From Pseudomonadota bacterium (GTDB taxonomy: Bacteria > Pseudomonadota > Alphaproteobacteria > Rhodospirillales > Casp-alpha2): DNA of 33,544 nt. The notes below the pieces were generated by a model that was given only the letters and a program-made list of their open reading frames with translations, ran no database searches and was not told where the DNA came from. Positions 1-33,544 of this stretch are shown one piece after another; the first letter of the stretch is position 1; each line of letters begins with the position of its first letter. The DNA lies in assembly GCA_022564115.1 (NCBI GenBank), contig JADFMB010000006.1:1-33544 (forward strand), given 5' to 3'. The position numbers were made by a program, and so were the translations under genes.

Positions 1-1
1 C

Positions 2-286
2 AAGTTCGCCAAGGTCATGATGTTCGACCTCCGGAAGCAGCCGCTGATTTTGAACGAATGCTGGCTCAACGTTTACGGGCCCTCGGATTCACAGGAAGCC
101 CACGTCCACGGCAACCACGTTCTCAGCGGCAACTATTACGTCAAGGCCCCGGAAGGGTGCGGCGAGTTTCTTCTCCATTCCCCTTACGCGGACACCATGT
201 TCAACCCGCCGTACACGGAGATGAACGAGCTCAACATGACGGCGGCGCCCAACGGTCTGAAGCCCTTTTCAATTTGGGCGCTGTAA
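2..286 (+). pseudogene. 2OG-Fe(II) oxygenase fragment, cut at both ends
   Basis: The frame is open from the left edge of the window and stops after 94 residues. The segment NVYGPSDSQEAHVHGNH, followed by LSGNYYVKAPEGCGEF, matches the core of the small putative 2-oxoglutarate/Fe(II) oxygenase family (2OG-FeII_Oxy_5 type), including the HVH iron-ligand region. Members of this family normally continue with a strand ending in a hydrophobic-PSW-L-x-H motif that supplies the last metal ligand. Here the similarity ends at about NELNMTA (near 240) and an unrelated tail (APNGLKPFSIWAL) follows. The C-terminal third, with an essential histidine, is therefore missing and the product should be inactive. 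The tail is antisense to the SGNH gene on the other strand. The family call is from memory of its motifs; the truncation is a confident reading. Confidence 0.6.
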
Positions 287-1149
287 TCCCGATGCCATTT
301 CATTTGAATGCTTGAGAAAGGCACCGGTTTGAATTTTTTGGCCTTGCGCATATAGGCGAACAGGGCATCGGAGAAGTGCCCATGCCGGTTGATGGATTCG
401 TTCCAGCCGTCGTAAAAAACCACGATGTCGGGCTTGTAATAGATTAGCTCGGACAGGAGATAGAGGTACTCCTGGGCTGAATCGAAGCCTGCGACGCCGG
501 CATTAATGACTTCAATGCGATCATAGCCGTCAGCCACCGGACGTAACCTGTTTAGCTCGTGCTGGGCATGTCCGGCGATTGATTCCAGTGGCGGAGCGCC
601 GTATCCGGCCAACGTGGAGCCGCCCAACATTATGATGCGGAATACGTTTTCGGGCTTTTCCCGAATGTAGCGCGGCCCCCCTTTTTCGGTGACGACGAAT
701 CCATCGACATCGAACGCGGTCCACATAAGATTCGTGGTGTAGGGTGCGCCGCCGGCGGGGTACAAAAAACTGCAAGAGATCTTCGGGTGATTCCGCCAGC
801 CTAATAAAGAGTCGGCGATGAAAAAGTCACACGCGTGTTCGAAGCCGATGTATGGAGAGTTCGTAACCCTTTCGAATTCATCGATGTTCGGTGTATCCAG
901 GAACAGGTTCAAGGTATAGCGGGAAAGGTAAAAGTGTTGGCGGGCCACATCCCCGGGAACGCCGTAGCCGGCCAGTTTATTCATGGCCAGTCCCACGGCA
1001 AGAATCTCAAATGCCAAGAATATGGGCACTCCCCAAATGAGGGCTCGCCGAACCCCCCGCCATATCCCTGGTTTGGCGTTGGCGAATTTTTGTCTCCACT
1101 TTTGGTAAAGCTTTTCGAACCTGTTGTGGGGAAATTCTTGTGATTTCAT
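184..1149 (-). pseudogene. SGNH/GDSL hydrolase-like membrane protein, 3' truncated
   Basis: The frame encodes 321 residues from the ATG at 1149; a longer frame reaches 1338 but its first 63 residues look non-coding. One membrane anchor lies near residues 35-55 (GVPIFLAFEILAVGLAM). SGNH blocks are visible: IIMLGGSTLAGYG (block I with the nucleophile Ser), INAGVAGFDSAQ (block II Gly) and VFYDGWNES (block III Asn). The block V Asp-x-x-His that completes the catalytic triad is absent. The last ~20 residues, from about GAAVMLSSF, are simply the antisense of the oxygenase fragment on the plus strand. The gene therefore lost its 3' end at the same junction that broke the oxygenase. Such proteins often acylate or deacylate surface glycans, which fits the polysaccharide genes to the right. 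The product is probably non-functional. Confidence 0.6.
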
Positions 1150-1266
1150 GGATAAAACCCGGATAACCACGAAAACGAAATAGAGAAGCTTTTCATTTGA
1201 GGTGAAATCATGAAAATCAGGTGCCGAGTGATATGCTTGGGCTTCTGGCCGGGTTTTTTCGGATAG

Positions 1267-1443
1267 AAGGCGTCCCGGAGATGTTGTATACGGCTCGGCA
1301 GAAATCTTTTCCAGATTTTTTCCGGTACCACCGGTCATCCCTTGACGAAGAAGAAAGCGATGGAGACGGAACAGCTTGATCTGCCGCTGAACAATCCTGG
1401 GGGACGCGAGAAGATTTACCAGAAACTGGACGCGGTGGAATAA
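1267..1443 (+). pseudogene. C-terminal gene fragment upstream of the sugar kinase
   Basis: A plus-strand frame is open from 1267 to the TAA at 1441-1443. The final ~38 residues (from GTTGHPLTKKKA, through METEQLDLPLNN, to YQKLDAVE) have a natural protein composition and the same codon choice as the kinase that follows. The first ~18 codons look random. The stop lies 5 bases before the kinase ATG, as expected for the last gene of an operon joined to the next one. I read it as the tail of a gene whose 5' part was lost in the rearrangement that also broke the two genes to the left. I do not recognise the family. An ATG at 1360 could start a 27-residue peptide, but nothing supports a separate gene. 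Confidence 0.4.
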
Positions 1444-1448
1444 GGTCC

Positions 1449-2453
1449 ATGATCATCAGCCGCACCCCTTTCCGCGTGTCGCTTTTCGGCGGCGGGACCG
1501 ATTATCCGAAGTGGTTCAGTGAACACGGCGGCGCCGTGTTCGGCTTCGCCATCAACAAGTATTGCTACATCTCGATAAGGCCCTTGCCGCCGTTTTTCGA
1601 ACACCGCCACCGGATCGTCTATTCCGAGGTCGAAAACGTGAAAGAGATCGAGGAAATCCGTCACCCCGCCGTCAGGGGGGTTTTGATGGACCAGGGTGTC
1701 GATGTCGGCATTGAAATTCATCACGACGGCGACCTGCCGGCGCGCTCCGGCCTGGGCTCGTCATCGTCGTTCACCGTCGGGCTGATCAATTCCCTGGCGG
1801 CGCTCAAGGGCACCAGGATGGACCCTAAAACCCTGGCCGAGGAGGCGATCCGCATCGAGCAGCAGGTGATCGGGGAACATGTCGGTTCCCAGGACCAGAT
1901 TTGGGCCGCCTTCGGGGGTATCAACCGCATCGATTTTCACAAAAACGGCGGTTTCGAGGTCAAGCCGGTATTGATTCCCCAGGCCCGCCGGGACGAACTG
2001 ATGGGCAACCTGCTGCTCTATTTCACCGGGCTTTCGCGTTTCGCCTCGGAAATCGCCAAGAAACAGATCGACAATATCGGCAACCGTGAAAAACAACTGA
2101 ACGCCATGGCGGCGATGGTCGGCGAAGCGCTCGGCATCCTTCAATCCGATAGCCGCCCGATTCGCGAGATCGGCGAGTTGCTGCACCAATCCTGGATGCT
2201 GAAGCGTGAGCTGGCGGACAACGTGACGACGCCGGAAGTCGATGATTTTTACCAGGCCGCCCGGGACGCCGGCGCCATCGGCGGCAAGCTTCTTGGCGCT
2301 GGTGGCGGCGGGTTCTTGCTATTGTTCGTCGAGCCGGACAAACAGGCGGCGGTGAAGGAAAAATTTCAAGACCTGATCCAGGTCAGTTTCGGAATCGACG
2401 AGGCGGGGTCTAAGATCGTCGTTTACGAGCCGGACGGGTTGGAAAACCGCTAA
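1449..2453 (+). CDS. GHMP sugar kinase, D-glycero-D-manno-heptose 7-phosphate kinase type
   Basis: The 334-residue product has a complete GHMP-kinase layout. The N-terminus RTPFRVSLFGGGTDYPKWF is typical of heptose/fucose-type kinases. The ATP loop PARSGLGSSSSF is at residues 97-108 and the C-terminal motif GGKLLGAGGGGF at 278-289. Relatives (HddA/WcbL) phosphorylate D-glycero-D-manno-heptose 7-phosphate at C1 on the way to a GDP-activated heptose for capsule, O-antigen or S-layer glycan. The exact sugar cannot be read from sequence; a fucose-like substrate is an alternative. AAGGTCC precedes the ATG. The gene directly follows the tail of a broken gene and precedes a glycosyltransferase, so it is a remnant or edge of a surface-polysaccharide cluster. 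The full set of motifs suggests it is still active. Confidence 0.85.
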   Translation: MIISRTPFRVSLFGGGTDYPKWFSEHGGAVFGFAINKYCYISIRPLPPFFEHRHRIVYSEVENVKEIEEIRHPAVRGVLMDQGVDVGIEIHHDGDLPARSGLGSSSSFTVGLINSLAALKGTRMDPKTLAEEAIRIEQQVIGEHVGSQDQIWAAFGGINRIDFHKNGGFEVKPVLIPQARRDELMGNLLLYFTGLSRFASEIAKKQIDNIGNREKQLNAMAAMVGEALGILQSDSRPIREIGELLHQSWMLKRELADNVTTPEVDDFYQAARDAGAIGGKLLGAGGGGFLLLFVEPDKQAAVKEKFQDLIQVSFGIDEAGSKIVVYEPDGLENR

Positions 2454-2502
2454 CGGCTTTTATTTCCGATCAAGGCGTCAGGCGAGAGTCAAAGGGGAAT
2501 CC

Positions 2503-3489
2503 ATGGCCGATAACCAACAGCAGGCTGAAGGCCGGGAAACGGTCAGGGGTGAAAACGCCCTCATCTCGATGGTTTTTTCCTTCCGCAACGAAGAGGAGGT
2601 GTTGGGGGAGTTGATCAAGCGCGTCGAAGCCGTTCTGTCAGGTCAATCGTTGGATTATGAACTGATCTTTATCAATGACGATTCGAACGATGGATCTCTT
2701 GATGTTTTGATGTCGGCGCGGGCAAAAAATCCGCGCATTAAGATTCTCAACATGTCCCGATGTTTTGGCCATGCGGAATGTGTACAGGCAGGCATGGCGT
2801 ATGCCACGGGCGATGCCGTTATTTCCATGGATACCGATCTTCAGGACCCGCCGGAGCTGATCCCTGAATTAATCGCCAAGTGGCGCGATGGCGCCGAGGT
2901 GGTCTACACGGTCAGGACCCGGCGCAAGGGAGAGAATGCCTTCAGGATGCTGATAACCAAGATGGCCTATAAAATTATCGGCGGTTTCTCCAAGGTCCCC
3001 CTTCCCGTCGATGCCGGTGATTTCCGGCTCATGAACCGCCGCGCCGTCAACGAGTTCCTGCGACTGGATGAATCGAACCCCTATCTGCGGGGCTTGGCCA
3101 TGTGGATCGGGTTCGAGCGGACCCCAATTTATTACGAGCGCGAAGCCCGCGGCGCCGGCGAAAGCCATTTCCCGGGGACCTTCAGCTTCGGGGCCTTGCA
3201 GAGCTTTGTCGCCGGCATCACGTCGTTTTCGATGGTGCCGCTGTTTTTTGTTTTGGTCGTCGGCATCATGGCCACCGCGGCTTCGGCCCTCGGTTTGCTG
3301 GCCCTGGCTTTAGGCGCCCCCTTCCCCGAAGGCACGGCGATGGTGCTGTTCCTGGTGTTTCTGTGGGGAAGCCTGATGGCCGCTTTGGGGATTGTCGCCG
3401 TTTACATCAGCCGGATTTATAGCGACGTCCGTCGGCGTCCCGGTTACATCGTAAAGGATACCATCGGGTTTCCGCCCCGCAACGACTGA
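2503..3489 (+). CDS. Membrane glycosyltransferase family 2 (polyprenyl-phosphate glycosyltransferase, GtrB/DPM1-like)
   Basis: The product has 328 residues. The GT2 catalytic domain covers about residues 20-240, with SMVFSFRNEEEV at the nucleotide-binding start, an acidic FINDDSNDGS loop, and the metal-binding DTDLQDPPEL at 110-119, which is characteristic of dolichyl/undecaprenyl-phosphate sugar transferases. Two C-terminal membrane segments follow (about 245-270 and 279-303) and then a short basic tail ending in RPGYIVKD. This is the classic GtrB/ArnC-like arrangement, which moves a sugar from a nucleotide donor to a lipid phosphate at the cytoplasmic face of the inner membrane. AAAGGGGAATCC gives a good ribosome site for the ATG at 2503. 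It lies 49 bases after the kinase gene in the same direction, so the two are probably co-transcribed. Donor sugar unknown. Confidence 0.85.
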   Translation: MADNQQQAEGRETVRGENALISMVFSFRNEEEVLGELIKRVEAVLSGQSLDYELIFINDDSNDGSLDVLMSARAKNPRIKILNMSRCFGHAECVQAGMAYATGDAVISMDTDLQDPPELIPELIAKWRDGAEVVYTVRTRRKGENAFRMLITKMAYKIIGGFSKVPLPVDAGDFRLMNRRAVNEFLRLDESNPYLRGLAMWIGFERTPIYYEREARGAGESHFPGTFSFGALQSFVAGITSFSMVPLFFVLVVGIMATAASALGLLALALGAPFPEGTAMVLFLVFLWGSLMAALGIVAVYISRIYSDVRRRPGYIVKDTIGFPPRND

Positions 3490-3534
3490 TCCCGGCGCGC
3501 GGTCTCCGTCTTCCCCGAGGCAAAGTTTAATTCC

Positions 3535-5073
3535 CTAGAAGTGCGGGCTTTTCGGCGTTCCCTGATGGCCGAATTCGGTTTCCACCTGGCCACCGGCGGC
3601 GCCGGCCGCAGCGGCCGCCACCGGTTTCGGGGCGCTGAACAGCGACTGAAACAGACGCGACGAGCGCCAAAGTATCATCCGCCCGACGCGGACGAACAAT
3701 AAAACGAACCCGAAGACACCGTGTTTGGCGTACATCGGCGCCCACCGCCAAGGCGCCATGTAAATGCGGACGAAGCCCTCGTTCTGGAGCTCCACCAGGT
3801 CCTTCGGCGTCAGATCGCCGACCGTGGTCACGGCGGCGCCGTAGCGGCGGTATTGCGAGAAATCGTCGGTATGAAGCGTCATCCCCTGCTCGCCTTGCTT
3901 GGCGATCTGGTAGAACTCGGTTCCCGGATAGGGAACGGCAATCGCCAGGTTGGCCTGTTTGATATCGCGGTTATTACCCAGGAAACGAAGCAACGTGCGT
4001 ACCGTTTCCTCGCTTTCGCCGGGCAGCCCGATCATCACCGAGTTCATGGCTTCGACGTTGTGTTTGTTGAGGATGCGGTTGGCCTCGACGTAATACTGCA
4101 GCGGCACCTTCTTCTTCATGGTCTTGCGCATTTCCGTGTCCACGGTCTCGAGGCCGAAGGACAGCCGGATCAGGCCGCATTCGGCCATCCGCTTGACCTG
4201 TTCGTCATTGACCAGGTTGGCCCGGGTACTGCTTTCCCAGGTTATGTCGAGCCCCTCGTCTTCGATGAGATCGCAAATCTTGAGGATATGCTCGTCATAG
4301 AGCGTCAACACGTCATCGACGATGAAGAAATGCCTTATCCCATAGGTATCGACCACGTGCTTCATCTCGGCGACGACCGATGCCGGCGACCGGCGGCGGA
4401 TAAGGGTGGTGTTGAGGTCCTTGGAAGCGCAAAAGATGCACTTCCACGGGCAACCGCGGGTGGTCTGGATCAAGGTGAACGGATTGCGCCCTTCCAGCGT
4501 TCCCAGAAGGTACTTGGAATTGTCGAGCAGGGTGCGGTCGGCCATCGGCAGGCTGTCGAAATCCTCAAGCGGGTCCGGCGCCCCTGCGAAAACCGGCTTG
4601 CCGTCCTCGCCCCGCCAGATGACGCCCTTCAGCCCCTCAAGCGTCCGGCCTTCCCGGAGGCGGTCCAGGAACCGGGGCAGGACATCCTCGGCTTCGCCGA
4701 CGAAGACGTAATCGAAACAGTCCTCAAGCGCCTTTTCCTTGACGATGGTGGTATGCGAGCCGCCGATCATGACCGGCAGGTCGGGCCGCGCCTTTTTCAG
4801 CGCCGTGGCCAACTCCACCTGGACGTGGAAGAACGGGCTGTAGGTCGTCAGGCCGACGATATCCGGTTCCTCGGCAAGCACCTTGGCCACCGTATCGTCT
4901 ACCGACAAGTTGTCGGGGGTGCCGTCGACGATGAAGGCCTCGTGGCCGTGCTGTTTGACGATGGCCCCCAGGAGGGCCAGGTTCATCGGCGGCCAACTGG
5001 AGTTGCGGCGGGCGAAATAACCGAAAATTCCGTAGGATTTCGTCCACGCAGGATAGATAAAACCAACCCGCAT
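3535..5073 (-). CDS. Cobalamin-binding radical SAM protein
   Basis: The 512-residue protein has an N-terminal B12-binding (Rossmann-like) domain, about residues 1-140, with DIVGLTTYSP, VMIGGSHTTI and FVGEAED as in the B12-binding/radical SAM class. The radical SAM core starts with TRGCPWKCIFC, whose cysteines C208, C212 and C215 form the CxxxCxxC [4Fe-4S] site. A clear DxHxxG cobalamin-ligand motif is not present, which is common in this class. The C-terminus has a hydrophobic stretch (FGFVLLFVRVGRMIL) and an Ala/Pro-rich tail, suggesting loose membrane association. Family members methylate or rearrange lipids, hopanoids or sugars; the substrate cannot be assigned. The gene is convergent with the glycosyltransferase. 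The ribosome site is weak (AGG before the ATG). Confidence 0.85.
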   Translation of the reverse strand: MRVGFIYPAWTKSYGIFGYFARRNSSWPPMNLALLGAIVKQHGHEAFIVDGTPDNLSVDDTVAKVLAEEPDIVGLTTYSPFFHVQVELATALKKARPDLPVMIGGSHTTIVKEKALEDCFDYVFVGEAEDVLPRFLDRLREGRTLEGLKGVIWRGEDGKPVFAGAPDPLEDFDSLPMADRTLLDNSKYLLGTLEGRNPFTLIQTTRGCPWKCIFCASKDLNTTLIRRRSPASVVAEMKHVVDTYGIRHFFIVDDVLTLYDEHILKICDLIEDEGLDITWESSTRANLVNDEQVKRMAECGLIRLSFGLETVDTEMRKTMKKKVPLQYYVEANRILNKHNVEAMNSVMIGLPGESEETVRTLLRFLGNNRDIKQANLAIAVPYPGTEFYQIAKQGEQGMTLHTDDFSQYRRYGAAVTTVGDLTPKDLVELQNEGFVRIYMAPWRWAPMYAKHGVFGFVLLFVRVGRMILWRSSRLFQSLFSAPKPVAAAAAGAAGGQVETEFGHQGTPKSPHF

Positions 5074-5194
5074 GACCTGTTCGTGCCCCTTTATTTCTTG
5101 TTCATCGAGATTTTCGACATCGTTGAGGGTCTCTGGGGAAATCTAGGGTGGAAAAGGGCCGCTATCAAGGAAAACTAAAGTTTCGGCTTTTATT

Positions 5195-5464
5195 TTAGCT
5201 GGCGTGAAGGTCCCTGTCGCGGTGGTAGGCGTCGGTGAAATCGTCCAGCATTTTCGCCGCCTTGGCGTCGAAATCGGCGCGTTGAATGAGCGCCCGGGTG
5301 ACGAAGGCGGCGAAGGTCACGGCCTCGCCCTTGCCGCGCAAGCGGAAGGCGCCGGCGAAGTCATCGAGATCCTCGTGGGTCTGCTTCTTGGCCATCACAT
5401 TGAGCTGACTTTTGACCAGGCGGTGCTTGGCGCGCCATTTCTTCTGGGTGGCGGCGGTGGCCAT
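5195..5464 (-). CDS. Small conserved-looking protein of unknown function (89 aa)
   Basis: The 89-residue product has a basic N-terminus (ATQKKWRAKHRLVKSQLN), then an apparently helical body rich in Ala, Asp and Phe with the segments DLDDFAGAFRLRGKGEAVTFAAF and TRALIQRADFDAKAAKMLDDF. I do not recognise the family. The first half could be a small DNA-binding (ribbon-helix-helix-like) unit, but this is only a guess from size and charge. Support for a real gene is strong: an AGGAG ribosome site 7-8 bases before the ATG, and a near-consensus promoter just upstream with a leader of about 20 bases. It follows hflX on the same strand but has its own promoter. The 12-base palindrome over that promoter would fit autoregulation. 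Confidence 0.7.
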   Translation of the reverse strand: MATAATQKKWRAKHRLVKSQLNVMAKKQTHEDLDDFAGAFRLRGKGEAVTFAAFVTRALIQRADFDAKAAKMLDDFTDAYHRDRDLHAS

Positions 5465-5489
5465 GGGAAATCTCCTGTCAGGGCCGATT

Positions 5490-5518
5490 ATTCTACTAGT
5501 AGATAATTAATATGTCAA
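5490..5518 (-). promoter_or_regulatory. Near-consensus sigma-70 promoter of the 89-aa gene, with palindrome
   Basis: Read on the minus strand, a perfect -35 TTGACA (5513-5518) and a -10 TAGAAT (5490-5495) are separated by exactly 17 bases. A perfect 12-base palindrome, TCTACTAGTAGA, covers 5492-5503 and overlaps the -10 box, where a repressor would block polymerase. Predicted start is about 5483, about 20 bases before the ATG. The stretch is strikingly AT-rich against GC-rich neighbours. The promoter is confident; the operator is inference. Confidence 0.75.
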
Positions 5519-5531
5519 CCTTGGCCGGGCA

Positions 5532-6917
5532 TTAATGCCCCCGCCGCCGGAAACGCGCCGCGTCGGCGGCATCGAGGCGCACCTTCAGGTGGATGGCGTC
5601 GGCCTTGTCCTGGCGCTCGACGACCTCGCCGTGATCGTATAGCCACGCCAGCGACGCCCCGTCGCCGTGGGCCAGCGATACCTCGATGAGCTTGAAGCGC
5701 TTGGTGATCCGCTCGTCGATGGCGGCGATCAGTTGCTTGCACCCGTCGCCCTTGATCGCCGATACCATCACTGTCGGGATGTTGCTTCGCCGAGTCCGGT
5801 TGGCCAGGGCCTCCCTTTCCGCCGCCGTCATCAGGTCGATTTTGTTCAACACCTCGATCAGGGTTTTCTCGACGCCGTCGCCCAATCCCATATCCCGGAG
5901 CACCGCCAGCACATCGGATTTTTGCGCTTCCGTATCCGCATGGGCGGCGTCGCGGACGTGAACGATGACGTCGGCTTCCACCACTTCCTCGAGGGTGGCG
6001 TGGAAGGCGTTGACCAGTTCATGCGGCAGTTGGGAGATGAAACCGACCGTATCGGACAGGATGGCGGTCCGGCCCGACGGCGTCTCGAACCTCCGCATGG
6101 TCGGATCCAGGGTGGCGAAAAGTTGGTTCTCGGCTTTGACCTTGGACTTGGTCAGGCGGTTGAACAGGGTCGATTTGCCGGCGTTGGTGTAACCGACCAG
6201 CGCCACCACCGGATAGGGCACTCGGCGCCGCGCCCGGCGATGAAGCTGACGGGTGCGCTTGACGTCCTTGAGTTCCCGCTTCAGACGGGTGATGCGTTTG
6301 CCGATCAGGCGGCGGTCGGTTTCGATCTGGGTTTCGCCCGGGCCGCCCATGAAACCGGCGCCGCCGCGTTGGCGTTCAAGATGGGTCCAACTCCGGACCA
6401 GGCGGCCGCGTTGATAGGTCAACGCCGCCAGCTCGACTTGCAATCGGCCCTCGCGGGTCCGCGCGCGCTCGCCGAAGATCTCCAGAATAAGCCCGGTGCG
6501 GTCGATGACCTTGCATTGCCAGTCCCGTTCCAGGTTGCGCTGTTGCACCGGCGTCAGCGGCGCGTCGACGATGACGACGGTGATCTTGCCCCTGTTCATC
6601 GCCCTTCCCTGGGCCCTTCCCTGGGCCCTTCCCCGGTCTTTCTCTTCGCCTTCGCCGTTGGCGCCGATGAGGCTGCCTAAGCGCTTGACGACGCCGGACC
6701 CGAACAATGTTGCCGGCAGGCGCCGGCCCAAGGTGACGATTTCGGAATGGACGATGTTGAGATTGATGGCCTTGGCCAAGCCGACGGCTTCGGCCAGGAG
6801 CGCGCCCTCCCGGCCGGCCTTGGGCGCTGATTTCAAACGCGGATGAACGACCAAACACGTTTCCCCGTCCCGGTCCGGGACGGAAGATCGCTGGTCGGGT
6901 TTTCGAGGTCCCGTCAA
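5532..6917 (-). CDS. hflX: Ribosome-associated GTPase HflX
   Basis: The 461-residue product has the HflX N-terminal domain, a glycine-rich linker with the family signature FMGGPGETQIETDRR (about 189-203), and the GTPase: P-loop GYTNAGKS (242-249), DTVG (289-292) and NKID (358-361). HflX binds the 50S subunit and rescues or splits stalled ribosomes. It lies 12 bases after hfq, the standard partner. The start is TTG at 6917 with GGAAAA just before it; no ATG fits better. An oddity is residues 95-106, an RGRAQGRAQGRA run made by three 12-base tandem repeats inserted in the N-terminal domain. The C-terminal end, after the GTPase, has the short extra domain usual in proteobacterial HflX. Confidence 0.95.
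   Translation of the reverse strand: MTGPRKPDQRSSVPDRDGETCLVVHPRLKSAPKAGREGALLAEAVGLAKAINLNIVHSEIVTLGRRLPATLFGSGVVKRLGSLIGANGEGEEKDRGRAQGRAQGRAMNRGKITVVIVDAPLTPVQQRNLERDWQCKVIDRTGLILEIFGERARTREGRLQVELAALTYQRGRLVRSWTHLERQRGGAGFMGGPGETQIETDRRLIGKRITRLKRELKDVKRTRQLHRRARRRVPYPVVALVGYTNAGKSTLFNRLTKSKVKAENQLFATLDPTMRRFETPSGRTAILSDTVGFISQLPHELVNAFHATLEEVVEADVIVHVRDAAHADTEAQKSDVLAVLRDMGLGDGVEKTLIEVLNKIDLMTAAEREALANRTRRSNIPTVMVSAIKGDGCKQLIAAIDERITKRFKLIEVSLAHGDGASLAWLYDHGEVVERQDKADAIHLKVRLDAADAARFRRRGH
6601..6636 (-). repeat. Three 12-base tandem repeats inside hflX
   Basis: The plus-strand unit GCCCTTCCCTGG occurs at 6601-6612 and 6613-6624, and again at 6625-6636 with one change (C for T). Because the unit is a multiple of three the hflX frame is kept, and each copy adds the residues G-R-A-Q. 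This is a coding minisatellite that can gain or lose units by slippage. Confidence 0.9.
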
Positions 6918-6929
6918 TTTTCCGGCCGA

Positions 6930-7190
6930 CTATGTCTCGACAGCGGCCTCCGCCTCTTTTTCGGGTTCGAATAATTGGATCGGCACCGACGGCATGACCG
7001 TCGAAATGGCGTGCTTGTAAACCAATTGGGTGTGCCCGTCCCGGCGCAACAGCACCGAAAAATTATCAAACCAAGTAACGATTCCCTGAAGTTTTACGCC
7101 GTTGACCAGGAAAATGGTTACCGGCGTTTTCTGTTTCCGGATGTGATTCAGGAAAACGTCCTGCACGTTTTGCGACTTTTCGGACGACAT
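6930..7190 (-). CDS. hfq: RNA chaperone Hfq
   Basis: The 86-residue product has the Sm1 part ([24 protein letters not shown]) and the Sm2 part with VYKHAIST, and a short acidic C-terminus typical of alphaproteobacterial Hfq. The hexamer binds small RNAs and mRNAs and supports pairing and decay. I place the start at the ATG at 7190: AGGGGG lies 8 bases upstream, and the protein then begins MSSEKSQ as in relatives. A GTG at 7199 would add three residues but sits inside that ribosome site. The gene is followed 12 bases later by hflX. The upstream interval (7200-7333) may hold a promoter, but no box pair with proper spacing is convincing. Confidence 0.97.
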
Positions 7191-7333
7191 TGATGCCACC
7201 CCCTTTTTTTTCTTGAACCCGATCGATCAGGGGATAGACCGCGGGTTTCTCCCTGTTTATCAATTGGTTATTACTTTTCCCCTTCCCCAGCCCGGCGGCC
7301 CTCGCCGGGGGGACCCTCGACGTGAAAATAATC

Positions 7334-8008
7334 TTACAGGGAATTAATAAACTTGCAAAGCGCATCGCAGTCCCGGAAGTGCCGGGCCGGGGGATGGGCG
7401 TTGAATTCGCCGGGCCCGGGCGCCGGATCGCGGACCAGGACGGGGGTACAGCCGGCGTTATAAGCGCATTCCATGTCGATATCGGCGTCGCCGGCGAACC
7501 ACACCCTGGGCCCCCTGGCAATGCCGCTTGTCGCCAGCGCCAGGTCGACGGGATCGGCGGCGGGTTTGTCCCGGTCCGCGTCCAGGGCCCCGACCATGGC
7601 GCCGAAAAACCGGTCCCAGCCCAGGTGTTCGGCCTCCAGACGCAGGAAATCGCCCTTCTTGTTGCTGACGACGCCCATGTAGGCACCCTTCCGGAAAAGG
7701 CTTTCCAGCATCTTCTGGGCGCCGTCGATGGGGCGCAGCTTCTCCACATGAATGGCGCCATAGCGTTCGTAGAAAACCTCGCCGGCGTCCCGCCACTTAT
7801 CCCCGAACAACTTGGGGAAGCTGTCGCGCATGGATTTTCGGACCCGGCTTCGGGTTTCATCGAGGCTCCAGGGCTCTTTACCGAAGGCGGTGAGCGTAAC
7901 GTTCAGGGCGTCATGGATGGTCGGCCAGGAATCGACCAGGGTGTTGTCCCAATCGAACAGGATGGCCCTCGGTCCCGTCTCTTGGCCACGCCCGGAGACT
8001 GCCGTCAC
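7334..8008 (-). CDS. HAD-superfamily phosphatase (phosphoglycolate phosphatase-like)
   Basis: The product has 224 residues. Motif I is FDWDNTLVDS (D19 the nucleophile, D21 the acid/base), motif II VVSNKKG (S115), motif III Lys in DKPAADP (K148) and motif IV FAGDADIDME (D174, D178). The cap between motifs I and II is helical, as in class C1 phosphatases such as Gph. A small phosphorylated metabolite is the likely substrate; the sequence does not say which. Its ATG overlaps the stop of the aminotransferase gene by four bases (ATGA), so translation is coupled. A GC-rich hairpin follows the stop (about 7290-7310) but has no T-run, so transcription into hfq is plausible. Confidence 0.85.
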   Translation of the reverse strand: MTAVSGRGQETGPRAILFDWDNTLVDSWPTIHDALNVTLTAFGKEPWSLDETRSRVRKSMRDSFPKLFGDKWRDAGEVFYERYGAIHVEKLRPIDGAQKMLESLFRKGAYMGVVSNKKGDFLRLEAEHLGWDRFFGAMVGALDADRDKPAADPVDLALATSGIARGPRVWFAGDADIDMECAYNAGCTPVLVRDPAPGPGEFNAHPPARHFRDCDALCKFINSL

Positions 8009-8871
8009 GTTCCCTTCCCTTGGTTATCCATGTGCCGAGCGTAAAAGGCCAGGAGTTTGGCCGTAAACTCGCCCGTCCGGCCATCGCCGACGGGCTCGCC
8101 GTCAATGCGCACCACCGGCGTGACGAGGACCGTGGTGCCGGTGATGAAGGCCTCGCGCGCTGCTTTCGCCTCGTTGACGGTGAACGGACGTTCGGAGAAG
8201 GCGATCTCGGCCTCCGTGGCCAGCCGCAGAACGGCTTGGCGAGTGATGCCGTTGAGGATGGCGCGGCTGGCGTCGCGGGTGACGAGCTCACCCATCTCGG
8301 TGACGATCCAGGCGTTGGACAACGTGCCTTCCGTCACTTGGCCGCCGCTGTCCACCATCCACGCCTCGGAGGCCCCCGAGTCCTCGGCCTGCTGCTTGCC
8401 GAGGATGTTGGGGAGAAGGGATATGGACTTGATATCGCAGCGCTTCCAGCGAATATCGGGAATGGTGATCACGTCCACCCCGGCGTCCGCCTCATTCCCT
8501 TGGAGGAGCCTCAACCGCCGCGCCGTCACCACCAGGGCGCTTTCGCGGTGATCGGGGAAGGCATGGCTACGAGGCGCCACGCCGCGGGTCACCTGAAGAT
8601 AGACCATGCCGTCGCCGTTCAGGCGGTTGCGGCGGACTACCTCGCGCAGGATGATTTTCAGCGCCCGCCGCGACAAGGGCCAGGCGATTCGTAGCTCGGA
8701 AAGGGAATGCTTGAGGCGGTCGAGATGCCCGTTTTCGTCCACCAGACGGCCGCGGCGGACGGCGATCACCTCGTAGACGCCGTCGGCGAACTGATAGCCC
8801 CGGTCCTCGATATGGACCGCCGCCTCGTGGTGGGGCACGTAGCGGCCGTTGACGTAGGCGATTCGCGTCAT
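8005..8871 (-). CDS. dat: D-amino-acid aminotransferase (fold type IV PLP enzyme)
   Basis: The product has 288 residues from the ATG at 8871, beginning MTRIAYVNGRYV like relatives. The PLP lysine is K148 in RCDIKSISLLPN. The segment RGVAPRSHAFP (from R96) carries the R-x-H carboxylate trap that distinguishes D-amino-acid aminotransferases from branched-chain aminotransferases and aminodeoxychorismate lyase. GQVTEGTLSN and FITGTTVLVTPV bind the cofactor phosphate. The enzyme interconverts D-alanine, D-glutamate and other D-amino acids with their keto acids. The start overlaps the racemase stop by ATGA and the end overlaps the phosphatase start by ATGA, so the three genes are tightly coupled. 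The upstream racemase could supply D-Asp or D-Glu. Confidence 0.9.
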   Translation of the reverse strand: MTRIAYVNGRYVPHHEAAVHIEDRGYQFADGVYEVIAVRRGRLVDENGHLDRLKHSLSELRIAWPLSRRALKIILREVVRRNRLNGDGMVYLQVTRGVAPRSHAFPDHRESALVVTARRLRLLQGNEADAGVDVITIPDIRWKRCDIKSISLLPNILGKQQAEDSGASEAWMVDSGGQVTEGTLSNAWIVTEMGELVTRDASRAILNGITRQAVLRLATEAEIAFSERPFTVNEAKAAREAFITGTTVLVTPVVRIDGEPVGDGRTGEFTAKLLAFYARHMDNQGKGT

Positions 8872-9632
8872 GCGCTTTGCCGCTGCCGCGTTTCCCGGGC
8901 CCCGGGCGGTGGCCGGTCGCGGCCCCGGGACCACCGGACGCAGGCTTCCGCCAGGGCCGTGGTGGCGTCCACGTAACGCCCCCCGGAAGCATCATCGTTC
9001 TTCAGCGCCACCGGGATCTCGGTGCAGGCGAGGATAACGACGCGCGCGCCGCGCCCGAGAAGGTTGTCGGCGGCGGCGCGCAGGAGCTCCTCCGCCTGAG
9101 CCGTCCGCCCCGCCTTCACCAGGCCGATGCCGGGCGTCACCAGGGTTTCCATGTCGCCGTCCTCGGGAACCATGCACTCGTAGCCGTGACTGGCGAGCCG
9201 CGCCGGGTAGATGCCGGCATCAAGGGTGCCGGCGGTGGCGAGAAGCCCCACTGGGCCATCGGGGACACCCAGGCGCTCCATGGCGGTGCCGGCGGCGTCG
9301 ACGATATGCAGAACCGGAACGGAACTTTCTCGGGCCAGGTCATCGTACCAGTGGTGGGCCGTGTTGCACGGGATGGCGATACATTCGACCCCCGCCCGCA
9401 CCAACGTGCGCAGGCCCTCGATCATGGCCGGCAACGGCGATTCCCTTCCCTCGACGATGGAGGCCGAACGGTCCGGCACCTGCGGCACCGAATAAACGAT
9501 AAGGGGCAGGTGGTCCTGATCCCTCGACGCCGGGGTCAGCTCAAGGACCTTACGCATGAAATCGACCGTTGCCATCGGCCCCATGCCGCCCAGCACCCCG
9601 ATGGCGCCCGCCGTTTTCCGTTTCGCTCCCAT
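8868..9632 (-). CDS. Aspartate/glutamate racemase family protein
   Basis: The 254-residue product has GVLGGMGPMATVDF at the start and two catalytic cysteines in the usual contexts, C89 in IPCNTAHHW and C203 in LACTEIP. This is the two-base, cofactor-free racemase arrangement of the Asp/Glu/hydantoin racemase family, aspartate-racemase (YgeA) branch. It would convert L-Asp or L-Glu to the D-form in the cytoplasm. The C-terminal ~25 residues are Arg/Pro-rich and probably disordered. The start codon shares one base with the trkA stop (TGATG), and GGAG lies 8 bases upstream inside trkA. Substrate choice between Asp and Glu is not decided by sequence. Confidence 0.88.
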   Translation of the reverse strand: MGAKRKTAGAIGVLGGMGPMATVDFMRKVLELTPASRDQDHLPLIVYSVPQVPDRSASIVEGRESPLPAMIEGLRTLVRAGVECIAIPCNTAHHWYDDLARESSVPVLHIVDAAGTAMERLGVPDGPVGLLATAGTLDAGIYPARLASHGYECMVPEDGDMETLVTPGIGLVKAGRTAQAEELLRAAADNLLGRGARVVILACTEIPVALKNDDASGGRYVDATTALAEACVRWSRGRDRPPPGARETRQRQSA

Positions 9633-11008
9633 CAGAAGTACTCCAACTGCACGGAAAACATCTTTTCCACTTGGCGGATCACGTCCTCGGCGGCGAACAG
9701 GACCACCCTGTCCTTGGCCTGCACCACCGTCGAGCCGCGCGGGCAGATCATTTCGCCGTCCCGCACGATGGCGCCCAGCAGCACCCCCGGCGGAAGCTTC
9801 ACCTCTTTCAGGGGCTTGCCGACCAATTCGGAGGTTTCCAGCGCCTCGGCTTCGATTAGTTCGCCGAAACCTTCGCGCAGCGTATGGACGGAATGGATGC
9901 GGCCGCGCCGCACGTATTGCAGGATCGTCGATACGGTGATGTTGCGGGGGCTGACCACCACGTCGATGCCGAGCGAATTGATCAACGGCTCGTAAGTCCC
10001 GGTGTTGATCAGCGTTATCGCCCGTTTACAGCCGTAGCGCTTGGCCAGCAGCGAGGCGAGGATATTGGTTTCGTCGTTGTTGGTTACCGCGACCACGGTT
10101 TCCGTCTGGCTGATGTTGGCTTCTTCGAGGATTTCAGGGTCGAGGACGTCGCCGTTGATGACCATGGTGTTTTCCAGCATCCCGGAAATCTGTTCGGCGC
10201 GCTCCTTGCTGGCTTCGATGATCTTGGCCTTGACCCAGTCGTGTTCCTTTTCGATCGCCTGGGCCAGGAAAAGCCCGATATTGCCGCCGCCGAAGATCAA
10301 CAGCCGGCGGGCTTCGCGTTCCTCATGGCCGAAGGCGGCCATGGCGCGGGACACCTGTTCGGAATCAACGACGAAATAAACCTCGTCGCCGGGCACCATA
10401 TGGTCGTCGGCTGTCGGCACCATGGGCTTGGAATCCCGCATCAGGCCGACGATGACGATATTAAGATCGGGGAAAAGCTGCGTCAGCTGCCTGAGCGGCG
10501 TATTGACCAGCGGGCAGGTTTCCTCGCAACGGACGCCGATCAGCTTCACCTTGCCGTTGACCAGCGGGATCATTTCGAACGCGCCCGGCACCTGAAGGCG
10601 GCGAGTCACGGCGCGGGCGACTTCGATTTCCGGCGAAATAATGACGTCGATGGGCATGTGATCGCGGGAAAACAGGTTGGCGTAGATGGGATGCAGGTAG
10701 CTTTGCTCGCGCACCCGGGCGATCTTGGTCGGCACGTCGAACAGCGAATGCGCGACCTGACAGGCGACCATGTTGACCTCGTCGGCGTAGGTGACGGCGA
10801 TGATCATGTCGGCGTCGGCGATCCCGGCCCGCTCAAGGACGTCCGGGTTCGACGCATGGCCGACCACGCCCTGCGCGTCCAAGGTGTCGCTGACGCGGCG
10901 CACCAGCTCCGGGTCCTGGTCGACGACCGTAACGTCGTTGTTTTCAAGGGCCAGATGGCGGGCGATGTTGAAACCGACCTGTCCGGCGCCGCAGACGATA
11001 ACCTTCAT
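9632..11008 (-). CDS. trkA: Trk potassium uptake regulatory subunit TrkA
   Basis: The product has 458 residues in two repeats, each a Rossmann NAD(H)-binding RCK-N domain followed by an RCK-C domain. The first dinucleotide motif is CGAGQVGFNIA (residues 6-16) and the second IFGGGNIGLFLA (about 237-248). TrkA forms the cytoplasmic gating ring of the TrkH/TrkG potassium channel; no trkH gene is in this window. The place after ntrYX is conserved in many alphaproteobacteria. AAAGG lies upstream of the ATG. A 96-base gap separates it from ntrX, and the racemase start overlaps its stop. Confidence 0.96.
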   Translation of the reverse strand: MKVIVCGAGQVGFNIARHLALENNDVTVVDQDPELVRRVSDTLDAQGVVGHASNPDVLERAGIADADMIIAVTYADEVNMVACQVAHSLFDVPTKIARVREQSYLHPIYANLFSRDHMPIDVIISPEIEVARAVTRRLQVPGAFEMIPLVNGKVKLIGVRCEETCPLVNTPLRQLTQLFPDLNIVIVGLMRDSKPMVPTADDHMVPGDEVYFVVDSEQVSRAMAAFGHEEREARRLLIFGGGNIGLFLAQAIEKEHDWVKAKIIEASKERAEQISGMLENTMVINGDVLDPEILEEANISQTETVVAVTNNDETNILASLLAKRYGCKRAITLINTGTYEPLINSLGIDVVVSPRNITVSTILQYVRRGRIHSVHTLREGFGELIEAEALETSELVGKPLKEVKLPPGVLLGAIVRDGEMICPRGSTVVQAKDRVVLFAAEDVIRQVEKMFSVQLEYF

Positions 11009-11104
11009 AAAGCCGTTGCCTTTTCTGTCATCGCGAGGCCGCCCCAGGTCATGACCTAGCCTAGGAACTTAGCCGGAAAGCGGGCATCGTCAACGCACCG
11101 TCCG

Positions 11105-12496
11105 TTATTGCCTGTCTTCGTTGCGCACGCCCAAGGATTTGAGCTTGCGGTGCAGGGCCGAGCGTTCCATGCCGATGAACTCGGCCGTTTTCGATATGTT
11201 GCCGCCGAAACGGGTCACCTGGGCCATCAGGTATTCGCGCTCGAAAATTTCCCGTGCGTCGCGCAGCCCCAGGCCCATGATCTCCATGTTTCCTTCCATG
11301 TTGCCGCTGACCGGGGCGTCGGCGTTGATTTCAGGCGGCAACATGTCGATACCGATGGGTTTCGAAGGGTCGTCAGGGGCCATGATCAACAGCCGCTCGA
11401 TGACGTTGCGCAGCTCGCGGACGTTGCCGGGCCATGAATAAGCCTGCAAAACGGCCACGGCGTCGGCATTGACTTCCCGGCGCGGCCGACCGGTGGCGGT
11501 GGCGGCGCGTTCCATGAAGTGCCGGGCCAGGAGCGGGATATCGTCCGGGTGCTTTTTCAGCGGCGGCACCTCGATCGGCACCACGTTCAGACGGTAGAAA
11601 AAATCTTCGCGGAAACGCCCGGCGGCGATCTCCTCGGTCAGGTCGGCCGTCGAGGCGGCGACCACGCGGACATCGACCTCGATCCGGGTAGTGCCGCCGA
11701 CGCGCTCGAAAACCTGTTCCTGCAGGACGCGAACGATCTTGCCCTGGGTTTCCAGGGGCATGTCGGCGACCTCGTCGAGGAACAGGGTGCCGTTGTGGGC
11801 GGCCTCGAAGGTCCCCACCTTTTGTTGCGTTTCGCCATCGGGGCCCGCGTATTCGGCTCCGAACAACTCGATTTCAACCCGCTCGGGCAGCAAGGTGGCG
11901 CAATTGATGACGACGAATGGACCTTTGGCGCGGCGCGATTGCGCGTGCAGCATCCGGGCCACGACTTCCTTGCCCGATCCCGCCGGGCCGGTAATCAGAA
12001 CCCGGCTGTTGGTGGGCGCCACCCGGTCGATGGATTCCTTGACCTCGCGGATGGCCTGGGATTGGCCGATCAGTTCATTGGCGGTGCCGGCGCGAAGCCT
12101 CAGCTCCTCGTTTTCGCGGCGTAGGCGGTCGGTCTCGATGGCGCGTTCGACCAGAACAATCAGGCGGTCGGCCTTGAACGGTTTTTCGATGAAGTCATAG
12201 GCGCCGTCCTTGATGGCGGTGACAGCGGTTTCGATGTTGCCGTGGCCGCTCATCATCAGAACCGGGATCGCCGGATGGTCCCGTTTCAGGATCTTGAGGA
12301 TGCCGAGGCCGTCCATCTCGCTTCCCTGAAGCCAGATATCCAACAGCACCAGACTCGGCCGCCGGGCCTCGACGGCGCTCAAGGCGTCGGCGCTGCCGGC
12401 CGCTTCGCGGGTCTGGTATCCCTCGTCCTGAAGGATGCCCGAGGTCAGCACCCGGATATCGGCTTCGTCGTCAACTATCAGGATGTCGTGTGCCAT
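11105..12496 (-). CDS. ntrX: Response regulator NtrX
   Basis: The product has 463 residues: receiver domain with phospho-acceptor D53 (LVLLDIWLQGSE, the NtrX-type WLQGS), AAA+ domain with Walker A GPAGSGKE (170-177) and Walker B LFLDEV (238-243), and a Fis-type HTH (GGNISKTAEFIGMERSALHRKL). Where sigma-54 activators carry GAFTGA, this protein has GAEYAGPDGE, so it should not remodel sigma-54 holoenzyme. This loss is usual in alphaproteobacterial NtrX, which works as a repressor/activator with sigma-70. It pairs with NtrY, whose gene ends 13 bases upstream. GAGGAACC serves as ribosome site. NtrYX is linked to nitrogen, redox and envelope control. Confidence 0.95.
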   Translation of the reverse strand: MAHDILIVDDEADIRVLTSGILQDEGYQTREAAGSADALSAVEARRPSLVLLDIWLQGSEMDGLGILKILKRDHPAIPVLMMSGHGNIETAVTAIKDGAYDFIEKPFKADRLIVLVERAIETDRLRRENEELRLRAGTANELIGQSQAIREVKESIDRVAPTNSRVLITGPAGSGKEVVARMLHAQSRRAKGPFVVINCATLLPERVEIELFGAEYAGPDGETQQKVGTFEAAHNGTLFLDEVADMPLETQGKIVRVLQEQVFERVGGTTRIEVDVRVVAASTADLTEEIAAGRFREDFFYRLNVVPIEVPPLKKHPDDIPLLARHFMERAATATGRPRREVNADAVAVLQAYSWPGNVRELRNVIERLLIMAPDDPSKPIGIDMLPPEINADAPVSGNMEGNMEIMGLGLRDAREIFEREYLMAQVTRFGGNISKTAEFIGMERSALHRKLKSLGVRNEDRQ

Positions 12497-12509
12497 GGTT
12501 CCTCGGCCT

Positions 12510-14813
12510 CTAATATCCGTGGGATATCAAGCTGGTCGCCACCTTCATCGGGTCTAGCTCTTCTTCTTCGCCGTTGGGGCCGGTCCCGGCAGGCTGTTCC
12601 ATCGGGTAGAAAACCAACGACACCCTGGCACCGCCGCCGTCACGATCTTCTAGCAGCAAATGGCCGTTATGGTCTTCCATGATCTTCTTGACGATGGCGA
12701 GGCCGAGCCCGGTGCCCTTGGTGCGCGTGGTCACGTAGGGCTCGGTCAATTGTTCGCGGTGCTCCTTGGGCAGGCCGAGGCCGTTGTCTTCGATGGTCAG
12801 GGTAACGACGTTCTCCTCAAAGTTCCCATCCTTGTTCTTCCCAGGACCGGTGCCGAGGGTGACATGAATTTGGCCCTTGGGCGCCTTATCCCCTTGGTCC
12901 TCCTTGCGGCCGATAATGGCTTCGGCGGCGTTCTTGAAAAGATTGGTCAAGGCCCGGGAAACCTGACGGTGGTCGCAATAAAGCCGGATGTTGTCTCCGG
13001 GCAGGTCGGCGTCATAGCCGATGTCCGGATGGCGGTTGGTTTCCAGGGTCATGACCCCGCGGCAGATTTCCGACAGGTTCTCGTTCTTCAACGACAGTTG
13101 CGGCATCCTGGCGAACGACGAAAACTCGTCTACCATGCGGTGAAGGTCCTCGACCTGGCGGACGATGGTCTCGGTGCAATTGGCGAAGGTTTCCGGGTCG
13201 CTTTTGATCTCGCCCAGGTATTTCCGCTTCAACCGTTCCGCCGAAAGCTGGATCGGCGTCAGCGGGTTCTTGATCTCGTGGGCGATGCGCCTGGCGACGT
13301 CGGCCCAGGCGGCCTTGCGCTGGGCCGAGAACAGCTCGGTCACGTCGTCGAAGGTCACCACGTAGCCGATGATATCCCCGGCCAGCTTTTCGGCGGCGAT
13401 GGAAACCACCAAGGTGCTGAAACGGCCCTTCCGGCCGACCTTGATTTCCGCCTGTTGCGAGCGTTCCGGCCGGTCCAACGCCTGTTCCAGCAATTCCGCC
13501 ATTTCCGGAACCGCTTCGCCAAGGGATTGGCCGATGGATTGATCGAGGTCCGTCTCCAGCAAATCCGACGCCGAACGGTTGGTAAGATGGATTTTGCCCT
13601 GGGCGTCGAGGCCGATGACGCCGGCGGAAACGCCCGCCAGCACCGTTTCCGTGAACCGGCGGCGTTCGTCGAGTTCGCGGTTAGCGTCCATCAAGCCTTC
13701 CTGAGTGCTTTTCAACTGCCTGGTCATGGTGTTGAAGGTGCGCCCGAGAGTGGAAATTTCATCGCTGCTGTCGGTGGCGTCGACGGTGACGTTCAAATCA
13801 CCTTCGCTGACCCTTTTGGCGGCCCGGATCAGGGAGCTGATCGGCCTCGCCATTTGGGTCGAAACGGTCAAGCCTACCCAGATGGCGGCCAACAACAAAA
13901 GCAAGGCGACGACGATGAAGATCATCACGAAGCTGATCTGGATGCCACCGCGTTTCGCTTCCATGGCCTTGTAACGGCCGGCGGCCTCATCGATCAGCTT
14001 GATATGTTCGATGACCTTCGGATCGACGAAGCGTTCGACCAGCAGAAAGGCATCGACGAAACTCTGCAGCCGGACGAGGGCCCGGATGCGGTCCTCGGTG
14101 CGGCCGCGGAAGATGGCGATTTCGCCCCGGCTGGCGTTATCGAAAACCTCTTTCGGAATGCGTTCGGCCTTGAGCGACAGGCTGAGTTCGGAGCGCGCCA
14201 TGATCTGTCCGCCGCGGTCGATGACCAGGACTTCCGACAGCGCCCTGAGCGCCGCGTGATGCGATAGGATTTGGTTGAACCGCCGGGGATTGGTGCCGAC
14301 AAGCGGGGCGTTGAAATTCAAGTCGCCGGCGATGGCGAAGGCGTCAACGGAAATGTTCTTGCGGTGCTCCTGCAGGTAAGCCCGGGTGACCGCCTGGGAT
14401 TTGTTGATGGCGTCCTTGACCTTGTCCGAGAACCACCCATCAAGCGCGTAATTGATGAACAGGGCCGAGAACACGGCGACCAGGATGGCCGGCGCCACCG
14501 CGACCAAGCCAAACAGCATAACCAGTCGGCCGTGCAAGCCGGCGCCGGCCTGGCCGCGGCGTTCCCGCCACAGGGTGACCAGCCGCCGGGCGACCACCAG
14601 GCCCAACAGCAGCAGGATAATGCCGTCCACGTAAAGCAGGTTGAGGATCGTCTGCACGTCGGTGATGGCCGACATTCGTCTTGTCATGGTGGCGAGGGTG
14701 GCGGTTCCCGAAACCACGGCTAAAACGACCAGGGCATAGGCCATTTTCCGGTGCACGCTGGCGCTGGTCATCCAGGCGCGGATCTTTTCCATGGTCGAGG
14801 GGGTGTCGGTCAT
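12510..14813 (-). CDS. ntrY: Membrane sensor histidine kinase NtrY
   Basis: The product has 767 residues. Membrane segments lie near 24-42, 62-78 and 96-122, then a periplasmic sensor region, then a fourth segment at about 293-317. A HAMP linker follows (about 318-372), a PAS domain (about 385-490), the HisKA box with H512 in [15 protein letters not shown], and an ATPase domain with [17 protein letters not shown] and [11 protein letters not shown]. This is the complete NtrY architecture. The cognate regulator is NtrX just downstream. Its start overlaps the ntrC stop by four bases, so the second two-component pair is translated in series with the first. The signal sensed is not evident from sequence. 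Confidence 0.96.
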
Positions 14814-16240
14814 TTCGCCCCCCTGACGATCGGAATGTTCAATTCACGAATCTTTTTCCGCAGCGTGTTGCGGTTCAGTCCCAGGACCTCCGCGGCCCGG
14901 ATCTGGTTGCCCTTGGTCGCCCGCAAGGTCAGGGTAATCAGCGGCCGCTCGACCTCCTTGAGCACGCGCTGATAAAGGCCGGCCGCCGGCAGCCCGTCGG
15001 CATGGGCCGAGAAATAGATGGAAAGACGGTTTTCCACCGTTTGCGACAACCCTTTTTCCTCGTCCTCGGCATTCTCCGGCGAGGCGTCGGCCAGTTCGGC
15101 CTTGATGTCCTCGACGGTGATGACCTCTTGCGAATACAGCGCCGCCAGGCGCCGGATCAAGTTTTCCAGTTCGCGCACGTTGCCGGGCCATGAATAGACC
15201 TTCAGGCGATCCATGGCCGCGTTGTCGATGATTTTCCAGGGCAGCCCCTCCGCCGCCGCCTTGGCCAGGAAGGACCGCACCAACTCGGGAATATCCTCGG
15301 TACGTTCGCGAAGCGGCGGCAGGCGGATCGGCACTACGTTGAGGCGGAAATACAGATCCTCGCGGAACAGGCCCTGGCGGATCAATTGTTTCAGGTCGTG
15401 GTGGGTGGCGGCGACGATACGGGCGTCGGCCTTGATCGGCATGCGCCCGCCGACGGTGGTGTATTCCCCTTCCTGCAGCACCCGGAGCAAGCGGGTCTGG
15501 GCTTCCGGGGGCATGTCGCCGATTTCGTCCAGGAACAGGGTTCCCCCTTCGGCCTGTTCGAATCGACCGGACTGGCGGGAATGGGCGCCGGTAAAGGCGC
15601 CTTTTTCATGGCCGAACAGCTCGCTTTCGATCAGTTCCCTGGGGATCGCCGCCATGTTGATGGCGACGAAGGGCCCGTCCTTGCGTTTGCCGTAATCGTG
15701 CAGCGCCCGGGCGACAAGTTCCTTGCCGGTGCCGGATTCGCCGTTGATGATCACCGTCAGATCGGTGCCCATCAGCCGCGCCAAGGTGCGGTAGATTTCC
15801 TGCATTGCCGGCGATCGGCCGATCAACGGCAGGGCGTCTTCGGCTTCGGTGTCGGTTTTCTCTTCGGCCGAGCGTGGGGTTTCCAAACCGCGGCGGACGA
15901 CTTCCACCAGTTTATTGATGTCGAAAGGCTTGGGCAGGTATTCGAAAGCGCCCCGTTCGGTCGCCTTGACGGCGGTCAGAAGCGTGTTCTGGGCGCTCAT
16001 GACGATGATCCGGAGTTCCGGACGGATGCCGCGGATGCGGGGGATCAAATCGAGCCCGTTTTCGTCGGGCATGATGACATCGGTGATGACAATGTCGCCG
16101 TCGCCGTCGCTGACCCACCGCCACAGGGTCGCCGCGTTGCCGGTCGCCCGGACCTCGTATCCGGCGCGGCCCAGGGCCTGGCTGACGACGGTGCGGATGG
16201 CGCCGTCGTCATCGGCGACGAGGACGGTCGGCGCCGCCAT
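14810..16240 (-). CDS. ntrC: Nitrogen regulator NtrC (sigma-54 activator)
   Basis: The product has 476 residues from the ATG at 16240, chosen because GGAGGAG lies 8 bases upstream, [12 protein letters not shown] starts the receiver fold, and the ATG shares one base with the ntrB stop (TGATG). A longer frame to 16330 only reads into ntrB. D54 in ITDVIMPDE is the phospho-acceptor. The AAA+ domain carries GESGTGKE (167-174) and an intact GAFTGA loop (214-219), so it contacts sigma-54. The C-terminal Fis-type HTH includes [21 protein letters not shown]. It activates glutamine synthetase and nitrogen-scavenging genes when phosphorylated by NtrB. Confidence 0.97.
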
Positions 16241-17376
16241 CAGGGGGTCTCCTCCGGGTCGCCCAGGGCGTCGCCTTCGGCCATCGGCAGCATGACGCGG
16301 AACTCGGTCTTCCTGGGCTCGCTTTGGCATTCGATGACGCCGCCGTGGTCGCCGATGATCTTGGCCACCAGCGCCAGGCCCAGGCCCGAGCCCTGGGGTT
16401 TCGATGTGACGAAGGGATCGAACAGGTATTCCTTGATGTCTTCGGGGATGCCTTCACCGTTGTCCTTGACGCTGACCCTGAGCGGCAGATGAATGCGTGA
16501 GCCGGCGCCCGGGACGGCGAACCGCACGCCTTGTTGATAGGCGGTTTCAAGGGTGATTTCGCCGCCCTTGGCGGGCGCCGCCTCGGCGGCGTTCTTGATC
16601 AGGTTGAGGAATGCCTGAACCAGTTGGTCCCGGTTGCCGAGAACCGGCGGCAGCGACGGGTCGAAATTGGTGACATAGCGTAAATGCTTGCCGAAACCGT
16701 TTTTCGCCAGTTGCTGGACCCGGTCCAGCACCTGATGGATGTTGACCGCCTGGCGTTCGAGGGGGCCGCTTTCGGAAAACACCTCCATGCGGTCCACCAT
16801 GTTGCAAATCCGGTCCGCCTCGTCGCGGATAAGTTTTGTCAAGGCGCGGTCGTCGCCGGTGGAATTCTGTTCCAGAAGCTGCGCCGCGCCGCGGATTCCG
16901 GAAAGCGGGTTCTTGACCTCATGGGCCAGCATCGCCGCCATCGCCGTCACCGACCGGGCGGCGCCGCGGTGGGTCAGTTGGCGGTCGATTTTGTCGGCGA
17001 TGGACCGCTGTTGCAGGGTCACCACCACCGATTTCGGGTCTTCGGCCAGGGGCGAGGCGTGGAGGTTGACGAAATGCCTGCCGATGCGGGGCGATTCCAG
17101 GGTGACTCCGTATTCGGATATCGCGAAGCCCCTTTCGCGAACCTGCTGGATCAGGGAAAAAAGCGGGTTGTCATCGGGAAGCAGTTCCAAGAGCGCCCGC
17201 CCCTTCAGGTGCTCGGCGCCGCCCTGCAGGAAATTCTCCGCCGCCGAATTGACATGGACAATGGCTCCGGCGCCGTTAACGACGATGATCGCCGAGGCCA
17301 GGGCATTGAGGATGCTGTCGGCGGCGATGTCGGGTCCGCCGGCCGTTTGGCGGAGGGCGACCACGCGTTTCGCCAT
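16240..17376 (-). CDS. ntrB: Nitrogen sensor histidine kinase/phosphatase NtrB
   Basis: The product has 378 residues from the ATG at 17376; the frame upstream of this point is a shadow of dusB. An N-terminal PAS domain (about 18-125) is followed by the phospho-accepting H152 in [15 protein letters not shown] and an ATPase domain with [16 protein letters not shown] and GSGLGLALV. There are no membrane segments, as expected for the soluble NtrB that responds to PII protein. The start shares one base with the dusB stop (TGATG). The ribosome site is weak, so translation probably depends on coupling to dusB. Confidence 0.96.
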
Positions 17377-18362
17377 CAGGCCGCCATCCGCTCGATGATC
17401 GGCTGGTAAAACCCCCGCAACAGGGACTTTACCGTTTCCGGGTCGTCGGCGCGCATGACCTGGGAACGGAACTCGGCCGATTTCGGCAGGCTCTTGGAGT
17501 ACCAGCCCAGGTGCTTGCGGGCGATGCGCAGCCCGCCCCGGACCCCGTAATGGGTCAACATGGCGTCGTAGTGTTCGAGGATAATGGCGAGCTGTTCGGA
17601 AAGGGTCGGGTCGGCCAGGCGCTCGCCGGTTTCGAGGTAATGCCGGACCTGGTTCGGAAACCACGGCTTGCCGTAGGCGCCGCGCCCGATCAGAACCCCG
17701 TCGGCGCCGGACTGGGCCAACGCCTTTTGGGCATCCTCGAGGCTGACGATATCGCCGTTGGCGAACACCGGGATGGAGACCGCTTCCTTGACCCGGCTGA
17801 TGAACGCCCAATCGGCGCTGCCTTTGTAGAACTGGCACCGGGTGCGGCCATGCACCGACACCGCCTTGATCCCGCATTCCTCGGCGATGCGGGCCAATTT
17901 CGGCGCGTTCAGGCTTTGGTCGTCCCAACCGGTGCGCATTTTCACCGTCACCGGAATGCCGACGGCGGCCACGGCGGCCTTGAAGATGCCGGCCGCCAGC
18001 TTTTCGTCGCGCATCAGCGCCGATCCGGCGTCGCCGTTGGTCACCTTTTTCACCGGACAGCCGAGGTTGAGGTCGATCAGGGACGCGCCGCGGTCTTCGT
18101 TCAGCCGCGCCGCCTCGGCTACCACCTCGGGCTCACAGCCGGCCAACTGTACCGCTATCGGGTGTTCGTCGGCGCAATGGGTGGCCATCTTCAGGGTTTT
18201 CCTGGCGGCGTGGATCATCGCCTTGGAGGCGATCATCTCGGACACCACGAGGCCGACTCCGCAACCCTTGACCAGGCGGCGGAACGGCATGTCGGTTACC
18301 CCCGACATGGGAGCCAGGATCACGGGACTGTCCAGGCTGACGGAGCCAATTTTGGGTGACAT
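17376..18362 (-). CDS. dusB: tRNA-dihydrouridine synthase DusB (NifR3)
   Basis: The 328-residue FMN-dependent TIM-barrel protein has [12 protein letters not shown] at the first strand, catalytic C102 in [27 protein letters not shown] and FANGDIVS with [10 protein letters not shown] near the C-terminal end of the barrel. It reduces uridine to dihydrouridine in tRNA D-loops. Its position as first gene of the ntr operon is the nifR3-ntrBC arrangement of alphaproteobacteria. A plausible sigma-70 promoter lies 29-56 bases upstream. The ribosome site is weak. Confidence 0.96.
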
Positions 18363-18390
18363 GGGGCTGAGGCTTTGCTTTGTTGCCTGT

Positions 18391-18418
18391 TTATTAGGCG
18401 ATTTTACCGCAATTACAA
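18391..18418 (-). promoter_or_regulatory. Putative sigma-70 promoter of the dusB-ntr operon
   Basis: Minus-strand reading gives TTGTAA (18413-18418), a 16-base spacer and TAATAA (18391-18396), in a short AT-rich island. Predicted start is near 18384, about 20 bases before the dusB ATG. No sigma-54 GG-N10-GC element was seen here. The whole interval 18363-18504 between dusB and the next gene contains no other convincing feature. Confidence 0.5.
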
Positions 18419-18504
18419 TGATTTTACGTGGGGATTTTGCTTAAATTGCAGGCATCCGGGCTTTATTTCACTCCGGCAGGCCACCGGTAGATCAGTTTCG
18501 GGCC

Positions 18505-19302
18505 TTAGGCAAGGATTACGTCGGTAACGAACTTGACCCCCGGATACCCCAGGGTCAGCAGCAGATAGGCCAAGAGCACGATCCGCGCCGCCTTGCGGCC
18601 GCGCAACCCGGTCTTGAAATGGGCGATCAGCAGGCCGCCGATAACGACGAAGGTGGTGATGGTCAAAATCGTTTTATGATCCAGGACCAATAGCATTCCG
18701 GTCTCTCCGTGTTGCAGCGCCATGCCCGTCGCCAGGCCCAGGGCGAGGACGATTTCGCCGAGCACCAGGAGGCGCACCAGCAGCCATTCGCAATCGGCGA
18801 CGGAAGGCAATAGCCGGGTCAAGGCCGTCGGCCGTTTTCGTTTCAGGGCCCGTTCCTGCAGGAACGCCGCCAGGGCGGCGACGGCGGCGATGGTGACCAG
18901 GGCATAAGTGGTAACCGAAACGCCGATATGGACGCCGATCCACCCGCCCCAGGCGGCGGCCAAAGGCTCGTGCGGCACCTGGCTCCAGACGGCGGCCAAG
19001 ATCCCCAACACCGCCATGTAAGCGGAAATCAGCGGCGTCAACCGCCATGTTTCCCGCGTCAGGATGGTGATGAAGGCGAAAATCGACATGGTAGCGGCGA
19101 CCGTCACCCACAGGGTCGTCGACAGATCGGTCCGCCACGTGCCGGCCATGGAGGCGAGGACCCGGTTGACCGGCCCCGCCACCGCCACCGCCAGGACCAG
19201 CCAAAAGATCATGTCGCGGCTGTGGTCCTTGCGTAGCGGCAGCAGCGACGACGGTACCAGGGCGACAATGGCCGAAAGGCTGAAAATCGTTTGTTCCGGC
19301 AT
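18505..19302 (-). CDS. Cytochrome c assembly (CcsA/YpjD-like) membrane protein
   Basis: The product has 265 residues from the ATG at 19302; the frame further upstream is Arg/Pro/Gly-rich and unlikely to be coding. There are about eight hydrophobic segments. The conserved features are [18 protein letters not shown], with the histidine typical of the family, and [12 protein letters not shown] near the C-terminus with a second conserved histidine. Related YpjD/CcsA-like proteins belong to the haem-handling superfamily; in alphaproteobacteria a copy commonly lies near ffh. Haem transport or c-type cytochrome maturation in the inner membrane is likely but unproven. It is divergent from ispDF, across a 213-base interval. 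Confidence 0.78.
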
Positions 19303-19389
19303 GAATCCTCGAACGGTCTTCGTTGGCGCGAAGGTTTTCCCCGGAACCTGGGCTTCCCCCGGGGCTTTCCCCGCACCATCGCGCCGCCG

Positions 19390-19433
19390 GCCCGGCTTTG
19401 CAATACCCTTTGCCCGGCTATGCAAGACCCTTG
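19390..19433. repeat. 22-base imperfect tandem repeat between the CcsA-like gene and ispDF
   Basis: Two adjacent copies, 19390-19411 and 19412-19433, share the pattern GCCCGGCTwTGCAAkACCCTTk and differ at three positions. The pair sits in the divergent promoter interval, 82 bases before ispDF. It could be a duplicated regulator site or a simple duplication. Nothing else stands out in 19303-19515. Confidence 0.6.
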
Positions 19434-19515
19434 GCAAGGCCCTGGGCGCAATCTAAGTTCGGCCCCGAAGCATAACGGATTTGGCCGCCAAGAGAAGCGG
19501 CCCGGGAAATTTCGC

Positions 19516-20667
19516 ATGAATGAAACCGTGGCATTGGTGGTCGGTGCCGGCGAAGGCCGCCGCTTTGGCGGCGAGGTGCCGAAGCAGTATTACCCGCTTT
19601 CGGGCGAGGCGGTGATGCGCCGTTCCCTGCTGGCGTTTCTCGAACACCCCGAGGTGACGGCGGTGCGGGCCGTTATCCACCCCGGGCATGGCGGCCTTTA
19701 CGACCAGGCCGTCCAGGGCCTGGACCTGCTTCCGCCCGTTCATGGCGGCGCCACCCGCCAGCAGTCCGTCGCCCTGGGCCTGGAAAGCCTTGCCGGCGAG
19801 CCGCCGTCGCGGGTTCTGATCCACGATGCCGCCCGTCCCCTGGTCGCCGGCGGCGTCATTTCGCGGGTCTTGGCGGCGTTGGACCGGTGCCCCGGCGCCA
19901 TTCCAGCCCTCCCCGTCGCCGATACCCTGAAGCGCGGCGACGGCGGCACCATCGCCGCCACCGTCGACCGCCAGGACCTGTGGCGGGCGCAGACACCGCA
20001 GGGTTTCCGTTACGGGGACATCCTCGCCGCCCACCGTCAGGCCGGCGGCGACGAGTTGACCGATGACGCCGCCGTCGCCGAACGGGCCGGCCTGGCCGTC
20101 GCCATCGTCGACGGGGCGGAAGACAACATCAAGGTGACCACCCCTGACGACCTGTCCCGGGCCGAACGGTTGTTGAGCGGAGGCGGCGGCGAAATACGCA
20201 CCGGTTTGGGCCTCGACGCGCACCGGTTCGGGCCCGGCGATCACGTCATGCTGTGCGGCGTCGCCGTTCCCCATGACCGGGGCCTGGAAGGCCATTCCGA
20301 TGCCGACGTCGGGCTGCATGCGTTGACCGACGCCCTTTTGGGCACTATCGGCGCCGGCGATATCGGCAGCCATTTCCCACCCTCGGACCGGCAATGGAAG
20401 GACGCGTCCTCGGACCTGTTCCTGCGCCGTGCCGGGGAGCTGTTGGCGGAGCGCGGCGGGCGGATTACCAACCTCGACGTCACCCTGGTCTGCGAACAGC
20501 CGAAAATCGGCCCCCATCGCCAGGCCATGGCGGCGCGGATCGCCGAAATCCTGGGCCTCGCCGAAGGCCGGGTCAGCGTCAAGGCGACGACCACGGACAA
20601 GCTCGGCTTTTCCGGGCGCGGCGAAGGCATCGCGGCGCAGGCCGTGGCGACGGTGGTTCTGGGCTAG
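19516..20667 (+). CDS. ispDF: Bifunctional IspD/IspF enzyme of the MEP isoprenoid pathway
   Basis: The 383-residue fusion has an IspD half (about 1-225) with [18 protein letters not shown] at the CTP site, IHDAARPL and [10 protein letters not shown]. It makes CDP-methylerythritol from MEP. The IspF half (about 228-383) has the metal-binding [12 protein letters not shown], the [21 protein letters not shown] segment and [22 protein letters not shown]. It cyclises the phosphorylated intermediate to MEcPP. The fusion is common in alphaproteobacteria. I start at the ATG at 19516 because [10 protein letters not shown] begins the first strand; the longer frame upstream is Arg/Pro-rich intergenic sequence. 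The ribosome site is modest (GGGAAA). It converges with cutA. Confidence 0.96.
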
Positions 20668-20674
20668 GCTGAAG

Positions 20675-21001
20675 TTATTCCGACGTTTCAGCGGTTTCGG
20701 CGTCGATCCAGTCCAGGAACGCCGGGTTGCCGCCGGTGATCGGCAGCGACACCACGCACGGGCAATCATAGCTGTGGATTTCCTTCACCTTTTCCACCAA
20801 CCGGTCGACTAGGTCGGTACGGGTCTTCAGGATCAGCGAAACTTCCGCGTCCTCGGTGACGGCCCCTTCCCACCAATAGATCGAGGCCGTTCCGGCAAGA
20901 ACGTTGGCGCATGCGGCAAGGCGGTTTTCCACCACCTGGCGGCCGATTTTGATGGCTTCGTCGCGGGACGACGCGGTGACGTAAATTAGTGACTGGGTCA
21001 T
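20675..21001 (-). CDS. cutA: CutA-family divalent cation tolerance protein
   Basis: The product has 108 residues from the ATG at 21001, preceded by GGAGGG at 7 bases. A TTG at 21016 would place the start inside that ribosome site. The motifs LIYVTASSRDEAIKIGRQVVENRLAACANV, YWWEG, EVSLILKTR and YDCPCVVSLPI are characteristic of the trimeric, PII-like CutA fold. The role is loosely linked to copper and other metals but remains poorly defined in bacteria. The gene is convergent with ispDF, with only 7 bases between stops. Confidence 0.95.
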   Translation of the reverse strand: MTQSLIYVTASSRDEAIKIGRQVVENRLAACANVLAGTASIYWWEGAVTEDAEVSLILKTRTDLVDRLVEKVKEIHSYDCPCVVSLPITGGNPAFLDWIDAETAETSE

Positions 21002-21121
21002 GGAAATTCCCTCCAAACTTGCTTTTGCCGCCTTAGGACACTAAGTCTTTGGGCCAAGGCCTGAAAAAATACCGTACCACCGGCGCTGAAAATAGTCCCG
21101 GATCAAGGCCCAGAGGGGAAA

Positions 21122-21409
21122 ATGCCTGCCTATTTGACAGTCGTCAAAGGAACCGGAAAACCGTCTGCCCGCAAAAGGGTCATGGGCGGCCCGTCGCCAC
21201 GGCAATGGAAATGGCTGGTCCATGGACTTGACCAGGCGGGCGGGAAGCTGCCGCTTTTCGACGGCGACGGCCAGCGCTTCAGCGAACGCACCGTCCAAAG
21301 CTGCATCGAAAAAGGCTGGGCGAAACCCTGGTTCGACAACCCCATCAAGCCGGACTGGCTAATCTGCAAGCTGACCGATTCCGGCCGCCGGGTTCTTTCC
21401 CGGACCTAG
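21122..21409 (+). CDS. Small conserved alphaproteobacterial protein (95 aa), unknown function
   Basis: The 95-residue product has SPRQWKWLVHGLDQAGGKLPLFDGDGQ, then SERTVQSCIEKGWAKPWF and LICKLTDSGRRVL. The second half has the helix-then-strand pattern of a winged-helix domain: the xRTVxxCIxxGW helix and a final LTxxGRxVL, as in MarR-like wings. I believe similar proteins occur widely in alphaproteobacteria, but their function is unknown to me. AGAGGGGAAA immediately precedes the ATG, a strong ribosome site. It is divergent from cutA and stands alone. Confidence 0.7.
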   Translation: MPAYLTVVKGTGKPSARKRVMGGPSPRQWKWLVHGLDQAGGKLPLFDGDGQRFSERTVQSCIEKGWAKPWFDNPIKPDWLICKLTDSGRRVLSRT

Positions 21410-21550
21410 CCCGGACCTAACCGGAACTTCCGCCGCGCAGCCCCGGCCTCCCTGGCCCCCCCTGGCCCGAACCGGGATTGCCACTACAAATCGCGCCGGT
21501 TTTAGTCATAATGGCACCGTCTATCATTAATTCCCGGATTTCCCGAAGTC

Positions 21551-21883
21551 ATGGAACTTTCAATCGTTGAAGAAGGCGAAATCGCCGTCGTTACCCTGAA
21601 AGGCGACATCGACCTCGAGCATTCCGGCCGCATGCGGCAAAACCTTTTGGACGTCCTCGGCAAGGCCCGCGCCGTCATCGTCGATTTGAGCGGCGTCGCC
21701 ATGATCGATAGTTCCGGCATCGCCAGCCTTCTCGAAGGGTTCCAGGAGGCGCGCAAGAAGGGTAAGGATTTCGTCCTCGCCGCGCCCAGCGACCCGGTGA
21801 TGAGGGTCCTTAAGCTGGCCCGCCTGGATACGGTGTTTCAGATCGCCGACGACGTGACGGCGGCGAAGGAAGCGGTTTCCTGA
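21551..21883 (+). CDS. STAS-domain anti-sigma factor antagonist (SpoIIAA/RsbV-like)
   Basis: The 110-residue product is a single STAS domain: VVTLKGDIDLEHSGRMRQNL, then VIVDLSGVAMIDSSGIASL, where S54 or S55 is the phosphorylation site, and LAAPSDPVMRVLKLARLDTVFQI. Such proteins bind anti-sigma kinases when unphosphorylated, or act in partner-switching and lipid-transport complexes. No kinase, phosphatase or sigma-factor gene is adjacent, so the partner is elsewhere. The ribosome site is weak. An AT-rich stretch with CATAAT about 40 bases upstream could include the promoter. Confidence 0.88.
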   Translation: MELSIVEEGEIAVVTLKGDIDLEHSGRMRQNLLDVLGKARAVIVDLSGVAMIDSSGIASLLEGFQEARKKGKDFVLAAPSDPVMRVLKLARLDTVFQIADDVTAAKEAVS

Positions 21884-21982
21884 CGCAAAGATTCCTTGCC
21901 AGACCGGCGCTTGGGCGGCGTCTTGCTTTAATAAAATCCTATAACGATTTGATATTAAATAATATTAAACCGGGGTTGCAGG

Positions 21983-22011
21983 TTGCGGCCGGGGTCAAAA
22001 ACTGCTTATAA
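21983..22011 (+). promoter_or_regulatory. Putative promoter of the structured RNA
   Basis: TTGCGG (21983-21988), a 17-base spacer and TTATAA (22006-22011) form a plausible sigma-70 promoter with a start near 22018. It comes after a strongly AT-rich segment (about 21930-21970) that could act as an UP-like element. No coding frame follows it before the terminator at 22125. Confidence 0.45.
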
Positions 22012-22022
22012 AAAATGCTTTC

Positions 22023-22038
22023 TGTGACCGCCGTCACA
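22023..22038. promoter_or_regulatory. Perfect TGTGA-N6-TCACA palindrome (CRP-type site or RNA stem)
   Basis: TGTGACCGCCGTCACA is an exact match to the half-sites recognised by CRP-family regulators, with the correct 6-base spacer. If the promoter at 21983-22011 is used, the palindrome falls at about +6 to +21. It would then be either a roadblock or repressor site, or simply the first hairpin of the RNA. If transcription starts near 22072-22092, it would be at an activating position. The sequence alone does not decide. Confidence 0.5.
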
Positions 22039-22124
22039 TCGTAAACGGACCCGTTTGTGCACAATGGGATTGTAGGATGGATTTCGTGAAAACGAATCCT
22101 CCCTTCCCTCAAGAGCACAAACTC

Positions 22125-22151
22125 AAAGGCCGGGTCTCCCCCGGCCTTTTT
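22125..22151 (+). terminator. Strong intrinsic terminator
   Basis: AAAGGCCGGG (22125-22134) pairs perfectly with CCCGGCCTTT (22140-22149) across a five-base loop, followed by a run of T to 22153. This is the clearest rho-independent terminator in the window. It ends a plus-strand transcript that contains no coding frame. Confidence 0.92.
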
Positions 22152-22230
22152 TTGGTGAAATCGCCCGAATTTTGACGTTTGTCCGAAAACCGCCGGCCGT
22201 GTCCCCGGGGCGGCGGTAAAAGAAGAAAAA

Positions 22231-22280
22231 TGGTCGGAGCGGCGGGATTCGAACCCGCGACCCCTACACCCCCAGTGTTG
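22231..22280 (-). tRNA. 3' part of tRNA-Pro(GGG); attachment-site half of an integrated element
   Basis: On the minus strand this is the distal part of a tRNA: anticodon loop CTGGGGG (22269-22275, anticodon GGG), 3' anticodon stem TGTAG, variable loop GGGTC, T-arm GCGGG-TTCGAAT-CCCGC, acceptor strand CGCTCCGA and encoded CCA (22231-22233). The 5' anticodon stem reads CAACA where CTACA is needed, and no convincing D-arm or TCGGAGC acceptor strand follows. The tRNA is therefore cut in its anticodon arm, a common crossover point for tyrosine integrases. The intact gene should be rebuilt at the far end of the island. Identity as proline is from the anticodon and acceptor sequence. Confidence 0.8.
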
Positions 22281-22396
22281 GGAGCTACGTTATTCCCCGT
22301 TTAGACGCCTTGCGCTATATCCTGAAAAATCAAGTGATTGTATGATGATATCATTAATCTGTTGAACGCTACATAACGACGCATTATGATGACAGT

Positions 22397-22418
22397 TGCT
22401 TACCCGGTGCTTACCCGG
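22397..22418. repeat. 11-base tandem direct repeat upstream of the integrase
   Basis: TGCTTACCCGG occurs twice without a gap (22397-22407 and 22408-22418), between the tRNA fragment and the integrase start. Short direct repeats at this place are typical arm-type binding sites of tyrosine integrases, or operators for the integrase promoter. The function is inferred. Confidence 0.7.
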
Positions 22419-22465
22419 CCAAAGCGGCACCGAAATCCAACTGGCTCAGTATGGGAGCGTTCATC

Positions 22466-23668
22466 ATGGCGAAATTGACAGTCCGAACCGTCCAAGCGGC
22501 CAAGCCAGGAGACCGTGATATCTACATTTGGGATGAAAAACTTTCGGGCTTCGGCCTTCGCGTGAAGTCGTCCGGCGTAAAAAGCTTCATCATCCAGTAT
22601 CGGAACCTCCACAACGTCTCAAAGCGCATGACCTTGGGGCGATTTGGCGTCATCTCTCCCGAAGAGGCCCGGACAAAAGCTAATAGGTTGCTAAACGCTG
22701 TCGCTGACGGCGTTGACCCAGCCAGGGACAAGCAAGAGGCCCGCAATGCCCCGACAATGGCGGAACTGGCCGAACGGTACATGGACGAATACGCCAAGCC
22801 GCGAAAGAAGCCCAGCGGAGTTGAACAGGACGAGCGCAACATTCGTTGCCACATCCTTCCTGCCCTCGGTAAGAACAAAAAGGCGGCGGACGTGTCGCGC
22901 CAGGATGTGATGAAAATGACCAACGGGCTTAAGGACACCCCCGGCGCGTCCAACCGTGCGCGGGCGGTCTTATCGAAGATGATGGAGTTGGCGGAAGTGT
23001 GGGGCGTTCGCCCGCCCAACTCGAACCCCTGCAAGCACGTCAAGAAGTACCCCGAGAGCAAGCGCGAACGGTTTCTGACCCTGGAAGAATTCAACCGCCT
23101 TGGCGAGACACTTGCCGAGGCCGAACACCAAAATGTGGAATTGCCACAAGCCATCGCCGCCTTCAAGCTGTTGATTTTTACCGGCTGCCGGCGCGGGGAA
23201 ATCCTCGGGCTCCGGTGGGATGAAGTGGACTGGGAGCGCCAATGTCTTCGCCTAACGGACAGTAAGACCGGCCCCAAGGTGGTTCACTTGAACGCCCCCG
23301 CCCTTCAAGTGTTACAAGGTATCGAGCGCAAGGAAGGAAGCTCCTGGGTTATTCCAGGCCGAAACCCCGGCGAACACCTTGTTGATGTTAAGGGGCCGTG
23401 GCGACGGATAAGGAAAAAGGCTGGACTTGAGGGACTGCGAATTCATGACTTGAGGCATAGTTTCGCCAGTATCGGCGCGGTTGGTGGTGTCCCCCTTCAA
23501 ATGGTGGGAACGCTGTTGGGACACGCTCAGGCCAGTACGACGGAGCGGTATAGCCACCTTGCGCCTGACCCCGTCAAGGCCGCAAATGAAATGATTGGTG
23601 CAAGGATTGCCGCCGCGATGAAGACGGGAGGCAACGGAGAGGTAGTGGAACTGCCACAAAGGCGCTGA
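22466..23668 (+). CDS. int: Tyrosine integrase of a tRNA-targeting genomic island
   Basis: The 400-residue product has a DUF4102-like N-terminal arm-binding domain (DIYIWDEKLSGFGLRVKSSG), a core-binding domain (about 95-185) and a complete catalytic domain. Catalytic residues are R242 in FTGCRRGEILGLRW, K267 in DSKTG, H327 and R330 in IHDLRHSFAS, H353 in LLGHAQ and the nucleophile Y362 in TTERYSHL. It should be active. I prefer the ATG at 22466, with GGGAG 8 bases before it; an ATG at 22451 adds five residues. It lies next to the tRNA-Pro fragment and points into the island, the usual arrangement for P4-type integrases. Confidence 0.95.
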   Translation: MAKLTVRTVQAAKPGDRDIYIWDEKLSGFGLRVKSSGVKSFIIQYRNLHNVSKRMTLGRFGVISPEEARTKANRLLNAVADGVDPARDKQEARNAPTMAELAERYMDEYAKPRKKPSGVEQDERNIRCHILPALGKNKKAADVSRQDVMKMTNGLKDTPGASNRARAVLSKMMELAEVWGVRPPNSNPCKHVKKYPESKRERFLTLEEFNRLGETLAEAEHQNVELPQAIAAFKLLIFTGCRRGEILGLRWDEVDWERQCLRLTDSKTGPKVVHLNAPALQVLQGIERKEGSSWVIPGRNPGEHLVDVKGPWRRIRKKAGLEGLRIHDLRHSFASIGAVGGVPLQMVGTLLGHAQASTTERYSHLAPDPVKAANEMIGARIAAAMKTGGNGEVVELPQRR

Positions 23669-23672
23669 TAGC

Positions 23673-23804
23673 GTGGAGCCAGCCTCAGACCACGCGGCCC
23701 GCTACGCCCCCCTGCGCGAAGCGATCAACGGCTTTACCGAGGTTGTGGAGGGCGCGGCGGAGGACCGCGAGGCGGACGTGGTTTCTGCGCATCCTACACG
23801 CTAG
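23673..23804 (+). CDS. Possible 43-aa protein after the integrase
   Basis: A GTG-started frame begins 4 bases after the integrase stop and encodes 43 residues with a plausible acidic helical middle (LREAINGFTEVVEGAAEDRE). Codon use is like the GC-rich genes nearby. There is no good ribosome site, although coupling to the integrase is possible. It could equally be the remains of a longer gene. No family recognised. Confidence 0.25.
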   Translation: MEPASDHAARYAPLREAINGFTEVVEGAAEDREADVVSAHPTR

Positions 23805-23893
23805 ACCCCGCCGAAGGTTCTTGGCGCAAGTCCGGTGCGTTCGTTTATCGAAGGCGGCGCCTAGTCTGTATGCTAGGGGTTGGAGTTTGGTCC

Positions 23894-24559
23894 ATGCCGA
23901 CACTCGATCAGTTAGAACCGCCCGATCCTCACCTTGACCTTCCCGAGGAAGATTGGCGCAAAATCGAAACCGCTCTCGGTCTGAAAAAACCTGACCCTTG
24001 GTTTCGGAATAAATTGGCCAACCACGTGCTGTTGTACGTCAAGTGGCCGGAGCCCCAATTGGATCGGGTGCGCCCCAGCCATCTCCGGAAGTCCATTAAG
24101 AAGATATTGAAAGACGCCGAGAGCCTTCGCACTTACCTCGTTTTCGAGAACGATGAGGAAGAACAAGACGACCCTCAGGAATGGGCGCGTGCGGTTGTCG
24201 TGTACCGCCTCTTAAGTCTCCACGATACCGGGACCCTCGTTTCGAGCCTGGAAGGAACGATAAAGACCATGGAAGGCGCGTTGGCCTCTTTACCTCCCGA
24301 CAAGGGAGGCAGGCGGCATGACGCGCTGTACGGGCTGGTTCACGTTCTCGCGCTGGATTACCTGGAAGCAACCGGGAAGCCTCCCACGGTGACTTTTGAT
24401 CCGCGAGGAAATCAATATCGGAGCCCCTTTCTGGACTTTGTGGAAGCGGTCTTAAAAGTCTTCGCACCCCAACTCATCAAGGGCAATCTGGCCCTCGGCA
24501 AAGCAACCCAACGTGCGTTGAAGGATTGGCGCACCCGAATGGGTATGGACAAAACCTAG
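23894..24559 (+). CDS. Accessory protein of unknown function (221 aa)
   Basis: The frame starts at the ATG at 23894, with GGAG 8 bases upstream. The product is soluble and rich in Leu and Lys. It begins with an acidic PPDPHLDLPEEDWRKIETALG segment, and includes SHLRKSIKKILKDAESLRTYL (helical, basic) and GRRHDALYGLVHVLALDYLEATGKPPTV. The last segment resembles the helical bodies of small phage or island proteins of unknown role, often found between int and the replication genes. No catalytic motif, signal peptide or membrane segment is visible. The preceding interval contains only the doubtful 43-aa frame. Confidence 0.65.
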   Translation: MPTLDQLEPPDPHLDLPEEDWRKIETALGLKKPDPWFRNKLANHVLLYVKWPEPQLDRVRPSHLRKSIKKILKDAESLRTYLVFENDEEEQDDPQEWARAVVVYRLLSLHDTGTLVSSLEGTIKTMEGALASLPPDKGGRRHDALYGLVHVLALDYLEATGKPPTVTFDPRGNQYRSPFLDFVEAVLKVFAPQLIKGNLALGKATQRALKDWRTRMGMDKT

Positions 24560-24667
24560 CGTCAAAGCCCGAATTCTGTCCTTTGCGGAGATAAGGCCGC
24601 AAACCTACTTATTCCCCGTAACGCAGTGTGTTGTCGCACTGAGTCCAATTGTTATGGAGAATGAAAA

Positions 24668-24898
24668 ATGTCCGAACACGCTTCCCCACCGGCCCTAGTC
24701 AACGAGACCGGAGCCGCTTCGATCCTCGGCCTCAGCGTCAAGACCCTTCGTCGCTGGCGCTGGGCTGGCAAGCCCGACTTACCCTTCCATAAGATCGGAT
24801 CGGCGGTGCGCTACGACTTGGCCGACCTCACCAGCTTTATCGAGGCTGGCCGTCGCGTTTCCACAAGCGATCCTGGACCGGAGGCCGTCCAGCCATGA
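24668..24898 (+). CDS. AlpA/excisionase-like helix-turn-helix protein
   Basis: The 76-residue product is a MerR-type winged helix of the HTH_17 class: VNETGAASILGLSVKTLRRWRWAG, then FHKIGSAVRYDLADLTSFIEAGR. This is the standard fold of excisionases and AlpA-type regulators that control integrase expression or excision of islands and satellites. GGAG lies 8 bases before the ATG. Its stop overlaps the next start by four bases (ATGA), so it is the first gene of a coupled three-gene unit ending with the helicase gene. Confidence 0.85.
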   Translation: MSEHASPPALVNETGAASILGLSVKTLRRWRWAGKPDLPFHKIGSAVRYDLADLTSFIEAGRRVSTSDPGPEAVQP

Positions 24899-25314
24899 CC
24901 CCGATAAAGCTAACCCCGCCGGGACCAGCCAGCGGGGCTCAGAAACGCTGTGGTGCGCGAAATGGGCGGGCGCACACCCCTCAATATAGTCGCGAAAAGC
25001 TCGCCAGCAAGCCCACCGGCGAACCGGGTCCGAAGTCCCGCTACAGCCCCGGCAGCAACTACCGGCCCCCGGAGGAAGCCCTGGCGAGACGCCAGCACGA
25101 GGTCCTGGACCTTTTGAAAGTGCGAGCGGCGCACGGCGCAACTCGGCTCGACGCACCCGGGCACCTGTCCCTTAGCTTGTCGCAACGCATCTGTGAATTA
25201 CGGCAGATGGGCTATCGGATCGACACGGTGCGGGAGCAGGTCGGCGAAGTGTGGATCGCCCGCTACGTCCTCGTTGCCACAGAACCGGTCCCGCAAGGCG
25301 AGGCCGTGCCATGA
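24895..25314 (+). CDS. Winged-helix protein (HTH_39-like)
   Basis: The product has 139 residues. The first ~65 are Pro/Gly/Arg-rich and probably disordered. The second half is a compact domain: ARRQHEVLDLLKVRAAHGATRLDA, SLSQRICELRQMGYRIDTVRE and VWIARYVLVA. The pattern of a two-helix opening, a recognition helix with RICELRQMGYxI and a wing with ARYVL matches the HTH_39 winged-helix domain found in phage and island proteins. It probably assists replication or regulation. It is coupled by ATGA to both the gene before and the gene after. Confidence 0.7.
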   Translation: MTPIKLTPPGPASGAQKRCGARNGRAHTPQYSREKLASKPTGEPGPKSRYSPGSNYRPPEEALARRQHEVLDLLKVRAAHGATRLDAPGHLSLSLSQRICELRQMGYRIDTVREQVGEVWIARYVLVATEPVPQGEAVP

Positions 25315-26342
25315 CGGCCGTGCCCGCCAAGCAGGCCGAACCTCGCCCCCGGTTCAAGCTCTATACCGTCGAGGAACTTGAAGCCCTGCCCGATCCGGTC
25401 TGGCTCATTGAGGGCTTGTTGCCGGAGGCCGCGCTGGCCGAGCTTTACGGAAAGCCGGGCGCAGGCAAGTCATTTCTAGCACTCGACTGGGTGTTGTCGA
25501 TCGCAGCGGGCATTGTCTGGCTAGGGCATTCCTTGAACCAGGCCGACGCGGTTTACGTCAGCGCCGAAGGCGGCAGCGGGCTCAAGAGCCGCTTCGCCGC
25601 GTGGCGGGCTGAGCACTCCGGCGCGAACCTGGACCAGGTGAGGTTCTTGAAGCAACCCGTCAACATGCTGGACCCTAATGACGTAAAAGCCCTAATTGCC
25701 GCAGTCCGACAAACTGAGCTCGATCCCGCCCTCGTTGTCATCGACACCCTGGCTCGCTGCTTCGGCGACGGTGACGAGAACTCTGCTAGGGATATGAATG
25801 CCTTCGTGGCGGGAACCGATCGGATCAAGACCGCCTTCCCACAAACCACCGTGCTGGTGGTCCACCATTGTGGCAAGAACCCTAGTCGCGGCGACCGGGG
25901 CAGCACGGCGCTCCCGGGGGCGACTGACACGGTGATGGTGCTAACCGCCTCGAACGGGGGAAGGTCCCTGACCCTGAAATGTGAGAAGCAGAAAGACTGG
26001 GAGCCGTTTGACAAGATCAACCTACGCCTCCAAGTCGTGGCACTAGACGATGGCAAGAACTCGTGCGTGATCGCGGCCCGGAAGATGCAGCTTGGCTTCT
26101 CGGGACCCGTGGGCAACGTAAGCGATGCCAAGGCGCTCGACGCGCTCCGCACATTCGGCACCGAGGGCACAACATATACCGACTGGATGACCGCCAGCGG
26201 GTTGAAGAAGTCCACCTTCAAGAACTCGTTGAAGCGATTGCTGAAAGCTGAACTGATGAAACCTGACAAGGAAAAAAAGCGTTATCGGGCCGCCGACAGC
26301 GCGGAGGGCCAGGGTCAAGGCCAGGGCCAAATGGCAGCATGA
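25311..26342 (+). CDS. RepA-like AAA ATPase / replicative helicase
   Basis: The product has 343 residues from the ATG at 25311, which overlaps the previous stop (ATGA). The RecA-fold ATPase has Walker A GKPGAGKS (47-54), VYVSAEGGSG, Walker B LVVIDTLAR (141-149) and VLVVHHCGK. These are the features of the hexameric RepA helicase group (AAA_25). After residue ~265 a winged-helix domain follows (AKALDALRTFG, WMTASGLKKSTFKNSLKRLL). The C-terminus carries a GQGQGQGQ run. The likely role is unwinding or loading at the island's own origin. No primase domain was seen in this protein. Confidence 0.85.
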   Translation: MTAVPAKQAEPRPRFKLYTVEELEALPDPVWLIEGLLPEAALAELYGKPGAGKSFLALDWVLSIAAGIVWLGHSLNQADAVYVSAEGGSGLKSRFAAWRAEHSGANLDQVRFLKQPVNMLDPNDVKALIAAVRQTELDPALVVIDTLARCFGDGDENSARDMNAFVAGTDRIKTAFPQTTVLVVHHCGKNPSRGDRGSTALPGATDTVMVLTASNGGRSLTLKCEKQKDWEPFDKINLRLQVVALDDGKNSCVIAARKMQLGFSGPVGNVSDAKALDALRTFGTEGTTYTDWMTASGLKKSTFKNSLKRLLKAELMKPDKEKKRYRAADSAEGQGQGQGQMAA

Positions 26343-26449
26343 GCCTTAGCCTTCCTATTGGGTCAAGGGCCAGGGTCACACGCGCCCTTTAGGGCGGTGA
26401 CCTGTTGACCCCAAAGGCCCACTTTGAAGAGAAAGCTACAGACACAAAC

Positions 26450-26698
26450 ATGAATAGAATGGAGACAATTCAGTCAGCAACGAAGCTTGCACTTTGCCAA
26501 TGGTGCGAGACGCCTTTCCTCCCCAAGGCAGTCGGCGGGCATACAAAGAAATTCTGTTCGGCCCAATGCAGAAACCGCTACCACGCCGCTGCCCGGAAGT
26601 GGGTGCAGAGAGCAGTCAGTGTCGGGTTGCTCTCGATTGCCGATTTGAAGGCGGTTCAGGTGTCGTGCACGACGCAAGGAAGTGCTAAATCAGCATAG
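26450..26698 (+). CDS. Small zinc-finger protein (CxxC/CxxxC)
   Basis: The product has 82 residues from the ATG at 26450. C16 and C19 (LCQWCETPF) and C36 and C40 (KFCSAQCRNRYH) form a treble-clef-like zinc ribbon, followed by a basic helix (HAAARKWVQRAV). Similar small proteins accompany replication genes on phages and islands, where they probably bind DNA. The start is uncertain: a TTG at 26405 has AGGGCGGTGA just before it and would add 15 residues, while the ATG has only a weak site. The interval 26343-26449 repeats the GGTCAAGGGCCAGGGTCA-like sequence that ends the helicase gene. Confidence 0.6.
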   Translation: MNRMETIQSATKLALCQWCETPFLPKAVGGHTKKFCSAQCRNRYHAAARKWVQRAVSVGLLSIADLKAVQVSCTTQGSAKSA

Positions 26699-26753
26699 GA
26701 TGGTGAGGAGGCGCAATGCTCTTAAACAGGAACACGGCGGCGATATTGTCGCT

Positions 26754-27356
26754 TCAATGCACCTCTAATCCCTCAGGCCGCTCCTCTGATAGCCATTTGA
26801 TCCAAAAATTCATCACCGATGTAAGAACATCGACAACTGTTCGACCGGTCCCTTCAATTATTAATCTTTCTTCCGTACGGTGTGTTACCGAGGAATCCGT
26901 GGCGAGTGTTACCGAGGACGACGATGCCGTTAGTCGGTCATTTGATGTGACACCGGTCACAGTTGCTTGCGGAACCGCCGTAAATTGTGAGCCGTTCGGA
27001 ACATTGACCACTTGGTGCTTGATAGCGTTAGCACTGATCCTCAGCACCCCAAGGTCCGGACATTCCTCAATAAGAAAATCCCTAAACTTTTCTTTGTTAC
27101 CAATCCCCGATAAATGCGGAGATTCATTTTCCGCATAATACTCGTACAACCGCTCCCAAAAGTGGAAAACGGCAACCATTGCGTTGGCTGCTTTATGCTG
27201 TGCTAGTTGATCGCCCATATAATCCTGATAGGACGGATCAACGTAGGTATCGAAGTACCATTGTGGCTCAGATAACAACTTTTTTGCCTCTCGGTTCCAC
27301 TTCCGGGGCACAGCTTCTTCGGTCTTCACGCCAGAATAGTATAATAATACAATCAC
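26754..27356 (-). CDS. Cargo protein of unknown function (200 aa)
   Basis: The product is soluble and rich in Tyr and Trp: SEPQWYFDTYVDPSYQDY, AANAMVAVFHFWERLYEYYAE, KFRDFLIEECPDLGVL and SANAIKHQV. The first ~125 residues look like a compact helical domain, followed by a Thr/Ser-rich region and a final helix (VVDVLTSVMNFWIKWLSEE). The segment before SANAIKH recalls the helical domains of abortive-infection-type proteins, but I cannot name a family. Both possible starts are GTG (27356, or 27329 just before KTEEAV), neither with a good ribosome site. It is the last gene of the minus-strand arm, and AT-richer than the core. Confidence 0.6.
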   Translation of the reverse strand: MIVLLYYSGVKTEEAVPRKWNREAKKLLSEPQWYFDTYVDPSYQDYMGDQLAQHKAANAMVAVFHFWERLYEYYAENESPHLSGIGNKEKFRDFLIEECPDLGVLRISANAIKHQVVNVPNGSQFTAVPQATVTGVTSNDRLTASSSSVTLATDSSVTHRTEERLIIEGTGRTVVDVLTSVMNFWIKWLSEERPEGLEVH

Positions 27357-27360
27357 CGTA

Positions 27361-27383
27361 GGGGGGTGTTATTTCGACCCCCC
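27361..27383. other. GGGGGGT/ACCCCCC hairpin between two cargo genes
   Basis: GGGGGGT (27361-27367) pairs perfectly with ACCCCCC (27377-27383) across nine bases. It lies between the stop of the 148-aa gene and the start of the 200-aa gene. No T-run follows on either strand, so it is not a standard terminator. It may lower read-through or protect mRNA ends. Confidence 0.5.
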
Positions 27384-27426
27384 ACCCCCGCGAAACCACA
27401 CCCCGGCCCGGGTTCAATTAAGCCCA

Positions 27427-27873
27427 TCATTTCCCAAAAACAGAATCCATAATCCGGTAGAACGTAGGTTCCTTAGGTTTTCCCGCGTTATCGATTAAGG
27501 TCTGCATGTTGGAATAATCCGTTCTTTCCGTAATGATTAGCTTCTTCTTTGTGCTGACTTCAAAAAAAATGGGTTCTGCCCCTTTTACTCGGTAGCCAGA
27601 ATCAATGGCTTCAATATCAGAAATCAACCTAGGGGCAATGCTTTTTCCGTCTTCGGTGAAATGCTCCGGGATTAGTGTGATTGTCTTGTGGGTCTTGTTG
27701 AAATTTAGATGGAGAGTCCAAGGAGTGATTGGGGTTTTTCCATTGGCGAAATACCCTATTACATACCCGACAATCCGAATGACGGAATTTTCATGCATTG
27801 CATACATGGCTTGACCGTCTTTGCAGATGTAAAGGCTCCAACGATAGCCAAAGATTTTGCTTAATAGGCTCAC
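27427..27873 (-). CDS. Cargo protein of unknown function (148 aa)
   Basis: The product is predicted as beta-rich: WSLYICKDGQAMYAM, WTLHLNFNKTHKTITLIPEHF, EPIFFEVSTKKKLIITERTDYSN. There is no signal peptide or clear membrane segment, although VIRIVGYVIGYF is hydrophobic. Codon use and base composition are clearly AT-richer than the core genes, which indicates transfer. The start is GTG at 27873, without a strong ribosome site. It follows the secreted-protein gene by 87 bases in the same direction, so co-transcription is likely. No family recognised. Confidence 0.55.
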   Translation of the reverse strand: MSLLSKIFGYRWSLYICKDGQAMYAMHENSVIRIVGYVIGYFANGKTPITPWTLHLNFNKTHKTITLIPEHFTEDGKSIAPRLISDIEAIDSGYRVKGAEPIFFEVSTKKKLIITERTDYSNMQTLIDNAGKPKEPTFYRIMDSVFGK

Positions 27874-27889
27874 GGAATTTTTCTTATCT

Positions 27890-28003
27890 TCATTGGTTGC
27901 CGTGTTGCTTAATGAGTTCGTTGGCGGCGTGGCAAATGTCGAGGGTAGAGATCAAGTGCTCATTCCCTATTGCAATCCGGTAGGACATTCCAACGACGCA
28001 CAT
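27890..28003 (-). pseudogene. Short frame resembling the start of a small island-protein family
   Basis: In a frame different from both neighbours, the interval encodes 37 residues (or 32 from the ATG at 27988) ending LDICHAANELIKQHGNQ. The pattern DI-x-x-A-A-x-x-L-I-x-x-H-G is like the opening of a family of small alphaproteobacterial proteins that normally continue for some 40 more residues. Here a TGA stops it. It overlaps the end of the 125-aa gene by 44 bases. It is either a tiny overlapping gene or, more likely, a decayed remnant. Confidence 0.25.
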
Positions 28004-28337
28004 AATCCCATATTGCCCTACATTCTACGTACATGATGAATGCGGTTAAAGCTGGCTCCTCCATACCATTAAAAGGGAACGCTGCGACGTGGAGTTCATC
28101 TTGAACTCCGTTGAAGCGGGCATGGTAGGTCACTCCACCAGCATGGCCTCGCATCCCAGTCGTTGCAGAGTGATTAAAGTCCCCCCAACGCAGAAGAAAT
28201 GTTTGTCGATGTGTTTCCCCGATGTAGACGACATCTTGATCTACCGGATCAGCATTGCCGGTGATGTCCGCCCATATCAACGTCGGCAAAAGGATAAGGA
28301 AGGCGGCAACACCGACGCCTAGTAACCTGCCCGTCAT
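27960..28337 (-). CDS. Exported cargo protein, possibly a degenerate nuclease-like fold (125 aa)
   Basis: A clear signal peptide (MTGRLLGVGVAAFLILLPTLIWA) leaves a mature domain of about 100 residues. Its start, DITGNADPVDQDVVYIGE, recalls thermonuclease-like (SNase) proteins, which usually have G-x-A-x-x-V-D-G-D-T-x-x-I. The catalytic Arg and Glu of that family are not recognisable, so this is a weak resemblance only. Two cysteines (VEC and PDC) lie near the end and could form a disulfide outside the cytoplasm. The ATG overlaps the stop of the beta-helix membrane protein by four bases (ATGA), so the two are translated together and probably act together in the envelope. Confidence 0.55.
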   Translation of the reverse strand: MTGRLLGVGVAAFLILLPTLIWADITGNADPVDQDVVYIGETHRQTFLLRWGDFNHSATTGMRGHAGGVTYHARFNGVQDELHVAAFPFNGMEEPALTAFIMYVECRAIWDYVRRWNVLPDCNRE

Positions 28338-29464
28338 TGAACCTTAAATCGTTTTCGGATTGCGAAGATCGACATTGCCAAGAATAGGTCACAGACAAGC
28401 CCCTGAATAACCGTGGCCGTCTGCCACCAGCCATTTGCGGCGGTAACTAACGTTCGGGCGCTGAAAATTCCGCCGGGGTTAATCATGGACTGCAATGGCA
28501 AAAAGAAAGCCCGCGCCTTCTCTGCGCTCAACTCCGGTCCAACCAACCCGGAACGCCAACCGACATAAACCCCCGAGTTTTCTTTCAGGCCCAATACAAC
28601 GGCTTCACCCCAAAACGATGTCACAGACATCAACAGATATAAGCCAACGGCCAACAGGAATGGCCGCGCCGCCGCCCGCCCGTAATCCGAAATCGCCCCG
28701 TAAAGCCAACTGACCACGAAATTGGTGCCGGTGTCGGTTTCCTGTTCAGATGCCAGTTCCAAGGCCCTCATACGAGATGCCTCTGGAACGTTTTCCAGCT
28801 TTCGCATATGCGCCCGAAGGTTTCGGTATTGTTGCGGCCCCTTAAACAGTTTCGACGCGCTGTGTCTTGTTGGCCATTTAACCTCCGTGAACGTTACCGA
28901 ACCCGTGAATGGATTTTCACTGTCCGGGGCCGGGCAAATGACTGAACGAATGGTGCCGCCGGTGACTGTGAAATCCCCAAGGACGCCATGCCCCAACATC
29001 AAGGTTCCAACAAGGCAATCGTTTAGGATCAGGTTGTTGTGGATGCCAACTACATTGAGGGTTCCGATAAAACAATCGCTGATTGTCGTATCGCGATTTG
29101 CTGTTTCAAGTATTAGGGACCGAATTCCGGCACCGGATAAACTAAACGGAGAAAATTCAGAAACGTTGAGTTCCCAATAATTTGGAATTGCGCTCTTGCT
29201 TATTTTGTTGGTTTTTGGGGATTGGGAAAATGAAAGGTCAAGCGAACTGGTTCCTCCGAATGGGCGAAGATTCATGTTTACTGGTTGGGGGCTATTTCCC
29301 AATTGGAGAATTTCCTCAATTGTTTTTGTCTTACCCTCAGGGTCACCAGCAGCCTTATATGGTTTAAAAATGCTGGCCGAACCAAATCCTTTAATATCGG
29401 CAGGAACCACAGGTTCCACGCACCACGCTTCAAACTCGTCTATCGAAGTCTTGAATTTAGCCAT
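28334..29464 (-). CDS. Beta-helix membrane protein with two C-terminal membrane segments
   Basis: The product has 376 residues from the ATG at 29464; a TTG at 29497 would add 11. Residues ~100-195 form a repetitive strand region: LILETANRDTTISDCFIGTLNV is echoed by LILNDCLVGTLML and then VTGGTIRSVIC, as in pentapeptide or right-handed beta-helix proteins. A helical segment follows (QQYRNLRAHMRKLENVPEASRMRALELASEQE, 211-242), a type often joined to membrane anchors in bacterial pentapeptide proteins. Membrane segments lie at ~266-285 and ~350-368, separated by FFLPLQSMINPGG, which could form a re-entrant or pore loop. The stop overlaps the next gene's start. I know no function; a ligand- or surface-sensing channel-like effector is conceivable. 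Confidence 0.6.
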   Translation of the reverse strand: MAKFKTSIDEFEAWCVEPVVPADIKGFGSASIFKPYKAAGDPEGKTKTIEEILQLGNSPQPVNMNLRPFGGTSSLDLSFSQSPKTNKISKSAIPNYWELNVSEFSPFSLSGAGIRSLILETANRDTTISDCFIGTLNVVGIHNNLILNDCLVGTLMLGHGVLGDFTVTGGTIRSVICPAPDSENPFTGSVTFTEVKWPTRHSASKLFKGPQQYRNLRAHMRKLENVPEASRMRALELASEQETDTGTNFVVSWLYGAISDYGRAAARPFLLAVGLYLLMSVTSFWGEAVVLGLKENSGVYVGWRSGLVGPELSAEKARAFFLPLQSMINPGGIFSARTLVTAANGWWQTATVIQGLVCDLFLAMSIFAIRKRFKVQ

Positions 29465-29592
29465 GTCCCCCGCCGGTGATGTTCTTGATTCCGTCAACGT
29501 CTAGCCACCAGCTTACCGCCCCTATCCCGATTTATGTAGGCGCAAATTCGTTACTGTGGGTTGTAGGGTGGCACTTTAATCGGGCCTCGTTT

Positions 29593-29603
29593 TGGTAGTA
29601 CCA
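29593..29603. promoter_or_regulatory. TGGTA-G-TACCA palindrome in the divergent cargo promoter region
   Basis: An 11-base palindrome lies between the two divergent cargo arms, 28 bases before the plus-strand gene. A weak promoter for that gene, TTACTG with an 18-base spacer and TTTAAT (about 29551-29580), is just upstream. The palindrome could be an operator. The rest of 29465-29630 shows no other convincing element. Confidence 0.35.
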
Positions 29604-29630
29604 TTGGGGGGATGTGCGAGGGAGGGGGTA

Positions 29631-30329
29631 ATGTTCGGGCAAAAGAAAGAAGGCAAAAAAAAGCAAAGGTGGTTCTTTAGGTGGTTCTTTAAGGTCGAAA
29701 GCCTCGATGATGCTCATGACGCGATGAAGATCGCGTATCAGACATTCTATGCATTAGCCGCAATTCAAGGGGTCATCATTGGCTTTCTGGCTGTGTTATG
29801 GAATACACCCGCAACTAATCTTGCTGATCCGGTCTTTATGGTGTTTTTGGCTTGGCTGATTCATTTACGCCAAAGCAGGACCGCAGCGACACTTCTAATG
29901 ATCTACGCAATCCCTATTGGCTTCTTGACGCTGATGTCACGCTTAGGAATACCCCATGACTTTAGCTTTGGGGGGAAGAATATCATTTTAGCGGCTTTAG
30001 CAATCTACGGGGCCTACAAAGGAATTCAGGGAACTTTTAAATTTCATGCGCTATCAAAAACTGAGGTCATTTGGAAAAACGTTCTGATCCAAACAGGCAT
30101 AATCACGATCTATGTGGTTCTTTGTATAGTTGTTGTGTTCTTGATGAGTTTCGTTCCTGCTTTTGAGCCTTATTTTTGGGGGACCGGGGCGCAAGAACCT
30201 TTACCAGACGAAATACTTGGCTTCATAGTGTTAACGCCTGGTGCCGCCGTTATCGTCGCCGGTGTTTTCCGTATTCTTCCTGGAACACGAACACGCGAAA
30301 TCGTACTTCGCGATCAGTCTGACACTTAA
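29631..30329 (+). CDS. Multi-pass membrane protein of unknown function (232 aa)
   Basis: The start is the ATG at 29631, preceded by the strong site GGAGGGGGTA; the frame upstream is less likely. A very basic cytoplasmic N-terminus (GQKKEGKKKQRWFFRWFFKVE) is followed by about six hydrophobic segments: YALAAIQGVIIGFLAVLW, VFMVFLAWLIHL, LLMIYAIPIGFLTLM, IILAALAIYGAYKGI, IITIYVVLCIVVVFLMSFV and IVLTPGAAVIVAGVFRI. No transporter motif is visible. The WFFRWFFK segment comes from a perfect 12-base tandem repeat. It is AT-rich, divergent from the beta-helix gene, and followed after 29 bases by a small exported protein. Confidence 0.65.
   Translation: MFGQKKEGKKKQRWFFRWFFKVESLDDAHDAMKIAYQTFYALAAIQGVIIGFLAVLWNTPATNLADPVFMVFLAWLIHLRQSRTAATLLMIYAIPIGFLTLMSRLGIPHDFSFGGKNIILAALAIYGAYKGIQGTFKFHALSKTEVIWKNVLIQTGIITIYVVLCIVVVFLMSFVPAFEPYFWGTGAQEPLPDEILGFIVLTPGAAVIVAGVFRILPGTRTREIVLRDQSDT
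29668..29691 (+). repeat. 12-base tandem repeat in the membrane-protein gene
   Basis: GGTGGTTCTTTA occurs twice in a row (29668-29679, 29680-29691). The repeat keeps the frame and doubles the W-F-F motif at the membrane interface of the basic N-terminus. Confidence 0.9.
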
Positions 30330-30358
30330 CCGCCCATAGCTAATACAGGGAAGGAAAA

Positions 30359-30676
30359 ATGAAACCCATCATACTAGCGGCGCTGGTCGGGGTGCTGGTC
30401 AGTGGGCAGTTAATAGCAGCAGAATTGAAAGAAAAGCCCTCCGGCATTCCGGTCTTATGGGTCGGGGATGGGAAATCTTTTGATACGGCCATTTTCTTCA
30501 TATCCGCCCGTAGCCAGTCGGAAGCCGTACTGCTTGAGTATGTGCACCTAAAGAAGAATGGTCAGAAACCTTTGGGGCAAAGCCTGATTTATAAAGATGG
30601 CAAAAGGTTTCATGTTCATGAAACGGAACGCGGCAAAATGTATTTTCGTCTACCTTCAAGCGATGAATTGAAATAA
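30359..30676 (+). CDS. Small exported protein of unknown function (105 aa)
   Basis: A signal peptide (MKPIILAALVGVLVSGQLIAA) precedes a mature domain of about 84 residues, predicted beta-rich: GIPVLWVGDGKSFDTAIFFIS, EAVLLEYVHLKKNGQK, SLIYKDGKRFHVHETERGKMYFRL. There are no cysteines, so it is not a lipoprotein. GGGAAGGAAAA gives a good ribosome site. It lies 29 bases after the membrane-protein gene in the same direction, so the pair is a likely operon with one membrane and one exported product. Family not recognised. Confidence 0.65.
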   Translation: MKPIILAALVGVLVSGQLIAAELKEKPSGIPVLWVGDGKSFDTAIFFISARSQSEAVLLEYVHLKKNGQKPLGQSLIYKDGKRFHVHETERGKMYFRLPSSDELK

Positions 30677-31153
30677 TCGAACAGCCTTTAAGAGGCCCTC
30701 TACAAGCCCCTCAGAGCGCCCGTGGTGCGCATTAGCAATCCCAAGTGCTCAAGGTAGCCCCCATTTTGGCGTTTTGAAAAAAGTCTAAGGTTTCTGCGGG
30801 GTCCAGATGGCGGCTTGGGCGAAGAAAAACGGCCCCGGCTCTTTCCCGCGTCACGGGGTCGGGGATGGCTTCCAGTTTTTCACCAAAGCCGTTCTTGCGA
30901 AGGGTGCCGGGTGCCGCCGGATCAAATCCTCGATCACCTCAATACCTATTTTAGCCAGCAGTGCGAACGGTGGACCCATGCTAAAGTGGCTTGTCACGTT
31001 CTAAGCCTCTCAGGTCGGAGATGATGTCCGCTATACCCCGAAAGCGGACATTCTGAGGGTAGTCGCAAAAGGTCCGCTTATGACCCAAAGCGGACATTCG
31101 TCAAATTTTGTGATTTAGCAGGTATGTGCAGAAAAGAAGTGGTTTCCAAACCC
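30677..31153. other. Gene-poor stretch with decayed coding remnants
   Basis: This 477-base interval separates the small exported protein from the caspase-like gene. No frame here has a good start. On the minus strand one frame (about 30732-30960) reads GTLRKNGFGEKLEAIPDPV and then RAGAVFLRPSRHLDP in a protein-like way. An overlapping frame reads LAKIGIEVIEDLIRRHPAPF just upstream, which suggests a frameshifted remnant of a lost gene. The right part has the two palindromes listed separately. No terminator with a T-run was found. Confidence 0.35.
31024..31095. repeat. Pair of GTCCGCTT-type palindromes
   Basis: The first palindrome, ATGTCCGCT (31024-31032) with AGCGGACAT (31043-31051), has a 10-base loop. 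The second, GTCCGCTT (31072-31079) with AAGCGGAC (31088-31095), has an 8-base loop. Both share the GTCCGCTT core seen, as I recall, as dispersed intergenic repeats in proteobacteria. They lie just beyond the 3' end of the caspase-like gene, where such elements often sit. They may be an immobile repeat family or transcript-end hairpins. Confidence 0.7.
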
Positions 31154-32683
31154 TCATTTCTTCCGCACGAATATGAAGTCGCCGCCGTCGTGACCGGCCT
31201 GGCGAACATCGCCATATTCCGGCGTCTGCTTGGCGGCAAGCATTACCGGGCGGCGCATCTTGTTGAACATCGTGGTCCCGTCTATGACCGACGCATTATC
31301 GCGAAGGACATCCATGAACGCTTTGGCAAAGGGCGAGTGGCCACTGCCGCCCATATCGACAACAGGCTCCAATCCGCCGGACGTGAGGACCACTCGCGCC
31401 CATTTCTTCGCCATCCGCTGCCAATAATCATCACCCCGCTTCGGCGACTTCGTGCGGGAGCCACGGACAAGTGAGCCGGAAAAGCAACTGTCCGCAACCA
31501 CCATCACGTGCTTCGCACTTAACCCTTTCAGAGTGTCAGTAATAGTCGCGTTGGAAATCCAACCGCTCCGCCGGTGCTGCTCCGCCTCGACGGGTTGCCA
31601 GTAGCCCCGATCCACTTCTTCGTCCAGCACCCCGTGACCGGCGTAATAAATCAAAAGGTTGTCATTTGGCCCAAGGGCCTCCCGGTATTTGTCGAGCGCA
31701 TCGAGAATATCGCTACGGGATGGATTGATTAGCTGCTTCACCGTGAAGCCGTAATCGTCTTTCAGCAACTTGGCCACTGCCCTCGCGTCTTTGGCTGCCG
31801 TTTTCAGCTTGGGCAGGTACTTGTACTTGTTGATGCCGATGACCAGCGCGTGGTAGTTGCCGAAATCGATGCCGCCCAAGGCCAAGCGAGAAATATCTCC
31901 GCCCGCCTGACCGGCCGGGGTCCGCTCCGCAAGAGCCTGTCTCAGGCGCGCGATTTCGGCTATACGCGCCTTTGCTTCCTTTGCCCTGCTGCGTTCCTCC
32001 CCTTCCGCCTTCCGTTTTTCTTCTTCCTTGAGAAGGCGCTCGGATTCTAATTGGGCGCCCGTTCTCGCCACCGTGGTGGATGCTAGTGCTGAACCTTGAA
32101 CATCGGATCCGCCGGTGCTGGCGGCAACGGGTGACCCGCCGAGTTTAGCGATCAGACTGCGATCAGCGTTGAACCATTGGGTAAACGAATTGAATGCGTC
32201 GGCCAAGGCTTGCTCGGTATCGGCGATAAGCCCCGAATTCCCGCCCCTGTTCTCATATTTTTTGAGGATGTTGCCCTCCACGTCCATGAAAGTCACCGAA
32301 ATCATGCCGGATGCCCTGTCAATCAGCATGGTCAATGAATAATTCGTGCGCCCGTCAATGATGGCGATTAGATCGGCTCCCAGTTTTTTCGCTTCCTGTC
32401 TGCTTGTGGCGGTCTTAACCGTAGCGAAGCGACTGCCAAAAAAATCCTGGATTGCTTTCACGATCACGCCGCCGCTCCAATCATGTGCCGCCGCGAAGTT
32501 CGAGGTGAACATGAGCGCCAAATTATATTTGGAATAGGGTGATTGGATGACCGGTCCCACGCTTTCAAATTCGATGGGTGGCTTAACATAGCCCGGCTGT
32601 TGATTGTAGGTTGACCCCAATTCGCAGGCGGTTGTCGCGATGGTGAGAATAACAATCGCAAACGCCGAACGGATCTTGTTCAT
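31154..32683 (-). CDS. Caspase-like (peptidase C14) lipoprotein
   Basis: The product has 509 residues. A lipoprotein signal ends at C20 (ATTAC followed by E, which predicts outer-membrane sorting). Residues ~35-170 form an alpha/beta domain with LGADLIAIIDGR and VTFMDVEGNIL, like small lipoprotein domains of unknown role. A charged coiled coil follows (about 213-255, ESERLLKEEEKRKAEGEE onwards). The caspase domain occupies ~275-509: HALVIGINKYKYL, catalytic His in LIYYAGHGVLDE and catalytic Cys in VMVVADSCFSGSL. Both catalytic residues are present, so it is probably an active Arg/Lys- or Asp-specific protease facing the periplasm. AAGGAGG with AGGGGG precede the ATG. Its gene follows that of an exported protein of a tandem pair on the same strand. 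Confidence 0.88.
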   Translation of the reverse strand: MNKIRSAFAIVILTIATTACELGSTYNQQPGYVKPPIEFESVGPVIQSPYSKYNLALMFTSNFAAAHDWSGGVIVKAIQDFFGSRFATVKTATSRQEAKKLGADLIAIIDGRTNYSLTMLIDRASGMISVTFMDVEGNILKKYENRGGNSGLIADTEQALADAFNSFTQWFNADRSLIAKLGGSPVAASTGGSDVQGSALASTTVARTGAQLESERLLKEEEKRKAEGEERSRAKEAKARIAEIARLRQALAERTPAGQAGGDISRLALGGIDFGNYHALVIGINKYKYLPKLKTAAKDARAVAKLLKDDYGFTVKQLINPSRSDILDALDKYREALGPNDNLLIYYAGHGVLDEEVDRGYWQPVEAEQHRRSGWISNATITDTLKGLSAKHVMVVADSCFSGSLVRGSRTKSPKRGDDYWQRMAKKWARVVLTSGGLEPVVDMGGSGHSPFAKAFMDVLRDNASVIDGTTMFNKMRRPVMLAAKQTPEYGDVRQAGHDGGDFIFVRKK

Positions 32684-32744
32684 GAACCCCCTGCCTCCTT
32701 GACCATAGAATTCCTATCCGCGCCCAAAGACATGGCCGGGCCGA

Positions 32745-33197
32745 CTACTGGACGATGTCGCCGGTAAGCACGTTGACTAGTTGGCTGCCTTCCTTGGCGA
32801 CAGCAAAAGGAAAGGCCGAGTCAAAAGTCGGGCCGCGGCCTGCCGGACCCTGGTCTTGTATGAATACTGCACAACGATATACTACGACATCGCGCGGGTC
32901 GTTGCCCTCTCGCGCATTGACCAGAATCTGCACTTGTTGGTTGACGTTGAACGCGCCGTTGGTATCGAAATTCGTCGCCGTGCTTCCGATTACATCCGTA
33001 CTAATCTGACCGTCACACGGCGCCGCCGAGCACACGAAACAACTGACCACAAAGGCGGTGACGTCCTCGTGCAGACTTTTCAGGTCCACAGTGGCGTTGA
33101 GGGTGAACTGCGCCTCCTGGGCGAGGGCCGGGGCGGGGAGTGCGAGGAGCGCCCAAATCCCGGTGGCCGTCGCCAAAACCGTTGCGATGCGTTTCAT
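32745..33197 (-). CDS. Exported protein, first of a tandem paralogous pair (150 aa)
   Basis: The start is the ATG at 33197, with AAAGGA 8 bases upstream. A signal peptide (MKRIATVLATATGIWALL, ending PAPALA) precedes a mature domain of about 124 residues with QFTLNATVDLKSL, FVVSCFVCSAAPCDG, an NGAFNVNQQVQILVNAREG segment and YRCAVFI. The four cysteines suggest disulfides in the periplasm or outside the cell. The domain is predicted as a beta-sandwich. Its second half aligns clearly with the partial gene at 33293-33544. The gene lies 61 bases upstream of the caspase-like lipoprotein, so the two are likely co-transcribed. No named family recognised. Confidence 0.7.
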   Translation of the reverse strand: MKRIATVLATATGIWALLALPAPALAQEAQFTLNATVDLKSLHEDVTAFVVSCFVCSAAPCDGQISTDVIGSTATNFDTNGAFNVNQQVQILVNAREGNDPRDVVVYRCAVFIQDQGPAGRGPTFDSAFPFAVAKEGSQLVNVLTGDIVQ

Positions 33198-33233
33198 GGT
33201 CTCGATCCTTTCGTTCGAATTCGGTGGCGAAGA

Positions 33234-33270
33234 GCCATCAGCTTTCAGCTCTTTGCGTTTAGCTGACGGC
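33234..33270 (-). other. Hairpin between the two paralogous genes
   Basis: GCCATCAGCT (33234-33243) pairs with AGCTGACGGC (33261-33270) at nine of ten positions across a 17-base loop. It lies in the leader of the 150-aa gene. No T-run follows on the minus strand, so it is not an intrinsic terminator. It could be an mRNA-stability element or a small dispersed repeat. Confidence 0.5.
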
Positions 33271-33292
33271 TTCATCTTGCTTCCCCTCCCCG

Positions 33293-33544
33293 CTACTGGT
33301 TGAGCGGGCCGTTCAGGCGGACGACGAGTTGGCTGCCGTCCGCCGGCCGCGCGTGATCCGGGGCGTCCGCGGCGGGAACCACCCGGTCCACGCCGGTCGA
33401 GATCTGCATTTCGCACTGGTAGTTCGTCGCATCCCCGGGCGCGGTGCGCGAGTTTTCCAGGGTGGTGATCTCGACCGTCACGTCTTGATTTACGCTCGAC
33501 GCGCCATTGGTCGCAATGGATGCCCCGCTGGCCCCGATCCGCCC
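33293..33544 (-). CDS. Second exported paralog, C-terminal part only (window edge)
   Basis: A frame is open from the right edge and ends at TAG (33293), giving the last 83 residues. Compared with the 150-aa protein, it shares IG, then TNGA-x-x-VNQ-x-V, an E residue, Y-x-C and GSQLV-x-x-L-x-G at the same spacing, so the two are tandem paralogs. The end lacks the extra cysteines of the other copy. An annotation that starts at the GTG at 33481 would cut off real sequence. The start and signal peptide lie beyond the window. Confidence 0.65.
   Translation of the reverse strand, partial: GRIGASGASIATNGASSVNQDVTVEITTLENSRTAPGDATNYQCEMQISTGVDRVVPAADAPDHARPADGSQLVVRLNGPLNQ

Follow-up and report, generated by a model that had tools for sequence, protein, structure and literature searches.

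What does the non-coding stretch downstream of a STAS-domain gene encode in this alphaproteobacterium (GCA_022564115.1, contig JADFMB010000006.1)? The window, by which we mean the whole analysed DNA of 33,544 nucleotides, belongs to a genome of 2.66 Mb in 236 contigs that is 85% complete. A sequence-only reading had placed an unannotated structured small RNA at 22018-22151, with nested helices, a CU-rich arm and an intrinsic terminator. The small RNA with its CU-rich arm and terminator is supported by covariation, by conservation and by the absence of any Rfam match over threshold, while the limits had to be revised, as the conserved transcript is shorter (22072-22153) and would start near 22072. 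On the plus strand, these positions look like a conserved transcript, predicted from the DNA, in which a 5' hairpin and a terminator, both covarying, flank the unpaired and nearly invariant core UUCCCUCAAGAGC (Table 1). It would represent a conserved and apparently undescribed small RNA family of Rhodospirillales.

Table 1. Positions of the small RNA, its parts and control elements, and the genes discussed in the text.
Feature	Position	Strand	Remarks
hflX	5532-6917	-	beside hfq; hflX domains
hfq	6930-7199	-	Pfam PF17209, E 1.9e-32; likely RNA chaperone
STAS-domain gene	21551-21883	+	conserved upstream neighbour; Pfam PF01740, E 6.5e-19
CRP-type operator TGTGACCGCCGTCACA	22023-22038		centre 22030.5, -41.5 from predicted start; matches CRP consensus TGTGA-N6-TCACA
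-10 element CACAAT	22060-22065	+	homologue majority CATAAT; from operator-only alignment of 56 homologues
Small RNA	22072-22153	+	about 82 nt; start predicted, end at terminator T run; covariance-model match
5' hairpin	22075-22102	+	GAAA loop in this species, GGA:UCC base; fold and covariation
Unpaired core TTCCCTCAAGAGC	22104-22116	+	almost invariant; proposed pairing region
Intrinsic terminator	22125-22153	+	10-bp stem (22125-22149), 5-nt loop, T tail; fold, scan and covariation
tRNA-Pro(GGG) 3' remnant	22231-22277	-	about 47 nt; matches 3' part of relatives' intact tRNA-Pro(GGG)
Tyrosine integrase	22451-23668	+	Pfam PF00589, E 1.4e-24; neighbour, not part of the small RNA

The sequence-only reading had held the many perfect complementarities of the region to be unlikely by chance, and the region folds better than expected by chance. 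The minimum free energy of 22018-22152 (135 nt) is -54 kcal/mol, compared with -33.4 +/- 3.5 in 200 shuffles (z -5.8), and the predicted transcript taken alone reaches z -4.6 against shuffles. When the sequence is folded by itself, just one element appears beyond the two conserved hairpins, a weak stem of 3 bp in the linker. The perfect 10-bp stem ascribed to the terminator was recovered, followed by a T run.

A first alignment (A1) was made with MAFFT from 47 sequences chosen for having the operator, after 12 of 59 distinct candidates had been dropped (ten that lacked an operator at the expected place, and two that lie at contig ends). Because the hairpin and terminator were misaligned in A1, in which RNAalifold found only 5 pairs, it was set aside in favour of covariance-model alignments, which lean towards the structure of the model. 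In alignment A4 (47 distinct homologues), 95.8% of cells are paired, both partners vary in 19 of 21 pairs and the covariation score is 0.500, whereas shuffles give 0.144 and slid partners no more than 0.115; none of 500 shuffles reaches the observed values, and the pairing falls to 59-66% when partners are slid by one column. In alignment A5 (83 homologues), 94.7% of cells are paired and the covariation score is 0.617 against 0.179, which no shuffle reaches; both partners vary in every one of the 19 pairs, which is also the case in 23 of 500 shuffles, while the other four measures are reached in none. Both alignments favour the structure to some degree, because they were fitted to the covariance model. 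Within A4, 9 of the 11 pairs of the 5' hairpin change on both sides with pairing kept, and in the terminator stem all ten pairs do so across homologues.

The core between the two hairpins is far more constant. Eleven of its 13 positions deviate in no more than one of 83 aligned homologues, with the first T found in 78 and the last C in 81, although this constancy is somewhat overstated because many homologues were found via the core itself. No conserved reading frame passes through it: half of the testable homologues (40 of 80) have no ATG-opened frame there, and in the remaining 40 such frames occur in all three frames (frames 2, 0 and 1 in 23, 11 and 7 cases). This counts against a small protein or a dual-function RNA.

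The sequence-only reading had also described a nested architecture, in which a perfect 6-bp stem precedes an 8-bp outer helix enclosing two hairpins, and this was not supported. The complementarity of TGTGAC and GTCACA is present in 22023-22038, but we read it as a DNA operator and not as an RNA stem, because the predicted start is downstream of it and the two halves, TGTGA and TCACA, are near-constant while the RNA hairpins covary. The 8-bp helix pairs GTTTGTGC (22053-22060) with GCACAAAC (22115-22122), which are complementary here but seldom fully so in homologues. Covariation and conservation in relatives had been proposed as the test both for this helix and for the GAAA-loop hairpin; the hairpin is present and passed, and GTTTGTGC/GCACAAAC failed. 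At the same offset in 56 homologues, all 8 pairs form in 2 and 2-4 pairs in 41, and one arm is promoter spacer (positions -19 to -12), so that the helix was rejected as accidental.

In order to summarize the operator among homologues, we used 68 distinct sequences chosen by core and terminator only. TGTGA-N6-TCACA occurs within 150 nt upstream of the core with no more than two mismatches in 62 of 68 (42 perfect, 14 with one mismatch and 6 with two; six have more), a count with a mild bias because the BLAST query behind part of the set included the operator. In shuffles, two mismatches or fewer are reached in 5.5% and a perfect site in 0.03%. Two of the six homologues without an operator in this range (L117 and L150) carry one further upstream. 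Moreover, in 33 of 40 further loci around covariance-model matches, a site with no more than two mismatches lies in the 120 nt before the match, and 19 of these 33 sites are centred 30-60 nt upstream of the match start. Within one genus (g17), L117 and L121 have the operator some 110 nt before the model match, which suggests an RNA with a longer 5' part and an extra 5' domain, and no operator was seen within 120 nt upstream in L112 and L120.

The distance between operator and RNA is also informative. We aligned the 56 of 68 homologues with a site (two mismatches or fewer) 60-85 nt before the core on the operator centre alone, with the start set at +41.5 from it. In this alignment a -10 element emerges at -12 to -7, in which 45 of 56 homologues have A at -11 and 48 have T at -7, the two key bases of a -10 box. 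Nowhere else between operator and RNA is the conservation as high; position -33, which adjoins the operator, ranks next. An operator centred at -41.5 together with this -10 pattern fits a class II CRP promoter. The promoter-like pair of the sequence-only reading was not confirmed, as a scan of 21880-22230 found no sigma-70 pair of TTGACA/TATAAT type. The sequence features of a CRP class II promoter are thus found with respect to a predicted start: TGTGA-N6-TCACA at -41.5, a -10 element, and no need of a -35 box. A CRP class II promoter probably drives the small RNA, with CRP as the likely bound protein.

Five CRP/FNR-type HTH proteins exceed the Pfam cut-off in the genome, and at least two of them (L155 and L156) carry a cNMP-type cassette, judged by eye. 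Because of these five proteins, the operator could be bound by another CRP/FNR member, e.g. a sensor of oxygen, NO or cGMP, and the small RNA would then report another signal; we regard this as possible but somewhat unlikely. It gains from the fact that the best CRP candidate, L155, matches known CRP only distantly. The best NCBIfam model of L155 is CRP (E 1.8e-21), with 76.6 bits far below the 266-bit cut-off, and the solved structures that match it best are those of PCR12 and of other Crp/Fnr regulators, followed by catabolite gene activator chains at about 1e-14. Against another regulator, L155 carries, by eye, a nucleotide-binding cassette and an RETVxR recognition helix (RETVAR), which resembles the RETVGR of E. 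coli CRP. The half-site TGTGA, which we take to be of CRP type and not the TTGAT of FNR, counts against it too.

Is the RNA a member of a known family? A covariance-model check with Rfam agreed with the earlier failure to match it to a named small RNA family: no family reached its gathering score at the small RNA or anywhere in the window, and in 20 homologue loci none did so at the small RNA, with only three tRNAs and a group II intron found elsewhere. The sub-threshold matches to alpha-r15/AbcR, suhB/MmgR, SorX and SorY share layout and terminator style with our RNA, not the core. For alpha-r15/AbcR (RF02345), with a gathering score of 40 bits, the window gives 23.1. These alphaproteobacterial RNAs resemble ours in the hairpin, the CU-rich unpaired anti-SD motif, the intrinsic terminator and the tandem copies. 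AbcR1/2 are described in PMC7143759 as RNAs of 114-120 nt beside lsrB, with three stem-loops and two CU-rich motifs. In contrast, the three stem-loops and two CU-rich anti-SD motifs of AbcR are replaced here by two conserved stem-loops and one CU-rich core, combined with a CRP-type operator and a tRNA-Pro neighbour. For suhB/MmgR (RF00519; threshold 41), scores of 31.3 (L029), 27.9, 26.0, 25.1 and 22.7 bits were obtained in 5 of 10 loci scanned; it has a similar length (77 nt) and some homologues have the same ACUU-GGGCCG approach to the terminator, but CAAGAGCA is missing from the printed model consensus. The singlet oxygen resistance RNAs SorX (RF02784) and SorY (RF02651) are alike in the hairpin, the CU-rich strand and the GGCCG terminator, with scores far below gathering (25.4 vs 46.6 bits and 34.2 vs 111 bits). 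RsaE/RoxS (RF01820) of Firmicutes is alike in its UCCC-rich unpaired pairing region and scores 20.9 bits against a gathering score of 79.

These likenesses raise a second alternative, namely that the small RNA is a distant Rhodospirillales branch of the suhB/MmgR (RF00519) - alpha-r15/AbcR (RF02345) clan, and therefore would regulate transporters or storage metabolism as the members of that clan do. The sub-threshold ar15 and suhB/mmgR matches recur, their E-values over short stretches are low (L029: SorY 9.7e-6, suhB 4e-5; L129: suhB 2.6e-4), and the order of hairpin, CU-rich strand and GGCC-type terminator is shared. Against this stand the gathering scores, reached at the small RNA neither in the window nor in 20 homologue loci, and alignments that rest mainly on the terminator, judged by eye, with CAAGAGCA not found in the clan models. 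We consider membership of the clan unlikely. In the literature searched, the core strings occur only in papers unrelated by title, and none of the matches listed describes the small RNA; because of these searches and of the Rfam scans of the window and 20 homologue loci, we call it undescribed. Small RNAs of Azospirillum are the subject of PMC7685610.

The reading that we prefer, and hold to be likely, is a stand-alone trans-acting small RNA of Hfq type, which is activated by CRP and whose core pairs with ribosome-binding regions of mRNAs. Its sequence has an apparent promoter of its own, an intrinsic terminator with U tail and a conserved unpaired seed, the features of Hfq-dependent trans-acting small RNAs in general, and Hfq itself is encoded in the window, as had been pointed out. 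In the proposed mechanism, a CRP-family activator bound to the operator in the class II position (-41.5) would recruit RNA polymerase to the -10 element of a promoter without a recognisable -35 box, and transcription would start near 22072 and stop at the intrinsic terminator. The 5' hairpin would shield the RNA and present the CU-rich core single-stranded, and with the help of Hfq the core would pair with GAGGGAA-like ribosome-binding regions of several mRNAs, leading to repression. In this way the RNA would carry the CRP signal of the cell, be it cAMP or another effector, over to control at the post-transcriptional level. We infer each of these steps, i.e. transcription, CRP binding, Hfq binding and repression; the pairing step is suggested by the anatomy of the RNA and by analogy with AbcR and NfeR1 small RNAs as presented in PMC7143759.

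In order to look for targets, we searched complements of the core before start codons. The pattern TTGAGGGAAG-N1-14-ATG has 34 matches in 41 genomes, three of which are the antisense of the small RNA itself (G048:C42, G011:C98 and G057:C17), while permutations of the same ten letters give 26 and 11; by this comparison, sites complementary to the seed show no clear excess in front of start codons. Other core-complement searches before ATG gave 20 matches in the 41 genomes and 74 within the genus (6 genomes). When run backwards as a control, the searches with 34, 20 and 74 matches yielded 3, 1 and 2, but such a control lacks the direction of a ribosome site, and the permutation control covers the first pattern only. 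Some matches lie at real-looking starts, named by eye as a MeaB-type GTPase-like protein, transporter permeases, a porin, fumarylacetoacetate-hydrolase-like proteins and PurB, and no convincing recurrent target was found among the matches in the 41 genomes and the 6 of the genus.

Instead of base pairing, the RNA might work by protein binding, e.g. as a sponge of CsrA type with its GGA motifs. GGA is found at the base of the hairpin in 60-64 of 73 aligned rows per position; it is paired with UCC, though, and covaries (AU, UA and GC types), while the near-invariant part is the unpaired core, so we consider protein binding quite improbable.

CyaR and Spot 42 are enterobacterial trans-acting Hfq small RNAs, which a CRP site drives or controls. 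They belong to a different order and resemble our RNA in the proposed control scheme (a CRP site on a small RNA). A broader view of the trans-acting RNA preferred here is that it is an undescribed order-wide riboregulator of Rhodospirillales, in which a single-core small RNA carries the CRP signal to many mRNAs as an independently arisen counterpart of CyaR, Spot 42 and AbcR; to this we give an even chance. If it is transcribed, many Rhodospirillales, including the magnetotactic Magnetovibrio blakemorei MV-1, gain a conserved small RNA with a hypothesis for its regulator and its pairing region. Since Crp affects magnetosome formation in Magnetospirillum gryphiswaldense, according to PMC4754748, a Crp-controlled small RNA in a magnetotactic relative would be directly testable. 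Moreover, a core of about 13 nt that is constrained between freely covarying hairpins offers a clean case of how targets hold one small RNA seed.

How widely is the family distributed? By BLAST with a 171-base query, 85 of 100 genomes match at E <=1, many of them by chance, and 34 at <=1e-5. An exact 18-base core pattern was found in 48 stretches of a named genome collection: 26 of them carry Rhodospirillales or Rhodospirillaceae in their titles, further ones come from M. blakemorei MV-1 (locus L048), Defluviicoccus and Thalassospiraceae, and 7 bear names of other groups, have no operator and look like chance. It is from these titles that we take the order in the counts below to be Rhodospirillales. 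A covariance model built from the window and three relatives (R1) found 49 places in the window and 44 of 79 loci, and the window sequence, which is itself included in R1, matches over all 82 positions (1-82 of 82). Its successor R2 has matches in 110 of 317 genomes of the order. For the third model (R3) we took 83 matches from the window and 78 loci, leaving out near-identical loci and L140 and L141, which have no core. R3 matches in 131 of 317 genomes; 186 have no R3 match. Among genomes at least 90% complete and with no more than 5% contamination, 87 of 212 match R3.

In a class-wide sample of 385 genomes searched with R2 under strict filters, 5 match at E <=1e-4, of which 2 are in the order. 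The three others were rejected as members: one has no core, one a degraded core, and one a core and terminator without operator. Within the reach of these searches, the family is confined to the order. Outside it, L287 (G494, near 1525 on the minus strand) shows the core TTCCCTCAAGAG and then a terminator, with no operator seen by eye in 120 nt, and may be a chance match or a remote relative. A plasmid search with L129 as query gave no match.

Some loci contain more than one copy. Tandem copies exist in L038, L055, L057 and L063, from a Magnetovibrio and three related assemblies, and each copy has its own operator. Two genomes of one genus in the same order (G070 and G090) have 8 and 6 R3 matches, which is a local expansion of the family.

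The neighbouring genes are in part conserved. Among the 30 homologue loci of L001-L031, a STAS homologue is found in 12 and an intact tRNA-Pro(GGG) in 14, and no other tRNA was found in the stretches covered. The weakest alternative is that there is no separate gene and that the STAS gene, which lies upstream on the same strand, simply ends in this RNA as its 3' UTR and terminator. One paralogue (L069), which has no operator and adjoins an open frame, speaks for it. However, this can hardly be so: 56 of 68 homologues have a well-spaced operator, some of them at loci in which no STAS gene was detected, and tandem copies have separate operators. In L069 itself (positions 473-551; G001:C145), a second copy of core, hairpin and terminator lies directly after an apparent open frame and is operator-less, as if a small RNA may have turned into a 3' UTR or come from one.

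The placement of the RNA between the STAS gene and tRNA-Pro held for the upstream side; on the downstream side only the 3' remnant of the tRNA is present, beside the integrase. ARAGORN detected no tRNA in the window, and the remainder of tRNA-Pro(GGG) was not found there. Judging from the sequence, 22231-23668 is the trace of an integrase-bearing element inserted in tRNA-Pro(GGG), which left the 3' end of the tRNA beside the small RNA. A tmRNA match on the minus strand (19 bits) is accounted for by the remnant and was rejected. Beyond the integrase, a 509-aa open frame at 31154-32683 on the minus strand has a caspase-type peptidase C14 domain (Pfam PF00656) and is possibly cargo of the inserted element.
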